DNA of 64,000 nucleotides, taken from contig OX638329.1 in the NCBI GenBank assembly GCA_951812755.1, forward strand, positions 2,279,339-2,343,338. Direction: 5' to 3'. The notes under the pieces were generated by a model, which did not search any database, had not been told where the DNA came from, and saw only the letters and a list, made by a program, of their open reading frames with translations. Position 1 is the stretch's first letter. Each line of letters opens with the position of its first letter. The stretch is from an uncultured Latescibacterota bacterium (GTDB lineage Bacteria > Latescibacterota > UBA2968). A program made the translations under genes and the position numbers. Of this stretch, positions 1 to 64,000 are shown piece by piece.

Positions 1-6
1 TCAAAA

Positions 7-300
7 ATGGCACGATCAGTAAGACAGCAGTCGAGACACGACGCTGAGGTTGCCCGGATTGCGAGACGTTATGAGCGTGAGGGCTACGACGTAAAAGCGG
101 ATATCAAGGGATATCCGCAGCCCGACACGATCGGTGGCTACCGGCCCGATGTGGTAGCCAAAAAAGGGACGACCAGAAAGATTGTCGAGATCGAAACGAC
201 GGCGTCGGTCAATAGCGCTCGCGATCAAAAGCAGCAGGCCACGTTCCAATACGCGGCAAAACGTAGCAAGGCCACGAGTTTCATCAGGAAGGTCGTGTAG
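7..300 (+). CDS. Small PD-(D/E)XK-like protein
   Basis: A 97-residue protein with a basic N-terminus. Seen directly: a P47-D48 pair followed 13 residues later by E61-I-E63 on a hydrophobic strand (KIVEIET), the arrangement of the metal-binding residues in PD-(D/E)XK nuclease folds, except that the usual Lys of the ExK half is replaced by Thr/Glu. At this size it would be a minimal nuclease core or a DNA-binding relative. It lies just upstream of the ubiquitin-like operon on the same strand, 142 bp from the next gene, so it may belong to the same defence island but need not be co-transcribed. The true start could lie before the window edge; the ATG at 7 has no visible ribosome site because only six bases precede it. 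The function assignment is an inference from the motif. Confidence 0.6.
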   Translation: MARSVRQQSRHDAEVARIARRYEREGYDVKADIKGYPQPDTIGGYRPDVVAKKGTTRKIVEIETTASVNSARDQKQQATFQYAAKRSKATSFIRKVV

Positions 301-442
301 TTCAGTAGCGGATGGATACCAATCCCCGGTCAGTCCAAACCTACCTGCTGGGGATTGGATTTCACGTCCGTCCGTCGCCTTCAACACGCCACCTGATCAT
401 ATTCTCACTAACTTTTGAGCATAACTTACAAAGGAGTAGGAA

Positions 443-691
443 ATGAGTGCAGGAAGAAAAATCTTGATCTACGTCAGAGGACGTAAGTACGAGGCCCAAG
501 AAGAGCAAATCAGCTACGATGAGGTAGTGAATCTGGGATATCCAAATGGAAAGCATGGACCCCTGTACGAATATGACGTAACCTGGAAGGATGGACCTAG
601 AGGAGAGGAAGAAGGGATTCTCAAGGAAGGAGAGAAAACAAAAATTATTGAGGGGATGAGGTTTGATGTCAAATTTACTGATAAGTCATAA
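443..691 (+). CDS. Multiubiquitin-type ubiquitin-like protein
   Basis: An 82-residue beta-grasp protein of the prokaryotic multiubiquitin kind. The pattern of an N-terminal strand (ILIYVRGRKYE), a central helix region (ISYDEVVNLG), then a strand, a conserved LKEGE turn and a terminal strand ending in FDVKFTDKS fits a single ubiquitin-like domain. In related systems this protein is the modifier that an E1 activates. The start is backed by AAAGGAG at 432-438. The C-terminus has no di-glycine, and no glycine among the last ten residues, so it either attaches through an unusual terminal residue or is not conjugated in the classical way. Its end overlaps the E1 start by 26 bp, which argues for translational coupling. 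Arg and Gly codons are mostly AGA and GGA, unlike the CGC-rich housekeeping genes to the right, a sign of transfer. Confidence 0.75.
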   Translation: MSAGRKILIYVRGRKYEAQEEQISYDEVVNLGYPNGKHGPLYEYDVTWKDGPRGEEEGILKEGEKTKIIEGMRFDVKFTDKS

Positions 692-1895
692 TAACGACCT
701 ATCCGAACTAGTAGAGGCAGGCTACCGCGTAAAAATACGCGGAGCCTACCTGCTAGTAGAGGGGATACCGTACGTAAAGCAAAATGGAGACATTGGTAAG
801 GGAGATATAGTAACGAGTCTGGACCTTGCGGGCGATAAGACCAGACCTCCGAGCGATCATACAGTGTGGTGGACAGGTGAAACACCGCACAGGGCAAGCG
901 GGGAAAGTATGGAGCCATACTTGAGTTGCGGAAAGTGGGACACAGGACAAGAATTAGGAGAAGGAATCACGGTATACATGCAGTGGTCAAGAAAGCCAAA
1001 GAGTAAAGGAGGCAGTCGTGGGTACAGAGACTACCAAGAAAAAATAGAAACTTACGTGCAAGAAGTTGGCGGTGAAGCGGAAACCAAACGCCCGGGAATT
1101 TTGGAGGCGGCAAGGGCAGGTGGGGATCCAGAGGTCGAATCAAAGACAAGGTTCAAATACGTAGATACAAGCGCGTATCGAAACGGGATAAGAGGGATAG
1201 AACAGAGAATCGAGGACGAGATAGTGGCGGTGGTAGGAGTAGGAGGGAGTGGGTCGTACCTCGTTGACATACTAGCCAAAACAAACATTAAAGAGCTACA
1301 CTTGTACGATGACGATGTTTTGGAGCAACACAACGCGTTCAGAATAGCAGGAGCAGCAAGGATAGAGGAACTTGGGAGTGGGAAGAGTAAGGTAGAATGG
1401 CATCGAGAACGGTATGCGGCAGTGCGGGAAGAAGGGATATACATACATGAGAAGCGAATAGATGATGAGACGCTGAAATGTTTGGCGAAATGCACAACTG
1501 TCTTTATTGCGGTGGACTGTCTGAACAGCAGGAGAAAGATCCAAAATAAATGCAACGAAATGGGAGTGCTACATATAAGTGTTGGGTTAGGGCTGGATAT
1601 AGAAGGCGATAACAACGACCAGATAGGTGGAATGGTAAAAGTAGAAACGCAATACAGACCAAAGGATGTGGGAAAAGAGGGAAACGGAATTCGGGATAGA
1701 GAAGAGGAACAAGCCAATCAGGTATATGGTAACGTGCAAACAGCAGAGCTAAATATGCTAGGTGCGGCACTGGCAATCACAGAATGGAAGGCGATAAGAG
1801 ATGTGTATCGAAACGAAAGAGAGAATGGAATTGATAGCATACTCTACTCCGTAAGCACTGGACGGATACTGTTGGGAAAAAAAGGGAAAGGATAA
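666..1895 (+). CDS. ThiF/E1-like activating enzyme with N-terminal DUF6791
   Basis: A protein of about 409 residues in two parts. Residues 1-100 or so (LLISHNNDL, GYRVKIRGAYLLVEGIPYV) resemble DUF6791, a domain found in front of bacterial E1 proteins. From about residue 185 there is a Rossmann adenylation domain with VVGVGGSGS near 190 and an acidic YDDD near 213, the ATP-binding features of the ThiF/MoeB/E1 family. It should adenylate the C-terminus of the Ubl encoded just upstream. All Cys residues lie before or within the adenylation core (for instance NKCNEMG); none is in the later crossover-loop stretch where classical E1s keep the thioester Cys. No separate E2 gene is present, so the DUF6791 part may take that role; this is inference. 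A TTG three bases upstream of the chosen ATG is also possible. Confidence 0.75.
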   Translation: MSNLLISHNNDLSELVEAGYRVKIRGAYLLVEGIPYVKQNGDIGKGDIVTSLDLAGDKTRPPSDHTVWWTGETPHRASGESMEPYLSCGKWDTGQELGEGITVYMQWSRKPKSKGGSRGYRDYQEKIETYVQEVGGEAETKRPGILEAARAGGDPEVESKTRFKYVDTSAYRNGIRGIEQRIEDEIVAVVGVGGSGSYLVDILAKTNIKELHLYDDDVLEQHNAFRIAGAARIEELGSGKSKVEWHRERYAAVREEGIYIHEKRIDDETLKCLAKCTTVFIAVDCLNSRRKIQNKCNEMGVLHISVGLGLDIEGDNNDQIGGMVKVETQYRPKDVGKEGNGIRDREEEQANQVYGNVQTAELNMLGAALAITEWKAIRDVYRNERENGIDSILYSVSTGRILLGKKGKG

Positions 1896-1897
1896 AA

Positions 1898-2332
1898 GTG
1901 AGAACAGTGAGATGGGAAACAGAATGGGTAGAGGACATGCCGGATGTGATGGAGAGAGGGAAGGTATACATCTCGATAAAACACCGGCTGACAGAGCATT
2001 TATGTGCATGTGGATGCAAAGCTGAAGTAAGTTTGCCATTAGGGCGTAGTGACTGGAGAATTGAATACGACGGAGAAACAGTAAGCTTACGGCCATCAGT
2101 CGGGAATTGGCGATTGCCCTGTGGAAGCCATTACATTATTCGAGAAAGCAGGACTCAGTGGTGCAGAGCTTGGTCGCCTGAAGAAGTAATGGCTGGAAGA
2201 ATAAGAGATAGGCAAGAAAAAGAATGGGATATAAAGAGAAAACTGAAAGAGAGGGTGTGGTGGAAGCGGATACTGCAAAGAATACTCGCAGCAGTAAAAG
2301 ATAAATGGATGAGGTTGACCGGAAAACCTTGA
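1898..2332 (+). CDS. DUF6527-like zinc-binding protein of the Ubl operon
   Basis: A 144-residue protein two bases downstream of the E1 gene, clearly in the same operon. Seen: a cluster H34-L-C36-A-C38-G-C40, a SLRPSVGNW strand, C75-G-S-H78, and C89, a Cys/His set suitable for one or two metal ions. This layout fits DUF6527, a family that recurs next to multiubiquitin and E1 genes. The biochemical role is not established to my knowledge; position suggests a transfer, processing or deconjugation partner, since no JAB peptidase or E2 gene is present here. The C-terminal 50 residues are a basic helix (RDRQEKEWDIKRKLKERVWW) that could bind nucleic acid or membrane. The start uses GTG at 1898. Confidence is fair for family, low for function. 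Confidence 0.65.
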   Translation: MRTVRWETEWVEDMPDVMERGKVYISIKHRLTEHLCACGCKAEVSLPLGRSDWRIEYDGETVSLRPSVGNWRLPCGSHYIIRESRTQWCRAWSPEEVMAGRIRDRQEKEWDIKRKLKERVWWKRILQRILAAVKDKWMRLTGKP

Positions 2333-2350
2333 ATAGTTTCGTATTAGAGA

Positions 2351-2746
2351 CTATTTTTCAGGCTTGCCTATATTCTGAGAATATTGTTCGTAGAAATCTC
2401 TTACATTTGTTAATGTAAAGGGTGACCTGAGAAGCCCTTCACCAATTTTCCGCAATAGTTCTTCAGAGACTGATGGCTGTTCCTTTCCGTTAGATAAGAG
2501 GTGTTCGACCTGCCATTCTGCAAGTAAGAGGGCATTATCATAGGCAATGACTGATTTTTTTATGATAAAAGGATGCTCGCCTGGATAGAGTATGAGCGTT
2601 TGTTCTTTTCTTACAGTCCACGATGTGACATTCACAATGATGGTTTTTGGTTCTCTTCTTCTGTCATTTACAAAGTCTGTCAAAAATATACATAAATGCT
2701 CGCCTCCCCAATCAGGGCAAATAACACAGGTACCCGCTAATCCCAT
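2351..2746 (-). CDS. Putative toxin partner of the Panacea antitoxin
   Basis: A 131-residue protein read directly after the Panacea gene, with only two bases between stop and start, so the two are one operon. I do not recognise a known toxin fold with certainty. Visible: an N-terminal segment with Cys8/Cys10 and a WGGEHLCIFLTDFVN stretch, a strand-rich middle (KTIIVNVTSW, QTLILYPGEHPFI), and a helical C-terminus. The short beta-rich core followed by an 'IxYDxAL' helix is reminiscent of small endoribonuclease-like toxins. Assignment as toxin rests mainly on the pairing, because Panacea-domain antitoxins are known to neutralise many unrelated toxins encoded beside them. The gene converges on the Ubl operon (18 bp gap at 2333-2350). 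Confidence 0.55.
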   Translation of the reverse strand: MGLAGTCVICPDWGGEHLCIFLTDFVNDRRREPKTIIVNVTSWTVRKEQTLILYPGEHPFIIKKSVIAYDNALLLAEWQVEHLLSNGKEQPSVSEELLRKIGEGLLRSPFTLTNVRDFYEQYSQNIGKPEK

Positions 2747-2748
2747 GC

Positions 2749-3348
2749 TTATCTTGCCCCGACAAAGGTTTCAAATTTCGCTTTAAATGTGAGATCTTTT
2801 TTCACTTCTTCTAAGTCTTCACCTGTCCAGCCTACGGCCTGAAGGAGTGTTTCCCATTTTATTGGTCCAGACGATCCTTCTGTATCTTTAGACTCGGGTA
2901 ATGCCTGAAGGGATTCTTTCAATTCTCCAAAAGTTTTATGTCCAAATTCCTCAAAGATTTCATGGATCAAACCGATCTCAGCAGGGGAGAGATCCCCTAC
3001 ACCCGGACATGAACCAAGTAGACTAACGGTGCCTCCGTAGTTTGAAAAAAATTGAGACCAATAGCTGGAGGTGGAAGAGGTCTCCTTTAGATTTCTCTTT
3101 GGTGGATCAATAAGGTCATAAGTATGGCTGGGAGTGGGACCGGGACCAGTGGGATCGTACGGAAAATTCGCTGGTGTATCATAAGTTACAGAGTGTCCCC
3201 AAAGCTCCAATGCCTTTCTATCGACAAGGTAGATCAGTTTGAGGAGTTTGTACTTGTCAATGCTTTGACCGCCATTGTGCTTTATCAGTAAGGCGGCAAC
3301 TTGGGTAGCCTTCCGCTCTTTGAAATGGGGAATCTGCATAGCAGACAT
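2749..3348 (-). CDS. Panacea (SocA/DUF4065-like) antitoxin
   Basis: A 199-residue protein carrying the Panacea signature: KLLKLIYLVDRKALELWG near residues 35-55, then GHSVTYDTPANFPYDP, followed by a Gly/Pro-rich stretch and an acidic LSPAEIGLIHEIFEEFG helix. Members of this family act as antitoxins, or as proteolytic adaptors such as SocA, and hyperdiverse partner toxins sit next to them. Here the likely toxin gene follows at 2746, so the order is antitoxin first. The start has a good ribosome site (AGGAGG reading on the minus strand at about 3354-3359). Immediately upstream is the MITE-like element at 3369-3563, so the promoter must lie in the 20 bp before it or inside the element. Confidence 0.8.
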   Translation of the reverse strand: MSAMQIPHFKERKATQVAALLIKHNGGQSIDKYKLLKLIYLVDRKALELWGHSVTYDTPANFPYDPTGPGPTPSHTYDLIDPPKRNLKETSSTSSYWSQFFSNYGGTVSLLGSCPGVGDLSPAEIGLIHEIFEEFGHKTFGELKESLQALPESKDTEGSSGPIKWETLLQAVGWTGEDLEEVKKDLTFKAKFETFVGAR

Positions 3349-3368
3349 AAATACCTCCTATTATTTAT

Positions 3369-3563
3369 CAATACTTCGGACAGTTTTTGGCTGTAGAAGG
3401 TTCTTTGAAATCAACAAGTTAGATGAGGCCAGATGTTTTATTTTCTACTTAGGTCTGCACCCTGAGTTTGATAAAAAAACAGACCCTTCTATAAACCTTT
3501 GTTTTATAGAAACTTAGAATTTTTGGCTGGTTAAAAATCTATCGAAAAGTGTCCGAACCATTG
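3369..3563. mobile_element. MITE-like element, 195 bp, with direct repeats
   Basis: Ends form terminal inverted repeats: CAATACTTCGGACAGTTTTT on the left, and CAATGGTTCGGACACTTTTC when the right end is read on the other strand (16 of 20 match). The six bases ATTTAT stand on both sides (3363-3368 and 3564-3569), a target-site duplication. There is no transposase gene inside. A second element with the same ends but a different interior lies at 16602-16737 inside a CRISPR repeat, so the two define a family moved in trans. The interior is AT-rich and I see no gene in it. Confidence 0.75.
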
Positions 3564-3569
3564 ATTTAT

Positions 3570-3654
3570 GTTTCACACAAATAATATATATTATTTTTTG
3601 CTATAGCAAATTTTTTGTTTTATAAAGGAGGTCTATGGATTTTCTTGAACTGCA
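3570..3654. other. AT-rich spacer after uvrA; possible weak stem
   Basis: About 85 bp, far more AT-rich than the flanking uvrA gene. It contains a short palindrome TTGCTATAGCAA (about 3599-3610) followed by T-rich sequence. It may end uvrA or downstream transcription, but the stem is only six base pairs. An AAAGGAGG-like site followed by ATG at 3635 on the plus strand looks like a start, but the frame runs antisense into uvrA; see rejected items. Confidence 0.3.
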
Positions 3655-6600
3655 TTATCCTGTTTCAATACCTGCCAATACATCTTTCAAAAACCGTCCG
3701 GTGTGCGAAGCTGTAACAGATACCACATCTTCAGGTGTTCCGCAAGCAATTAAATCGCCACCGTCTTCTCCACCTTCTGGCCCCAGGTCGATGACCCAAT
3801 CGGCGGTTTTGATTACATCCAGATTGTGTTCGATTACGATCGCGGTATTGCCCGCGTTGACGAGGCGATTGAGCACGTCGAGCAGTTTCTGGATGTCGGC
3901 AAAGTGCAGTCCCGTTGTCGGTTCGTCGAGGATATACACGGTTTTGCCCGTGCTCGGTCGCGCCAACTCGCGCGCCAATTTCACGCGCTGGGCTTCGCCG
4001 CCCGAGAGCGTGGTCGAAGCCTGTCCCATTTTGATATAGCCCAGGCCCACGTCAAAAAGGGTTTGGAGTGAGCGCTGGATGCCGGGCACATGGGTAAAAT
4101 GCGATAGGGCCTCGGCTACGGTCATCTCCAGAACATCGGCAATGGAGGCACCCTTGTAGGTTATGTCAATCACGTCGCGGTTGTAGCGCTTTCCGCCACA
4201 ACTTTCACATGTGATCCACACATCGGGCAAGAAGTGCATCTCAATACGGCGCGCGCCCAGGCCCGCACAGGCATCGCACCGCCCGCGTTTGTGATTAAAG
4301 CTGAAATGCCCGGTCTTAAATCCGCGCACCTGGGCGTCTGGCAAACTGGCATACAGGGTGCGTATTTTGTCGAACACCTTGACATAAGTCGCGGGATTGC
4401 TGCGCGGCGAATAGCCAATGGGTGTCTGGTCGATATTGATCACTTTGTCGATGAGTTCCAACCCCAGTACATCGTCGTGTTCTCCCCAGGCTTTTTGTGC
4501 GCGATTCACGCGGGCGGCAAGCGCGCCGAAAAGTACGTCATTGACGAGCGAACTCTTGCCCGAACCCGATACGCCGGTCACGCAGGTCAAGGTGCCCAGC
4601 GGAAATGATACATCGACATTTTTTAAGTTGTTATGCCGCGCGCCTACCACAGAAAGCGATCCACGTCCAGGGTCTCGCCGCACACCGGGTACCTCAATTT
4701 GCAAATCGCCCGCGAGATAATGCGCGGTTATCGAACCGTTGTCGGTTTTTAATTTGCGCGGATTGCCCGCAGCTACAACGCGCCCGCCTTCAACACCCGC
4801 GCCCGGCCCAAAGTCCAGAATGTGATCCGCCCGGTTCAGGGTCTCGCGGTCATGTTCGACAACAAGTAGAGAATTGCCCAGATCGCGCAACCGCGCCAAT
4901 GCCGCCAATAACTGGTGGTTGTCGCGCTGGTGCAGGCCAATTGTCGGCTCGTCGAGCACATAGAGCACTCCGGTCAGACCGGAACCGATCTGACTGGCCA
5001 GGCGAATGCGCTGTGCCTCGCCACCCGAAAGCGTGGGTGCTCGCCGTCCCAGGTTCAAATATCCCAGGCCCACTTCGTAGAGAAACCGCAAGCGGCTCTG
5101 GATTTCGTGCAATACCTCTGCGGCGGCCTCGCGCGCCTGTCCTTCCAGAACCATTGCATCGAACCATGCGCGTACTTCGCGGATGGGCATCGCTACCAGT
5201 TGGGACATTGTTTTGCCGAATAGCTTTATTGCGGCACTTTCCGGTTTCAGGCGATATCCCTTGCAGGACGGACACGGCACATCCTGAATAAATTCGCCCA
5301 TCAGCCGCCGAAACCGCGGCGCTTGCCGCACCAGGGTCTCAATTGTCGGAAACAGGCCCTTGAATTGGAATGAGAGATTTTCAGAGGTTTTTAACCACTG
5401 CGTTCCCAAACCGTATAAGATCGCGTGTTGTCCCTCCGCTGCTATCTGTGCAAAAGGGGTGTGCAGGTCAAAGCCCGCGGCTTTGCCGACCGCAGATAGC
5501 ATGTTGCCCAATTGTGTGTGCGGTTCTACCTTTCCCCACGGAAGCACTGCACCTTCGGACAGTGATTTGTGAATATCGGGGATTAGCGTGTGAATGCCCA
5601 TGCCGCGCTGCGTTCCCAGTCCTTCGCACGACAAACACCAGCCTTCAGCGCTGTTAAATGATAGATGCTGAGGGGTTATTGTCTCAAAACTGCGCCCGCA
5701 GGATGGACACGAGAGATACTGGCTAAATCGCGTCTCTTGGCTATCGTCGGGCGATGCGACGATCAAAATGCCCCCTGAAATATCCAGCGCGATTTCGACG
5801 GAATCCGCGATGCGTTTGCGATTCTTTTTTTCTGCGATCACGCGATCTATCAGGATTTCGAGCCTGTGAGTCTGTCTGTAATCGATCTCGGGTGGGTTTG
5901 ACAGGTTGAAGACATCGCCATTGAGTCTGCCGCGCAAATAACCTTCGCGGCGAAAGCGGTTGATCAAACTGGTATAATCCTCGCCTTTGCCGAGTTCTAC
6001 GGGTGCGAGAAGGTAGAGACGCCGGTCCATCTTTAGTACGCGCGCTACAATTTCCCGTACGGACTGACTGCCCGCCAATACATCGCAATCTGGACAATAG
6101 GTATCGCCCAATAATGCGTAGAGTGCCCGCAGATAATCGTAAACCTCTGTCACCGTGCCCACGGTCGAGCGCGGGTTTTTGCTCGCGGCTTTTTGTTCAA
6201 TGGCAATCGCGGGGGATAAGCCCACCACGCGATCTACCTTTGGTTTGGGCATTTGTCCCAAAAACTGCCGCGCATACGCCGATAGGGATTCGACATATCG
6301 CCGCTGTCCCTCGGCGTAAATTGTGTCGAGTGTTAGAGAAGATTTTCCCGAACCCGAAACGCCGGAGATCACGGTCATTTTTTCGCGGGGGATGGATACA
6401 TCCACATTTTGCAAATTGTTCTCCCGCGCACCTACAACGTCAATTGTATGCACCTGGCCATTGGCGCTTCGCGCTTTGCCGTTTTTCACAGGTACAGGCG
6501 GTGTGCGCGACAATACCTCGCCAAGCGCGCGTCCCGTGTGAGAGTTGGGAGCGCACGTCAGGTGTTCGGGTGTGCCTTCTGCTATAATTTGTCCCCCGTC

Positions 6601-9318
6601 TTCGCCGCCTTCAGGTCCCAGGTCGATGACCCAATCGGCGGTTTTGATCACATCCAGATTGTGTTCAATAACCACCACTGTATTGCCCATATCCGCGAGC
6701 CGATGCAATACGTTTAAGAGATTTTGTATATCGGCAAAATGCAGGCCCGTTGTCGGCTCGTCCAGGATGTACAGGGTTTGGCCCGTGCTTCTGCGGCACA
6801 GTTCTTTTGACAGCTTGACTCGTTGTGCTTCGCCGCCGGAAAGCGTTGGCGCGGGCTGGCCCAATTTGACGTAGCCCATTCCCACATCGATTAGGGTTTG
6901 GAGAATGCGATGAATGCCGGGGATTGCCTGAAAAAACAGATGCGCCTCTTCGACTTCCATTGCCAGCACATCGGCAATGGACTTGCCCCTGTATTTCACG
7001 CTTAGGGTCTCGCGATTAAAACGGCGCCCCTCACACACGGGACATGTCACCCACACATCGGCGAGGAAATCCATTTCGACAAGATTTGCGCCATTGCCCT
7101 TACACGCTTCGCACCGCCCGCCCTTTACATTAAAACTGAAGCGCCCGGGTTTATATCCCCGTACTTTTGACTCGGGCAACTCGGCAAATAATTTTCGGAT
7201 GGGATCAAAGACACCCGTATATGTCGCGGCATTGCTGCGCGGCGTGCGCCCGATGGGTTGCTGGTTGATCTCAATGACTTTATCCAGGAGGTCTATGCCC
7301 TCAATGCAGCGGTGCGCGCCTGTTTCCGTCTCTGCGCGGTTCAGTTCTCGCGCGAGAGCGGGATAGAGAATATCGGCAATCAGCGATGATTTTCCCGATC
7401 CGGACACGCCCGTGACACAGGTAAATATGCCGACGGGAATTTTTACGTCGATATTTTTGAGATTATTGTGGTGTGCGCCTCGAATCCATAAGCCGCGATG
7501 CGACACGGGTCGCCTTTTGGGTACTGCTATTTTCTCTTTTCCCGCGAGATAAGCTCCCGTTACCGAGCGGGTTCTTCTCGCCACCTGTTTCCACGATCCC
7601 TGGGCGACTACCCGACCACCGAGGTGCCCGGGACCTGGTCCAAAGTCTATCACCCGGTCTGCGCGGCGCATCGTGTCTTCGTCGTGTTCGACGACGATTA
7701 CGGTATTGCCCACATCTCGCAGGCGGCACAGGGCGTCGAGCAACCGCCGATTGTCGCGGTGGTGCAGGCCAATTGACGGTTCGTCCAGTACATAAGTCAC
7801 ACCGACCAATCCAGATCCGATCTGGCTGGCGAGACGAATGCGTTGCGCCTCGCCGCCGGAGAGCGTGGGTGCCGTGCGATTGAGTGTGAGATAATCGAGA
7901 CCCACATCGAGGAGAAATTTCAATCGCCCGCGAATTTCTTTCAGGGCGTCTTCGGCGATCCGCGCCTGAATCTCGGTCAATTTGAGGCTCTGAAAAAAGG
8001 CGTGCGCGCGATCGACCGTCATCGCCGTGACATCGGGCAGCGTTTGTCCTTCGATTTTGACGGATAGGGCTTCAGATTTCAAGCGCGTACCTTCGCATAC
8101 GGGACACAGGCCCACGCGCATGAAAGGCGCGAGACGTTTGCGCACCACGGGACTTCGCCCCTCGGCAAATTGCCGCTCCATTGGTGGCAGGATGCCTTCA
8201 AACCCATCGCGATGGCGTTTTACGCTGCCATTGCTGCGGCGCCATTCAAAGGTCATTTTGCCATCTATGCCGTATAATAATGCCCGTTGTCCCTCTGGTG
8301 AGATGCGTTTCCATGGCGTTTGCAAATCTGCACCATGGCGCTTCAAAACGCCCGCGTAATAGTGAGATTTCCACCGATTTTTGGGCACGCCCAGCGGCGC
8401 TATAGCGCCCTCTATCACAGATAATTCGGGATTGGGGATGGCTTTTGCCAGATCCATTGCAAAGCGCGTGCCCAAACCGCGACAGCCGGGGCACATGCCC
8501 TGCGGGCTGTTGAATGAGAATAATTGCGGCACGGGTTCCTGTGCGCTGCGTCCACAGGTGGGACAGGAAAAGTGCGTGCTCAAGAGGAGGTCATTTTCAC
8601 CCTCTGCGCTGACAATTATCGCCCCTTTGCCCATTATGAGACCGGCATCGACGGCTTCGCCTATGCGCCCTCGCATTGTTTTTTTTGCGATAACCCGATC
8701 AATCACGACCTCGATATCGTGTCTTTTGTAGCGCTCCAATTTCGGGGTCTGGGTCAATGTTGCGATCTGTCCATCCACGCGCACGCGGATATATCCCTCT
8801 TTTTGCAAGTTTTCAAACAGGTCGTGATACTCCCCTTTTCGCCCCTGTACGAGAGAAGATAGTATGTGAATGCGCGTGCCTTCACCCAATGCCATAATCC
8901 GATCCACAATGCCGTCGCGGGTTTGCGCCCCAATTGGCGTGTTGTCATGTACGCAATGGGGGGTGCCAATTCGCGCAAATAACACGCGCAAATAGTCGTA
9001 GATTTCGGTCATTGTGCCCACGGTTGAGCGGGGATTGCGCCCTGCGGTCTTTTGTTCGATGGAAATCGTTGGTGACAATCCCGTAATCTGATCGACTTCG
9101 GGTTTTTCCATTTGGCCCAAAAATTGACGCGCATACGCCGATAGGGACTCTACATAACGCCGTTGACCTTCGGCATAGATGGTATCAAAAGCCAGCGATG
9201 ACTTGCCCGAACCGGAAACGCCTGTAAAACATATTAGCGCGTGTCGAGGCAACGTCAGATCTATATTTTGCAAATTGTGTACTCGCGCACCCTTTACGAC
9301 GATATTTTTTGTTTCCAT
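3655..9318 (-). CDS. uvrA: Tandem-fused excinuclease UvrA (two full copies)
   Basis: An 1887-residue protein, about twice the usual 940-residue UvrA. Four GVSGSGKSS Walker A motifs are seen, near residues 34, 639, 989 and 1584, with paired ABC signature motifs (TLSGGEAQR) and repeated CxxC zinc modules (for example CPTCGRS, CEACKGNG, CPSCGRSF, CDACAGLG). Residues 1-960 and 970-1887 are therefore two complete UvrA units joined head to tail. UvrA normally dimerises to scan DNA for lesions and load UvrB, so this chain would be a single-chain dimer. Double-length UvrA is known from Chlamydia and some environmental phyla. The start is supported by AGAGGA eight or so bases upstream and a promoter at 9350-9378. 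Several long antisense frames across it are composition shadows. Confidence 0.95.
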   Translation of the reverse strand: METKNIVVKGARVHNLQNIDLTLPRHALICFTGVSGSGKSSLAFDTIYAEGQRRYVESLSAYARQFLGQMEKPEVDQITGLSPTISIEQKTAGRNPRSTVGTMTEIYDYLRVLFARIGTPHCVHDNTPIGAQTRDGIVDRIMALGEGTRIHILSSLVQGRKGEYHDLFENLQKEGYIRVRVDGQIATLTQTPKLERYKRHDIEVVIDRVIAKKTMRGRIGEAVDAGLIMGKGAIIVSAEGENDLLLSTHFSCPTCGRSAQEPVPQLFSFNSPQGMCPGCRGLGTRFAMDLAKAIPNPELSVIEGAIAPLGVPKNRWKSHYYAGVLKRHGADLQTPWKRISPEGQRALLYGIDGKMTFEWRRSNGSVKRHRDGFEGILPPMERQFAEGRSPVVRKRLAPFMRVGLCPVCEGTRLKSEALSVKIEGQTLPDVTAMTVDRAHAFFQSLKLTEIQARIAEDALKEIRGRLKFLLDVGLDYLTLNRTAPTLSGGEAQRIRLASQIGSGLVGVTYVLDEPSIGLHHRDNRRLLDALCRLRDVGNTVIVVEHDEDTMRRADRVIDFGPGPGHLGGRVVAQGSWKQVARRTRSVTGAYLAGKEKIAVPKRRPVSHRGLWIRGAHHNNLKNIDVKIPVGIFTCVTGVSGSGKSSLIADILYPALARELNRAETETGAHRCIEGIDLLDKVIEINQQPIGRTPRSNAATYTGVFDPIRKLFAELPESKVRGYKPGRFSFNVKGGRCEACKGNGANLVEMDFLADVWVTCPVCEGRRFNRETLSVKYRGKSIADVLAMEVEEAHLFFQAIPGIHRILQTLIDVGMGYVKLGQPAPTLSGGEAQRVKLSKELCRRSTGQTLYILDEPTTGLHFADIQNLLNVLHRLADMGNTVVVIEHNLDVIKTADWVIDLGPEGGEDGGQIIAEGTPEHLTCAPNSHTGRALGEVLSRTPPVPVKNGKARSANGQVHTIDVVGARENNLQNVDVSIPREKMTVISGVSGSGKSSLTLDTIYAEGQRRYVESLSAYARQFLGQMPKPKVDRVVGLSPAIAIEQKAASKNPRSTVGTVTEVYDYLRALYALLGDTYCPDCDVLAGSQSVREIVARVLKMDRRLYLLAPVELGKGEDYTSLINRFRREGYLRGRLNGDVFNLSNPPEIDYRQTHRLEILIDRVIAEKKNRKRIADSVEIALDISGGILIVASPDDSQETRFSQYLSCPSCGRSFETITPQHLSFNSAEGWCLSCEGLGTQRGMGIHTLIPDIHKSLSEGAVLPWGKVEPHTQLGNMLSAVGKAAGFDLHTPFAQIAAEGQHAILYGLGTQWLKTSENLSFQFKGLFPTIETLVRQAPRFRRLMGEFIQDVPCPSCKGYRLKPESAAIKLFGKTMSQLVAMPIREVRAWFDAMVLEGQAREAAAEVLHEIQSRLRFLYEVGLGYLNLGRRAPTLSGGEAQRIRLASQIGSGLTGVLYVLDEPTIGLHQRDNHQLLAALARLRDLGNSLLVVEHDRETLNRADHILDFGPGAGVEGGRVVAAGNPRKLKTDNGSITAHYLAGDLQIEVPGVRRDPGRGSLSVVGARHNNLKNVDVSFPLGTLTCVTGVSGSGKSSLVNDVLFGALAARVNRAQKAWGEHDDVLGLELIDKVINIDQTPIGYSPRSNPATYVKVFDKIRTLYASLPDAQVRGFKTGHFSFNHKRGRCDACAGLGARRIEMHFLPDVWITCESCGGKRYNRDVIDITYKGASIADVLEMTVAEALSHFTHVPGIQRSLQTLFDVGLGYIKMGQASTTLSGGEAQRVKLARELARPSTGKTVYILDEPTTGLHFADIQKLLDVLNRLVNAGNTAIVIEHNLDVIKTADWVIDLGPEGGEDGGDLIACGTPEDVVSVTASHTGRFLKDVLAGIETG

Positions 9319-9349
9319 AAAAAAATCCTCTGGTTTTCATTGGCATTGC

Positions 9350-9378
9350 AATATACTATACACACGTTCACCCATCAA
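9350..9378 (-). promoter_or_regulatory. Probable uvrA promoter
   Basis: Read on the minus strand: TTGATG, a 17-base gap, TATATT, ending about 30 bases before the uvrA ATG. This matches a housekeeping sigma-factor promoter in hexamers and spacing. It is a visual match only. Confidence 0.5.
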
Positions 9379-9416
9379 GAGAGAACTCACCATGTGATTG
9401 CGATGAGGGAAAATCC

Positions 9417-9445
9417 TTGTCATTGGACTTCATTCGTTTTATACT
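9417..9445 (+). promoter_or_regulatory. Probable promoter of the receiver-domain gene
   Basis: TTGTCA, a 17-base gap, TATACT, lying about 42 bases before the ATG at 9488, which is preceded by AGGGGG. It is divergent from the uvrA promoter in the same 169-bp gap, so the two units share a regulatory region. Confidence 0.5.
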
Positions 9446-9487
9446 TCCAATCGCCAGTATTTTCCCTACTACGCACAGGGGGACAGT

Positions 9488-10174
9488 ATGACAAAAATTT
9501 TGACTATTGACAGTGAAGAAGCCGCTGTTGAACGGATTGTCAAGATTCTCGAATCCAATGATTATCAGGTACAGAGCGCGACAACGTGGGTCGAAGCGAT
9601 TGACGCGATCGCGCACGGACAGCCCGACCTGGTGTTGCTCAACCTCGAGATGCCGATCATTAGCGGCGATGTCCTCATCAAATTTATCCGCGAAGAAGGC
9701 TTTGAGGTGCCGGTGATTGTGGTATCGTTTCCCGTCGAGGAAGCAGAAGCCAAAGCACTCCTGGAACAGGGTGTTTACGGCATGGTTGAAAGACCATTTG
9801 AAGACAAAACGCTTATCGAAAAAATAGAGCATGTGTTCGACATAGCCGAATTAGAGGAAGAGGTGGCATCGGACACACCTGCAGACGCAGAGGAAACCGA
9901 GGCTGAGGAAGAAGCCTCGGAAGAAAGTACTGAAGAAGTAGAAGAGGCGGAAGCACCGTCGGAAGCGTCCTCTGATGATGAGGACAAGTCAGAAACCTTC
10001 CTCAAACAACCGCGCGATCTCAGATCTGGGTCGCGTACCAAAATGAGCAAGCGCAAAAAGATTATTATGTTTACCGTAATCGGGGTCTATGTTCTCTTCG
10101 GGGTCTTTGTCGCCGCCATGTATTTCACGGATGAAGTCCCGGAATTTGTAGATCAGATACTTCGGAACTGGTAG
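9488..10174 (+). CDS. Membrane-anchored pseudo-receiver protein
   Basis: A 228-residue protein in three parts: a CheY-like receiver (1-120), a long acidic linker (about 122-178, runs of Glu, Ser and Ala), and one transmembrane helix near 193-213 with a short tail. The receiver is degenerate at its active site: the phospho-acceptor position in PDLVLLNLEMP is Asn52 instead of Asp, the N-terminal acidic pair is D8-S-E-E, and the conserved Lys is Arg in ERPF. It should therefore not be phosphorylated in the normal way and may act as a scaffold or protein-binding domain at the membrane. The glgP start codon is 15 bases after its stop, so the two are likely co-transcribed, but no functional link is known to me. 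Confidence 0.75.
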   Translation: MTKILTIDSEEAAVERIVKILESNDYQVQSATTWVEAIDAIAHGQPDLVLLNLEMPIISGDVLIKFIREEGFEVPVIVVSFPVEEAEAKALLEQGVYGMVERPFEDKTLIEKIEHVFDIAELEEEVASDTPADAEETEAEEEASEESTEEVEEAEAPSEASSDDEDKSETFLKQPRDLRSGSRTKMSKRKKIIMFTVIGVYVLFGVFVAAMYFTDEVPEFVDQILRNW

Positions 10175-10189
10175 AGGAGACAAAACCCT

Positions 10190-12733
10190 GTGAAACCAAT
10201 TTCTACATTTGTCGTCAAACCCTCGCTGCCCAAAGCTCTTCAGGGTCTTGAGGCACTGGCTTACAACTTGCGCTGGGCCTGGGATCCCGATACGATGGAT
10301 CTCTTTAGACGCATTGATCCTATTACATGGGAAACAGTTTATCACAACCCGGTGCGTATGCTCAATGACATCAGCCAGGAACGCCTCAATCAACTCTCTG
10401 AAAATCCGGGATTCAGGGCGCATTTTAAGCGTGTCTCCGAGTCTTTCCGCGCATTTATGGATGGGGAGACCTATTTCCATTCTGCCCATGGCAAAACAGC
10501 GTCCGATATTCAAATTGCCTATTTCTCTGCGGAGTTTGGTCTCACCGAAAGCCTGCCGATTTATTCGGGCGGTCTGGGGGTGTTGGCCGGGGATCATCTC
10601 AAGTCTGCGAGTACACTGGGGTTGCCATTTTCTGCGGTGGGCCTGCTGTATCAACACGGCTATTTCAACCAGTACCTCACAAATGACGGTTGGCAACAAG
10701 AAGAATATCTCGAAAATGACTACTACGCGCTGCCCGTCCAGATTGTCCGCGATGAACGCGGTCAGGATGTCACTATTACCCTCGCATTTCCCGAAGCAGA
10801 AGCGCGGGTGCGGATATGGAAAGTGCAGGTTGGACGCATTCCCCTGTACTTGCTCGATACCAATTTGATGGAAAACCCACCCTCCATCCGCGAAATTACG
10901 GCACAACTTTACGGTGGAGACAGTGAAACGCGCATCCGGCAGGAAATTCTGCTGGGTATTGGCGGCGTGCGCGCGCTCAACGCATTGGGCATACAGCCCA
11001 CCGTATGCCACATGAATGAAGGGCATTCGGCTTTTCTGGGGCTGGAACGCATCCGGCAGGCGATGCACAATAATGGTGCCACATTTGATCAGGCCGCAGA
11101 GTACACGTCGGCAGGTCACGTTTTTACGACCCATACCCCCGTTCCCGCCGGGCACGATGTTTTTCCCGTTTCTCTGATCGAGAAATACTTCAGGTCCTAC
11201 GCGCATGACCTCGGTCTTTCCATGCCCGCATTCCTCGCTTTGGGGCGGGAGAACCCCAATAATGTCAGCGATGGTTTTAATATGACGGTGCTCGCATTCA
11301 GGCTTTCATCCTATCGCAATGGCGTTAGCAAACTCCACGGCGAGGTCTCGCGCAAGATGTGGCAGTCGCTGTGGCCCGGGTTGCCCAAAAATGAAATACC
11401 CATCGAGTCCATTACCAATGGCGTTCACATAGCCTCCCATATCTCGCAACAAATGCGCGCTCTTGAAGACAATTACATGGGGCCTCGGCGCCTGGAGGAA
11501 CCACACGATCAGAGTGTGTGGGAGACAATAGACCACATTCCGCCCGAAGAGCTCTGGCGCGTCCACGAGCGCAGGAGAGAACGCCTCGTTGCATTTGCGC
11601 GGCAGCGTCTCAGAAAGCAGTTGCAGCGAGAAACAGCGTCTTCAATCGATATGGCGCGCGCCGACGAAGTCCTGACTGCCGATGCGCTTACGATTGGATT
11701 TGCCAGGCGTTTTGCGACTTATAAACGCGCAACGCTTTTGTTTCACGATCTCGAAAGGCTCACGCGCATCCTGTGCAATGAGGAACGTCCCGTTCAGGTT
11801 ATCTTTGCGGGCAAAGCGCACCCTCAGGATCATGCGGGGAAAGAATTTATCCAGGAAATTTTCAGTCTTACGCAGCGCGAGTATCTCCATCGCCGTCTGG
11901 TTTTTATCGAGAATTACGATATGTGCGTGGCGCGTTATCTCGTGCAGGGGGTCGATATCTGGCTGAATACGCCGATGAGACCCCAGGAAGCGAGCGGTAC
12001 CAGTGGCATGAAAGCCGTTGCCAATGGCGCGTTAAATCTCAGTGTGCTCGATGGCTGGTGGGCAGAAGCCTATCAACCGGAATTGGGCTGGGAGATCGGA
12101 CACGGCAAAGAATACGACGATCCGACGTATCAAAACCAGATTGAAGCGCGGGCAATTTACAATATTCTCGAGAAAGAAGCCGTGCCGCTTTTTTATGATC
12201 GCGGTGTGGATGGGGTGCCCAGAGGCTGGATTGCCCGGATGAAAAATGCCATGCGCGTGTTGTGTCCAAAGTTCAATACCCACCGCATGGTGCAGGAATA
12301 TACCGAGCGGTTCTATTTGAAGGCGCATGCGCGATCAAAAAATCTCTCGGATAACAATGGCGCGAGAGCCAGTGCTCTGGCCGAATGGAAAGATAGAATT
12401 CGCCATGGGTGGAGAGATGTCGCGGTCCGTTCTGTAACGTCGGGCCAGGCGCAAACACCACATGTGGGCGACAAGGTCGAGATTTGTGCGGAGGTCGCGC
12501 TGGGCGACTTGACCGTAGAGGATGTTGCTGTCGAAATTTTTCACGGGCAGGTCGGCACAGAAGGGCAGATTGTTCAGGGCGAGTCGCTGTCCATGGTGCT
12601 CGTGGATTCCCACACTTTTGTGGGGCATCTGCCTTTGCAAAAAAGCGGCCGATGGGGCTATACGGTTCGCATTCGCCCACACCATCAGGACCTCAATTCA
12701 ATATGTGAGACGAGGTTAATTACCTGGGCGTGA
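10190..12733 (+). CDS. glgP: Alpha-glucan (glycogen/maltodextrin) phosphorylase
   Basis: An 847-residue glycosyltransferase family 35 enzyme that releases glucose 1-phosphate from alpha-1,4-glucans in the cytoplasm. Seen: the N-terminal LAYNLRWAWDPD segment typical of the short AgpA/GlgP subfamily, YFSAEFGLTESLPIYSGGLG, CHMNEGHSAF, TTHTPVPAGHD, and the pyridoxal-phosphate lysine region EASGTSGMKAVANGALN. Length is normal for the subfamily. The start is GTG with GAGGAG ten bases before it. It follows the pseudo-receiver gene closely. The C-terminal 120 residues form a beta-rich domain also usual in this group. Confidence 0.93.
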   Translation: MKPISTFVVKPSLPKALQGLEALAYNLRWAWDPDTMDLFRRIDPITWETVYHNPVRMLNDISQERLNQLSENPGFRAHFKRVSESFRAFMDGETYFHSAHGKTASDIQIAYFSAEFGLTESLPIYSGGLGVLAGDHLKSASTLGLPFSAVGLLYQHGYFNQYLTNDGWQQEEYLENDYYALPVQIVRDERGQDVTITLAFPEAEARVRIWKVQVGRIPLYLLDTNLMENPPSIREITAQLYGGDSETRIRQEILLGIGGVRALNALGIQPTVCHMNEGHSAFLGLERIRQAMHNNGATFDQAAEYTSAGHVFTTHTPVPAGHDVFPVSLIEKYFRSYAHDLGLSMPAFLALGRENPNNVSDGFNMTVLAFRLSSYRNGVSKLHGEVSRKMWQSLWPGLPKNEIPIESITNGVHIASHISQQMRALEDNYMGPRRLEEPHDQSVWETIDHIPPEELWRVHERRRERLVAFARQRLRKQLQRETASSIDMARADEVLTADALTIGFARRFATYKRATLLFHDLERLTRILCNEERPVQVIFAGKAHPQDHAGKEFIQEIFSLTQREYLHRRLVFIENYDMCVARYLVQGVDIWLNTPMRPQEASGTSGMKAVANGALNLSVLDGWWAEAYQPELGWEIGHGKEYDDPTYQNQIEARAIYNILEKEAVPLFYDRGVDGVPRGWIARMKNAMRVLCPKFNTHRMVQEYTERFYLKAHARSKNLSDNNGARASALAEWKDRIRHGWRDVAVRSVTSGQAQTPHVGDKVEICAEVALGDLTVEDVAVEIFHGQVGTEGQIVQGESLSMVLVDSHTFVGHLPLQKSGRWGYTVRIRPHHQDLNSICETRLITWA

Positions 12734-12737
12734 TGAT

Positions 12738-12840
12738 ATAATTAGGAATTAAGAATTAGGAATTAAGAAGCGGTGTACAACTGGTCGTAGTTCAGACCAG
12801 TTCATTGTCCCCGCCCCCTTCAATTTTTAATTCAAATAGC
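12738..12840. repeat. Low-complexity AATTAGGAATTAAG-type intergenic repeat
   Basis: The 117-bp gap between glgP and the RSH gene holds two to three copies of GAATTAAGAATTAG-like sequence and a TTTTTAATT stretch. A related AATTAAAAATTAGAAATTAA run lies at 33930-33958. These are AT-rich dispersed intergenic repeats; no gene is seen. Confidence 0.5.
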
Positions 12841-12850
12841 GGAGGTTGCC

Positions 12851-15016
12851 GTGCCTACACTCCCCCAAAAAACCCTCGCGAATGATCCCATCTTTGACGC
12901 ATTTCTCCAACATGCTCTTCAAAGCCGTTCCAATCACAATGTAAAACTCTTGACCCGCGCCTTTTATTTTGCCAAAAAGGCATACCAGGACCAATTTCGC
13001 AAGTCGGGCCAGCCGTATATTGTACACGGGCTTGAGGTTGGTCGCATCCTGATAGATCTCAATCAGGATACTGCAACTCTGGTGGCTGGTATTTTGCACG
13101 ATACCATAGCGCACGGTACGGCGACCTATGCACAAATCGCGCGTCATTTTGGTTCCCATATTGCCGATCTGGTTGACGGTGTCACGAGAATCAAAGATCT
13201 GTCCTTCCAATCGCAAGAGGCACAGCAAGCCGAGAATTTCCGCAAGATGTTTCTGTCTATGATCAACGACTTGCGCGTTGTTCTCATTAAGTTTTGCGAA
13301 CGTCTGCACAATATGCGCACGCTGGATCCCCTGCCCCCTGAAACGCGCGAGCGCATGGCGCGCGAGAGTCTCGATATTTACGCGCCTCTGGCGCACCGTT
13401 TGGGGATTGCGCGTATTCGGTGGGAGCTTGAAGATCTGTCCCTCAAGTGGCTCGATCCCGAAGCGTATCGCGGTATTAGAGAAAAGATTCGCCTCAAGAG
13501 ACGAGAACGCGAGGCGTATATCGAAGAAATGCGCGTGCCGCTGCAAAAAATTCTCAAAAAAGAAAATATTCGAGCAGAGATCACGGGACGTCCCAAAAAT
13601 TTCTTCAGTATTCACCGGAAGATGCAAACGCGGAGCAAAGCTTTTGAAGATATCTACGATCTGTTAGCCATCCGCATACTGGTCGATACGGTTCAGGAAT
13701 GTTATCACGTTCTTGGTATGATTCACTCGCTCTATACACCGGTTATGCCCCGGTTTAAGGACTTTATTGCAACGCCCAAGAGCAATATGTATCAGTCTTT
13801 GCACACGACGGTGATAGGCCCTCGCGGATTGATGATCGAGGTGCAGATACGCACCCACGAGATGCACCAAACAGCAGAAGAGGGTATTGCAGCACACTGG
13901 CTTTACAAAGAGGGTTCTCCAGAAAGGTCGGAGCTCGATCAACAAATAGATGGGCTTCGCAATATGCTCGAGTGGCAGGGGGAGACATCAGATCCTCAAG
14001 AAATTATCGAGGAACTCAAGGTTGATCTCTTTTCAAATGAGATTTATGTTTTTACGCCCCAGGGCGATTTGATTCAGCTTCCCGATGAGGCCACACCCGT
14101 CGATTTTGCCTTTGCAGTGCATACCGAAATTGGCAATCGCTGCGTGGGTGCCCGCATTGACGACCAGATGGTGCCACTTTCTACGCCGCTTGAGACGGGG
14201 CAGACGGTTGAGATTATTACGTCGCCGCACCAGCATCCGCACCGAGATTGGCTCGATTTTGTCAAGAGTGCCAAAGCGCGAAGTTGTATTCGACGGGTTC
14301 TGCGCGAAGAGGCTTTTAATCAGAGCGTTCGATTGGGGCGCGATATGGTGGATCGCGAGTTGCGACAGCGGCGCAAACGCGCGAGCAATGCGGAACTGAA
14401 AAGAGTAGCCGGCGCACTGAAACAAGAAGGTACCGATCATCTTTTTGCCGCGATAGGCAATGGCGATATTTCAATTGGCAAATTTATCAATCAGATCTTT
14501 CCCACGGCGCGCAAGCCTCTTGGCGATGTTCAAAAAGAGAGCCGGGAAAAAAATGCGAATGCTCTGCGCATTCACGGGTTGAACGATTTGATGATCCAGT
14601 ATGCCCGGTGCTGCAATCCCATTGCGGGCGATCCGGTCATTGGCATTGTCACGCGCGGACGCGGTATATCTGTCCATCGCCGGGGGTGTTCCAATTTGCC
14701 CAATTTGTCTTCTGACCCCGGTCGCGTGGTCGCGCTCGATTGGGAAACCGATCAGACAGAGACTTTTACTGCAACCATCCAGGTTATGGGCCAGGATCGC
14801 ACCAATTTGTTGTCCGATATGACACAGGTTATGTCCAATCTCGGTATCCCCATTGTAGGTGCCAGTATCGAGACCAGGCGCGAGGAAATTAACGATCAAT
14901 TCCAGGTGGAGATCAAAGATGCCGACCACCTCGAAGAACTCCTGCAAAATCTTCGCAAGATTCCCAATATTACCTCTGTTTATCGCCTCGAAGCCCCTCC
15001 GGAAAGTTCGTCTTGA
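12851..15016 (+). CDS. RelA/SpoT homologue, (p)ppGpp synthetase, hydrolase site altered
   Basis: A 721-residue long RSH protein: HD hydrolase domain (about 30-190), synthetase (about 230-345), TGS (about 385-450), helical region, and a C-terminal ACT domain (about 645-715). The synthetase looks intact: GRPKNFFSIHRKM, RFKDFIATPKSN-YQSLHT and EVQIRTHEMHQTAEEGIAAHW. The hydrolase signature is altered: HDxxED reads H83-D-T-I-A-H88, and the later KLADRLHN motif reads KFCERLHN, with Glu in place of the metal-binding Asp. It is therefore likely a synthetase with weak or no hydrolase activity, though bifunctionality cannot be excluded. It starts at GTG with GGAGG five bases upstream and is closed by the terminator at 15035-15067. 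Confidence 0.88.
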   Translation: MPTLPQKTLANDPIFDAFLQHALQSRSNHNVKLLTRAFYFAKKAYQDQFRKSGQPYIVHGLEVGRILIDLNQDTATLVAGILHDTIAHGTATYAQIARHFGSHIADLVDGVTRIKDLSFQSQEAQQAENFRKMFLSMINDLRVVLIKFCERLHNMRTLDPLPPETRERMARESLDIYAPLAHRLGIARIRWELEDLSLKWLDPEAYRGIREKIRLKRREREAYIEEMRVPLQKILKKENIRAEITGRPKNFFSIHRKMQTRSKAFEDIYDLLAIRILVDTVQECYHVLGMIHSLYTPVMPRFKDFIATPKSNMYQSLHTTVIGPRGLMIEVQIRTHEMHQTAEEGIAAHWLYKEGSPERSELDQQIDGLRNMLEWQGETSDPQEIIEELKVDLFSNEIYVFTPQGDLIQLPDEATPVDFAFAVHTEIGNRCVGARIDDQMVPLSTPLETGQTVEIITSPHQHPHRDWLDFVKSAKARSCIRRVLREEAFNQSVRLGRDMVDRELRQRRKRASNAELKRVAGALKQEGTDHLFAAIGNGDISIGKFINQIFPTARKPLGDVQKESREKNANALRIHGLNDLMIQYARCCNPIAGDPVIGIVTRGRGISVHRRGCSNLPNLSSDPGRVVALDWETDQTETFTATIQVMGQDRTNLLSDMTQVMSNLGIPIVGASIETRREEINDQFQVEIKDADHLEELLQNLRKIPNITSVYRLEAPPESSS

Positions 15017-15034
15017 GCGATGAATTGGGAAAAC

Positions 15035-15067
15035 AAAAAAAGCCGACGTTTGCGCGTCGGCTTTTTT
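15035..15067 (+). terminator. Intrinsic terminator after the RSH gene
   Basis: AAAAAAAGCCGACG, a short loop, then CGTCGGCTTTTTTG: a seven-to-eight base-pair GC stem flanked by A-run and T-run. The flanking A-run could also serve the opposite strand. Confidence 0.9.
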
Positions 15068-15177
15068 GTTAGTCAGTTAGCCTCTGTCTGTAGGTCTTTT
15101 TCGTTATTTTTCTTTACTCGTTTCTTAGAAGCTGTTTTAAAACTCCTTCTGCCCCTCCCCGGCTATGATCTATTGCC

Positions 15178-15220
15178 CTGTCATTCTGAGCGGAGCGCAG
15201 CGGAGTCGAAGAATCTCCTA
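15178..15220. repeat. Dispersed GC-rich intergenic repeat
   Basis: The stretch CATTCTGAGCGGAGCGCAGC followed by GGAGTCGAAGAATCT is of a type I know as a frequent dispersed intergenic repeat in environmental genomes. Only one copy is seen here. The surrounding 15068-15230 holds no gene that I can support. Confidence 0.4.
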
Positions 15221-15230
15221 ATCTGGCCCT

Positions 15231-15344
15231 TTAACCCAGGGCCAGGGCAATTAGAATAAGGACGATAATTATACCACCAAAAAAGACGATGCAAAAACCT
15301 TTGATAAAACCGCCCACAAAGCCATTGTTGTCATTGTCGTTCAT
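15231..15344 (-). CDS. 37-residue hydrophobic membrane peptide
   Basis: A short frame too small for usual gene calling. It begins MNDNDNNGFVGGFIKGF and continues as a single hydrophobic helix of Ile, Val, Leu, Phe and Ala with a GGIIIVLILIALALG end, a probable one-span membrane protein. The ATG begins one base after the stop of the upstream protease gene (TAA-C-ATG on the minus strand), so it is probably translated by coupling; AAGGCG lies about 11 bases upstream. Function is unknown. It could be a small membrane partner of the protease. Confidence 0.55.
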   Translation of the reverse strand: MNDNDNNGFVGGFIKGFCIVFFGGIIIVLILIALALG

Positions 15345-15345
15345 G

Positions 15346-15732
15346 TTATATATCGCCTTGGACAAAGCCATGAGCAGCCTTTAGCAGAACGGCCGGTAGC
15401 CGCTTAAGTTCTTCATTGTCAACCTCGAAGCCACCGGATTCCAAAGCGGTAACACCGAGCAATGGTTCCGCTCCTTCTTCTCCGTACACAATAGTCCCAC
15501 CGACGATTTCTCCCTCGAATTCGATTTCGGCGATGGTTATATCCATGGCCACAGGATTTCCGTCTGCAAGTACGTAATCGCGACTACCCCTCGGTTCAAG
15601 TCCAATTTCTTCAAGACGCACCCTCGGCACGAGCGAGTCGAACGCGCCAGTATCGACTAAAAATTTGCCGGTCCAGCTGCGTTGTCGGTCCGCGGGATTG
15701 CGGATCGTTACATCAACATAAGTCGCGACCAT
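15346..15732 (-). CDS. Retropepsin-like clan AA aspartic protease
   Basis: A 128-residue protein with FLVDTGAFDSLVP near residues 27-39, the D-T-G active-site loop of single-domain retropepsin-like proteases, and a second hydrophobic strand pair (EPLLGVTALESGGFEVD) that gives the ILG-like element of the fold. It would act as a homodimer in the cytoplasm. I chose the ATG at 15732 because AGGAG stands eight bases before it and the domain begins right there; the open frame extends to 15942 but without a ribosome site. It is followed directly by the 37-residue membrane peptide. Confidence 0.75.
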   Translation of the reverse strand: MVATYVDVTIRNPADRQRSWTGKFLVDTGAFDSLVPRVRLEEIGLEPRGSRDYVLADGNPVAMDITIAEIEFEGEIVGGTIVYGEEGAEPLLGVTALESGGFEVDNEELKRLPAVLLKAAHGFVQGDI

Positions 15733-16092
15733 GGCGATTCTCCTATTGGGTTGGTTGCGGACAGCGTCTATCTGAAGGTATAGGACAAAATTGAGTCTGT
15801 CTAGTGCATCTCGGCAAAAGAATCTGGTCATATCAATTTTACTTGCGATTGTCATTGCGGCACGCTTAAAGCCGCAATCCAGACGGTTTTGCTGTTCACT
15901 TCTATATGGGGCATTACTTACGCCACGATGCACTAGTACCACCGAGCAAAATAAGAATATGGTAAAACGGACCGCAATGCAAGGTCCGATTCTTGTTCTA
16001 TTGGAATACCTCTGTAGAGGAAGTAATGTTGACGATTCAAGGCTTGTTATAATGGTTCAATCCTTGTTCTGACTAAAAAAAATATGTCACCA

Positions 16093-16223
16093 GTGACACG
16101 GCGGGACTCGAACCCGCACCGAAGAGCGGCGAGCTAAACCCCGCCCGCCACCCCTTGCCCTGCCCGCGCTGGACAGGTCCAGCGCGCTGGTGCCTCTCGG
16201 TCAGCCAGTTGGGCCACATGGCA
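16093..16223 (-). ncRNA. tRNA-like element 1 (oversized)
   Basis: On the minus strand: an acceptor-like pair (TGCCATG with CGTGTCA, six of seven pair), a D-arm-like GTGGCCCAACTGG segment, and a perfect T-arm GCGGGTTCGAGTCCCGC. The length is about 131 bases, 40-55 more than a normal tRNA, because the anticodon region is replaced by GC-rich sequence that includes a perfect 10-bp hairpin (CGCGCTGGAC with GTCCAGCGCG). The acceptor pairing continues outward to 14 positions with one mismatch, and a T-run follows at the 3' side. I cannot assign an anticodon. It may be a decayed or insert-bearing tRNA gene, or an RNA that only mimics tRNA. Confidence 0.5.
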
Positions 16224-16295
16224 CTGATGAGATAACCAATATAGGGGTTTTTGAAGTTTCAACCCTTGTTTTGGTGGAACGTCCTTATGAGTTTG

Positions 16296-16478
16296 GCAGG
16301 CGATATACCCCTCTATGATCGTGACGGGACTCGAACCCGCTACACGCATCCGGCCTCCAGGGACGGGTACAAATACGCACCAACAGGTGTCGCATCCAGC
16401 CCCTCAATTGGTGAAACCGGGTGCTGCTCTACCAGGTTGAGCTACACCGACCATAAAAAGGGAGAGTATATCGCCTGC
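16296..16478. repeat. 13-bp inverted repeat bracketing tRNA-like element 2
   Basis: GCAGGCGATATAC at 16296-16308 and its exact reverse complement at 16466-16478. The right arm overlaps the probable -10 box of the tRNA-like element. In a read-through RNA the arms would close a long outer stem; in DNA they could mark an inserted cassette. Confidence 0.7.
16316..16452 (-). ncRNA. tRNA-like element 2 (oversized, flanked by inverted repeat)
   Basis: On the minus strand: an acceptor-like stem (GGTCGGTG with CACGATC, one bulge), a normal-looking D-arm GTAGCTCAACCTGGTAGAGC, a GCACC/GGTGC stem in the anticodon-arm position enclosing a 38-base loop, a long variable region, and the T-arm GCGGGTTCGAGTCCCGT. 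The length is about 137 bases. A TTTCACC stretch in the loop resembles a Glu-type anticodon loop, but its stem does not pair as it should. Outside the acceptor stem a 13-bp inverted repeat brackets the whole element (16296-16308 and 16466-16478). I call it tRNA-like, not a tRNA gene. Confidence 0.5.
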
Positions 16479-16492
16479 AAAAAGAGACAAAA
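16465..16492 (-). promoter_or_regulatory. Possible promoter of tRNA-like element 2
   Basis: On the minus strand TATACT (16465-16470) lies about 12 bases before the 5' end of the element, with a poor -35 (TTTTGT, 16487-16492) 16 bases further up. The -10 match is good, the -35 match weak. Confidence 0.4.
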
Positions 16493-16579
16493 CGCAACCC
16501 AAAACGGTTTCAATCCTTGTTCTGATGGAAGTACTGATTTAGGGCACGGCTCATCAGTCTGTCAGCATTAGACAGAGAC

Positions 16580-18236
16580 GTTTCAATCCTTGTTCTGTTG
16601 GCAATAGTTCGGACACTTTTTGTAAGTTACGTATTTACAATAGTTTACAGAAGTGTCTATAAATTTCATAAATTATTGTAAATTAAGGATTTATGGATTA
16701 TAAAGGTCCAAATTTTGAAAAACTGTCCGAAGTGTTGGTTGGAATACCTCTGAGAATTACACGGATGTTGATTTTGTCGCGGCCGTAAACGGTTTCAATC
16801 CTTGTTCTGTTGGAATACCTCTGAGAATAGCCTTTTCCCGAGCAGGAGCAAGAAAGTCCGGGAGAGTTTCAATCCTTGTTCTGTTGGAATACCTCTGAGA
16901 ATATCACGGCTTCAGGCATTGCAAGACCGGCTCCTACGTTTCAATCCTTGTTCTGTTGGAATACCTCTGAGAATTACCGACTATAGCGCATCTAAGACGT
17001 ACTACTTCTAGTTTCAATCCTTGTTCTGTTGGAATACCTCTGAGAATACAGAAGCATCTTCGATGGTGTATCCCTTATATGGCAGTTTCAATCCTTGTTC
17101 TGTTGGAATACCTCTGAGAATGACCACATCTGCTCCACAGCATTCATTCGTCACCTCCGTTTCAATCCTTGTTCTGTTGGAATACCTCTGAGAATATCAT
17201 TTTTCGCCCCTTTCGTGTACTCGAGTATTCCGTTTCAATCCTTGTTCTGGTGGAATATCCTTCTGAATGTGGCTTGTGCTCAGGGTGTTAAACCGCGTCT
17301 CAGGTCGTTTCAATCCTTGTTCTGGTGGAATATCCTTCTGAATGTGGCTTACAAGCTGCACAGCCGCGTTATTTTTTTATGGGTTTCAATCCTTGTTCTG
17401 GTGGAATATCCTTCTGAATAAGACCAAACCGAATATATGATCGAACTCATCTTACCCACGTGTTTCAATCCTTGTTCTGGTGGAATATCCTTCTGAATGC
17501 GGACGCGCTGCCGCAGACTATTCGCCACACAAGGCGTTTCAATCCTTGTTCTGGTGGAATATCCTTCTGAATCTCACCGCCGCGATTTTAGAAGTTGTCT
17601 CCAAAGAAGGTTTCAATCCTTGTTCTGGTGGAATATCCTTCTGAATTATATCGGGGATGTTGAGCAATGGGGCCAACATTTGTTTCAATCCTTGTTCTGG
17701 TGGAATATCCTTCTGAATTAAAGTCTCCCGGCTGGTTCACACACAACCACAGGCGGTTTCAATCCTTGTTCTGGTGGAATATCCTTCTGAATTTAGATGC
17801 AGGGATATTTATTAACACGCCACGCCTACGGTTTCAATCCTTGTTCTGGTGGAATATCCTTCTGAATGTGGTCGCACGTATATTGGAAGTGCATACAGAC
17901 CCTGGTTTCAATCCTTGTTCTGGTGGAATATCCTTCTGAATCTTGTGATAGTCCGTAATTGCACCATCCCAATCAATGTTTCAATCCTTGTTCTGGTGGA
18001 ATATCCTTCTGAATGGAATCGCTGATTAAAGTGTACCCCGACCTTGACAGTTGTTTCAATCCTTGTTCTGGTGGAATATCCTTCTGAATGAGATGGGCTT
18101 GCGCTTTTTGAAGGGGGCAACACATGGGTTTCAATCCTTGTTCTGGTGGAATATCCTTCTGAATGCCAATATGAAGATGCACCGCTGTTGTTGTCGATTG
18201 TTTCAATCCTTGTTCTGGTGGAATATCCTTCTGAAT
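16580..18236 (-). CRISPR. Type I-B CRISPR array, 21 repeats in two versions
   Basis: Twenty intact 37-bp repeats (first at 16792-16828, last at 18200-18236) plus one old repeat (16580-16757) split by a MITE. All begin, as written on the plus strand, with GTTTCAATCCTTGTTCTG. Spacers are mostly 34-37 bp. Two repeat versions exist: the first seven (16580 to 17195) continue TTGGAATACCTCTGAGAAT; the remaining fourteen (17232 on) continue GTGGAATATCCTTCTGAAT. The reverse complement ends ATTGAAAC, the usual crRNA 5' handle, so transcription runs on the minus strand, from the leader beside cas4 toward lower coordinates. Version two is thus the newer, leader-proximal form. No spacer match inside this window was noticed by eye. 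Confidence 0.97.
16602..16737. mobile_element. MITE-like element inserted in a CRISPR repeat
   Basis: A 136-bp AT-rich element whose ends are CAATAGTTCGGACACTTTTT and, read inward from the right end, CAACACTTCGGACAGTTTTTC; 17 of the first 20 positions pair. GTTGG is present on both sides (16597-16601 and 16738-16742), and removing one copy plus the element restores a perfect 37-bp version-one repeat. The ends match those of the element at 3369-3563. No coding capacity. Confidence 0.85.
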
Positions 18237-18407
18237 CGCATTTTATGTATATCGTTTGAAACGACAACAGGTTACGCGAATTGACTGACGGACAAAATCT
18301 CGATTTGATACACCTTTTTCACTTCTAAACACAGACATTTTGCTCTCCTTTGCAGAATGGAATTTTTCCAACATCTTGATTTTCAATGGATTACGCCATT
18401 GTTGTTT
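18237..18407 (-). promoter_or_regulatory. CRISPR leader region
   Basis: About 170 bp between the cas4 stop and the newest repeat, AT-rich, without a supportable gene. Its position next to the last version-two repeat and the adaptation genes makes it the leader where the array promoter and integration signals should lie. I see no single clear promoter by eye. Confidence 0.6.
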
Positions 18408-19004
18408 TTATACACAAATATTTTTGTAGCAACAGTCGCCACACTTGGCGCGGTGAGGTGTCTTTTTGGGCAGTCGCCCGGTTTGAATAATGTCGAGAAT
18501 TTCAGCCACAATTTGTTGTGCGGTAATTTCTTCTGCCTCTCCAATCGGGACTTCTGCCAGGCGACTTCCACTGCGAATGTAGGCAATATATCCACGGGTC
18601 ACGGGCTTTTGATAGGCTTCGCGGGCCAGTAGCCCGTAGAGTATAATTTGGATGCGATGGGTTTTGAAAGCGTGTTCGCGATAGGGTGAATATTTGTAAT
18701 CCAGAGGCGCGAGACTGCCATCTTCCAAAGTCAAGACTTCATCTACAACTCCGCGCACGCCGAGGCCGGGCGATGCCAGATACACATTGAGATCGCGGTC
18801 AACAACGCCGATTTTCTTGCGCAAGTAAAATCGGTTTTCTGTTTCGCGGCGTTTGTGGACTTCGCGGCCTTTGAGCACTTTGAAGCGGCGGTCTTCAAAC
18901 TGCGGGATGTTGAGCACATTCATGTAGTAGGTGAAGCGCGGACAGTAGATATGCTCAATTACCTCTGACGGCGTGATCATGGTGGTTGTTTCGGTATCGC
19001 TCAC
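18408..19004 (-). CDS. cas4: Cas4 family adaptation nuclease
   Basis: A 198-residue Cas4: an N-terminal single Cys in HIYCPRFTYY, RecB-type nuclease residues including GVRGVVDEV and APLDYKYSPYREHAFKTHRIQIILYGLLA, and a C-terminal Cys set CGDCCYKNICV that with the first Cys holds a 4Fe-4S cluster. It trims prespacers and helps select PAM and orientation together with Cas1-Cas2. The start is GTG overlapping the cas2 stop (GTGA), so the two are translationally coupled. Placement after cas2, next to the leader, is unusual: in type I-B loci cas4 usually precedes cas1. Confidence 0.92.
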   Translation of the reverse strand: MSDTETTTMITPSEVIEHIYCPRFTYYMNVLNIPQFEDRRFKVLKGREVHKRRETENRFYLRKKIGVVDRDLNVYLASPGLGVRGVVDEVLTLEDGSLAPLDYKYSPYREHAFKTHRIQIILYGLLAREAYQKPVTRGYIAYIRSGSRLAEVPIGEAEEITAQQIVAEILDIIQTGRLPKKTPHRAKCGDCCYKNICV

Positions 19005-19306
19005 AAGAACATGCTCCTCACATCATCAGTAACCAGCTTTTCGTCAAATGCCTGGCCTTGCAGGATCACTTTGCGAAAGTCCATCGCGCACATGGGAAAG
19101 ATGTACACGCTGTCGGTTTCTTCATCGATCTGGTCTTCAATACGCATTGAAAGCTCGTCCAGACGATTGTGTTTGACCGTGCCGAGAAAGACGGATTTTT
19201 GAACGCGATAGAGGCCAGCTTCTTTACAGGCTTTGACCACATGTCGGCGATTTTTGTCATTGGAGATGTCGTAGAGTATCCAGGTAAGTGATTCATCGGA
19301 TTTCAT
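19001..19306 (-). CDS. cas2: Cas2 adaptation protein
   Basis: A 101-residue ferredoxin-like protein, WILYDISNDKNRRHVVKACK at the N-terminus with the conserved Asp after the first strand, then GLYRVQKSVFLG and a C-terminal VYIFPM strand. It forms the Cas1-Cas2 integrase core. I chose the ATG at 19306 because it is preceded by AAAGGA and gives the family's usual N-terminus; the frame is open 21 codons further. It lies four bases downstream of cas1 and overlaps cas4. Confidence 0.93.
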   Translation of the reverse strand: MKSDESLTWILYDISNDKNRRHVVKACKEAGLYRVQKSVFLGTVKHNRLDELSMRIEDQIDEETDSVYIFPMCAMDFRKVILQGQAFDEKLVTDDVRSMFL

Positions 19307-19310
19307 GAGA

Positions 19311-20327
19311 TCATTCCTTTGTGTTTGAGTCTTGTTCGAGCAGATCATTGGCGATGCGGTGCAGGTCAAATTGGATGCTGTCTCGCCGCGTGATGTTGCG
19401 CCCTCGATAGCGGATGGCTGTGTCGAGATAATCGGTAAATGTTTCGATAAGTACGGCTTTGCCCTCTTTGTTCAGGGTAAGGCCGTTGCTCAATTTGTCG
19501 AATTGACCTTGTTTGATTTTTCGTGCGGAGAAGAGGCCGATAACGGTTTCGTCGGCCCAGATGCGATATTGTTCGATGAGGTCAAAAACAAGTGATGGCT
19601 TGTTGTAGTGGTCGGTGTGAATAAAACCGATATAGGGATCGAGTCCCGAGAGTAAACAGGCGCGTTCAACGATGCCGTAGAGCATGCCATACGAGTAATT
19701 GAGTAAACAGTTGAAAGGGTCTTGGGCCGGGTTGCGGCTGCGCCCTTCAAAGCGGTAGTGGACGGGTAAAAGCAGGGATACGGCCTCCCAATAGGTGCGC
19801 CCAGCTCGACCTTCCAGACCGAGCAAGCTCTGGCGCATGGTGTCGATGCTAATTGACTCCGTATCGTCACAGGCATTGCCCGCGAGGTCCTGCGTTTGCT
19901 CTTTGAGAGTTTTGAGACTGCCGATGGCCTCAGTAAGCGGTGCTGAAAGCCGTGTGCGTCTGTCGCGCATGCGCGTGAGCAATGCAATCTGATTGTCGAA
20001 TTTGCGCCCGATCCAGCCGAGGGCGAGTTGTACGCCGAGGTCGGTTTGTGCCACTGCGAGTTGTAAGCGGCGAATGGCTGTTGTAGAACCCGGTCGTCCG
20101 TGCCACACGCGACCAAAGGGATCGCCGTATTTGTCGAGAAAGAGGATGTCGATATTTTTCTCTACAGCCAGTTGCACCGCATCCGACGAAAACGCCGCAC
20201 CAGTTGAGATGAGAATAGAACGCACCTTGCGAGCGGAAATTTCAGTCGATTGATCCTTTACCTTGACCTGAAACAATTCCCCTCGCCGACTCAAATATGC
20301 GCCATAGGTGTTGAGTACAAGTTGCAA
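19311..20327 (-). CDS. cas1: Cas1 integrase
   Basis: A Cas1 of about 338 residues, the metal-dependent integrase that inserts new spacers at the leader end. Seen: NTYGAYLSRRGELF at the start, DILFLDKYGDPFGRVW, the catalytic region GRAGRTYWEAV (Glu), YSYGMLYGIVERA, and FIHTDHYNKPSLVFDLIEQYR with the active-site His and Asp. I favour the TTG at 20327, six bases after AGGAG; a GTG ten codons upstream also gives an open frame. The 5' end of this gene is duplicated at 21461-21516, beyond the inserted DUF3800 gene. Confidence 0.93.
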   Translation of the reverse strand: MQLVLNTYGAYLSRRGELFQVKVKDQSTEISARKVRSILISTGAAFSSDAVQLAVEKNIDILFLDKYGDPFGRVWHGRPGSTTAIRRLQLAVAQTDLGVQLALGWIGRKFDNQIALLTRMRDRRTRLSAPLTEAIGSLKTLKEQTQDLAGNACDDTESISIDTMRQSLLGLEGRAGRTYWEAVSLLLPVHYRFEGRSRNPAQDPFNCLLNYSYGMLYGIVERACLLSGLDPYIGFIHTDHYNKPSLVFDLIEQYRIWADETVIGLFSARKIKQGQFDKLSNGLTLNKEGKAVLIETFTDYLDTAIRYRGRNITRRDSIQFDLHRIANDLLEQDSNTKE

Positions 20328-20411
20328 AATGTTCTCCTGGAGATGATACTGAAGCACACCTGTTTATCACAAGCGTTCACAAAACAAATTTGATGGTATA
20401 GAACTTGAAAC

Positions 20412-20439
20412 TTGACATTTTTATGGTATTGGTTATAAT
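20412..20439 (+). promoter_or_regulatory. Near-consensus promoter for a plus-strand small RNA
   Basis: TTGACA, a 16-base gap, TATAAT: both hexamers are perfect, only the spacing is one short of ideal. It points away from cas1, toward the folded RNA at 20446-20566. It is the best promoter match I noticed in the window. Confidence 0.75.
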
Positions 20440-20445
20440 AGAATT

Positions 20446-20566
20446 GCCAGCGGACGAAATTCGGCTCCATAGCCGTGTGATTGCCGGGCTGCGGTTCGCG
20501 CAATCCTATATCCCTGGCTTTTTTTCATTTTCTCGCCACGCCAAAGCCGCTGTATTGAGCGGCTTT
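20446..20566 (+). ncRNA. Structured small RNA converging on the DUF3800 gene
   Basis: The predicted start, seven bases after TATAAT, begins GCCAG, which pairs with CTGGC at 20514-20518 to close the fold. Inside are a CGGCT/AGCCG hairpin (20462-20475) and a GATTGC/GCAATC stem (20479-20505) with a GGTTCG-containing tip. Seven T follow the closing stem (20519-20525), and a second, stronger terminator ends at 20567, so products of about 80 and 121 bases are possible. It runs antisense to the last 60 bases of the DUF3800 gene. Structured RNAs named DUF3800 motifs are known near genes of this family; whether this one fits a known model is untested. Confidence 0.65.
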
Positions 20567-21369
20567 TTTTGTGTGTAATACATACCATAACCTGCCTCAC
20601 GTCTGTCATCGATATCGTGTACGATCCGAAAAGCCCGCCACAGATACTTCACATACCGATCTTCGCCGCGCTCATAAAGCCTTTGTAAAGCCCAGGTGAA
20701 ATAATCCACAGCTTGTAAACCGCCTTGCTCTTGCGGGGTTGACACAGATACTTTTAAGGACGCATCACCTATCGCGTTCTGTTGTTTAGCAAAACGGTCC
20801 CGGGCAGTTTCGAGTGCCTGACGCAAGGCAGCAGTGCGGTTTGATCGACCTCGTTTTGAAAAGATAATATGATATCTGCTGTTCTGATGTAGTCTTTCTT
20901 TGAACAGACGCCCTATCAGATAATCGTAAAGTTCATTGGGGTGATAACGATAGGCAGGAGCGCTTTCATTGCGTTGGCGAACATAGTCCAGTACGCGCCA
21001 CTTGTCAGCAACCACAGCAAAGAAGCGCAATTCTTCAGTATCGCGTAAAATCCGGAAAACATCTCGTCGCACTTCGGGCAAATCGTCTTTGGCATGAAAG
21101 GCAAGAGCTGTTTTTCGAGCCTTTGTCTGCATGGACGGCACATCTTTGAAATATGAATCGTTCACCAGCCGCCCCCTCATGTTGTCTAAGGCATGGTGTA
21201 ATGTGACTGGATCAGGCACATCTAACAGGCCGAGTATAAAAAAGCGAGAACACCCTGATGAGCCGATCAGTACCTTTCCTTTGCTGGAGAACAACGTGCT
21301 ATCTCCGCCTTCATCTATAAAATAATAACGGATTGAGGTCTGTTTCTTTTGCAACGGTTTATTCTCCAT
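20506..21369 (-). CDS. DUF3800 protein inserted in the cas operon
   Basis: A 287-residue protein with the DUF3800 marks: YYFIDEGGDSTLF at residues 15-27 (the first acidic pair), a middle NELYDYLIGRLFKERLHQNSR helix, and LQAVDYFTWALQRLYERGEDRY near 215-237 with the conserved Asp. The family is thought to have an RNase H-like fold, and its function is unknown. It separates cas3 from cas1, on the same strand, with a remnant of a second cas1 5' end on its upstream side. It is therefore a later insertion, not a known Cas protein. A folded plus-strand RNA with its own promoter faces its 3' end. Confidence 0.82.
   Translation of the reverse strand: MENKPLQKKQTSIRYYFIDEGGDSTLFSSKGKVLIGSSGCSRFFILGLLDVPDPVTLHHALDNMRGRLVNDSYFKDVPSMQTKARKTALAFHAKDDLPEVRRDVFRILRDTEELRFFAVVADKWRVLDYVRQRNESAPAYRYHPNELYDYLIGRLFKERLHQNSRYHIIFSKRGRSNRTAALRQALETARDRFAKQQNAIGDASLKVSVSTPQEQGGLQAVDYFTWALQRLYERGEDRYVKYLWRAFRIVHDIDDRREAGYGMYYTQKKPLNTAALAWRENEKKPGI
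20539..20567 (+). terminator. Intrinsic terminator of the small RNA
   Basis: AAAGCCGCT, loop GTATTG, AGCGGCTTTTTTT: a seven base-pair GC-rich stem followed by seven T on the plus strand. It lies inside the 3' end of the DUF3800 coding region, so that protein sequence carries a terminator meant for the opposite strand. Confidence 0.85.
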
Positions 21370-21460
21370 AAAACGCTCTGTTCAGTGCTTTATCTTCCTC
21401 GCTGACGCCAAAGTTCTCGCAGTCAATTTTCTCTACACTTTGATCAGAAATAATACTCCC

Positions 21461-21516
21461 TGCCGACTTCTAATACGCGCCATAAGTGTTGAGCACGAGT
21501 GGCAAAATGTTCTCCC
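21461..21516 (-). pseudogene. cas1: Duplicate fragment of the cas1 5' end
   Basis: The 55 bases before cas3's end match the first codons and ribosome site of cas1 (compare 20286-20340) at roughly 80-85 percent by eye. Read on the minus strand it gives GGGAGAACATT, a TTG start and the peptide LPLVLNTYGAY, then a stop. The intact gene reads LQLVLNTYGAYL. The two copies flank the DUF3800 and RNA unit as direct repeats. The rest of the 21370-21527 gap holds nothing I can name. Confidence 0.75.
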
Positions 21517-21527
21517 ACGATATTTCG

Positions 21528-23963
21528 TTAAAAAATCGCTGTGGTTTGTTTTTCATCTGCTAATAGGTATGCAAAACCGGTATCTGGACAGTAGTCTTCT
21601 GCATTTATCAGTCTCCACAGTGCGCTATCTTCCTCATTTTCTATCTCGTCCATCGGCACCAGCGGCTCTCCAATATCAATTGCCATTTTCCTATTTACAG
21701 GAACTAAGTATTGTCGAAACAGGGCAGATAAACGTTTACGTTCAAGGAAATTTAAATTTTTACGAAATTTCCAGTCCAAGAATCTATCAAGTAATTGGTT
21801 ACCACCCTCGGGCGCAAAATGGGCTTGCAAGCGTTGCATTGCACTATTTAGTTCACACACTGGCTGGTTGACAAACACATTGTCTCTTGGAGGACCAGAG
21901 ACGAATGGTTGAATCCCCGCAAGTTCAGACCATTTTCCATGAGCTGCCTTTTCGACTTTGTCTTGCAATAGAGCTGTATAGGTATTTACATTCCAACAAG
22001 TTCGATAATACTGATCCAGTTCTGAGACGAGGTTTTCTTCTGGCAAAACATTGCTTGTATATTGCTCCAATAAACGATCTGTTTGCGTTCTTGAGTTCTC
22101 ATCCCGATAGATCCATAATCGACTGTGGTTTCCATCTTCACGCACAAATTCAAACACTACAACCTTGGCGCGTTCTCCTTCCCCATGTCGATTTGCGCGT
22201 CCGGCTGCCTGAGTTATAGATGGGAAAATTGGAAGTGCTCGTAATATTACTCGAAAACTCAAGTCTACGCCTGCTTCTAATATTTGGGTGCAGACAGCTA
22301 TTACACGTTTTTCTTTTTTTAGGCTTTTATTAATTTTTTGAATCACTTTAGCTTTGTGTGATGGCAACATCAATGAGGTTAAACAGAATATCTCTACATC
22401 TTTTAATTTTTTAGATTCTTTGATTCGTTTATAGACTCTTGCGGTGTCCTGTACCGTATTCAGGATAATCGCTACACTTTTTGCTTTTTTTATCGTTTTA
22501 ATGGTCATCTTGGCAACGGCAACTTCATTCCAAATATTCGGCTGCATGTGAATATCATATCGTCCGGCTATTTCAATTTTAGGTGCAAGGGAAATGATAG
22601 GATGTAAAATACCTTCTTCCACAGGTGGTAGTGTGGCTGTAGAAAATAATATCTGAAATGAACAATCTTCTGCCACTATGCTAAGAATACGAAGAAATAT
22701 ATTCCAGGCATTTAAATCGATAATTTGAGGTTCATCGATAATTACAAAGGCGTTTTTAAGTGCCTCAATCCTGAGACACTGATGTGCCCTACGGGGAAAA
22801 ATTGCTCGAAAGAACTGATTAAACGTTGTCGTCAAAATGGGTGTTTGCCAGGTCTCTGTAACCTCTATTTCATCGTCGTCCAATTCTGCGAGCGAAAGAT
22901 GATGGTGTTGTATAGCTTCTAATCCTGTTGTTTCCGAAATTTCTTCTGTATTCTGAGAGAGTATAGAAAGATAAGGTGCCACATATATAATCCGCTGATA
23001 TTGACCAGATGCACACGCGGTTAATGCAATTCTTAATGCCGATAACGTTTTTCCATAACCAGTAGGTAATTTTAAGGAATAAAAAAAATCCTGAGAATGT
23101 TGTAAATACTCTCTAAGCGCTTTTTCTTGAACAGCTTGGCGATGGCTAACCAGTAATGGATCGGCACCCTCTACTAAGGCTTTTTTGGCCTTTTTTTTAC
23201 AGGCTTCCGATAGTCTTTGGAGTGCATCTTTGGCATCCGAAACACTCAAATTGGCCTTATGCAGATCCCCCGCATGATATCGGTCTGCTGCAACAAGCTG
23301 TGCTGCAACTCGTGGAATACTCAAAGCGAAGCGTGTTTTGATCTTGGCGGAGTCATTGGCTTCTCGAAGCATACGGGTCAATTGTTTTCCCCGATCTCTT
23401 CGAACACGTTTTTCCCATTGGTTTGGAAATGTAGTCAACCACTTCTCAAACCCTTTCCGATTTAGCTGAATGTCCGAGAAATGTGAAATAATGAAATCAA
23501 AAATGCCATCCGTATCACAGGCATCTAAGTCTTCAGCAAAATGATTTCTCGCACCACTTTTATCCCAAGGGGTATCTCCTTCCAGATCATCCAATTGCCC
23601 GTGATGATCGTAGATCACTCGAGTCCAATCCAGTGATAGATCATAAAGCCTCAAGCGAGCTATTCTATCAATCTGCCAGATTTTGATTAGACTTTCGGCA
23701 CAATAAGCAAATAATGCAGAGCCTAATGGTGCGTGGGGAGGGCCTTTTTCAAGTTCCTCCCGTATATAATATTGCCAATCCGCATGTGCCTTAGCCACAT
23801 CGTGCAGAAGACCCGCTAAGAATGCCATGCGCTCCTCATAATTCCCCTTTTCAGAGCCACATGCATTGGCTACCGCTACAAGATGGTCTTGAAGAAGATT
23901 CTTCTGTCCATCTTTATCGTCTGGTCGAGCAATGCATCGGTCAAAAGGTATTACCATAGGCAT
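21528..23963 (-). CDS. cas3: Cas3 nuclease-helicase
   Basis: An 811-residue Cas3: an N-terminal HD nuclease (LLHDVAKAHADWQ near 51-63, later HAPLGSALFAY), then an SF2 helicase with Walker A LPTGYGKTLSALR near 300, motif II IDEPQIID in place of the more common DEAH/DECH, motif III SFQILFSTATLP, and motif VI QAAGRANRHGEG. It is recruited by the Cascade complex to unwind and degrade target DNA. Its start overlaps the cas5 end by 13 bp, so the two are coupled. Downstream it once met cas1 directly; the DUF3800 insertion now separates them. Confidence 0.93.
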   Translation of the reverse strand: MPMVIPFDRCIARPDDKDGQKNLLQDHLVAVANACGSEKGNYEERMAFLAGLLHDVAKAHADWQYYIREELEKGPPHAPLGSALFAYCAESLIKIWQIDRIARLRLYDLSLDWTRVIYDHHGQLDDLEGDTPWDKSGARNHFAEDLDACDTDGIFDFIISHFSDIQLNRKGFEKWLTTFPNQWEKRVRRDRGKQLTRMLREANDSAKIKTRFALSIPRVAAQLVAADRYHAGDLHKANLSVSDAKDALQRLSEACKKKAKKALVEGADPLLVSHRQAVQEKALREYLQHSQDFFYSLKLPTGYGKTLSALRIALTACASGQYQRIIYVAPYLSILSQNTEEISETTGLEAIQHHHLSLAELDDDEIEVTETWQTPILTTTFNQFFRAIFPRRAHQCLRIEALKNAFVIIDEPQIIDLNAWNIFLRILSIVAEDCSFQILFSTATLPPVEEGILHPIISLAPKIEIAGRYDIHMQPNIWNEVAVAKMTIKTIKKAKSVAIILNTVQDTARVYKRIKESKKLKDVEIFCLTSLMLPSHKAKVIQKINKSLKKEKRVIAVCTQILEAGVDLSFRVILRALPIFPSITQAAGRANRHGEGERAKVVVFEFVREDGNHSRLWIYRDENSRTQTDRLLEQYTSNVLPEENLVSELDQYYRTCWNVNTYTALLQDKVEKAAHGKWSELAGIQPFVSGPPRDNVFVNQPVCELNSAMQRLQAHFAPEGGNQLLDRFLDWKFRKNLNFLERKRLSALFRQYLVPVNRKMAIDIGEPLVPMDEIENEEDSALWRLINAEDYCPDTGFAYLLADEKQTTAIF

Positions 23964-24661
23964 ACGACTCCTTCATCTGGCAAATCCAGAAAAGACCATT
24001 TGTCTGTATCCGAAGCTGCAATGGGTGTGAACGTAATCGGCCCTCCCTGCACCTCATAGATCAAGTTGATTGATCCCTCAAAACGGCGATTTCCGAGATG
24101 TTCGTAAAGAATCCCTCCCACACGGGCATATTCATCTTCATCCTGGGGCATTAGTCGGGAGACTGTCCCACTCGGAACTACAGATACACAGGTCATATTC
24201 TCATGTCCTAACGGCGTCAGAGACTTGACTTCAGTATCTGAATAGGAAGCATGGAAAGCTGGAAATGTTAAACAATACGCACTTCCCATATATGTGTGAT
24301 AGTGGCTACGTCCCTCCTTGATCCGACCTTCCAGTTCCTCTTGCAAAGCCCCCTGATAATAGACTCGATAATGTGGGTTCACCACAATCTCAATTGCCGT
24401 GGGTCGATTGAATTCCGACCCACTGCTACCCATCCAACCTTTTCCAAGCATACTCATTTCGTGCGCTACCGTACGGACGGGCTGTAGAAGCCGGATACCG
24501 CAACGAGGAGATTCCGGTAGCAGCTCAAGTCCAAGAATCGAAGCTATTAAACCATGCAGTGCTGTCCGTGTGATAAAGGGATAGCTGGCATGTGTCCCCA
24601 TGGTATCCGGTCTTCGGAAATGAGCCATGTTACTGCGTAACTCAAATGCTAATACACTCAT
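23951..24661 (-). CDS. cas5: Cas5 (type I-B Cascade subunit)
   Basis: A 236-residue RAMP protein. The N-terminal LAFELRSNMAHFRRPDTM followed by SYPFITRTALHGLIASILGL is the Cas5 signature for type I-B (Cas5h/Cas5b); LLQPVRTVAHEMSML and a C-terminal strand-rich part follow. It binds the crRNA 5' handle and caps the Cas7 backbone. It lies 13 bases downstream of cas7 and overlaps cas3. Confidence 0.9.
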   Translation of the reverse strand: MSVLAFELRSNMAHFRRPDTMGTHASYPFITRTALHGLIASILGLELLPESPRCGIRLLQPVRTVAHEMSMLGKGWMGSSGSEFNRPTAIEIVVNPHYRVYYQGALQEELEGRIKEGRSHYHTYMGSAYCLTFPAFHASYSDTEVKSLTPLGHENMTCVSVVPSGTVSRLMPQDEDEYARVGGILYEHLGNRRFEGSINLIYEVQGGPITFTPIAASDTDKWSFLDLPDEGVVCLW

Positions 24662-24674
24662 ATTGAAGTCCTCA

Positions 24675-25643
24675 CTACATGGTCATTTTTTCACCAGGGA
24701 GTTCTCCAGTGCCTTGAAGTCCAGAATGTTGCCAGAGTCGAATGCGCTTGATCTTACCTTCGTTTGCATTCAAAATCTCAGCCAATTTTTCTACATCCAG
24801 CTTGATTTTTTCCAGCGAAGATGGGGGATTTTCTCCCTGCCAAGCGTCTCGTCCAGGCTCAATCTTCAATCCTTCTTCCAAAAATCCAATCCGGTCAAAA
24901 GGATCCTTGTATTCAACGTGAAGCAAAAATAATGGCTGCTGGATCCCCCGCCCTCGTGCCTGCCGATGTGCCGTACCTTTCCAAAGTCCTTCAAGCAGTA
25001 CCTCAACATCTTCTTCACTCATCATAGTATCGCCTGCAATCTGTGCATTTATTACACCAGGCATTAAAAAAAGAGCAAACGGCAAAGTATAGCTCGTCCA
25101 TATCGTACCTTGCCCCTTACCCTCTTCTTCACCTTTGTCCGTCACCTCAGTGTCCTTAGAAGGCATCACGACTGTCCCTTGGACATACTTGGTTTCTACG
25201 GGGTGAAGGGAATGTGCCCAACCAAACTGAACAGGGCCAACCTGATTAAAGCTCTTCTTTTTTACGCTGAAAACTGCCCCAAAAACGCGCATATCAAAGG
25301 CCGAGGCAAGCAACGCATCCCGAAGGTCTTTCTCAGCATCTCGCTCGGCCCTTTCAAGAATGGTTGTCGCAAGTTTCTCCCTACCCAGCAACTTGTTTCC
25401 ATCCGTGCGCTCCTCCCGGCAAAAAACAAACATTGATTTGTTCTCACCACCATCTGGATAGCGAGCTAAAACATAATCTCTAACATCACGCTTGATGCTG
25501 ACGTCCGAGAGTGAAATTCGTCCGTCTTCCTCACCAAAGATTCGACGTGCGTCGCTTTCGCGCAGGGGATCCCGGTTGGGAATACCATCTTTAACACATT
25601 TGACAAACAGAATTTCGCCGCTGTGAATCGGGTTTCCGTCCAT
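24675..25643 (-). CDS. cas7: Cas7 (Csh2-like backbone subunit)
   Basis: A 322-residue Cas7 of the Csh2 kind: GEILFVKCVKDGIPNRDP at the start, SLSDVSIKRDVRDYV, the ASAFDMRVFGAVFSVKK strand, PVQFGWAHSLHPVE, and the acidic LDVEKLAEILN tail. Several copies coat the crRNA spacer and form the spine of Cascade. It begins 17 bases after cas8 with AAAGGAG upstream of the ATG. Confidence 0.92.
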   Translation of the reverse strand: MDGNPIHSGEILFVKCVKDGIPNRDPLRESDARRIFGEEDGRISLSDVSIKRDVRDYVLARYPDGGENKSMFVFCREERTDGNKLLGREKLATTILERAERDAEKDLRDALLASAFDMRVFGAVFSVKKKSFNQVGPVQFGWAHSLHPVETKYVQGTVVMPSKDTEVTDKGEEEGKGQGTIWTSYTLPFALFLMPGVINAQIAGDTMMSEEDVEVLLEGLWKGTAHRQARGRGIQQPLFLLHVEYKDPFDRIGFLEEGLKIEPGRDAWQGENPPSSLEKIKLDVEKLAEILNANEGKIKRIRLWQHSGLQGTGELPGEKMTM

Positions 25644-25660
25644 TTTTTCTCCTTTAAATT

Positions 25661-27733
25661 TTATTCAGGTTGGTTTGCTGTTTCGGTCTGTTTTTGATCT
25701 CTGGGTCTGTCGTATCCCTGAAGGCTGTGGCCTGCCCAGAAGGATGCCATAAATTCGTCTTTATTCTTCTCTGTCTCCTGCTTTAGACGGTCATATTCCG
25801 TAAGCACGACGCCCAGTCTCTGGGGAAAATCTTCCCCCAAGTTCAGGTTTTCATATCTTGGTGCCACTTCAAAAATCTGCTTGAGCCCTTGTCTCCAAAC
25901 TTTCTCGGGCGTAAGGTCACTTCCAAACGTCAGCACTCTTTGCTTGAGGTAATCTTTCTCAGTCACGGCAAAATACTGTCTGCTGAATTGACGCATCACA
26001 GCACCGCAGGCAAAACCAAGCTCAGCCGAAGATTCAAGCTGTACCTGATCAACAGGATGCTGAAAAATAACTTGTAGCAACTTCTTCCAAGGCCGCATAG
26101 CCATATCCTGATCTCCTCCGTTTAAAAGTTTACACTGATACTCTACCCAAAATTCCAAAAATGTTAAATAAAAGATCACTTCCTCCTGTATTTCATTACG
26201 CGAATCTGGGTATCGCGGTGTAATACTCCGAAGCCGTTCCGCCACGTTCCGAATGGGTAACCGAAGACTGAGGGGCTGTCGGTGAAGGACAGCCTGTAGT
26301 TGGTCCCAAACGTATGGGCCGCGGTATCCTCTGGCTAATATAAAAGGCAAGGAACGATACCGAGAGTGATAATATGCCTTTTGCTGTTCGCTGGCATTAG
26401 GGAATATAGCTTGGAGTAATTGGCGGGCTATATCAGCCATATTTTCCGCCACTTTTTTCAAATGTTTTATCGTAGATGGAATGACATCCTCAATATAGGC
26501 GCGAAGGTGAATGTCGCCTTTGCCCGCGTCGCCTGAATAGTAGATAAGACTGAGCCGGTAGTCCCCTGCCTCAACTTCATCAGGCAAAAAGTATTCAAAC
26601 CCGGTTACAGAATCAATATACCGATCTAACATCCTGTCTTTTGCAGGTGGCTTGAGCAGGCTTGCAATATTGACTGCAAAATCTTCTCTGATTTCATTAT
26701 CCTCAAAAACCCTATCCAAGATGGGAAGAAGTAACCCGCTTCCTCGAATAGTAGGAAAATCACTGATCTTTTTACGTGCAATATGGCGAATGCCCTCGCG
26801 GTTGGATACTGGCGAAAAAATCTCTCTGGTCAGTAAATGCTGAACAGGTTGAGTAAATTTTTCAAAAAGGCAGGCCCCATATACGAGAGCTTTATAGCAC
26901 TCGGGGCAACTTCCAATGCCTTCGACCATCATCTTTTCGTTACCCCCTTGAGGCAAAGGGCAGGTCCAGGTAGGGAGATACCAAGGCCAGGACTTGCAGT
27001 AGATTGTAGCAAGATAGGCATCCTTCCCACAGAATGTACAAACTCCTTCGCGCTCTCCCTTTTCTGAACCCTCTTGCAACTTGGCCATCCAGAAAAGCTC
27101 CAGGACTCGACTGTAGTCAGGTTGGATGTATCTGTTTTGAAAAAGTTGGCTATGGCCGATATGGTTTTCTGAAGCCTGTTCTTTGTATTTATAAGCTGCA
27201 TCCGCCCCTCGCATGTCCGACAAGATCAGAACACCTAGCATTTTAGTCTTTTCATTGGTTTGAACCATTTCCAAAACGGTTTGATGAACTGAAATTGCCA
27301 CCTCTTTAATGAGGTCCTCGCTAAGATCTACGGCCGGGGTTCTTTCTAATCGACCATGGAGAAAGCTGGCTACTTCCTCCGGTGATTCGCTAAATGCATG
27401 CATGTGCCGATCATAACAAGGATACGCTGCAACGCCGTATATGCCTTGCGGATGGATGGGATTTCCTCCCTGTGGCAACACAAAAGGAGCTCCCACTGCC
27501 CGCTCTATATTTGGGACAAAATCCTTTTTTTTTCCTTCTTCGGTTTCCTGCCCCCATATTTGATAGAAGGCTGTAGGTCTCATATTGTCTGAGATTTCTA
27601 CTACAATGACATGACGGTAGAAATTTTTCACCTTTTCGTCTTGCACATTGGAAATCAACTTTAGGATTTCCTTGGCATCCATATCGCCTTCCAGTAAAGG
27701 CAGGCCCATTCGGATCAAATCTTCAACTATCAT
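25661..27733 (-). CDS. cas8b: Cas8b (Csh1-like large subunit)
   Basis: A 690-residue large subunit with a zinc-finger pair, CTFCGKDAYLATIYC and CPECYKALVYG, in the middle (about 255-315), as in Csh1/Cas8b proteins, surrounded by helical sequence. Its place between cas6 and cas7 fits the type I-B order. It should recognise the PAM and bind target DNA. I start at the ATG at 27733, which has AAAGGAG upstream; the open frame goes on to 27970 but would overlap cas6 by 210 bp. Confidence 0.88.
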   Translation of the reverse strand: MIVEDLIRMGLPLLEGDMDAKEILKLISNVQDEKVKNFYRHVIVVEISDNMRPTAFYQIWGQETEEGKKKDFVPNIERAVGAPFVLPQGGNPIHPQGIYGVAAYPCYDRHMHAFSESPEEVASFLHGRLERTPAVDLSEDLIKEVAISVHQTVLEMVQTNEKTKMLGVLILSDMRGADAAYKYKEQASENHIGHSQLFQNRYIQPDYSRVLELFWMAKLQEGSEKGEREGVCTFCGKDAYLATIYCKSWPWYLPTWTCPLPQGGNEKMMVEGIGSCPECYKALVYGACLFEKFTQPVQHLLTREIFSPVSNREGIRHIARKKISDFPTIRGSGLLLPILDRVFEDNEIREDFAVNIASLLKPPAKDRMLDRYIDSVTGFEYFLPDEVEAGDYRLSLIYYSGDAGKGDIHLRAYIEDVIPSTIKHLKKVAENMADIARQLLQAIFPNASEQQKAYYHSRYRSLPFILARGYRGPYVWDQLQAVLHRQPLSLRLPIRNVAERLRSITPRYPDSRNEIQEEVIFYLTFLEFWVEYQCKLLNGGDQDMAMRPWKKLLQVIFQHPVDQVQLESSAELGFACGAVMRQFSRQYFAVTEKDYLKQRVLTFGSDLTPEKVWRQGLKQIFEVAPRYENLNLGEDFPQRLGVVLTEYDRLKQETEKNKDEFMASFWAGHSLQGYDRPRDQKQTETANQPE

Positions 27734-27759
27734 GGTTCGCTCCTTTGAGTTTTTGGGTC

Positions 27760-28428
27760 CTATGTGATACGTGCCACAGTGCCAAACCCGCGCGAAACAG
27801 ATTTTCCGACGCCTACCCTGTCCGGTAAAAGAAAGTTCACAGAAAATAAACCCATAAATCCCTGCATTGTAATACCCTTTAAACGGCGGTTCACAGGACG
27901 CAATTTTGAACAGTCGGCCTGTAATCTCAAGGTCACCGTGTGGCAAAATGACTTGGCAAAAGAGAGACAATTTCCCACAAGAATTCGCTCAAGCAAGCGA
28001 CAACGGTCTATGTCTTTGGACAGCGTGCAATATCGGCGTGCATTATTCTGGTTTAGTGCTAGCCAGGGAGTCAGAAACCGGTATGTAACCATTCTCTTGG
28101 ATTCTCCAATTTCAACTCGCCGTTTTTGAACTGTGGACTCCTGAACAGCAAGAGTTTCTACCCCCAACTTGGTCTGATCTACCTCCAGCCACAATTGAGC
28201 CAGCAAGTCGCTGCCTTCGTCCAAACCGATTAACACCGCTTGCTTGTCCAATACCTTGAACTGAACGCGAGGATAAGTATATACAAATGTTCCGTCTCCC
28301 TTGTGATTGTGGAGCAAAATTTGATCTGCAAAAGCATTGCCAAAAAAACCACGAAGTAGGGGAGTCTCATTCGGAGATAGTTCACGAGAAAGCCTTAATT
28401 GGTATTCGGTAAGAGATAGTTCAAGCAT
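27760..28428 (-). CDS. cas6: Cas6 pre-crRNA endoribonuclease
   Basis: A 222-residue protein with TYPRVQFKVLDKQAVLIGL near residues 50-70 and a C-terminal glycine-rich segment GFMGLFSVNF with VGVGKSVSRGFGTV, the G-loop of Cas6-type RAMP proteins. It should cut the repeat RNA to leave the ATTGAAAC 5' handle seen in the repeats. It is the first cas gene of the operon, 26 bp upstream of cas8b. A promoter is expected in 28429-28590, which is AT-rich and ends at the IS1380 element. Confidence 0.85.
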   Translation of the reverse strand: MLELSLTEYQLRLSRELSPNETPLLRGFFGNAFADQILLHNHKGDGTFVYTYPRVQFKVLDKQAVLIGLDEGSDLLAQLWLEVDQTKLGVETLAVQESTVQKRRVEIGESKRMVTYRFLTPWLALNQNNARRYCTLSKDIDRCRLLERILVGNCLSFAKSFCHTVTLRLQADCSKLRPVNRRLKGITMQGFMGLFSVNFLLPDRVGVGKSVSRGFGTVARIT

Positions 28429-28589
28429 AAAAAGTCCTAAAAATTTCTACATAAAATTATCAATTAAAATTTTCGTTGGGCCTATGATACTAAATCTTGC
28501 TCAAAATGTCAAACTTTTTTTGCCAGAAATGCAGTTTTGCCGATATCATTGAACCATTGCTCAATATCTAATATGTTCATATATTCATT

Positions 28590-30307
28590 CCTAACCCGAC
28601 TAATTCATGAACAGTAATGTTTGGTTGTGTATGGCAGTCGGCGTGGGTTCCAAGCATCAAAATTAGGGCGTTTGCAGTCTTGTCTGCCTGCATAGGCGTG
28701 TTCATAAGGTGCAAGCCGCCCAGCATCGTCACCTGCCCGTCCCTGACGGTGTCAAAAAGTACAGACTCGCCCTTGCCTGCTCTTTGTGTGGAGCGGTCGG
28801 TGTATTTGTAAAGTCAGCCAATGATGGTGCAGCCCCCTTCCCCTCCCCGGTTGACAAGTTATGGCACAGCTTTTGCCAGATTGCTCAGGATTTTATCATA
28901 CAAGTGTGGCAATGGAAATGACATAGGCAGATGGAAGGTGATCTTGGTTTTCAACTCACAGACGCGTCCGGCGACTTTAAGGAAGCGATTTTGGAGTGTA
29001 TCAAACTGTGCGTTTATCCACATTGTGCCTTGTAATCCGATGTGCGCTAAGGTGTGCAACAAGACATAGGCAGCCGAATGGAGGAAGAGGCGAAACTGAT
29101 TGGCTCCAAAAGCGTGACAGGATGTGCGGTCTGAGTGGAGAAAGGTCTTGTGATTTTTAATGAAGTTTTCCATCTGTCCGCGCGCACAATAGATGTTTTG
29201 GTAGATAAAGGAGGCCCTTGAACTTTCAAGGTTGGTCACGACAAAGCGTGTGTTTTGGCCTCGGGCGGTGATTTCAGCTTTGCAGATGATGCGTCTGGCA
29301 CAGGTCCAAGTCTGGGCTTGGTAATAAAATGAGGTAAAAAGTCGCACCGGTTGCCCGGTATCTGCATACAGGCTTTTGGCCTGATCTATAAGGGGCTTTG
29401 CCAAGGTTAAAAGTCGGGTATTGGCGGTCTGTCCGAGGATAAAATAGAGGTCCTTTGTCGCACAGAAGTCCTGGACTTCTGGACTTGAGAAGTGGGCATC
29501 GCCTCGCAAAAAGAGTGCCACATGAGGCCAAGCCTGACGAATATAAGCGACTAACCGCTTGAGAATCGTGACAATCTGTTTGCCATCAGGACGCACACTC
29601 GGACGCAAAATCGTCGTGATTAGCTTACCCGATTGCCCTTCATAAATATGCAAGGGCTGGTAGGCGTAAGCATTGAAATACCCATTGAATAAAGCCAACT
29701 GCTGCGTCCCATAAACCGTATCCTGTGTATCATCTATATCTAAGATGATCGCCCGGGGTGGCTTTTTATACGAGGCAATAAAAGCATCGACAAAGGCACG
29801 CGCAATGCGATACAAATCGCTTCTGCTCATCTGATTCTCAAACCGACTCATCGTGGGTTGACTACTCAGATCTTTCCCCTGCAAGGGCAAGCGACCACAC
29901 GCCGCCTTGAAGCCGGGATCGCTTTTTAAGGCATCGCAATCATTGGCATCTTCATACCCGCAGGCGATTTGAAACACCCGCTGCTTGACCAACTCTGACA
30001 CACTGTGAGCCACATAACTTGGATGCCGACGGTCTTTGACCGCCTCAATGATGCGTGATAAAATGCCGGTTTTGGCCTCCACTTCTCGAAGCAATAAGAC
30101 ACCGCTATCGCTGGTGAGAATACCCCCATCAAAGGCGAGGTCGAGACGTTTTCCGAAAATGCTTGCCAAAGGAACCTTGCAATGATTATCTTGTGTGCTC
30201 ACGGTAGTTTCTCCCAAGTTTATTGTTCAATGGTTATGCGTGTAACCTAATATAATACAATAACTTGAATAGGGAAACTACCTTTTTTATGAATTTTTCG
30301 GGCTAAG
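28590..30307 (-). mobile_element. IS1380-family insertion sequence
   Basis: Bounded by imperfect inverted repeats: CCTAACCCGACTAATTCATG at 28590 and, inward from 30307, CTTAGCCCGAAAAATTCATA (about 15 of 20 match). IS1380 elements often begin CCTA. It contains the transposase at 28859-30217. I see no target-site duplication. The 28590-28858 part is unusually long for a noncoding end; it carries a minus-strand open frame of about 78 codons that I cannot identify (28579-28815 or so; it contains VTMLGGLHLMNTPMQADKT) and that has no clear start. Confidence 0.7.
28859..30217 (-). CDS. IS1380-family transposase
   Basis: A 452-residue DDE transposase: the N-terminal FDGGILTSDSGVLLLREVEAK is typical of the IS1380 family, then QIACGYEDANDCDALKSDPGF, a first catalytic Asp in IILDIDDTQDTVYGTQQ, and ALFLRGDAHFSSPEV for the second. 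The C-terminal region RGQMENFIKNHK contains the Glu. The reading frame is full length and undamaged, so the element may be active. It sits directly upstream of the cas operon on the same strand. Confidence 0.93.
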   Translation of the reverse strand: MGETTVSTQDNHCKVPLASIFGKRLDLAFDGGILTSDSGVLLLREVEAKTGILSRIIEAVKDRRHPSYVAHSVSELVKQRVFQIACGYEDANDCDALKSDPGFKAACGRLPLQGKDLSSQPTMSRFENQMSRSDLYRIARAFVDAFIASYKKPPRAIILDIDDTQDTVYGTQQLALFNGYFNAYAYQPLHIYEGQSGKLITTILRPSVRPDGKQIVTILKRLVAYIRQAWPHVALFLRGDAHFSSPEVQDFCATKDLYFILGQTANTRLLTLAKPLIDQAKSLYADTGQPVRLFTSFYYQAQTWTCARRIICKAEITARGQNTRFVVTNLESSRASFIYQNIYCARGQMENFIKNHKTFLHSDRTSCHAFGANQFRLFLHSAAYVLLHTLAHIGLQGTMWINAQFDTLQNRFLKVAGRVCELKTKITFHLPMSFPLPHLYDKILSNLAKAVP

Positions 30308-30327
30308 AAGATCAAGGCTCTATCCAA

Positions 30328-30341
30328 AACAAGGATTGAAA
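30328..30341 (-). repeat. Orphan CRISPR-repeat fragment
   Basis: AACAAGGATTGAAA equals the last 14 bases but one of the repeat in its transcribed orientation, 12 kb from the array and 20 bp outside the IS1380 end. It may be a chance match or a relic of a former array. Confidence 0.4.
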
Positions 30342-30394
30342 TATTGAAAATTTTATGTTAGAAGTTGCTGCTTATTCCACTAAAATAAGGCTTC

Positions 30395-31375
30395 TCATAT
30401 CCCCTTCTCATACACCCTCCCCGCTGCAATCATATCCTTTGCGATGACCTGTCGCAAATCCTCTGGTTCTATCACCTCGCAATCTGCGCCCCAGCCTCTG
30501 ATCCATGGTTTCATTTCCAGTGTGTGACTCACGGTTAATGTCATGAGGCAGCCGCCATCTGGCAGGTCGTCAATGGTATCGACGCAGGGCCAATCCGATT
30601 CCCGCACACGGTAGGCTACATTGGGCGAAAAGCGGAGTTTGACGACAATGCGCTCATCGCCGCCCATGACGCCCCAGGCTTGCGTCAGATAATCGTAGGG
30701 ATCAAAATTGTCTCGAATCTCATAAGGTGAATTGAGGATTTGGACCTGCTGCACGCGCTCGATTTTGAACTCGCGGATGGCCTGCCGCAAATGGTCATAC
30801 CCGATCACATAACAGGCATATCCCACGGGAGAAGGCTCAATAAAATACGGGTCAAAGACGCGCCTGGTGGTTTCATCGGTGGATGGATTGTAATATGTCA
30901 GACGCACCTGTTTGCGTTCAGACCACGCGCGGGTGAATGTCTCCAGAACGCGGATATACTCGCGATTCGGTTTGCGGTTGTGCGTGGCTTCGGCGGTTCG
31001 GGTGATGTGTTGACCGATTGATTCGGGTAGCGCGCTGGCGAGTTTTTCAAGCGCAGAGACGACATGCGGATTGTGTTTATCGCTGTGCGCTGAGAGCAAT
31101 CTGGCCGAGAGATATAGTGACAGCGACTCGTGCAAGTTCACGCGCACAGATGTGATATAGCGGTCTTTGTGCATGCCGAATCTGCCATCGCGTTCCCAGA
31201 TCGGTACATTGAGTTTGGAAAGGGAGTCAATATCGCGATAAATGGTGCTGCGGTGACAGCCCAGTTTTCTGCCCAATTCTAAAGCTGTAAACCCTTGAGC
31301 AGATTGAAACAGGATGCGCCCCAGTTCAATGAGCCGTTCGGAACGCCTGAACTGTTGTGTATTGTTATTTGGCAT
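30395..31375 (-). CDS. WYL-domain transcriptional regulator
   Basis: A 326-residue regulator: an N-terminal winged helix (SERLIELGRILFQSAQGF, GCHRSTIYRDIDSLSKLN) and a WYL domain (VRLTYYNPSTDETTRRVFDPYF, then YACYVIGYDHLRQAIREFKIERV), ended by a C-terminal WCX-like part. WYL proteins often stand next to CRISPR-Cas and other defence genes and control them in response to a bound ligand or nucleic acid. The ATG at 31375 has GGAG six bases upstream. It is separated from cas6 by the IS1380 element, so it could have been the immediate neighbour of cas6 before the insertion. Confidence 0.85.
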   Translation of the reverse strand: MPNNNTQQFRRSERLIELGRILFQSAQGFTALELGRKLGCHRSTIYRDIDSLSKLNVPIWERDGRFGMHKDRYITSVRVNLHESLSLYLSARLLSAHSDKHNPHVVSALEKLASALPESIGQHITRTAEATHNRKPNREYIRVLETFTRAWSERKQVRLTYYNPSTDETTRRVFDPYFIEPSPVGYACYVIGYDHLRQAIREFKIERVQQVQILNSPYEIRDNFDPYDYLTQAWGVMGGDERIVVKLRFSPNVAYRVRESDWPCVDTIDDLPDGGCLMTLTVSHTLEMKPWIRGWGADCEVIEPEDLRQVIAKDMIAAGRVYEKGI

Positions 31376-31580
31376 GGTAGTCTCCGCAGATAGTATAATG
31401 AGGGCGTGTTCCACATGTTGCGACAGGTTGTAAAAAATATGAGCACAGTTTCATCTCGCCCAAAAAATAAAGCCGAGGGGCAAATCAACTTCATACCGGG
31501 ATGACGAGCAAAACCTTCTGGATCGCGGCTAAAACCATGCCGCGATGACGGTGCTGTTGATGGGTTGATTGAGTAGAACA

Positions 31581-32555
31581 TCAAAACAGGGAGAGTTGAA
31601 CGGGGTCTTGTTCTATAGTGGGTTCTGTGGTGGGTTGTCTGGCAGGTCTGTCATTGGGATAGCACACGGCTTTGAAGGGGCAGGTGGTACACAGGTGGGT
31701 GTTTGTCGTCATTGGGAAGGTGTCTTGCGAGGCGGTATTTTGCTCGGGGTCGTCGAGGAGGGCGCGCATTTTCTGGACGCTCTCGGTGACAAAGATACGG
31801 GTCTGGTCGAGGTCGTCGGGAGAGAGGTCTAACGTTTGCTCGGTGTTGGTTTGCAGGTAGATGTCCTGAAGTTGCAGGTCGGATAATGCGACGCCCCATT
31901 GCGAGGTGGCGTACAGGGCGTACACAGCGAGTTGGTGGCGGTCGGCCTGGCGTTCGCGCCCGGTTTTCCAGTCGAAGATATAGACAGACTTGTCGCGGCG
32001 AATTGCCACGTCGAGCACGACCCAGATTTTGGTATTGGCAAGGGTAAAATCTGTGAGGTCCTCAATGGTGAGATAGTCTTCGGGGCCAGCAGATTGCAGG
32101 GTGGCGTAGGCATTGGAGGCGAAAAAAGCATTGAGACTCGTCGAGATGTGATTGGCCGAATTGTTCTGATCGGTTTCGGTAAAGGGTTCGTTGTAATAGT
32201 GTTCAAACAAATTGGTGTATTGAGAGGCTGAATAGCGCCAGCGCTGTTCTTCGGAAACCAGCAGGTGTTGACCGAATAGTTTTTGGGCGAAGGTCTTGAT
32301 TTCTGACGGATGGATAGGACGTCCCACTTGTAGTGCCCTGATCTCATGGCTGATGGCGTCGTGAACCACGGTACCGACGAGTTGCGGTACTGTGGTTATT
32401 TTTTTCAGGCGATAGAGCAACTGGGTCTGCGCGTCTGCGTCTTTGTTCCAGCCGCCCCAACTGCCGTAGTAGTTGTAGTAGTATTGTCGCTTGCACGAGT
32501 CAAACATGCGATGGCGCGATGGCGACCAGGAAAATTCGTTTTGGAAATTGGACAT
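31581..32555 (-). CDS. RecB/Cas4-like PD-(D/E)XK nuclease with Fe-S cysteines
   Basis: A 324-residue protein: RMFDSCKRQYYYNYYG near the start, VGTVVHDAISHEI, VVLDVAIRRDKSVYIFDWKTG (Asp, then Asp-x-Lys) and RHQLAVYALYA with the conserved Gln, and the C-terminal CTTCPFKAVC. The one early Cys and three late Cys fit a 4Fe-4S nuclease of the AddB/Cas4 group. It may assist repair or defence. I use the ATG at 32555; a GTG at 32603 is possible but overlaps aroA. The 31415-31580 gap before the WYL gene holds only GC-rich dispersed repeat-like sequence. Confidence 0.8.
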   Translation of the reverse strand: MSNFQNEFSWSPSRHRMFDSCKRQYYYNYYGSWGGWNKDADAQTQLLYRLKKITTVPQLVGTVVHDAISHEIRALQVGRPIHPSEIKTFAQKLFGQHLLVSEEQRWRYSASQYTNLFEHYYNEPFTETDQNNSANHISTSLNAFFASNAYATLQSAGPEDYLTIEDLTDFTLANTKIWVVLDVAIRRDKSVYIFDWKTGRERQADRHQLAVYALYATSQWGVALSDLQLQDIYLQTNTEQTLDLSPDDLDQTRIFVTESVQKMRALLDDPEQNTASQDTFPMTTNTHLCTTCPFKAVCYPNDRPARQPTTEPTIEQDPVQLSLF

Positions 32556-32586
32556 GGAAAAACGGGGGCTGGGGGTTAGGGGCTGG

Positions 32587-33915
32587 TTAGGTGGTCCTCT
32601 CACGTCTTGTATCTTTGTGTCTTTGTGTCTCTGTGTGAGGCCCTCTCACCTCTTTTAAGACATCAAAATACGTCGGAAATGTTTTGTTGACGCAGTCGGG
32701 GTCGTTTATGACAATACCGGGGATTTTCAGTCCAATCAGCGATAGGCTCATCGCCATGCGGTGATCGTCGTACGTGTCGAGTGCCGCGGGTTGGATGTGG
32801 TCTGCTGGATAGACTGTGAGGCCATCGGCGCGGGTATCAACGCGCACGCCGAGCTTGTTCAGTTCGGTTTTGAGTGCGGCGATGCGATCGGTTTCATGGA
32901 GGCGGAGGACGGCTACGTTGTGTACGCTGATTGGATCAGAGGCAAACGGGGCCAGAGCGCACAGGGTTGGCACGATGTCGGGCGTGGCGTTCATGTCGAT
33001 GTCGAGGCCCGACAGACGGCCCGTGCCGCGCACTTCAATGCCTTCGGGATCTTTGCTCACGTCACAGCCCATTTGGGATAGGATATCGACAAAGCCAATA
33101 TCGCCCTGGATGGATTGCGCCGTTAAATGGGGTACGCGTACGCGACCGCGAGTAAGTGCGGCTGCGGCATAAAAATAAGAGGCGTTGGACGCATCGGGTT
33201 CGATCTGATATATGCGGGAATGATAGCGCTGGCCTGCGCGCACGGTGAACGAGCGGTAGTTATTGTTGGTGACTTCAATGCCGAAGTCGCGCATGACGGC
33301 AATGGTGAGGTCGATATACGGTTTGGATACGAGGTCGCCTTTGACGTGGATTTCGACATCACTTTGGGCGTAGGAAGCCACTTGAAGCAGAGCCGTGAAA
33401 TACTGGCTGCTTTTGCTGCCGTTCATGGTGGTGCGCCCGCCTTTGAGGCCAGAGGCGACGATGAGCGCGGGAGGGCATAGCCCGTCCTTGCCTTCACAAC
33501 GCGCGGTTACGCCGAGGGGCGTGAGGCCGTCGAGGAGGTCCTGGATGGGGCGCTCGCGCATCCGTTCGACGCCGTCTATGGTATAAGTTCCAGCACCCAG
33601 GCCGAGATATGCCGCGAGAAAGCGCGCTGAGGTGCCGGAGTTGCCAATGTGGAGTTTTGCGTGATCAGCGGGAATAAGCCCACCTGTGCCATAGACGCGA
33701 AATGCGGCCTCTGATGCTTCTACGCGAATGCCCAGATCGCGCAGGGCATTTGCCATATACCGCGTGTCGTCGCTCATGAGTGCGTTTTTGAGATAACTGA
33801 CACCATCTGCAAGCGCGGCAATTAGCAGAACGCGGTTGGTGATGCTTTTGGAACCTGGAATAGCAATATCTGCATCGACCGGGGCTGTCATGGGTTGAAT
33901 TTCAAGAGTTTTCAT
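32587..33915 (-). CDS. aroA: 3-phosphoshikimate 1-carboxyvinyltransferase (EPSP synthase)
   Basis: A 442-residue EPSP synthase of the shikimate pathway, joining shikimate 3-phosphate and phosphoenolpyruvate. Seen: IPGSKSITNRVLL, GNSGTSARFLAAYLG, SKSSQYFTALL, LHETDRIAALKTEL and YDDHRMAMSLSLIGL. The last 18 or so residues (PHTETQRHKDTRRERTT) are not part of the family; they are encoded by a CTTTGTGTCTTTGTGTCTC repeat (about 32606-32635), so the natural stop seems to have been replaced by read-in to a dispersed repeat. The next minus-strand gene, the RecB-like nuclease, follows within 32 bp. Confidence 0.95.
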   Translation of the reverse strand: MKTLEIQPMTAPVDADIAIPGSKSITNRVLLIAALADGVSYLKNALMSDDTRYMANALRDLGIRVEASEAAFRVYGTGGLIPADHAKLHIGNSGTSARFLAAYLGLGAGTYTIDGVERMRERPIQDLLDGLTPLGVTARCEGKDGLCPPALIVASGLKGGRTTMNGSKSSQYFTALLQVASYAQSDVEIHVKGDLVSKPYIDLTIAVMRDFGIEVTNNNYRSFTVRAGQRYHSRIYQIEPDASNASYFYAAAALTRGRVRVPHLTAQSIQGDIGFVDILSQMGCDVSKDPEGIEVRGTGRLSGLDIDMNATPDIVPTLCALAPFASDPISVHNVAVLRLHETDRIAALKTELNKLGVRVDTRADGLTVYPADHIQPAALDTYDDHRMAMSLSLIGLKIPGIVINDPDCVNKTFPTYFDVLKEVRGPHTETQRHKDTRRERTT

Positions 33916-33929
33916 AGATATGAAGATAA

Positions 33930-34135
33930 ATTAAAAATTAAAAATTAGAAATTAAAAATGTCCTGTTCTAATGGCGTTACACCCTGCCATTCTGTCGCTT
34001 GATTTTTCTTGCTACTGGTTTTAGATTAAAAGCCACAAACTCTCTCCCATTTTCCTCCCCTGATTCTATCTCTTCACTCAGAGTTCACCCGCTTTAATCC
34101 GTGTTCATCTGTGTTTATCTGTGGTTGCTTTTAAT
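33930..34135. repeat. Intergenic dispersed repeats between aroA and dnaE
   Basis: The 236-bp divergent gap holds an AATTAAAAATTAGAAATTAA run at about 33930-33958 and, at about 34091-34130, AATCCGTGTTCATCTGTGTT followed by TATCTGTGG, a well-known kind of dispersed intergenic sequence in environmental genomes. No gene is seen. Confidence 0.45.
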
Positions 34136-34151
34136 TTACGGGAGCGTGTTG

Positions 34152-37100
34152 ATGAAATCTTCTGACTTTGTCCATTTGCACAGCCATACTATGTACAGCC
34201 TGCTCGATGGCGCGTCCAGAATAGAAGATATTGCCCAGGTAGCCGCCGAATGGGGCATGCCTGCGGTTGCGATGACCGATCACGGCAATCTTTTTGGCGC
34301 TATTGATTTTTATCGCGCGATGAGAGATGTAGGTGTCAATCCGATTATCGGGTGCGAAGTTTATTGCGCGCTTGGGAGCCGATTTGACAGAAAATCTGCG
34401 GCGGGTCTTCAGGGCAGTTCAAACCATCTGGTTTTGCTGGTAAAAAATTATACGGGTTATAAAAATCTGATCAAGCTGGTGTCTGCGGGATATCTCGAGG
34501 GTTTTTATTATAATCCGCGTATAGATAAAGACTTGTTGCGCCAGCATTCGGAAGGGCTGATTTGCCTGTCGGCGTGTGTCGGAGGCGAGATCCCCTATTT
34601 GATCGAACGCGAGGGATATAAGGCGGCGCAAAAGGCCGTGGAAACGTATCTCGATATTTTTGGCGATGATTATTATCTCGAGATTCAGCGGCACGGTATT
34701 GACAAAGAAAAAAAGATCAATCCCGGATTGGTCAAGTTGCACAAGGAGATGGGGGTGCCCCTGGTGGCGACCAATGATTCGCATTTTACGCGCGCCGAAG
34801 ATCACGAAGCGCATGCGGCTCTGGTCGCTATTCAGACGGGCAAGACATTGGACGATCCCAAGCGCCTGTGTTATCCCGAGGGCGTGTATTTTAAGTCGGC
34901 AGAAGAGATGTACGAGCTGTTTCAAGATATGCCGCATGTTTTGGAACCCACGCTTGAGATTGCCGAGAAATGCAATCTGGAGATTTCATTTAATGAGTAC
35001 CACGCGCCCGATTTTCCTTTGCCAGAGCGTTATGAGTCTGCCAGCGATTATCTGGGCGATCTGGCGCGTGAGGGCATGGAGGCGCGGTGTAAATCTGTGA
35101 CTTCTGAGCATGAGGAACGCCTGAAGTTCGAGTTGGGCGTGATCGATCAGACGGGATATCCGGGCTATTTTTTGATTTTGCACGATGTGGTGCAGTTTTC
35201 CAATGCCTCTGGCATTCGCGCAGGTGCGCGCGGGTCTGCGGTGAGCAGCCTGGTGGCTTATGCGCTGGGTATTACAGCTGTAGATCCCATTGAATACGGA
35301 CTGGTGTTTGAGCGGTTTTTGAATCCCGAGCGCATCTCGCCGCCCGATATAGATCTCGATATTGCCGACCGCGACCGCGAGCAGGTCATCGATTACGTGG
35401 TGCAAAAATACGGGCGCGACAATGTGTGTCAGGTCATTACGTTTGGGACAATGGGTGCGAAGGGCGTGATCCGCGATGTGGGGCGGGTGTTGGACCGGCC
35501 ATTTGCAGATGTCGATAGAATTTCAAAATTGGTACCCGCAGAATTGAAGGTGACACTCGATAAAGCGCTCGATCAGGTGCCCGAGTTGCGTCAGATTGCT
35601 GAAGATGGGGACATGGGGCAAAAGATGATCGGCATAGGAAAGCAACTCGAAGGGCTGGCGCGCCATGCGTCGATTCACGCGGCTGCGGTGGTGATTACGC
35701 CCGAGCCTGTGACCGAGTTTATGCCCGTTTATAAAGCGCCCAAAGGCGGCGAGGTGATGACGCAGTACAATATGCACCATGTGGAAGACCTGGGTTTTTT
35801 GAAGATGGATTTTTTGGGAATTCGCAATCTGACGGTGATTGACGATGCTGTGAAGATGGTGAAGAAAAATTACGGCGCGGATGTGGATGTGGATAATTTG
35901 CCTCTGGACGATGAGGCGACCTATCGCCTGTTTGGCCGGGGAGATACGACCGGGATATTCCAGTTTGAGAGCACGGGAATGAAGGGCTATTTGCAACAAC
36001 TGCAGCCGGATACGATTGGCGATATTATTGCGATGAACGCGCTGTATCGCCCGGGACCGATGCAGTACATTCCCAATTATATCGATCGCAAGCACGGACG
36101 GGAGGAAGTGACTTATGACGACGAGAAGATGCGCCCGGCTCTGGAGGAGACGTACGGCATTATTACTTACCAGGAGCAAGTGCAGCGCCTGTGCCGCGAT
36201 CTGGCCGGATTTACACTTGCCAAAGCCGATGGTATCCGCAAAGCCATGGGAAAAAAATTGGCCGATGTTATGGAACAGTATAAGCTCGAATTTTTAGAGG
36301 GTGCCAGTGCCAATGGCGTTAAAGAAGTGGTTGCACAACAGATATGGCGAGATATCGAGGTCTTCTCGGGCTACGGGTTCAACAAGGCGCACAGTGCGGG
36401 CTATTCGATGGTGGCTTACCAGTGCGCGTATCTCAAGGCACATTATCCAGCCGAATTTATGGCGGCGAACCTCAACAGTGAAATTGGCAATATTGAGCGT
36501 CTGGTCGTTCTGGTTGAAGAATGCCGACGGATGGATCTGGACGTATTGCCTCCGGATGTGAATGAAGGGCAGGTCGATTTTATGGCTGCCAAAAACGAGA
36601 TTCGAATGGGTATGGCTGCCATTCGCAATGTGGGGCGCAGCGCGGTTCAAGCGATTGTTGCGGCGTGTGAAGCAGATGGTCCTTTTGAGTCGCTATTTGA
36701 TTTTTGCGACCGCGTGGATTCTCAGGCTGTGAACAGGCGGTGTATTGAAAGTCTGATTAAAGCCGGTGCTTATGATTGCGTGCCAGGGCATCGCGCGCAG
36801 TTGTTCGAAGCCTTAGATCGCGCACTGGAGATGGCGCAATCTGCACAGATGGATCGCGCGCGCGGGCAAATTTCCATGTTTGAAATGGTCGAGATGCAAA
36901 CGCAGGTGGTAAATGACCGCTCGTTGCCCGAGGTTGAGGAATGGACCGAGCGCGAACGCCTCGCTTATGAAAAAGATATGCTGGGTTTTTATCTTTCGGG
37001 GCATCCTCTGGAACGCTACAGAACCGATTTGGCGGAAATGGGGATGCGGTCGGTAAATGATCTGGAGGGATTGCCCGATGGCGCTGAGGTGCAGATTGGG

Positions 37101-37658
37101 GGCGTGTTGACCGAGATCAAACCGCATACGACGCGCAATGGCCAGCCCATGGCTTTTGGCACGCTGGAAGATTTGAGCGGCACGGTTGACCTGGTGGTGT
37201 TTTCCGATAATTTTGAAAAATTGCGCGAGCAACTGCTGGTCGATGAAATGGTGGTTTTGCAAGGTCGGTTTTCCGCACGCAATGGCCGGTCTTCGGTGCA
37301 GGTTGAAAATGTGATGCCCATTGAGCAGGCGCGCGAACAATTGGCCGATACCGTCAATGTGTTATTGCCGGGCGATTTAATTCGGATGGAACGACTCAAG
37401 TCTTTGCATACTGTGTGTCTGAGACATCCGGGCGACTGTCAGTTGCGGTTGCATCTGAAATTGGAGCGCGACCATTCCACTGTTGTCCTGTCCCGCCAGG
37501 TTCAAGTGTTGCCTTCCGATGCCCTGTTGCGCGAAATTGCCGAACTCACGGGCGGCAGGGGCAATGCATGGGTATCGACCGAGGCGGGGCGTGCCCGACG
37601 CGCAGCGAGACGCCAATCCGATGATCTGGTCCTGGAGGGTGGACTTGTAACGGCGTGA
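34152..37658 (+). CDS. dnaE: DNA polymerase III subunit alpha
   Basis: A 1168-residue replicative polymerase: an N-terminal PHP domain (FVHLHSHTMYSLLDGASR), the polymerase core with RGSAVSSLVAYALGI, the active-site PPDIDLDIADRDRE, GMKGYLQQLQPD, and the C-terminal helix-hairpin-helix plus OB-fold part (VQIGGVLTEIKPHTTRNG). Length is normal for DnaE. The ATG at 34152 has GGGAG eight bases upstream and starts the PHP domain properly; the frame opens 17 codons earlier within a dispersed repeat. Closed by the stem at 37694. Confidence 0.95.
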   Translation: MKSSDFVHLHSHTMYSLLDGASRIEDIAQVAAEWGMPAVAMTDHGNLFGAIDFYRAMRDVGVNPIIGCEVYCALGSRFDRKSAAGLQGSSNHLVLLVKNYTGYKNLIKLVSAGYLEGFYYNPRIDKDLLRQHSEGLICLSACVGGEIPYLIEREGYKAAQKAVETYLDIFGDDYYLEIQRHGIDKEKKINPGLVKLHKEMGVPLVATNDSHFTRAEDHEAHAALVAIQTGKTLDDPKRLCYPEGVYFKSAEEMYELFQDMPHVLEPTLEIAEKCNLEISFNEYHAPDFPLPERYESASDYLGDLAREGMEARCKSVTSEHEERLKFELGVIDQTGYPGYFLILHDVVQFSNASGIRAGARGSAVSSLVAYALGITAVDPIEYGLVFERFLNPERISPPDIDLDIADRDREQVIDYVVQKYGRDNVCQVITFGTMGAKGVIRDVGRVLDRPFADVDRISKLVPAELKVTLDKALDQVPELRQIAEDGDMGQKMIGIGKQLEGLARHASIHAAAVVITPEPVTEFMPVYKAPKGGEVMTQYNMHHVEDLGFLKMDFLGIRNLTVIDDAVKMVKKNYGADVDVDNLPLDDEATYRLFGRGDTTGIFQFESTGMKGYLQQLQPDTIGDIIAMNALYRPGPMQYIPNYIDRKHGREEVTYDDEKMRPALEETYGIITYQEQVQRLCRDLAGFTLAKADGIRKAMGKKLADVMEQYKLEFLEGASANGVKEVVAQQIWRDIEVFSGYGFNKAHSAGYSMVAYQCAYLKAHYPAEFMAANLNSEIGNIERLVVLVEECRRMDLDVLPPDVNEGQVDFMAAKNEIRMGMAAIRNVGRSAVQAIVAACEADGPFESLFDFCDRVDSQAVNRRCIESLIKAGAYDCVPGHRAQLFEALDRALEMAQSAQMDRARGQISMFEMVEMQTQVVNDRSLPEVEEWTERERLAYEKDMLGFYLSGHPLERYRTDLAEMGMRSVNDLEGLPDGAEVQIGGVLTEIKPHTTRNGQPMAFGTLEDLSGTVDLVVFSDNFEKLREQLLVDEMVVLQGRFSARNGRSSVQVENVMPIEQAREQLADTVNVLLPGDLIRMERLKSLHTVCLRHPGDCQLRLHLKLERDHSTVVLSRQVQVLPSDALLREIAELTGGRGNAWVSTEAGRARRAARRQSDDLVLEGGLVTA

Positions 37659-37693
37659 TGAGAGGCGGGAAGCATCCGCAGATGACGCAGATA

Positions 37694-37726
37694 AAAGGCG
37701 AGGGGCCGGAGGCCTCTCGCCTTTTA
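37694..37726. terminator. Bidirectional terminator between dnaE and rodA
   Basis: AAAAGGCGAGGGGCC, a two-base loop, then AGGCCTCTCGCCTTTT: a long GC-rich stem with A-run and T-run at its sides, so it can stop transcription from both converging genes. It is followed by two copies of ACGTCTTACATCTC. Confidence 0.8.
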
Positions 37727-37761
37727 CGTCTTACATCTCACGTCTTACATCTCACTTGCTT

Positions 37762-38982
37762 TTAATAATCCTCATACCTGTTGGCATAAATGTTGAGCAA
37801 CAGACCAATGAGAACCATATTTGTGATGAGGGTGGAACCACCGTAGCTCAGGAAGGGCAACGGAAGGCCCGTGACGGGCATAATGCCGATAGTCATGCCG
37901 ATGTTGACAAAAATGTGGAAGAGGAGAATGGTCGCCAGCCCAATAGCGGTCAAGCTGGAGAAACGGTTTTTGGTCTGTACGGCAATGGACAAGGCGCGCC
38001 ATAAGATGAATATAAACAATGCCAAAACCAAGAAGGCACCGATAAATCCAAATTCTTCACATATAACAGAAAAAATAAAATCGGTGTGTTGTTCGGGTAA
38101 AAAGGCGAGTTTGGTTTGTGTGCCTTCTAAAAATCCCTTGCCCGTGAGGCCACCAGATCCAATGGCGATTTTGGACTGAATGACCTGATAACCCGCGCCG
38201 AGTTTGTCCATATCGGGGTCGAGAAAGGTGAGGATGCGGCGTTTTTGGTAGTCGTGGAGTTTGTTTTCCCACATATAAGGTGCTATGACGGCGACCGCGA
38301 GATTGACCAGTAGCAAGATACTTGCGGTGAATAAACGGGGGCGTTCATAGAAAAGGATACCAATGAGCAGGAGTACCATCGCAACCAGCATCCACGGGTG
38401 AAAAGCACATATCAGGGTGAGGGCAGGAGAGATTAAAAAAAATAAATGCATGGGTCTGGCACCGGCCCAGAAGTACATGGGCAGGATGAGGATGCTAAAA
38501 ACCAGGGCGGTGCCCAGGTCGGGTTGCTTAAAGACGAGCAAGATGGGCACGAGAACGAGCAACAGTGGCGGGATAAAGGCACGTGCACGGGTCAGGTCGC
38601 GGTTGGGATAGGCCAAAAAGCGCGCGAGTACCAGGACGGTCGTTATTTTGGCGAATTCAGAAGGTTGTATGTGAATGGAACCCATGTTGAACCAGCGCCG
38701 GTCACCCAATTCGAGTACGAGTATCAAAAGTGTAACCGTCAGGCCGTAGAGGACATACGCAAAGGCATAAAAAAGTTTAAGGGGAATGACCATGGTAATG
38801 ATCATGGTCATAAACCCGAGCAATGCCCAGATAATTTGCTTTTCATAAATATTGCCAGCCAGGCCCAAATCCCAATTGTAGCTGGCACTGTATATGGTGG
38901 TAATGCCCACACCAATGCCCAGGCATATTGCCGTGAAGAGGCCGATGTCGAGGTCGCGTCGAACAAATAGAGAAAGATTCAC
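37762..38982 (-). CDS. rodA: RodA-type peptidoglycan glycosyltransferase
   Basis: A 406-residue SEDS-family membrane protein with about ten hydrophobic helices. Seen: WFNMGSIHIQPSEFAKI, FKQPDLGTALVF, and the C-terminal MPVTGLPLPFLSYGGSTL signature. It polymerises glycan strands for side-wall growth together with PBP2, encoded directly upstream. The start is GTG at 38982, with GAGG a few bases before it and 22 bp after the mrdA stop; the longer frame to 39135 lies inside mrdA. Confidence 0.93.
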   Translation of the reverse strand: MNLSLFVRRDLDIGLFTAICLGIGVGITTIYSASYNWDLGLAGNIYEKQIIWALLGFMTMIITMVIPLKLFYAFAYVLYGLTVTLLILVLELGDRRWFNMGSIHIQPSEFAKITTVLVLARFLAYPNRDLTRARAFIPPLLLVLVPILLVFKQPDLGTALVFSILILPMYFWAGARPMHLFFLISPALTLICAFHPWMLVAMVLLLIGILFYERPRLFTASILLLVNLAVAVIAPYMWENKLHDYQKRRILTFLDPDMDKLGAGYQVIQSKIAIGSGGLTGKGFLEGTQTKLAFLPEQHTDFIFSVICEEFGFIGAFLVLALFIFILWRALSIAVQTKNRFSSLTAIGLATILLFHIFVNIGMTIGIMPVTGLPLPFLSYGGSTLITNMVLIGLLLNIYANRYEDY

Positions 38983-39004
38983 AACTGCCTCGAAAAATGA
39001 GAGG

Positions 39005-40876
39005 TTACGGGTTATTGACCACAAATAATTCGTTGGTGCGTTTTTGCTTTGGCACAGCGTGTTCAAAATAGGCTTCAAGCGTTTTTTGTGCAATAGGTGC
39101 GGCAACTCTGCCGCCGCCGCCGCCGTTTTCAACAATTACGGCAATGGCAATGCGCGGGTTTTCAGCCGGTGCATAAGCGACAAACCAGGCGTGGTCTTCG
39201 CCATGAGGATTTTGTGCGGTGCCCGTTTTTCCCGCAACGACAATATCGGGTAAACGGGCGCGATGGCCTGTGCCGCCTGGGCTATTGACTACATCTATCA
39301 TTATGCTTCGCACTGTTTCAATGACCGCTTTCGAAATGGGTAGCGACGTGGTTCCACCCTGTGTGCCTTTGATCACATGCGGGGTGGGTAGCTGACCGGT
39401 CGCCAATGCACTTGTATAGCGCGCCACCTGAAGGGGGGTTGCCAGCAGTTCCCCTTGCCCAATGGTCAGGTTGAGCATATTGCCCCCAGCCCAGAAGCCG
39501 TGCCTTTGTTTGTAATAGGCGTGGTCGGGCAGCAGACCGCGTGCTTCACCATCGCCCTCCGAAGCGATGTCGATATTCGTCAATTCACCAAATTTAAACA
39601 TAGCAGCATACCGATGCCAGTTGTCAATGCCCACTCTGAGGCCGAGTTGATAAAAGAATACATCACACGATTTTACGAGTGCTTGCCGCAGGTTGATAGG
39701 TCCACAGCCTCTTTTGTTGTGACATCTAAACCGGCGATTGCCGAAAACCATGCCCCCTGTGCAGGGTCGCAAGCGATATTGATTGGCTTTGAGTATGCCC
39801 ATATCCAAAGCGGCGATTGATGTTATCATTTTGAATACCGAAGCGGGCGGATATTCGCCTTTAAGGCTGCGATTGAGCAAGGGTTTGGATGGGTCTGTTT
39901 GCAAAAGTTGCCACGCTTTGGGGTCTCGGATAGATCGCGGGTGAAACCCAGGTTTGCTGACTATGGCGATGATTTCGCCAGACTGCGGGTGCATCGCTAC
40001 GAGGCTGCCGCGCATGCTGTCTGCAAAGGCGTGCTCGGCGGCATGTTGCACGCGCCAGTCGATAGTGAGCGATAGATCTTCGCCGGGAATAGGGGGGTCT
40101 GTTTTTTCGGGGAAACTGCCCACTTCTCGTCCCTTGGCATTTACTTCGATGTATCTGACGCCCTTATGGCCCCGCATTCGGTCTTCAAACATACGCTCAA
40201 TGCCTCGTTTTCCAATGCGGTCATCGTAGCGATATCCTTCCGCTTTCAGGCGAGAATATTGCGATGCATTGATCAGCCCGATATAGCCCAAAGTATGAGG
40301 TGCTAAGGGAAAGGATTTACTGACGTTGTGCTGCATGTGCGAAAATTCGGTGGATACCGCCGAGGGGGTGTCAAAGATGGGATAGCCCCTGCGAGGTTCG
40401 ATTTGGATTTCTACACCGGGGAAATCATAGCGGTTTTCTTCGATAATGGAAACGGTTTCAAAGTCAACATCGAGTTTGAGGTTGACCGGATCGTAAAAGT
40501 ACCGGTTAGGCGATTGCAATTTTTTTGTTATGGTTTCACAGGGTATATCTACAATTTGCCCGAGGCGTTCGAGAAGTCCATTGCATTTGCCTTCTTCAAT
40601 ATTTGCCAAAAAGCGGGGGGGAATGACCGATATGTTATAAGACGGTCTGTTATCGACCAAAATGATACCATTGCGATCGCGGATCAGGCCGCGATTGGCC
40701 TGGATGATGACGGGCTGCATGGTATTTTTTTCGGATTTGATGCGATACTGTTCCCACTCGGCAATCTGCAACATATAGAGGCGGATGCCCAGTATGCCAA
40801 AGAGAAACGCGATTACGCCTAAAAGAATGCGTGCGCGATGTGTTCGGATGCCGTTATGTGTGAAGTCATTCTGCAT
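39005..40876 (-). CDS. mrdA: Penicillin-binding protein 2 (transpeptidase)
   Basis: A 623-residue class B PBP: one N-terminal membrane helix (LLGVIAFLFGILGIRLYML), a pedestal domain with NRGLIRDRNG, and the transpeptidase domain with PPASVFKM (S-x-x-K), KSCDVFF (S-x-N-like position Ser-Cys-Asp) and KTGTA. It cross-links peptidoglycan during elongation as the partner of RodA. The ATG at 40876 overlaps mreD by 11 bp; a TTG at 40915 is less likely. The S-x-N motif reads S-C-D, as in many PBP2 proteins. Confidence 0.93.
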   Translation of the reverse strand: MQNDFTHNGIRTHRARILLGVIAFLFGILGIRLYMLQIAEWEQYRIKSEKNTMQPVIIQANRGLIRDRNGIILVDNRPSYNISVIPPRFLANIEEGKCNGLLERLGQIVDIPCETITKKLQSPNRYFYDPVNLKLDVDFETVSIIEENRYDFPGVEIQIEPRRGYPIFDTPSAVSTEFSHMQHNVSKSFPLAPHTLGYIGLINASQYSRLKAEGYRYDDRIGKRGIERMFEDRMRGHKGVRYIEVNAKGREVGSFPEKTDPPIPGEDLSLTIDWRVQHAAEHAFADSMRGSLVAMHPQSGEIIAIVSKPGFHPRSIRDPKAWQLLQTDPSKPLLNRSLKGEYPPASVFKMITSIAALDMGILKANQYRLRPCTGGMVFGNRRFRCHNKRGCGPINLRQALVKSCDVFFYQLGLRVGIDNWHRYAAMFKFGELTNIDIASEGDGEARGLLPDHAYYKQRHGFWAGGNMLNLTIGQGELLATPLQVARYTSALATGQLPTPHVIKGTQGGTTSLPISKAVIETVRSIMIDVVNSPGGTGHRARLPDIVVAGKTGTAQNPHGEDHAWFVAYAPAENPRIAIAVIVENGGGGGRVAAPIAQKTLEAYFEHAVPKQKRTNELFVVNNP

Positions 40877-41345
40877 GGGGTTCAATATTGAGAAGTGAGA
40901 AATAGGTGAGGGCAAATGCCAATGCTGTGCCCAACACGGCTGTGTAAAGACTGGTGCCTAATCCGATACTCAAAATCTTGATCGGTTGCAAAGCAACGAG
41001 AAAAAAAATGATATCGTGTAAAAGTGTTGCCGCAAACAAGATGGTAACCTGTGCTCGCAGGGTTTCTGCGGCGATGCCCCCGCGGCTATAACCCGCAAAA
41101 AAACCAATCAGGCTGTTGGCAAGGGCATTGGTGCCCAAACGCGTACCGGAGTCGTATATGTCGATGACCAATCCCGATATAAAACCCAGCACCGTTGCTT
41201 CAATTTGCCCCCGGGTAAAGGCAATAAAAACCAGTATGATGATGACGATATCTGGCGCGATGCCGTAAATGGCGAGACTATCGATCCAGGATGCCTGGAG
41301 AAGTAATGCCAAAAAAATGAACACAATATTGCGGGCGATAATCAT
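40866..41345 (-). CDS. mreD: Rod-shape protein MreD
   Basis: A 159-residue protein with five to six membrane helices (IVFIFLALLLQASWIDSLAI, GFISGLVIDIYDSG with its conserved Asp). Position before mrdA and rodA is typical of the elongasome cluster. No mreB or mreC is found here; MltD precedes it, so those genes must lie elsewhere. Confidence 0.85.
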   Translation of the reverse strand: MIIARNIVFIFLALLLQASWIDSLAIYGIAPDIVIIILVFIAFTRGQIEATVLGFISGLVIDIYDSGTRLGTNALANSLIGFFAGYSRGGIAAETLRAQVTILFAATLLHDIIFFLVALQPIKILSIGLGTSLYTAVLGTALAFALTYFSLLNIEPHAE

Positions 41346-41357
41346 GCTGACCGTTTA

Positions 41358-43205
41358 TTAATCCGCAATTTCCCTGACGCGAATGCGGGTACCTGGCCGC
41401 AAGCGCGAGGGACTTCGAATGTCATTCCAGGATTGTAGGGCTGCTACACTGGTATCAAAGGCACGCGCAATGCCCCACAGGGTATCGCCCGTGCGTACTG
41501 TATAAAAGATGGGAGATTCCGATGTCCCATCTTTGGGGACCCACAATGTGAGGCGGTCGCCCGGGTGAATGGGACGATTGGTATCCAGATTGTTCCACGC
41601 GCGCAGGTGCGAAACCGTGATGCCTTTTCGTTTGGCTATGTCCCATAAGGTATCACCTGTACGTACCGTGACATTGATCTGGCGGTAGTGTTTGGGGTCG
41701 GGCCTTTGGTCAATATTTTTTATTTGAAGTACTGGGCGCGCCTGTGTTGCAGCAGACAGGCGTCGGGCGTGGGGATACATTGGAATGCTGAGTTTCTGGC
41801 CGATTTGCAGACGGCGAGGGTTGGTGATACCATTGGCCGCCTGCAGGTCGGTTGCCGATACTCCCACGCGGTATGCAATGCTCGATAAAGTGTCGCCGCG
41901 TTTGACCACGTAGTCGATGAGTTGGATTTTTTTATGTGCTGGTATTTGGGCGTAATTAGCTCTAAATTTCGCGCCTGCGCCCTTTGGTACGCGCAAATTA
42001 TAGGCGTTTCGACGCATGGCAGGCGGTGTATATGGACGGCGCAGTTCGGGATTGAGTTGTTTCAGCCAGGTATAGGTAGTGCCAGCACATTCCGCTGCCA
42101 AACGCAGGTTCACAGGTTCTGTTAAGGCGACTTTGTCATAGGACATGGGAGGTTGATAGACAACATTTTCAAAGCCAAAAAAAGCGGGGTCTTTGGCAAT
42201 GATAACCATAGCCATGTACTTGGGTACGTGATTGCGGGTTTCTCTGGGCAGCGCGTCGATTTCCCAAAAGTCTCGGGTTTTAGATCTTGCAATGGCGCGA
42301 TCCATACGGCCTTGTCCACAGTTGTAGGCCGCGACAACCAGGCGCCAATCTCCAAAGTAGTTGTATAGATGATTGAGATGTCGCGCAGCAGCATGTGTGG
42401 ATTTTTCGGGGTTCATGCGATCGTCGATATAGGTGTTGCGCCGCAGGCCATAGAGCAAGCCAGTGCGGTACATAAATTGCCACATACCCAGGGCGTATGC
42501 ACGCGAGAGTGCGCGGGGATTAAATCCGCTTTCGATCATGGCTTTGTACGCGAGATCCAAAGGCAGGCCCTGTTCGCGGAAAACGGTCTGGATCATGGGC
42601 AAATAGGCGGTGGAGCGAGACAGACTGCGTTCAAAAAAGTCGCGCTTTACCGTGCGGAAATATTGGATATACGCTATGACTTCGGGCGTGAGGTCAATAG
42701 GTATATCAGCTTGTCCTGCCAGCGTTCTCATTTTGAGTTCTCGATAGTGCGGATGATACAACAAGTCGGCAACCACAGGTTCGGGAAGGGCATTGAGCAG
42801 AGTTGCCAGTGGCGCATGCGGCGGTATAGGCTCACGGGGTAGAATCGCGTGATAGCGTTCGAGTGTGAAGCGCATCAGCGCAGCCCATTTGGTGGCCGTT
42901 TCCGGTTCGGAAATAAAACGCTGGCGCAGCATGAGAGATGCCGTATCGAGTAGAGCTTTTACGCGAAGAGATTGGGATTCGACAGCGGCATTTTGCAGCA
43001 GGTCGTAAAGACGGTCACCCGTGGGTTCTATCTCTTCTATCAACACGGGCTTTATTGGTATAATGGGTTCTGCAACTTTTGGCACTGTTACGGGTTCCGG
43101 TGCGGATTCAGGTGCAGTTTCAGGTGCGGGTACAAGGGGAGTGCGTGCGGTGGTTGCACAACCGCCCAAAATCAAAGCTGCAATAAGACACAAGTTATAC
43201 CGCAT
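41358..43205 (-). CDS. mltD: MltD-like membrane-bound lytic transglycosylase with three LysM
   Basis: A 615-residue lipoprotein: signal MRYNLCLIAALILGGC with lipobox Cys16, a Pro/Glu-rich linker, a family 23 transglycosylase domain (AYKAMIESGFNPRALSRA with catalytic Glu, GMWQFMYRTG, VVAAYNCGQGRMDRAI), and three LysM modules near residues 430-475, 510-555 and 565-612. It cuts glycan strands in the periplasm. I start at the ATG at 43205, which gives a proper signal; 43259 would add 18 residues and overlap the SPOR gene. Ends 12 bp before mreD. Confidence 0.92.
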   Translation of the reverse strand: MRYNLCLIAALILGGCATTARTPLVPAPETAPESAPEPVTVPKVAEPIIPIKPVLIEEIEPTGDRLYDLLQNAAVESQSLRVKALLDTASLMLRQRFISEPETATKWAALMRFTLERYHAILPREPIPPHAPLATLLNALPEPVVADLLYHPHYRELKMRTLAGQADIPIDLTPEVIAYIQYFRTVKRDFFERSLSRSTAYLPMIQTVFREQGLPLDLAYKAMIESGFNPRALSRAYALGMWQFMYRTGLLYGLRRNTYIDDRMNPEKSTHAAARHLNHLYNYFGDWRLVVAAYNCGQGRMDRAIARSKTRDFWEIDALPRETRNHVPKYMAMVIIAKDPAFFGFENVVYQPPMSYDKVALTEPVNLRLAAECAGTTYTWLKQLNPELRRPYTPPAMRRNAYNLRVPKGAGAKFRANYAQIPAHKKIQLIDYVVKRGDTLSSIAYRVGVSATDLQAANGITNPRRLQIGQKLSIPMYPHARRLSAATQARPVLQIKNIDQRPDPKHYRQINVTVRTGDTLWDIAKRKGITVSHLRAWNNLDTNRPIHPGDRLTLWVPKDGTSESPIFYTVRTGDTLWGIARAFDTSVAALQSWNDIRSPSRLRPGTRIRVREIAD

Positions 43206-43218
43206 GGCAGTCTTCGCG

Positions 43219-43965
43219 TTATTGAGAAGATTTTGCCTGTATAATGAATGCTGTTTCATAGCCTTTCTCTGTTACCTCCTCGAGTAATATTTCTGCATCG
43301 TTGCGCGTCTGGAAATTGCCGACGCGCACCTTAAAATAGGGGGGTTCAAAATCGATAAAAACATCGTCGCGCGCCAGTTGGATACGCGCTTGTATTTGTG
43401 CATTTTCCGCTGAGCCTCGCGTCGATGACGAAAAAATTTGAACTCGAAAACCCGATGTGGCATTGTCTTGCGATTGCAAATCGGCAATTTGTGTGCGAAC
43501 CACATAAGCTTCGGGATAGCCAAGTGCTCTAATGTCGTCGCGCAGTGTTTTTGCTGATTCGGGCGTGCGGCTGTTGCCCGCTTGAATTTTGTAGAGTTGT
43601 ATCTCTTCGTCGAGATGAATATATGTCAGGACCTGAGCATCGCGCTGAATTTGTTCGCGCAAGGCTTCTGCTCGGTTGTAATCGCGAAGGGCTGCTACTT
43701 GAACGCGAAAGCCCTCAATTTGCGATACTTCCTCAGGAGGTATTGCCTCGGCGCGTACAGGTGTTTGCAACACCACGTCGTCGTCCATGAGGGTCTGCGG
43801 ATCAAATTCTTCTCGCGCCGCCGATGAATCAGCCGGAGGAGAATCAGCCGGAGGAGAATCAGCCGGAGGAGAATCAGCCGGAGGAGCGAGTTGGGGCTGT
43901 TGTGCGACACAGCCGATCAGGAACACGATAAATAAGACAAATAGCAAGATGTTTTTTTTTGTCAT
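43219..43965 (-). CDS. SPOR-domain lipoprotein
   Basis: A 248-residue lipoprotein: MTKKNILLFVLFIVFLIGC with Cys19 at the lipobox, then a tandem PPADS repeat (four copies; a 15-bp DNA repeat at about 43832-43885), then two SPOR-like units (FRVQVAALRDYNRAEALREQ and FRVQIFSSSTRGSAENAQ). SPOR domains bind glycan strands lacking stem peptides, so it should work beside MltD, encoded 13 bp downstream. ATG at 43965 has GGAGG four bases before it. The repeat number is likely to vary between strains. Confidence 0.88.
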   Translation of the reverse strand: MTKKNILLFVLFIVFLIGCVAQQPQLAPPADSPPADSPPADSPPADSSAAREEFDPQTLMDDDVVLQTPVRAEAIPPEEVSQIEGFRVQVAALRDYNRAEALREQIQRDAQVLTYIHLDEEIQLYKIQAGNSRTPESAKTLRDDIRALGYPEAYVVRTQIADLQSQDNATSGFRVQIFSSSTRGSAENAQIQARIQLARDDVFIDFEPPYFKVRVGNFQTRNDAEILLEEVTEKGYETAFIIQAKSSQ

Positions 43966-44192
43966 TTTGCCTCCACGAGCAGTTGTCTGTTTCATTTTCA
44001 ACCTTCACCCGTGCCATCTACCTCTGTCCATTGTCCAGACGCGATTTCACTTCACACTTTAAGAATGCATGCAATATTTGTCAATAACTTATATTGCGCA
44101 ATTTATCGAAAAATGTTCTATTTTGCCCAATATCTTGTATATCTTTAAAAAAATAATAAAGTCGCTTAATGATGCAATAAACTACGAGTTTA

Positions 44193-45227
44193 CTATCCAA
44201 ACCAACGCGCAAATATTTTTGCGTAATTGCCTTTTGCCACGCCTTTTTCCGTTATGATCGCCGTGACGAGGTGATTGGGGGTCACGTCAAAGGCGGGATT
44301 GTACACATGGATGCCGCCGGGCGCGGTTTGCCGGCCCATGCCGTGCGTGATTTCTTCTGTTTCGCGCTCTTCAATGGGAATTTGTGCGCCAGTATCGAGT
44401 TTCATGTCAATGGTAGATAAGGGTGCGGCCACGTAAAAAGGCACCTGGTGCGCTTTGGCCAGGATGGCCAGTCCATAGGTGCCGATTTTGTTGGCTACGT
44501 CTCCGTTTTTGGCAATGCGATCTGCGCCGACAACGATGCTGTCGATGTTTTTTTCGCGGAGCACCGCAGCGGCCATGCTATCGCATATCACGGTGACATC
44601 TACGCCGCTTTGATTCAGTTCCCAGGCCGTGAGGCGTGATCCCTGTAAAAGTGGACGGGTTTCATCGGCATAGACCGCGACCTGTTTGCCCGCTTCAACT
44701 GCGGCGTAAACCACTGCGAGAGCCGTGCCGTAGTCGGCTGTGGCCAGGCCGCCTGCATTGCAGTGGGTCAATACAGTCGCTTGTGAAGATAGCAATTCGG
44801 CACCATTGCGACCAATTTGGCGGCATATTCTTTTGTCGTCTTCAAAGATTTCGTGGGCTTCTTCGAGCAGGCGGTCGCGTTTTTTAGCGGGTGAATGGCC
44901 GGCTGCTCTGGCGAGGATTTTTTCCTGGCGGTCGAGTGCCCAAAAGAGGTTGACGGCTGTGGGGCGCGTTTGCGACAGTTTTTGAATGCTTTCTGCGACA
45001 TCCCGGTCAAAGTCTGCATCCCGTGCTATGGCCTCTTGCGCTGCAATCACGACGCCATAAGCAGCCGCTACGCCAATGGCTGGGGCGCCGCGCACCCTCA
45101 AGCTGACGATGGCTTCTGCCACCGTGCCGACATCGCGGCAAGTGATGAATTTGTACTCTTCGGGTAATAAGGTCTGGTCAATGAGGCGCAGAGCATCATT
45201 TTTCCAGGTGATGGTTGGAACGGGCAT
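44193..45227 (-). CDS. mtnA: S-methyl-5-thioribose-1-phosphate isomerase
   Basis: A 344-residue methionine-salvage enzyme. Seen: VRGAPAIGVAAAYGVV, THCNAGGLATADYGTALAVV, YADETRPLLQGSRLTAWEL, GADRIAKNGDVANKIGTY. The catalytic Cys lies in THCNAGG and the Asp in VVGADRI. It ends a minus-strand run with rsfS and the LytR_C gene. The 190-bp AT-rich gap 44002-44192 after it holds nothing I can name. Confidence 0.94.
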   Translation of the reverse strand: MPVPTITWKNDALRLIDQTLLPEEYKFITCRDVGTVAEAIVSLRVRGAPAIGVAAAYGVVIAAQEAIARDADFDRDVAESIQKLSQTRPTAVNLFWALDRQEKILARAAGHSPAKKRDRLLEEAHEIFEDDKRICRQIGRNGAELLSSQATVLTHCNAGGLATADYGTALAVVYAAVEAGKQVAVYADETRPLLQGSRLTAWELNQSGVDVTVICDSMAAAVLREKNIDSIVVGADRIAKNGDVANKIGTYGLAILAKAHQVPFYVAAPLSTIDMKLDTGAQIPIEERETEEITHGMGRQTAPGGIHVYNPAFDVTPNHLVTAIITEKGVAKGNYAKIFARWFG

Positions 45228-45243
45228 TGGCCATCTCCAGTTA

Positions 45244-45627
45244 TCATGGGGCGCGGCTTAAATTGTCCGTCAATACGTCGTCTTCAATGCGTTCTATCGG
45301 CGCATCGCGCCACAGGCGTTCCAGGCCGTAAAATTGACGCGATTCTTGTTGAAAAATATGTACGACAATGTCGAAAAGGTCGATCAGTATCCATTTTCGC
45401 ACGTCATATCCCTCGACCTGATAGGGGCGCTGCCCTTCGGTTTTGAGCCCCTCGGTTACCGCATCGGATAGGGCGCGAACATGCACATCGGATGTTCCCG
45501 TGCAGATGATAAAGTAATCGACAAAGTCGGCTGTTTGGCGCAGATCAATCACAATGAGGTCTTCGGCTTTGTGCGATAGCAACTGTTCAATGCAGGCACT
45601 GCGAACAATTTCAGTGGTATCTGACAA
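45244..45627 (-). CDS. rsfS: Ribosomal silencing factor RsfS
   Basis: A 127-residue protein: DLIVIDLRQTADFVDYFIICTGTSDVHVRAL and a C-terminal WILIDLFDIVVHIFQQESRQFYGLERLW, the hallmarks of the RsfS/Iojap family, which binds ribosomal protein L14 and blocks subunit joining in starvation. I prefer the TTG start at 45627 with AAAGG upstream; an ATG at 45678 would overlap the neighbouring gene by 38 bp. Its partner nadD is not seen here. Confidence 0.88.
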   Translation of the reverse strand: MSDTTEIVRSACIEQLLSHKAEDLIVIDLRQTADFVDYFIICTGTSDVHVRALSDAVTEGLKTEGQRPYQVEGYDVRKWILIDLFDIVVHIFQQESRQFYGLERLWRDAPIERIEDDVLTDNLSRAP

Positions 45628-45640
45628 ATTGAGCTGCCTT

Positions 45641-46057
45641 TCATTTAAATATTTCCAACCCGCGATAATCGCGTCCAATGATGACGGTGACTTCTTCGAT
45701 GCGAAAGGGGTCGGATGTTTTTTGCTGTATCACATTGGGCGTGCCAAGTACGTTGGCGACTTGCTGGGCATATTCTATTTTTCCCATGCGGTCTATGACA
45801 ATGGTCTCGGGGAAGTTGAAATTTTCAGCATTTCCCAGGGTCAGGACATCTATGCCAAAATCGCGCAGTTTTTGCCCGATCTCATTGGCAATGCCGCCTG
45901 TACCACAGCCGTTGAGAATTTCAACGCGGATATTGTGAGAGATCTGGGGGGTGTCGGGCACGACATCAGGTGCCGTTTGCGGTTCCCAAAAGGCTTTTGT
46001 CGCAAAGACCAGGCCGGCGATGAGAAGGCCGCCGAGAACCCATAACCAGCGTTTCAT
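45641..46057 (-). CDS. LytR C-terminal domain membrane protein
   Basis: A 138-residue protein: one N-terminal membrane helix (WLWVLGGLLIAGLVFATKAF) and a LytR_C domain (VRVEILNGCGTGGIANEIG-like start, VIDRMGKIEYAQQVANVLG). The NG(C/S)G motif is the mark of the domain. Such proteins are common before rsfS in this kind of phylum and act at the cell envelope; the role is unknown. Confidence 0.8.
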   Translation of the reverse strand: MKRWLWVLGGLLIAGLVFATKAFWEPQTAPDVVPDTPQISHNIRVEILNGCGTGGIANEIGQKLRDFGIDVLTLGNAENFNFPETIVIDRMGKIEYAQQVANVLGTPNVIQQKTSDPFRIEEVTVIIGRDYRGLEIFK

Positions 46058-46074
46058 GTTGATAAATATACAGA

Positions 46075-46110
46075 TAAAAAAAAAAGACGCCAGTCTTACG
46101 CACTGGCGCC
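46075..46110 (-). terminator. Intrinsic terminator of the exported-protein gene
   Basis: On the minus strand, GGCGCCAGTGCG and ACTGGCGTCTTTTTTTTTT: a stem of about seven base pairs (CGCCAGT with ACTGGCG) followed by ten T. It closes the gene at 46133-46600. Confidence 0.85.
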
Positions 46111-46132
46111 CCTATCTGTTAATGTCAGACTT

Positions 46133-46600
46133 TTAATAGCGTCTGTACCTGTCGTTGTAATAGTAGGGATAGCCATAGCCATTGAAGGTGCTGAATCCGA
46201 CTTCGATGCGAATATTGGGTTTGGGTTGATACAAAAGGCTGACATTGGGAACGACGACTTGAACACCACCCGATGAGGTCGAACCGTAGCGCGTATTGCC
46301 CGACATTTGATTGACCAGGCCAACTTGCGCTCTCACGATGAGCGGTTTGGATATTTGATACGTGATGTCGTTGAGATAGTACTGGTTCAGGCCGCCACCG
46401 TATCCCGAACCGTAACTGATCCCAATGGTGTGGTTAAATTTGAGTTTTTTCAGATCGAACAAACCGCTGGTGGTTTTTAGCCCGTTCACGAGGTTTTCAC
46501 CCGCGAGCGGAATTTTGTTTTGCGGCTGAATGCCCATTTCTGCCTGTGCCTGTGTCGCAATCAAAGCTATAACTGCAAGTGTGCAAATCCATTTGTGCAT
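46133..46600 (-). CDS. Exported protein, probable small outer-membrane barrel
   Basis: A 155-residue protein with a clear signal peptide (MHKWICTLAVIALIATQAQA, cut after AQA). The rest is alternating strand-like sequence rich in Gly, Tyr and Ser (HTIGISYGSGYGGGLNQYY, RAQVGLVNQM) with a Tyr-rich C-terminus (YGYPYYYNDRYRRY). That suggests a small outer-membrane or surface protein. No family recognised. It has its own terminator at 46075-46110. Confidence 0.6.
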   Translation of the reverse strand: MHKWICTLAVIALIATQAQAEMGIQPQNKIPLAGENLVNGLKTTSGLFDLKKLKFNHTIGISYGSGYGGGLNQYYLNDITYQISKPLIVRAQVGLVNQMSGNTRYGSTSSGGVQVVVPNVSLLYQPKPNIRIEVGFSTFNGYGYPYYYNDRYRRY

Positions 46601-46774
46601 GTATAAAACCCCCTTTCCAGTATAAACAGGATACAGAATCTGAGATGAGATGTCAAGTGTTCTGTTTTCTTAGACACCTGAACCTATCTGCGTGTTCCAA
46701 CAATAGAAATTGCGCTTGAAAGAGAGGGGTGGGATGGCTATACTTATGTGTGTTCTATGCGAAAGGAGAATGAC

Positions 46775-47035
46775 ATGGCAAAAAATATATATACAACAGA
46801 CGCGCCTCTATCGTGTCCGACATTGGAAAAATTATCGAAGAAAGAGCAAGAGATGTTGTTCGATGCGTTTGAGAAGGCTATCGAACTGGCAGAAAAAGCA
46901 GGTTTCTCAGAGGCTGAGATTTTTCAGTTTTTTGAAGATGTGATCGATGTCCGTGCGTCTGAACAGATCTTGGATAAGATGGAGAGAGCCAGAGAAAAGC
47001 CAATGTCTTTGGAGGAATTTAAAGCGAGCATCTAG
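46775..47035 (+). CDS. Small hypothetical protein, 3' end set by an IS630 insertion
   Basis: An 86-residue helical, acidic protein (LEKLSKKEQEMLFDAFEKAI, ELAEKAGFSEAEIFQFFEDV). The ATG has AAAGGAG nine bases upstream. Its last codons and TAG stop read directly into the IS630 remnant that begins at the TA at 47034-47036, the target of that family, so the original C-terminus may have been longer. It could be an antitoxin-like protein, but no partner is present. Function unknown. Confidence 0.55.
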   Translation: MAKNIYTTDAPLSCPTLEKLSKKEQEMLFDAFEKAIELAEKAGFSEAEIFQFFEDVIDVRASEQILDKMERAREKPMSLEEFKASI

Positions 47036-47144
47036 TGGTCGTTCTCAGAAGTTGATGTGAAGTTAAGCGGCCAAGTCAAGGCGCGCCATACGTTCTTTCA
47101 TATCCTGCCTTGTGAAGCGCCAGTTGAAAGGTTTAGCCGTGGAG
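47036..47144 (-). pseudogene. C-terminal fragment of an IS630-family transposase
   Basis: The minus strand gives KPFNWRFTRQDMKERMARLD then LAA and stop, the typical end of IS630-family transposases. Only about 25 codons remain; the rest is cut off by the IS3 element whose end is at 47145. Confidence 0.65.
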
Positions 47145-48235
47145 TTACCCCGCTTCGGTGGAGAGTTTAGGGCTTGTGTATCAAGCCTGTGATAGATGCA
47201 GTTTTTCATAAGCTATCGGCGCGTGATAGGCGATAGAAGAATGCCTGCGATGCGGATTATACCATCCTTCAATATAGGAGAAGATAGCCAAGCGCGCCTC
47301 CTTATGCGTACGGAAGCAGCGACGATTGATCAGTTCACACTCAAGGGTGGCGAAGAAGCTCTCGCACAGTGCGTTGTCATAGCAGTCACCAGCAGCCCCC
47401 ATAGAGGGACGTACGCCAGCTTCACGACAACGCTTTCCAAATGCTATCGAGGTATATTGCGCCCCCTGGTCAGAGTGGTGGATCACGTCTTTCAGCCACC
47501 CAGAGTTTATTGATGGTTGCAACCGTGAAGTCGCGCTTTACCAGATCAGGAGCCTTTCTATCCTTTTGCGCCTTAACAGTCGTTTGCGTGATCTTTCGGC
47601 GAGAAACGCCACAAATGCCCATCTCACGCATCAGACGTGCTACGCGCTTCTTACTTACTCGAACGCCCACATCCATCAGGTCTTTCCAGATGCGAGGGGC
47701 ACCATAAGTGCTATCTGATCGGGTGTGAAAGGCTTTGATCTGCTTCTTCAGGTGTGCATCAACCTTTGCTCATGTAGATGGTGAACGTGCTCGCCAGGCA
47801 TAATACCCACTGAGGGAAACACCCAGTACTCGGCATTGCGTGGCGATAGGCCAAAGTGCCTAATGCGCTTTCACGAACGCGAAGATTTTTTGGGGATCGC
47901 GTCGGTCTCCGCTGCGAATTAGCCCGCTGCTTTTGACAGGATCTCGCGCTCAATGCGCAACTGCTTATTCTCACGTCGAAGACGACGCAACTCTTCACGC
48001 TCATCGCTCTTAAGACCGTCTGCTCGAAGTCCCTAGTCTCGATCAGCCTGCCGTACCCAATTTTGGATGGTCTGAGCGGTTGGCTCAAACTCTTTGGCCA
48101 ACTCAGAAGGACTGCGACCAGCGCGCACAAGTTCGACGATCTGGCACTTCAACTCGGGTGGATAAGGTGGACGTGTTGGTGGCATAGTGGGTCTCCTTTC
48201 TTACTACTCATAAGGTACCCACCGAAACGGGTCAA
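47145..48235 (-). mobile_element. Decayed IS3-family element
   Basis: Ends TTACCCCGCTTCGGTGG at 47145 and, inward from 48235, TTGACCCGTTTCGGTGG (14 of 17 match). 1091 bp, shorter than the usual 1.2-1.3 kb. The transposase frames inside are broken. It is inserted in or joined to the IS630 remnant. Confidence 0.75.
47181..48185 (-). pseudogene. Broken IS3 transposase (OrfA and OrfB parts)
   Basis: OrfA starts at the ATG at 48185 (AAGGAG upstream): MPPTRPPYPPELKCQIVELV, then a helix-turn-helix, then a stop after QADRD; the frame continues as GLRADGLKSDEREELRRLRR beyond it. OrfB is in two frames: VGVRVSKKRVARLMREMGIC at 47470-47676 and the DDE end HHSDQGAQYTS to HRRHSSIAYHAP at 47181-47522. At least one stop and two frameshifts make it inactive. 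Confidence 0.85.
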
Positions 48236-48455
48236 GTCTAGTACAACTCGATAGTTCTAGCGAGCAGTTCGCGAAAGCTTGTTTCCAACATCGTGGTCCC
48301 TCCATATCTAACAGCATTTCGTCCGCAAATGATCAATCTTGTTGATCTGGTCGTAATTTTGGAGAGTAGGAGGTAGATACGAGGCTTGTCAATCAATCCA
48401 TTCTCTCCAGCATACACATTAAATCTCCGCCCCACAAGAATTCCCACAGCGTCAG

Positions 48456-48719
48456 TTAGTGAGAGTTACTTTCATAAACATCTTCTTGTCGTTCGTCATA
48501 ACGGGCATTCAAAATGCTCGAAGGCCGAACGCGGGTTCCCGTTGCTTCCTTGCGTTCGCGGACTCTATGTAGCCACTCTTCAATCGAGGGGCGCGATGCG
48601 ATTCATTCCAATTCATTGCGGAGAAATGCTTGCATAGACTGATGTTGACGGGTAGCGCGGACAGCAAGCGCGTCGTGTACATCTTCTGGCACGTCTTCTA
48701 TAGTGATTTGTACTGGCAT
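48456..48719 (-). pseudogene. FitA-like ribbon-helix-helix antitoxin with a nonsense codon
   Basis: Reading from ATG at 48719: MPVQITIEDVPEDVHDALAV, ATRQHQSMQAFLRNELE, then TGA, then in the same frame IASRPSIEEWLHRVRERK and a normal C-terminus to TAA at 48456. FitA-type antitoxins have Arg at the stop position, and CGA to TGA is one change. The expected PIN toxin downstream (48240-48450) is only a fragment resembling LTDAVGILVGRRF. The module looks dead. Confidence 0.65.
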
Positions 48720-48745
48720 GACGGTTTAGTCCTCATGAAATATGA

Positions 48746-49870
48746 TTATTTCGCTTTGTCCATCAATTTCGCAAACTCGTCAAAGAGATAATCGGCATCG
48801 TGCGGGCCGGCGGAGGCTTCGGGGTGGTATTGGACGGAGAAGGCGGGCAATTCGCGGTGGCGCAGGCCCTCGAGGGTGTTGTCGTTGAGGTTGATGTGGG
48901 TGAGTTCTACAACTTCCTGGTCGAGGGTGTTTAGATCGACGCAGAAACCGTGATTTTGCGCGGTGATTTCGACTTTGCCCGTGCCGGCGTGCTGCACGGG
49001 CTGGTTGGCTCCCCGGTGACCAAATTTGAGTTTGTACGTTTTCCCACCCAGTGCCAGGCCGAGAAGCTGATGGCCCAGACATATTCCAAAGGTGGGGCGT
49101 TCGCGGATCAATTTGCGGATGTTTTCGACTGCATACATCACGGGTTCTGGGTCGCCCGGGCCGTTGGACAAAAAGATGCCGTCGGGATCGATTTCGAGGA
49201 GTTGCTCTGCGGGTGTATCGGCGGGAAAAACAGTTACATCGCAGCCGCGGTCAACGAGATAGCGCAAGATGTTGTGTTTGATGCCAAAGTCGTAAGCCGC
49301 TACGCGGTATTTGGTTTTTTGCCTGAGATGTCTGGTCTGGCCGGTTTTGAGATCGCAAAGGCCCTCGGTCCAGTGATAGGGTTCTGTGCAGGTGACGTTT
49401 TGCACGAGGTCGCGGCCAATTAGGCCGGGGAAGTCGCGCGCTTTTTGCACGAGGCTGTCGGTATCGAGATCGATGGTTGACAGCACGCCTTTCATTGCGC
49501 CTTGCCGGCGGATGTGCCGCACGAGGGCGCGGGTGTCAATGTCCTCAATGCCGGGTATGTTGTGTTCTTTTAGAAAGTCGCCGAGCGCAATGGTTGATCG
49601 CCAATTGCTGGGATATGGACAGTATTCTTTGACCACAAAGCCAGAGACCTGGGGTTTTTGCGATTCAAAGTCGGATGGGTTGATGCCGTAGTTGCCAATG
49701 AGTGGATAGGTCATGGTTACGATCTGGCTGTTATAAGACGGATCTGTGAGAATTTCCTGATATCCCGTCATGCTGGTGTTGAAGACAACTTCCCCTTCGC
49801 ATTCAATGTCTGCGCCAAAGGATTCGCCTTTGAAAATGGTGCCGTCTTCCAATGCGAGAATCGCTTCCAT
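48746..49870 (-). CDS. carA: Carbamoyl-phosphate synthase small subunit
   Basis: A 374-residue glutaminase subunit: [17 protein letters not shown] in the N-terminal domain, and the class I amidotransferase domain with [15 protein letters not shown] (nucleophile Cys) and [15 protein letters not shown] (His and Glu). It supplies ammonia to CarB for pyrimidine and arginine synthesis. It follows pyrC by 13 bp in one unit. carB is not in the window. Confidence 0.95.
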
Positions 49871-49883
49871 GAATGTTTTTCCT

Positions 49884-51155
49884 TTACTGTTTGTACGTTA
49901 TTCGACCACCCAGTATCGTCATTGTGGCTCGACCGTTTAATGTCCACCCGTGAAAGGGTGTGTTGCGCGATTTGGATTTGAATTGATTGGCATCTACAAT
50001 CCATTCGAGATCGGGGTCGATGACTGTAATATCGGCGGACTTGCCGAGAGTGAGGCTGCCGCCTTCGATGCCGAGGATGCGCGCGGGTTCTATTGTGAGT
50101 TTGGCAATTGTATCTGAGAGGGAGAGCAGGTTGGTGTGGACGAGTTTGGTGAAGATGACGCCAACGGCGGTTTCAAGGCCGAGTATGCCATTGGGTGCGT
50201 TGGTAAATGCACCCAATTTTTCTTTGGTCGTATGTGGCGCGTGGTCTGTGGCGAGTGCGTCAATGGTGCCGTTCTGCAAGCCGGCGATTATGGCTTCTCG
50301 GTCTTCGCTGGCGCGAAGTGGCGGACTCATTTTGCCCGCCGTGCCGAGAATGCGCACGTCTTCATCGGTCAACACAATGTGATGGGGAGAGGCTTCGCAG
50401 GTGACGGGCAGGCCCTCTGCTTTGGCTTTGCGCACGAGTTCGGCGGCGCGTTTGACGCTGAGGTGCAGGATGTGGAGACGTCCCCGAGTTTGGCGCACGA
50501 GTTCGATGTCGCGCGCGTTCATGGCGGCTTCGCCTTCGGCAGGCATGCCTTTCAGGCCGAGTTCGCGGGAGACCGCGCCTTCGTGCATGTGCCCGCCGCG
50601 CGTGAGTTCAAAGACTTCTGAGTGGGGATAAACCGCAAAATCGTTGGCGGCGGCGCGCTCCAAAAGTTGGCGCATTAAGGCTTCGGATTCAATGGGGAGA
50701 CCGTCGTCGGAAAACCCAACAGCACCTGCTTTGAGCAGGGCATCGGTGTCGGTGAGTTTTTCGCCTTGCATTTTTTCGGTTGCACAGGCAATGGGATACA
50801 CGCGGGCATCTGCCGATTTTGCCTGTTGGGCGATGTATTGCACAATTTCTGGGCTGTCCATCGGCGGTTCTGTATTGGGCAGGCAGGCGACAGATGTGAA
50901 GCCTCCGGCAGCAGCGGCTTCACATCCGGTTTTGATGGTTTCTTTCTCGGGAGAGCCAGGATCGCGCAGATGGACGTGCATATCGATGAGGCCGGGTGCG
51001 ACGATCTGACCTGAGACATCAAGGGTCTCGGCATTTGCAGCGATATGTGGTCCAATACGCGCAATGTGACCGCGCTGGATGAGCAGATCGGCTATTTCAT
51101 CGCGTTTGTTGGCCGGGTCGATGATGCGACCGTTTTTGAGCAGGAGATCGGGCAT
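49884..51155 (-). CDS. pyrC: Dihydroorotase
   Basis: A 423-residue class I dihydroorotase: [19 protein letters not shown] with the metal-binding His pair, [11 protein letters not shown], and [10 protein letters not shown] with the catalytic Asp. It closes carbamoyl aspartate to dihydroorotate. Grouping with carA fits one pyrimidine operon. A LarA-like gene lies 24 bp upstream. Confidence 0.95.
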
Positions 51156-51179
51156 TGGAAAGGTTGTAAATATTCTCTC

Positions 51180-52481
51180 TCAATCTGCAAAAACGGATTC
51201 GGGTACGCGGTCGCGGTAGGCTTCAATGGGCGGTAGATTGCCGTCGGCTTCGGTTTCGAGGAGGCGCAGGCCAGTGAGGATTTCGAGGTCGTCGCGAATG
51301 TCTGCCTGTGCCAGATAGGCTTCAGAGGCTTCGACTTCACCCAGGTCGAGTGTGTTGGGGATCCAGAGTACGCGGGCGTCTTCTGGCGCGATGAGACCAA
51401 TGGATTCGAGAGCGATGTCGAGAACTTCGACGTCTGTGTCGTAGTGCAGCGGGACCGCACCTGCTGAAACGTGTTGTCCGGTAATGACATTGGTATAGGT
51501 GGCGTGATAGTCGATTTTATCGACGAGACGCCGGGTGGCAAATTCGGCCATGCCGATGCCGGTGGCGTTGCCGTGCGTGGCTTCGGTGAGGTCGCGCACA
51601 AAGATGCGCAAGACGCGCGGGGTTTCGTCGCCCATTGCGCGGCGGTCGTTGCGCTTGCGCCCGATGACGTTGGTGTCCATGCCCGAGCCGGAGATATTTT
51701 TGCCCATTTCGTCGATGATGAGGAGATCAACATCATCGAAGGGTAGCGAGGGACACCACTCTTTGGATATGGCCTGAAGTACTTTTTCGCGCTCTTCAAA
51801 ATCTGCCGCGGGAATGGCTTCGATGAGCGCGGTTTCGTCATAGCCATTTTCAAGGGTGGCTACGCCAAAGGTGATGGGCATTTCCCGGCGTACGACTTTG
51901 CCGACTAAGCGCACGATTTTGTCAAAGGAGTGATGAATGATGGCGCGGTGATACACCGAGGCGCCTTTGTGTTTGCCCAGGCCAATGAGCATCATTTTCA
52001 TCAGCCCGCTTTCAATTTCACCGGCAAATCCCGTGTGCGGTTTGACGCGGTTGACTACAACGACGTGATCGGCTTCGGATGCGTGTTTATCAAAGTAAAT
52101 GGGCATCCCAAAATCCGATACGCCGATCTGGATGACATCCATAGATGATTTGATTGGGCAACCCATTGTGCCTTCGGTTATGCCATATCCAGCCAGGACC
52201 TGGGTTTGTCCCTCGGCTGTGCCTCCGCCGTGCGATCCCATTGCGGGTACGATATAGGGAATAGCGCCAATGGCTTTCATTTCTTCGACGATGGTTTTGA
52301 TGATGGTGTCGATGTTGGCAACGCCGCGGCTGCCCGCGGTTATGGCGACGGTTTGACCGGGTTTGATGACGGAACTGGGATTGATTTTTGCGATTTCATC
52401 GCGCACAGAGCCGGCGATGTCATCGACGCGAGGGGCGTCGAAGTGCTGGCGAATGCGGAACATTTGCGGGTAAATCGGCAT
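51180..52481 (-). CDS. LarA-like (DUF2088) protein
   Basis: A 433-residue protein with the LarA N-terminal fold: ITAGSRGVANIDTIIKTIV, YIVPAMGSHGGGTAEGQTQV, VVVVNRVKPHTGFAGEIESG and GLGKHKGA. LarA is a nickel-pincer lactate racemase, and many relatives in environmental bacteria act on other hydroxy acids. The HTGF and GLGKHKG segments fit the catalytic His and Lys positions in general, but the substrate cannot be told. It may work with the neighbouring iron alcohol dehydrogenase, encoded 27 bp upstream, on a hydroxy acid. Confidence 0.75.
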   Translation of the reverse strand: MPIYPQMFRIRQHFDAPRVDDIAGSVRDEIAKINPSSVIKPGQTVAITAGSRGVANIDTIIKTIVEEMKAIGAIPYIVPAMGSHGGGTAEGQTQVLAGYGITEGTMGCPIKSSMDVIQIGVSDFGMPIYFDKHASEADHVVVVNRVKPHTGFAGEIESGLMKMMLIGLGKHKGASVYHRAIIHHSFDKIVRLVGKVVRREMPITFGVATLENGYDETALIEAIPAADFEEREKVLQAISKEWCPSLPFDDVDLLIIDEMGKNISGSGMDTNVIGRKRNDRRAMGDETPRVLRIFVRDLTEATHGNATGIGMAEFATRRLVDKIDYHATYTNVITGQHVSAGAVPLHYDTDVEVLDIALESIGLIAPEDARVLWIPNTLDLGEVEASEAYLAQADIRDDLEILTGLRLLETEADGNLPPIEAYRDRVPESVFAD

Positions 52482-52508
52482 GGTTTATCCTCCTGTTGTG
52501 ATTTGCTA

Positions 52509-53675
52509 TCACATGGATTCTTCGTAAAGGGCGATTACGTCTTTTATCGTTGTTTTGCGCGGGTTGACCTGAATATTGCCGCTTTTCATCGCGTCTTCGG
52601 CCATGACATGGATGCCTTCGGCTTTTGCACCGGCTTCGCCCAATGTGGCGGGAATGCCCACATCGTCGGATAGGTTTTGCACGGCTTCAACCGCGAGAAC
52701 AGATGCGTCAACAGCGCTCAATCCATCGACATCTTCGCCCAGGGCGATGGCGATGGTGGCGAATTTCTCCGGGCAGGCATAGCGATTGTAGGCCATGATG
52801 CGGGTGAGCAAGATCGAGTTGGCAATGCCGTGTGGCACGTCGTAGTGACCGCCGACTGGATGTGACATGGCATGTACGTTGCCCAGGCGCGTTTGTGAGA
52901 ATGCGAACCCGGCCATGGTGCTGCCGATGAGCATATTTTGCGTGGCTTCGTGGTTGTGGTCGCTGTACGCGGCTTGTCGCAAATTTTGCGAGATGAGGCG
53001 AATAGCGTGCAGGGCCATGCCTTCGGAGATGGGATTGGACATCAGCGATACATAAGATTCAATGGCGTGTGTCAATGCATCCATTCCCGTCGCCGCGGCA
53101 ATGGGCAGCGGCAATGCGACGGCCATATCGGCATCGAGAATGCCCACATCGGGAATGACATGGGGACCTGCGACAGTGCCTTTGAAGTGGTTGTCGTCGG
53201 TAATGACGGCAAAGGGTGTGACTTCGCTGGCTGTGCCATAGGTTGTGGGGACGCACAGGAGAAAGGGGATGGGACCGGGAACGGGTTTTTCGCCGATAAA
53301 ATAATCGGTAATTTTTCCTCCGTGATTGACGAGTACGCCCGAGGTCTTTGCCACGTCCATTGAAGATCCCCCGCCAATGGCGAGCAAGAAATCGCAATTT
53401 TCCGACTGGTATTGTGCGGCACAGGCTTCGACATTGCGAATGGGGGGGTTGGGTTCAACGCCGTCGTAGATGCTGTAGGCGATGTGCGATTTGTCGAGTA
53501 TTTCTGTCACGCGCGCGACAACGCCGGCCTGGACGAGGCCCCTGTCTGTGACGATTTGCGCCTTTTTCACCTGCTGTTCGTTCACAATTTGGGGGATGTT
53601 GCCAATGGTCCCTCGTCCCATGATGAGGCGCGTGGGACCGTAATAACTAAAGTGATCTTGAAACGCCACGAGCAA
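52509..53675 (-). CDS. Iron-containing alcohol dehydrogenase
   Basis: A 388-residue group III alcohol dehydrogenase: LAIGGGSSMDVAKTSGVLV (nucleotide binding), VPTTYGTASEVTPFAVITD, and the iron site in GMDALTHAIESYVS, HAMSHPVGGHYDVPHGIANS. It oxidises an alcohol or hydroxy acid with NAD(P). Upstream of the LarA-like gene on the same strand. Confidence 0.93.
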   Translation of the reverse strand: MLVAFQDHFSYYGPTRLIMGRGTIGNIPQIVNEQQVKKAQIVTDRGLVQAGVVARVTEILDKSHIAYSIYDGVEPNPPIRNVEACAAQYQSENCDFLLAIGGGSSMDVAKTSGVLVNHGGKITDYFIGEKPVPGPIPFLLCVPTTYGTASEVTPFAVITDDNHFKGTVAGPHVIPDVGILDADMAVALPLPIAAATGMDALTHAIESYVSLMSNPISEGMALHAIRLISQNLRQAAYSDHNHEATQNMLIGSTMAGFAFSQTRLGNVHAMSHPVGGHYDVPHGIANSILLTRIMAYNRYACPEKFATIAIALGEDVDGLSAVDASVLAVEAVQNLSDDVGIPATLGEAGAKAEGIHVMAEDAMKSGNIQVNPRKTTIKDVIALYEESM

Positions 53676-53869
53676 ACTCCTGTGCGATTTTTATTTCAGC
53701 GATAGTGATTTGGAAAGAAAATGGTTTTTGATGGTGTTGTCAATGAGGTGACGATTCCCAACCGTGAACGTCTCTGCGAATGGGCTTCTCGGTGATTAAC
53801 CCCACTTGGGTACATCGTCCTGGACCCACGGGCATTGCAGTGTAGCTTGTTCACTAAATGAAAGCAGGC

Positions 53870-54072
53870 CAAGTTGGGCCTGACCGAGAGGTTTTACCCG
53901 TGCCGGGGATGTATTTTGCACGGAACCACCGAAACCTGTCACAAGATACACAACCTATGTAGTATGTCAAGATTCATATACGATAGAACTACACAAGGGA
54001 AGCCCTTAGCAGAACAACGCTCGCTTACTCGCGTTTGCTACCCACACCTGAAGGCTGTGGGTTTTACGGGCT
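53870..54072. mobile_element. Possible IS200/IS605-type remnant with end hairpins
   Basis: The 434-bp gap 53676-54109 has no gene. Within it are a hairpin CCGTGC...GCACGG (about 53900-53926) and a second, ACCCACACCTGAAGGCTGTG followed by GGTTTTACGG (about 54040-54066), the usual shape of subterminal hairpins of IS200/IS605 elements. About 200 bp with no tnpA or tnpB. The call is tentative. Confidence 0.4.
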
Positions 54073-54109
54073 ACGGGATAAAAACACATATCAGTGGTGC
54101 GGCATTGGC

Positions 54110-57100
54110 TCAAAACGACATGCCGAGGCGGACGTAGTAGCCGACGCCCTCTGGGTCGGTGAATCGGTATGCCACGCCGAGGCGGTAGCGGATTGCCGAA
54201 TAGAGGATGTAATAGTCGATGATAATCTCGGTGCCAGCCGAGAGGAGTGGGTGAGGCTGCGAGGTGTCGCGTCCATAGGTGTTGGCGGCGTCGGCGAAGA
54301 ATGTCCAGAAGATGCGGTTGTAGTGTATCGGCCACGCCCGCAGGCCGCGGTTCTCCAATGCGAGGGGGGCGCGGTATTCCAGGGATGCGGACCAGGCGTG
54401 CTGTCCCGACCGAGTTGATGTATCGTATCCCCGTGCCGGGAAAGTAATCGACTCAGCGCCTCCGAGGTCAAAGTAGTCGTCATCACTGCTCGGACCTCGA
54501 GATGCGCCAGCACTCGCGCGCAATGCCAGCACAGGTGCCGCGAATTGGCGTCCCGGAAACCAATTTGGTAGTCGCGTATAGGTCCTGACGGTGCCTCTAA
54601 TGTCATCTGCCGAGCGGTCGTTTGAGGCTGGAGAGAGGTCGTGGCGCCGCCTGACGCGGACGGAGAACGATGTGCCGGTCGCCTGTCCCATCTGAAAGGC
54701 GGATGAGCGCGCATTGGTGGCGGAGAAACGCACCGATAGTTCGCCCAGGGTGCTGCGCGGATCGTCGAGTTGGAATCGATGGGTTTTTCGTAGCGCGGAG
54801 TCCAGGACCTCTCGATCCTCTCGCACCAGTCCGCCGGAGACTGTGAATGAGACCCTGCTCCGCGCCTTTGGCTTTACCAGCGTCATTGATCCTGAGGCAC
54901 GGCGTTCCCGCTCGAGGACGAAGAAGGTTTCGATTGGGGCATCGGTACTCTCCTGGTATAATCTGGCACCGTCTTCATCCCAGTCCTGCGATAGTGATAA
55001 CCCGAGTGAGGGGTTGCCCAGCCCGTAGTAGCGGTAAGACAAATCGCCTGCAGCCCTTTCGTCAGAATATGATCTAACGGGCAGGAAGATGCGAGCACCA
55101 ACGGTATATGAATGCCGGCGCACGAGGTCGATCCCGGAGGTGCGAGCACCGATGGCTGTACCGAGTAATTTGGTACGGCGTATCGCCGTTTCTCCCTTGC
55201 GGTGGGCGGGTACTGCCACGGATCCATCCCATACGGGTGTCCAGTAGTAGGGACGCAGGGTTTCAAGCGGCGAGTAGGCGCGCACAGATCCTGTTGCGCG
55301 TCCTCGTGGTCTGTTGGCGACCTCAATGTGTGTCGAGTCCGCGCGAGGTGCGGGTGGTGCAGCAGTGGGATTAAAGGGGATCCGTTCGATCTCCCAGCCA
55401 TCGACGTGGTAACCGGAAAAGTAGAGCCAGCGGCCAGACGGATCGACGCTGGGGTACGCCGCTCCTGTGCGGAGATTGGTCAGCATGACGGGGCTCCCGA
55501 CTTGTCCATTATCAACTTTTGACGCGAGTATGTTTGGGATGCCGCTGCGGTCAGACGCCCAGACCAGCCATTGCCCGTTGGCACTCCAGGAGGGAGCGAA
55601 GTCGAGGGCGCGGTCGTGGGTTACTTCGCAGACGAGGTTGCCGTGTGCATCGAGGAGGACGATGTCGTGGTGCCCTCGGGTCCAGCGGGTCGCCGCAATC
55701 CAGCGACCATCGGGTGATATTGCCGGATACGCCCAGTGGATATCTGGATCGGGGGAGACCAGCATCTTGATGGCACCACTGCTGAGATTGACCTGTGCCA
55801 GCCCGCTGGTTCCCTCTCCTTCGGCGACTGCGACTGCCCAGCCTGTGGGGCTGACCGATGGAGCGGTTAAGCGGGCGCGAGTTGTTATGCGTCGCACATC
55901 ACCGCTCGGCGTTACGCGGTAGAGATCTCTAAATCTGCGATAGCGACCGGCAAATTCATATTGCGCGAAGACGATGGCTCCATTGGTGGGGATGAAGGCA
56001 AATGTGGTGCTGCCGTTAGTCAGGGCTATGGTCGATTCGCCACTGCCATCTAATTTGGTCGATACCAGTTTGGCATCTGATCGTCCATCTGATCGGATGT
56101 AGTACAGTGTTGTGCCATCGAGCGATATTTTTGGGTGGTATGCATAGCGGGCACCGCGGGTCAGTGCCTCTGGCTCGGTGATTGTACCGAATTTGGCGAG
56201 ATGGGTGTCCAGTTCTGCAGCCGCTGTCCGCTGTGTATCAGCCCACGCTTTCCACTCGTTCGTCAAGGTGGCACCAAAGGCGCTGCGACCAGCGGCATCG
56301 AGGCGGTAGGGGATCCACTGATTTTCCACTGCTTCGACGAAGGCTATCATGCGGTCGCGCCCATATTTTTGTATCAGGTGTTCGAAGAAGAGCGATCCAT
56401 AAGCATAAGCACGGGTGCCACCCGGCCACTGGGGCGAGTTGCCTCCTGCCTGGCCGATGGACTCAAACCGCCCTTCGAGAGCCGCTGTTCGCAGGACCAT
56501 TTTGTGGAATGTGCCCTGAACGCGTCCGGTGCCAGTCAGCGCGGATTCGTACCAGACGGCGATTCCTTCGCGCACCCACCGTGGGGTGGCGCTCGCTGGG
56601 AATGATAAGAATGGTAATGGCGCTCGCCCAAAGGGCTTGTACAACCAATTATAACGACTCGGGCGGTCAATGTGGAAGATGTGCGCCAGTTCATGTACAA
56701 TGACGGTTTCCAGCCGATCGTTGTAATAAGCACGTCCAAAAGAGTCGATAGGTGGGCGAGCGTAGATGGTGATTCGGTTCGAGGGCCACACACCCGCGAA
56801 GCCGTTTGAGACGTCGATGTGATCGGTTAGTACAAGATCTATTATCCCGCGTGGCGCGGCGATGAACTGTTCGGATAGTTGGGCATGCGCCCATTCTGCG
56901 CGCTCCGCTGCCCGACGTCCCAGGTCTTCGAGATGCGCGGGAAATGTGACGCGGAAATGTTCTGTATTGAGTGTGCGCCACGATTCGTCAGGCGCAATGC
57001 GTTGCGCCGATGCCGAAGCTGTGCAGATGGCGATAGCGGCGAGTATAACAGACAGCGCATATAGGATACGATTGGGTAATTGTGTGAATTCACGGGATTG

Positions 57101-57115
57101 ATCTCGAAATGCCAT
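54110..57115 (-). CDS. HEXXH peptidase, TolB-like propeller and C-terminal beta-barrel fusion
   Basis: A 1001-residue exported protein: signal helix (ILYALSVILAAIAICTASASA), a zinc-metallopeptidase-like domain with VIVHELAHIFHID near 140-152 and WVREGIAVWYE, a propeller with TolB/WD40-type blades (YHPKISLDGTTLYYI, AYPAISPDGRWIAATRW, FAPSWSANGQWLVWASDRSG) from about 330 to 600, and a strand-rich C-terminal third ending ...VRLGMSF with a terminal Phe, as in outer-membrane barrels (surface-antigen/BamA type). The combination suggests a self-inserting surface protein. I use the ATG at 57115; a TTG six codons upstream is possible. Confidence 0.8.
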   Translation of the reverse strand: MAFRDQSREFTQLPNRILYALSVILAAIAICTASASAQRIAPDESWRTLNTEHFRVTFPAHLEDLGRRAAERAEWAHAQLSEQFIAAPRGIIDLVLTDHIDVSNGFAGVWPSNRITIYARPPIDSFGRAYYNDRLETVIVHELAHIFHIDRPSRYNWLYKPFGRAPLPFLSFPASATPRWVREGIAVWYESALTGTGRVQGTFHKMVLRTAALEGRFESIGQAGGNSPQWPGGTRAYAYGSLFFEHLIQKYGRDRMIAFVEAVENQWIPYRLDAAGRSAFGATLTNEWKAWADTQRTAAAELDTHLAKFGTITEPEALTRGARYAYHPKISLDGTTLYYIRSDGRSDAKLVSTKLDGSGESTIALTNGSTTFAFIPTNGAIVFAQYEFAGRYRRFRDLYRVTPSGDVRRITTRARLTAPSVSPTGWAVAVAEGEGTSGLAQVNLSSGAIKMLVSPDPDIHWAYPAISPDGRWIAATRWTRGHHDIVLLDAHGNLVCEVTHDRALDFAPSWSANGQWLVWASDRSGIPNILASKVDNGQVGSPVMLTNLRTGAAYPSVDPSGRWLYFSGYHVDGWEIERIPFNPTAAPPAPRADSTHIEVANRPRGRATGSVRAYSPLETLRPYYWTPVWDGSVAVPAHRKGETAIRRTKLLGTAIGARTSGIDLVRRHSYTVGARIFLPVRSYSDERAAGDLSYRYYGLGNPSLGLSLSQDWDEDGARLYQESTDAPIETFFVLERERRASGSMTLVKPKARSRVSFTVSGGLVREDREVLDSALRKTHRFQLDDPRSTLGELSVRFSATNARSSAFQMGQATGTSFSVRVRRRHDLSPASNDRSADDIRGTVRTYTRLPNWFPGRQFAAPVLALRASAGASRGPSSDDDYFDLGGAESITFPARGYDTSTRSGQHAWSASLEYRAPLALENRGLRAWPIHYNRIFWTFFADAANTYGRDTSQPHPLLSAGTEIIIDYYILYSAIRYRLGVAYRFTDPEGVGYYVRLGMSF

Positions 57116-57166
57116 GAGCAAATTTCTCTGCAAGACACTCCAAGCACAGGTGGCTTGAGGCGTTGT

Positions 57167-57631
57167 TCAGTTTAAAATATCTCGAAGAATTTCATCCGAA
57201 ATCCAGAAACCCGTATTTTGCAAAGCGGCAATCAATGGCGAAAGCGGTTCATTTGTGCTGTTACACCAGAGTTTCAGAATCCCTGCAGTTCCCAATGGTG
57301 TTAAACCCGATTTTTTGGTCTCTTGCCGACCACGTTTTTCATCGATCAAAACGAAATCTGCTGATAGTTGTTGAGCCAGAACAATGGTTTCACTTTCTCC
57401 ATGCCCCATTTGTTTTTCATACGCGGAGATGGCAGAGACATTGAGTGGGATTACAATTTGGATTTGATTCTGAGAGTGGGCATGGAGAAGTTGGGATTTG
57501 GTGGGTTCTTTTTCTATTTCATTATAGACAGCAGGTGAGATTATCAAATTTTGAAATAGCTCAAAGACAATTTCGAATCGGTCAATGAGGCTGAGGGCAA
57601 TAAGTGGAGAAGCATTGGATACAACGGTCAC
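57167..57631 (-). CDS. DUF3368 PIN-like toxin
   Basis: A 154-residue protein: VVSNASPLIALSLIDRFEIV (the N-terminal strand with the first acidic position as Asn-Ala-Ser in this family), GHGESETIVLAQQ (Glu), and FVLIDEKRGRQ (Asp, Glu). DUF3368 is a PIN-domain ribonuclease family found as toxins. It overlaps the UPF0175 gene by four bases (ATGA), the normal form of this toxin-antitoxin pair. Confidence 0.87.
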   Translation of the reverse strand: MTVVSNASPLIALSLIDRFEIVFELFQNLIISPAVYNEIEKEPTKSQLLHAHSQNQIQIVIPLNVSAISAYEKQMGHGESETIVLAQQLSADFVLIDEKRGRQETKKSGLTPLGTAGILKLWCNSTNEPLSPLIAALQNTGFWISDEILRDILN

Positions 57632-57915
57632 TGATTTCCGTCCTTAAGAATTTGATATTTTTTGATGGCTTCTAAGTCCTCACGAAAGTTATTTTCATCA
57701 TAAACAAAGGCTGGTATACCGCGCTCTTTAAGCTGATCTATCATTTCATGCAGCGAAATCTGGGCGTATTCAGCAGCTTTGCCTAATGAAATATCTCCGT
57801 TCATAAACATATCAATGGCAAGCGCAAGACATACTTGATCATCAACTTCACGGGGGCTACGCGATTTGAGTATGTGAAGCATTTCGTCGGGAATTTGAAG
57901 GATTTGAGCACCCAT
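57628..57915 (-). CDS. UPF0175 antitoxin
   Basis: A 95-residue protein: an N-terminal strand ILQIPDEML, then LALAIDMFMNGDISLGKAAEYAQ and SLHEMIDQLKERGIP, the HTH-like core of the UPF0175 family, which is known to pair with DUF3368 toxins. It should bind and inhibit the toxin and repress the operon. ATG preceded by AGGAG. Confidence 0.87.
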   Translation of the reverse strand: MGAQILQIPDEMLHILKSRSPREVDDQVCLALAIDMFMNGDISLGKAAEYAQISLHEMIDQLKERGIPAFVYDENNFREDLEAIKKYQILKDGNQ

Positions 57916-57931
57916 AAATGTACTCCTTGGA

Positions 57932-59920
57932 TTAAAAATTGTGAAAGCCGTGTCCCGATCCTGGGAACCAGATGAGGTCTATGACCATGCCGACGCCAAT
58001 GCCGGTGCAATAGCCAATTACTGTGCCGTAAAAGAAGGGTTTAGCGCGTTCGTAGAGGCGGGGACCGCCAAAATGGACGATGAGGAGTTTGGCCGCCCAG
58101 ACCATGAGTATGCTCAGGGCGTAATAGCGCGGTCCCGTTGTGTATTGAAATGCGAGACCGAGGGGATGCAGTGGCCAGCGGGGAAACCATGTGCGCAGAC
58201 CCGCCAATAATGCGGCTATTCCCGCGCCCCAAAGCCAGATGCCGAGTTTTTGGAGGTCGAAAGATGTTTTTTCGGTTTCGCCCAACGCGCGTCCAATTCC
58301 GCCAAAAATACTCAGTGGGCCTTCCCAGAGTGTCCAGGAACGCAGGAAGAGCGCGGAGTCGCGATAACAATAGTAGATGATGGTGGCGGCGCAGACGAAG
58401 AAGCCCATAGTGAACGCGAGAAAGACGACGCCACTCGTCCAGTGTTTGCCGCGTTCTGCAGGCACATCGTCCATGGCTTTGAGGTGGTGGGGCAATACCT
58501 GCATGGTTTGAATGCGCCCGCCGCCGTAGAATACGCCGCTGTTGACCAGGTGCATTGCGGTCATTTCGCGGGTCGATAGGGTGGCTGTGCCGAGGATGGC
58601 GTTGACAAAGCCCGATCCTTTGATCCACACGGGGAAGAGATAGCCAAATCCGCTGGCGGCAATAAATTTGGAGGTCGCAAAATACGCGATGAACATTAAC
58701 AGCAGATGGACAATTGCGAGAGAGAAAGACATGCCCAGGGATATGAAAAAGTTACAGAGGTACAACACGGAAATGATCAGGCCGACAACGGCGAAGCGAT
58801 AGGAGATGGGGCCATCGCCGCGTTCGCCGTTTAAGGCGGTTTTTGCGACATGTATCAGATGCCGTCGTGCGATCCATACAGACCAGACGACGAGTACGGT
58901 CATTGCGCCATGGCTTTCCAGGTTGACGATTTCTCCACCTTTGGCAACTTGTCCTTCTAAGCCGACGGTGAAACCCGTGCGGTTGATGACGCCCATTTTG
59001 ACCACGGCGAGGAGGCCGAAGAACCAGAAGCTAAACAGGAGATCCAGGCTACACAAATATCCGAGGCCAATGACCAGGGGTAAGACGCGCAGATACACGG
59101 GTGGAAAGCTCTGTGCAACGGTCATGGATTTGGTGTTGATACTGTCGAAGAGCGTGATGCGGGGTACGTTGGGGAACCAGAAGTTGATGATGTTCCATCC
59201 AATGATGCCCGCGGTCCAGGCAAAGCCGGCCCAGAAGATGGGGTCGCGGAAAATTTTGGGCAATGCACGTCCTTCGCCAAAGCCCTCCATGAGGTCCATG
59301 GGAAAATTGACGAGTGGATAGGTCAATCGCTCGGCATCGGCCCATTGCCGGTGAAAAATGGCAATGACAAAAAATCCGGCGGCCATGAAGGCGAGGACGC
59401 CAGAGAACCACCATAAGACGGAGGGCATCCAGCCTGTCCAGGGAACGTATTCGCCTGTGTGCAGGCCGAAGTAGAAGCGGTCCATGATCCAGGGCGTGGG
59501 TTCGGGAAATGCCCAGCGGGGCAGTTCATCTAAGAATAATTCTGCCCAGCGGTTTTCTGGGGATGCAAAAAAATGGGGGGCGGGCAATGCGCCGATAAAG
59601 TATCCCATCCAGCCGACGCCGGGCATCATGCCCACGATCCACATGGTGGCAAAGATGACCATCATTTCATGGCGGGAGAGTACAGATTTAGGCGCGAACC
59701 GGGCGATGAACATGTTGATCACGACCCAGAGGAGGAATCCCAGGATGAGGGCGACGGGAAAACTGGATTTGACCAGCGATCCGGCGTGGAGTACGATCTC
59801 GAGGACATTTTGAGAATAGGCCATCAGGCCAGCGGTGAGCAGGCCAAGGAGGATGGATCGTCCGGTAATACGCGGGGATTCGGTCGGTTGAATTTGGGGA
59901 TCGGGTTGCGAAATAGCCAT
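57932..59920 (-). CDS. DUF6785/DUF6784-type polytopic membrane protein
   Basis: A 662-residue protein with about 14 hydrophobic helices. Motifs seen: SVLSRHEMMVIFATMWIVGMMPGVGW, FFVIAIFHRQWADAERLTYPLVNFP, ALPKIFRDPIFWAGFAWTAGI, GYLFPVWIKGSGFVNAIL. It resembles a family of oligopeptide-transporter-like membrane proteins frequent in Latescibacterota- and Planctomycetes-like genomes, but without a known substrate. It may serve uptake beside the polysaccharide genes that follow on the other strand. Confidence 0.7.
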   Translation of the reverse strand: MAISQPDPQIQPTESPRITGRSILLGLLTAGLMAYSQNVLEIVLHAGSLVKSSFPVALILGFLLWVVINMFIARFAPKSVLSRHEMMVIFATMWIVGMMPGVGWMGYFIGALPAPHFFASPENRWAELFLDELPRWAFPEPTPWIMDRFYFGLHTGEYVPWTGWMPSVLWWFSGVLAFMAAGFFVIAIFHRQWADAERLTYPLVNFPMDLMEGFGEGRALPKIFRDPIFWAGFAWTAGIIGWNIINFWFPNVPRITLFDSINTKSMTVAQSFPPVYLRVLPLVIGLGYLCSLDLLFSFWFFGLLAVVKMGVINRTGFTVGLEGQVAKGGEIVNLESHGAMTVLVVWSVWIARRHLIHVAKTALNGERGDGPISYRFAVVGLIISVLYLCNFFISLGMSFSLAIVHLLLMFIAYFATSKFIAASGFGYLFPVWIKGSGFVNAILGTATLSTREMTAMHLVNSGVFYGGGRIQTMQVLPHHLKAMDDVPAERGKHWTSGVVFLAFTMGFFVCAATIIYYCYRDSALFLRSWTLWEGPLSIFGGIGRALGETEKTSFDLQKLGIWLWGAGIAALLAGLRTWFPRWPLHPLGLAFQYTTGPRYYALSILMVWAAKLLIVHFGGPRLYERAKPFFYGTVIGYCTGIGVGMVIDLIWFPGSGHGFHNF

Positions 59921-60060
59921 TTTTTACTCCGTATTTAGAATGCGCGTAATATACGATGCCCAAACAGAGGTGTCAAATACCTGGGGTTGTGTTTGTCAAT
60001 TTGTGATATTGGGGTTATTATGGAGGGCCAGTAGATCAATCTCATAATTTCGGTTTTATT

Positions 60061-60315
60061 ATGGCACGCAAAGATATTCGAACCATTTCGATTTTTTGTT
60101 CGAAATGTAGAACACTGCTGTACAAATACCGCAAAGGTGGACGAGGCGGATTGGTGAAGTGTATGGTAGAGCGGATTGCCGAAGATCATACCCGGGGGGA
60201 TATGAAATGCCCAAAATGCGGACAGGCGTTTGCGAGATTCGTGATGTATGGTGGGCAGGCCGCGCACAAGATTATACAGGGAAAGGTTTTTACGAAGGGA
60301 ATGAGCAGGCGGTAG
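60061..60315 (+). CDS. Small zinc-ribbon protein
   Basis: An 84-residue protein with two knuckles, FCSKCRTLLYKYRKGGRGG and MKCPKCGQAFAR, likely one zinc site, and a basic C-terminus. The role is unknown; zinc ribbons of this size can bind nucleic acid or protein. It is 24 bp upstream of the esterase gene and may be co-transcribed. No clear ribosome site was seen before the ATG. Confidence 0.65.
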   Translation: MARKDIRTISIFCSKCRTLLYKYRKGGRGGLVKCMVERIAEDHTRGDMKCPKCGQAFARFVMYGGQAAHKIIQGKVFTKGMSRR

Positions 60316-60338
60316 GATAAAAAAGGAGCGAAAATACG

Positions 60339-61532
60339 ATGGCTGAATTTGTCGCAAATTACGATGAAGACAAGGTGCCCGATTACACGTTGCCCGATCC
60401 GTTGATTTTTGAAGATAGGACAGAGGTCGAAAACGCGGCTATGTGGAAAAGACGGCGGGCAGAGATTTTGTCTTTGTTTGAATCTCAGGTGTATGGCAAG
60501 ATGCCCGGTGCGGCGGCGGGCATGCATTTTGAGACGCGGTTTGTGAATGGGGATGCTTTGGAGGGGATTTGCAAGGAAGTTCGGGTTTATTTTTCCACTG
60601 AGGTGGAGCCGCGAATGGATATTTTAATTTTTTTGCCGAAAGATGTTGATGGACCCGTGCCGTTGTTTGTGGGATTGAATTTTGGGGGGAATCACACCGT
60701 TCATCCCGATCCCGAAATCGCGCTGTCCGAGCGGTGGATGCGCTCGAAGACGGAGGGAGTTTTGGACCATCGGGCAACGGAAGCCGCGCGCGGTAAGGCC
60801 GCAAGCAGGTGGCCTGTGGGGAGGATTTTGGCGAGGGGCTACGGTTTAGCTACGATTTATTGCGGCGATTTGGATCCGGATTATGACGATGGGTTTCAAA
60901 ATGGCGTGCATCCGCTTTTTGATAGGCGAAATACTGGGGATGACTGGGGGGCTATTGGTGCGTGGGCATGGGGATTGATCAGGGCGATGGATTATTTTGA
61001 AAGCGATGAGGCGATTGATCACGCGCGGGTTGCTGTGATGGGGCATTCGCGATTGGGTAAGACAGCGTTGTGGGCTGGCGCGCAAGACGAGCGGTTTGCC
61101 CTTGTGATTTCGAATAATTCGGGATGTGGGGGTGCCGCGCTTTCCCGCCGTCGATATGGCGAAACTGTGGGGCGGATTAATACCAGTTTTCCTCACTGGT
61201 TTTGCGATAATTTTAAGCAGTATAATGAGCGCGAGGACGATTTGCCCGTTGACCAGCATTTGCTCATTGCCCTGATGGCGCCTCGTCCGGTTTATGTTGC
61301 CAGTGCAGAAGAAGATAGCTGGGCGGATCCAAAGGGGGAGTTTTTGGGTGCGAAACACGCCGATGCGGTTTATCGTTTGCTGGGAACAGATGGTCTGGAT
61401 GCTGAAAATATGCCGCGTGTTCACGAGCCGATTACGAGTCGAATTGGGTATCATATTCGCGTAGGTGGGCACGATGTGACGGATTACGATTGGGATCGAT
61501 ATATGGATTTTTCCGATAAACACTGGGAATGA
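60339..61532 (+). CDS. CE15 glucuronoyl-esterase-like protein
   Basis: A 397-residue alpha/beta hydrolase: [19 protein letters not shown] (nucleophile Ser in G-H-S-R-x-G-K), [19 protein letters not shown], and [17 protein letters not shown] with the likely catalytic His. These are CE15 marks; such enzymes split ester links between lignin and glucuronic acid on xylan. There is no signal peptide, so it may act inside the cell on uronate esters. Its start has AAAGGAG upstream. The next gene, mannonate dehydratase, uses uronate products. Confidence 0.85.
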
Positions 61533-61559
61533 AGTTCGACTTAAAGGAGAAAGATAGCT

Positions 61560-62612
61560 ATGGCAACTCAAGCAGAAAGATCTCACGCGCTCAAAGCTGT
61601 GCCGGGATTTTATTCGACGTATTCGGGTATTCAGATTGCGGCGCAAACGTCGGATAATGCGAGCGATGAGGATTTGCAGTTTATGCAGCAACTTGGCGTG
61701 GAATGGATGATGGTCGGCGTTGATGACCGCGAGAATCAGAATGCCGATTATTACAAGGCGTTGAAAGCGCGGTTTGCAAAATACGATTTGCAGATTTATC
61801 GCATTGCCAATCGCAGTGTACACAATATGCCCGAAGTGACCCTGAATTTGCCGGGGCGCGATGAGAAGGTCGAGGAATTTATCACTTTTATTCGCAACCT
61901 GGGCGAGGCGGGCATTCCGTACAATACGTATGCACACATGGGTAATGGGATTTGGAGTTCGGGGCGCACAACGCGGCGCGGGGGCATGGATGCGCGGACG
62001 CTCGATATCGAGAATGCCACAGGGCATTGGGACGGTCAGATTTTTGAAGGCGAATTGACACATGGGCGGGTTTATAGCGAAGACGAACTTTGGGAGAATT
62101 ACGAATATATGATTCGCAAGGTCGCGCCTGTTGCCGAAGAATCGGGTGTTTATATCGGTATTCATCCCGACGATCCTCCCGTGTATCCTCTGGGCGGGAT
62201 TCCGCGCTGTATGTTTGGCAATTTTAAGGGGTACAAGCAGGCGATGGATATTGCTGATAGTCCAAATATTGGGGTGTGTTTGTGCGTGGGGTGCTGGCTC
62301 GAAGGGGGAAAAGAAGGCATGGGTGTGGATGTGATTGAGGCCATTCACTATTTTGCGAGTCGCAAGAAGTTGTTTAAGGTGCATTTTCGCAATGTTTCAA
62401 ATCCGATGCCAGAGCCTTGGACAGAGACTTTGATAGACGATGGGTACCAGGATATGCATGCGGTGATGAAAGCACTGCGGGAGGTGGAATTTGACGGGGC
62501 GATTATTCCCGATCATATCCCACAGATTCTGGGAGGACATCGCGCGGGGGTGGCGTATTCGATTGCCTATATGCGTGCGCTGGTGCAGGCAGTGAACAAC
62601 GAAGTGGGTTGA
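61560..62612 (+). CDS. uxuA: Mannonate dehydratase
   Basis: A 350-residue TIM-barrel enzyme turning D-mannonate into 2-keto-3-deoxygluconate in glucuronate breakdown. Seen: GIHPDDPPVYPLGGIPRCMF, FKVHFRNVSNP, and IIPDHIPQILG. AAAGGAG precedes the ATG. Some residues of the classical UxuA are shifted, and the length is short (usual 390-ish), as in a sub-branch of environmental UxuA-like proteins. It converges with the sulfatase gene. Confidence 0.85.
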   Translation: MATQAERSHALKAVPGFYSTYSGIQIAAQTSDNASDEDLQFMQQLGVEWMMVGVDDRENQNADYYKALKARFAKYDLQIYRIANRSVHNMPEVTLNLPGRDEKVEEFITFIRNLGEAGIPYNTYAHMGNGIWSSGRTTRRGGMDARTLDIENATGHWDGQIFEGELTHGRVYSEDELWENYEYMIRKVAPVAEESGVYIGIHPDDPPVYPLGGIPRCMFGNFKGYKQAMDIADSPNIGVCLCVGCWLEGGKEGMGVDVIEAIHYFASRKKLFKVHFRNVSNPMPEPWTETLIDDGYQDMHAVMKALREVEFDGAIIPDHIPQILGGHRAGVAYSIAYMRALVQAVNNEVG

Positions 62613-62623
62613 TAGGGATAATA

Positions 62624-64000
62624 TTACGGTCCACGTTTGTTCGTCGCGATGATTGTGCCAGCGGGCAATAAGGTGTCGAGACGGTTTGGCAGGTCGTCGC
62701 CGATGCTGTGCAGCCATGTCATGAGTTGATCGCGCAGGTCGTTTTCTGTGGTTGATATGTGGGGGTGCCCACTCAAATTTTTCATTTCGTGTGGGTCGGT
62801 TTGCAAGTCGTAAAATTCGTCTATGTCTTGCGGATTCCACACGTATTTGTATCGTTCGTTGCGAATGGCGCGCACTTCAAAGCTATAACCGTTGTAGCGA
62901 TAGTAGGTGCCATGTGCGATTTGCGGCCAGTCGGACGGGCGGATTTGCGTACCGACGAGCGGGAGAAGGTTGCGCCCTTCTCGCGGTTGGTCGGGGGATG
63001 ATTCGGCGCGGATGAGAGAGAAGAGGGTTTCGCCGATGTCGAGCAATGAGACATAGGCGTTCTGGGTTGCAGACGGTGTGTTGGGCGCGCGAATGATGAG
63101 CGGGATGCGCCAGACTTCTTCGTAAAAATAAGCCCCTTTGTCAAATCGGTTGTGCGCGCCTTCCATGTCGCCGTGGTCAGATGTGAAGACAACGGTTGTT
63201 GTATCGGCGAGGTTGAGTCGGTCTATGGCGTCGAGAATGCGTCCAATGGCTTCATCGACCATTGTGATGTGTGCGTGGGAATAGGCGATAACGGTTTTCC
63301 ATTCTTCTTCGTCAAGCGGGGATGTGTCCATGCAACCCCACCAGGGTGTTGAATGGAAATAGGGTCGTCCTTCGCAGTTGTCGTTCAGGTTTGTAGGGAG
63401 TTCGACGCGTGTGCGGAGTTCTTGGGCGAGTTTGACGTATTCTTCGGGTAGGTGATGCGGAAAGTGTGGCGGTGCGGAAGATACGGTGAGAAAGAAGGGT
63501 TTGTTTTGATGGCTCTGCGCCCATGTTTCGAGAAATTTTACGCCTTTGTTTATGGCGGGGAAAGGCTGGATATTTTCTTTTTTTTGCGGTGAATCTCCCC
63601 AAAATGGCGCGCGTCCTTTGATGAGGTTTTTGGTTTGATTGGCGTAGCTGGAAACTGTTTTTTCGTAGGTGTGATCATTTGTTTGTGGGTGGTATGGTTT
63701 TGATCTGGTTTCGATGTTGGGATCAAAGCCGTGTGCGCCGCGTTTTTCCGGGTTGATATGCCCGAGGTGCCACTTTCCGTAATAACCGACGTGATAGCCG
63801 AGGCGCACGGCTTCGTCAATCCAGGTCTTTTGGTCGAGCGGCATGGATTCCTGGAGGGAATAGCCGACGGATTGGTTGTCGTAAACGCCATTTTGATGCG
63901 GCCAGCGAGCTGTGAGCAGCGTGCCGCGAGCGGGTGTGCAGAGAGGGCACGATGTGAAAGCATTTGTGAATACCGTGCCCTGGGATGATAGGCGATCAAT
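62624..64000 (-). CDS. Sulfatase (N-terminus beyond the window edge)
   Basis: At least 458 residues of a formylglycine-dependent sulfatase. The N-terminal part in the window contains SCPLCTPARGTLLT, in which the Cys of C-T-P-A-R is converted to formylglycine. Also GYYGKWHLGH, TVVFTSDHGDMEGAHNR (metal Asp and His) and the C-terminal YDLQTDPHEMKNLS. It removes sulfate esters from polysaccharide. The open frame continues past base 64000, so the true start is not visible; an internal ATG at 63844 would leave out the active-site Cys. Confidence 0.92.
   Translation of the reverse strand: MDRLSSQGTVFTNAFTSCPLCTPARGTLLTARWPHQNGVYDNQSVGYSLQESMPLDQKTWIDEAVRLGYHVGYYGKWHLGHINPEKRGAHGFDPNIETRSKPYHPQTNDHTYEKTVSSYANQTKNLIKGRAPFWGDSPQKKENIQPFPAINKGVKFLETWAQSHQNKPFFLTVSSAPPHFPHHLPEEYVKLAQELRTRVELPTNLNDNCEGRPYFHSTPWWGCMDTSPLDEEEWKTVIAYSHAHITMVDEAIGRILDAIDRLNLADTTTVVFTSDHGDMEGAHNRFDKGAYFYEEVWRIPLIIRAPNTPSATQNAYVSLLDIGETLFSLIRAESSPDQPREGRNLLPLVGTQIRPSDWPQIAHGTYYRYNGYSFEVRAIRNERYKYVWNPQDIDEFYDLQTDPHEMKNLSGHPHISTTENDLRDQLMTWLHSIGDDLPNRLDTLLPAGTIIATNKRGP

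Follow-up and report, generated by a model that had tools for sequence, protein, structure and literature searches.

Our analyses support the existence of a two-component unit, formed by a DUF3800 gene and a structured RNA encoded convergently at its 3' end, in the type I-B cas operon of the 64,000-nucleotide stretch of DNA analysed here (hereafter the window), and reveal a markedly directional pattern of loss, in which the RNA is found without its gene and an intact gene was never found without its RNA among the loci inspected. On balance, and with moderate confidence, we read this unit as an RNA-antitoxin/nuclease-toxin module comparable to type III toxin-antitoxin (TA) systems and embedded in defence operons. 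To our knowledge, no function has so far been assigned to DUF3800 proteins and their RNAs. The present results add an RNA family that Rfam lacks and whose functional signature is unusually clear, and the direction of loss provides a testable claim of toxin and antidote for an RNA beside a nuclease. As a single module is linked to three kinds of defence operon, the findings are also relevant to the ways in which costly bacterial immune systems are safeguarded, to the presence of DUF3800 in CRISPR loci, and to the question whether the other Rfam DUF3800 motifs function alike.

A convergent structured RNA at the 3' end of the DUF3800 gene

The cas operon of the window is encoded on the minus strand in the order cas6b, TM1802-type cas8, cas7, cas5, cas3, DUF3800, cas1, cas2 and cas4, and its DUF3800 gene is the sole PF12686 gene of the 6.5-Mb, single-contig genome. 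A DDE_Tnp_1_4 (IS1380-type) transposase gene lies directly upstream of cas6 (window 28859-30217). The first-pass annotation of this DNA had described a DUF3800 gene between cas1 and cas3 that faces a plus-strand promoter, a folded RNA and a terminator within the gene, all of which were confirmed at the following sites:

19311..20357, minus strand: cas1, downstream flank of the cassette (Pfam Cas_Cas1, 5.6e-75)
20412..20439, plus strand: promoter of the RNA, TTGACA-16 nt-TATAAT (12/12 match)
20446..20518, plus strand: structured RNA, proposed antitoxin (R1 covariance model, 87.9 bits; covariation)
20519..20526, plus strand: U-run after P1, possible first RNA end (from sequence)
20543..20572, plus strand: second intrinsic terminator hairpin (20543-20566) with U-run, inside the DUF3800 coding region
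20506..21369, minus strand: DUF3800 gene, 287 aa (PF12686, E 9e-9), proposed toxin/effector
21437..21515, minus strand: relic of a second cas1 5' end in the cas3/DUF3800 interval (64/79 identical to 20260-20337)
21528..23963, minus strand: cas3, upstream flank of the cassette (Pfam match)

The RNA folds as a 73-nt three-way junction on the strand opposite to DUF3800, at the 3' end of the gene, and consists of the stems P1 (20446-20450 and 20452-20454 with 20511-20518), P2 (20462-20465/20472-20475) and P3 (20479-20483/20501-20505), the DUF3800 stop codon falling within its 3' strand (CTATATCCC). The GCCAG/CTGGC closure proposed earlier was retained, while the length first given as about 80-121 bases was refined to a 73-nt structure, for which the sequence suggests two possible transcript ends, one at the U-run that follows P1 (~75 nt) and another at the second hairpin (~121 nt). 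The folding z of positions 20446-20518, calculated on the single sequence, was -2.2 alone and -3.3 when the terminator hairpin was included. A fold predicted from one sequence is in itself weak support, and the reality of the RNA is settled instead by its occurrence in homologous loci and by strong covariation. A search using only the protein retrieved 55 DUF3800 loci from about a dozen phyla, 53 of which lie on contigs that reach past the gene and cover the RNA site; the RNA was found at the DUF3800 3' end, on the other strand, in all 53. The covariance model R1, built from the same homologous loci that these values describe, matched them at E 3e-9 to 1.5e-19. Covariation, which had been suggested as a check, was clear in these loci: across 52 distinct sequences, 17 of the 20 RNA pairs showed two-sided changes, and paired cells amounted to 91.1%, against 77.8% in shuffled and 32-46% in slid alignments, with a covariation score of 0.376 against 0.144 when shuffled, a value equalled in none of 500 shuffles. 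The sequence of P1 and P3 is nearly free to change as long as pairing is kept; P2 and the joins ACGAAAUU, UGUG and CUAUA hardly vary. Furthermore, an R1-like, diverged RNA occupies the same place beside 12/12 deeply diverged DUF3800 relatives (~200-315 bits). This second RNA form (L158-L169) has the core GAAAGUCGGCU...GCCGUGCG...CCUAGC.

The promoter at 20412-20439 is the sole promoter-like site with a 12/12 match within the 6 kb scanned, and P1 starts ~7 nt after its -10 box. A promoter matching at least 9/12 positions stands at the equivalent place in 36 of 52 homologous loci, against 7.9% of shuffles, and mostly 7-12 nt before P1. Transcription of the RNA would be driven by this conserved sigma-70 promoter-like site, whose position predicts a start at P1 and therefore leaves no room for a guide. 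Indeed, a guide-like variable segment was sought in the RNA homologues and none was found, the variable parts being paired stems. On both grounds an RNA-guided nuclease of the OMEGA or IS110 type was rejected, and the earlier proposal of an RNA-guided or RNA-regulated module is best accommodated by its second half.

No part of the window reached the gathering score of an Rfam 15 model. The DUF3800 motif models, which the first-pass annotation had named as a check, did not recognise the RNA: models DUF3800-I to -XI gave no match in the window and four loci, where E values up to 10 were allowed, nor at E<=0.5 in the 12 diverged loci. A separate search with RF02969 (DUF3800-I) had no match anywhere, control loci included, and is therefore uninformative. 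Low-scoring matches to csRNA, SNORA72 and miRNA models were dismissed as chance or simple-repeat hits. As a positive control, DUF3800-IX (RF02968) was detected in 25 of 298 Chloroflexi-class genomes, and in L133; in 17 of the 20 loci tested, a DUF3800 reading frame on the opposite strand ends close to this motif, and one further locus has a remnant. The Rfam motifs therefore resemble R1 as structured RNAs tied to a DUF3800 gene, DUF3800-IX being convergent as well, but none of their models matches R1, and in L133 the two RNAs stand as separate elements, in the order hsdM, DUF3800 (206 aa), DUF3800-IX RNA, orphan R1 RNA and hsdS (L133:4776-5578), as if one module had replaced another. R1 is a covarying RNA consistently found beside DUF3800 genes, which is what marks a DUF3800-type motif as a kind, and it constitutes a new family and a further motif of that kind. 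The DUF3800 RNA motifs were reportedly first described by Weinberg et al. in 2017. Up to five DUF3800-IX RNAs occur per genome (G170, G209, G236, G254, G260, G298), sometimes in tandem (e.g. G170:C190, G298:C168), and R1 is nearly single-copy.

Gene-RNA pairing and one-sided loss

The identities of RNA and protein are correlated (rho 0.71, reached in none of 500 permutations). Together with the complete co-occurrence in the homologous loci and the diverged relatives, and with the covariation, this co-divergence strongly supports the earlier suggestion that gene and RNA form one unit. A search with the RNA alone identified 38 sites in 36 of the 298 Chloroflexi-class genomes. Among the 37 sites inspected, 20 adjoin a DUF3800 gene that is complete, almost complete or disrupted only by a frameshift, and the other 17 have a DUF3800 remnant only, no DUF3800 at all or, in L133, an unrelated DUF3800 type. 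When the same 298 genomes were searched with the protein, the RNA accompanied 30/30 inspected full or nearly full-length genes. An intact DUF3800 gene without the RNA was found in none of about 76 cases inspected, a figure that combines these 30 genes with the 53 loci of the protein search, about 7 being shared.

Comparisons between related loci illustrate the direction of these losses. L124 matches L011-L013 at ~86% on both sides and retains only the last ~25 codons of DUF3800, with the RNA and promoter region kept; in L095, compared with L023, DUF3800 is missing precisely from the mod stop to the RNA, which is kept; similarly, L129 has lost the DUF3800 gene present in L024 and kept the RNA. 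Most remains keep the RNA end only and not both ends, although some are internal deletions (L107 among them); orphan RNAs were consequently rejected as non-autonomous elements. Orphan RNAs preserve their structure (95.8% of pairs kept, 94.3% in the intact set), and 16 of 18 preserve a promoter matching at least 9/12 positions. They could simply be recent losses, a point against the toxin-antitoxin reading. Genes of toxin-antitoxin families (PIN, SocA/Panacea, PemK and HEPN/MNT) occupy the emptied DUF3800 position in L128, L137, L096 and L123 and lie beside the RNA in L132, which is no more than suggestive, such pairs being common in these genomes anyway.

Defence-operon settings, the DUF3800 protein and the proposed mechanism

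Three layouts place the unit inside defence operons: mod-DUF3800-[RNA]-res in type III restriction-modification (RM) systems, hsdS-DUF3800-[RNA]-hsdR in type I RM systems, and cas3-DUF3800-[RNA]-cas1 in the window. RM-type genes account for 20 of 164 ORFs within 1.5 kb of the unit and for 1 of 165 beyond 3 kb (Fisher p 6e-6), and a type III methyltransferase is the upstream neighbour in 8 of 53 loci, and several of these genes overlap the start of DUF3800. No RM or CRISPR neighbour was recognised in more than half of the loci, and the defence-operon setting is therefore a preference and not a rule. The unit is present as one copy per genome as a rule, and phyla are intermixed in its tree, with Chloroflexota among Poribacteria and Verrucomicrobiota split, which fits transfer without proving it.

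The window protein matches PF12686 with 36.6 bits (curated cut-off 21). Its first motif is FIDEGGD, and the homologue alignment identifies E20, E146, D149 and D222 as invariant and D19 and D23 as near-invariant. The AF2 model (pLDDT 89.6) finds its best solved-structure matches by Foldseek in RNase HII (1eke, 1uax, 1io2; E 1e-4 to 2e-3, TM 0.38-0.54), so DUF3800 is modelled with an RNase HII-like fold; a metal-dependent nuclease would be consistent with the DE motif on the first strand and the conserved E146, D149 and D222. Searches with the protein sequence yielded no real match among solved structures and no meaningful match in NCBIfam. The protein matches the PADLOC model DUF3800_VII (E 2.6e-15), a name that we take to stand for retron type VII. 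A reverse transcriptase is absent among the top 25 neighbour families listed, and a single convincing YxDD-like ORF was found, in L027. An RNase H fold for DUF3800 has been reported by others too, as have DUF3800 accessory nucleases of V-A2 and VI-F CRISPR loci (PMC10910872, PMC12669027). These and DUF3800_VII share with the window protein the Pfam family, the RNase H fold and the defence context; however, the V-A2 representatives are TPR-DUF3800 proteins beside class 2 effectors, and a regular reverse transcriptase neighbour was not recognised for window-type DUF3800.

An RNA-neutralised nuclease is judged the most likely explanation because of the loss pattern, the nuclease fold, the separate strong promoter and the defence-operon homes of the unit. 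Under this scenario, DUF3800, with its RNase HII-like nuclease fold, would be the toxic effector, and the convergent RNA, transcribed from a strong promoter of its own, would be the antitoxin that binds the protein and keeps it inactive, while the overlap between RNA and gene 3' ends may add antisense control of the DUF3800 mRNA. Once the short-lived RNA is no longer made, because the locus is lost, the operon is silenced or a phage shuts off the host, the stable nuclease would be freed to attack nucleic acid. Inside mod-res, hsdS-hsdR or cas3-cas1 operons, the module could in this way make losing or shutting off the defence costly, like the CreTA guard, a role that would not be universal given the many loci lacking such neighbours. 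The search of plasmids returned one weak match only, and that of phages and viral contigs none; this near-absence, unlike the situation of many TA systems, counts against the toxin-antitoxin reading. Its broadest form, in which an RNase HII-fold nuclease and a single convergent three-way-junction RNA define a new TA class, the Rfam DUF3800 pairs are the same system, and the unit acts as a guard or last resort in RM and CRISPR operons, is proposed tentatively, and we would place it somewhat below even chances.

The proposed module differs from the RNA-based systems described so far that it most resembles. In type III TA systems (ToxIN, TenpIN, CptIN), a nuclease-like protein and a small structured RNA are likewise combined, with an intrinsic terminator in the layout, but there the antitoxin is a repeat array that precedes the toxin gene within a shared operon (PMC5086642), whereas the DUF3800 unit has a single RNA copy, downstream and convergent, and an RNase HII-like model in place of a ToxN/TenpN/CptN-type fold; a classical type III system was rejected for these reasons. 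AbiF-AbiFr likewise has one non-repeated structured ncRNA per nuclease, and there the RNA inhibits the nuclease (PMC12737573), an effect that for the DUF3800 RNA is here proposed; AbiF is a HEPN RNase, in contrast to the RNase H fold modelled for DUF3800. CreTA, an RNA-based addiction-type element (PMC12737573), is nested in a cas locus as the DUF3800-RNA unit is, yet its toxic RNA CreT is repressed by Cascade with the crRNA-like CreA, while the DUF3800 unit comprises a protein and a non-crRNA RNA and occurs in RM operons as well. A CreTA-type, crRNA-like repeat was rejected, the conserved sequence of the RNA being unlike the GTTTCAATCC-type CRISPR repeats of the window when compared by eye.

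Different scenarios might explain the same unit without a toxin. Rather than inhibiting the DUF3800 nuclease, the RNA might be required by it as cofactor, scaffold or specificity element, the two forming a fixed-sequence ribonucleoprotein that recognises phage or other foreign nucleic acid. Obligate pairing and co-divergence agree with this, and the very conserved junction sequences resemble a protein-binding core; nevertheless, a cofactor would be expected to disappear about as frequently as its protein, so that gene-only and RNA-only remains would be similarly frequent, whereas an antitoxin would not be lost while its toxin stays, and only RNA-only remains were found. As the RNA is also predicted to start at P1 and has no variable guide-like part, we regard such an enzyme as unlikely. 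Less probable still is a convergent antisense regulator, in which transcription of the RNA over the gene tail would damp DUF3800 and the next operon gene (res, hsdR or cas1), timing restriction or adaptation in the manner of type I antisense antitoxins. The RNA does always overlap or abut the DUF3800 3' end, in RM and cas loci it separates DUF3800 from the gene that follows in the operon, and its promoter-like site is strong; but antisense pairing would not require a three-way junction that covaries and has conserved joins beyond the overlap, and the RNA is kept without a downstream operon partner and after loss of the gene. Finally, an RNA-guided transposable or homing unit (IS110/OMEGA-like), with orphan RNAs as non-autonomous copies, is very improbable: the unit does appear in unrelated operons and phyla, a duplicated cas1 start flanks it in the window and some remains are internal deletions, as in L107, but it is almost always single-copy, most remains retain only the RNA end, no terminal repeats or shared ends were seen, the scars of L095 and L124 are gene deletions, and it is absent from phages and virtually absent from plasmids. 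Several copies, defined ends and empty sites, by which an insertion sequence would be recognised, were not found for the unit, and that assignment was rejected too.

The cassette in the cas operon of the window and its relatives

Returning to the favoured toxin-antitoxin unit, its position in the type I-B operon bears marks of rearrangement. The copy of the cas1 start between cas3 and DUF3800 is 79 bp long and 81% identical to its counterpart (21437-21515 against 20260-20337), and it is also present in L003 and L006. The CRISPR array at 16738-18236 has one repeat variant, ...CTGTTGGAATACCTCTGAGAAT, at 16738-17195 and another, ...CTGGTGGAATATCCTTCTGAAT, at 17222-18236, as would fit a fused array. 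The cas locus thus looks recombined, and the simplest reading would be that recombination within cas1 or close to it joined a DUF3800-RNA-cas1(-cas2-cas4) segment to a different cas3-cas1 locus. An empty site was sought within the genus, as the first-pass annotation had suggested by proposing a comparison with close genomes lacking the cassette, but this cas3 occurs there only in G005 and G006, each of which carries the unit, leaving the insertion undated. The proposed entry into a type I-B locus accordingly finds support in the cas1 relic, the two repeat variants and the presence of the unit in RM operons of types I and III, and no empty site was seen to complete it.

Orphan RNAs also occur among the relatives of the window's bacterium. 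In its genus, L074 (G002:C16:1-3080) carries an orphan R1 RNA with its promoter, DUF3800 having been deleted, next to a 29-bp I-E-like CRISPR array (repeat ATGTTCCCCACGCAGGTGGGGATGAACCG), a decayed cas1 and a TnpB-like gene. In its class, G031 has kept the RNA, and most of its DUF3800 gene has been replaced by a SocA/Panacea-type gene.
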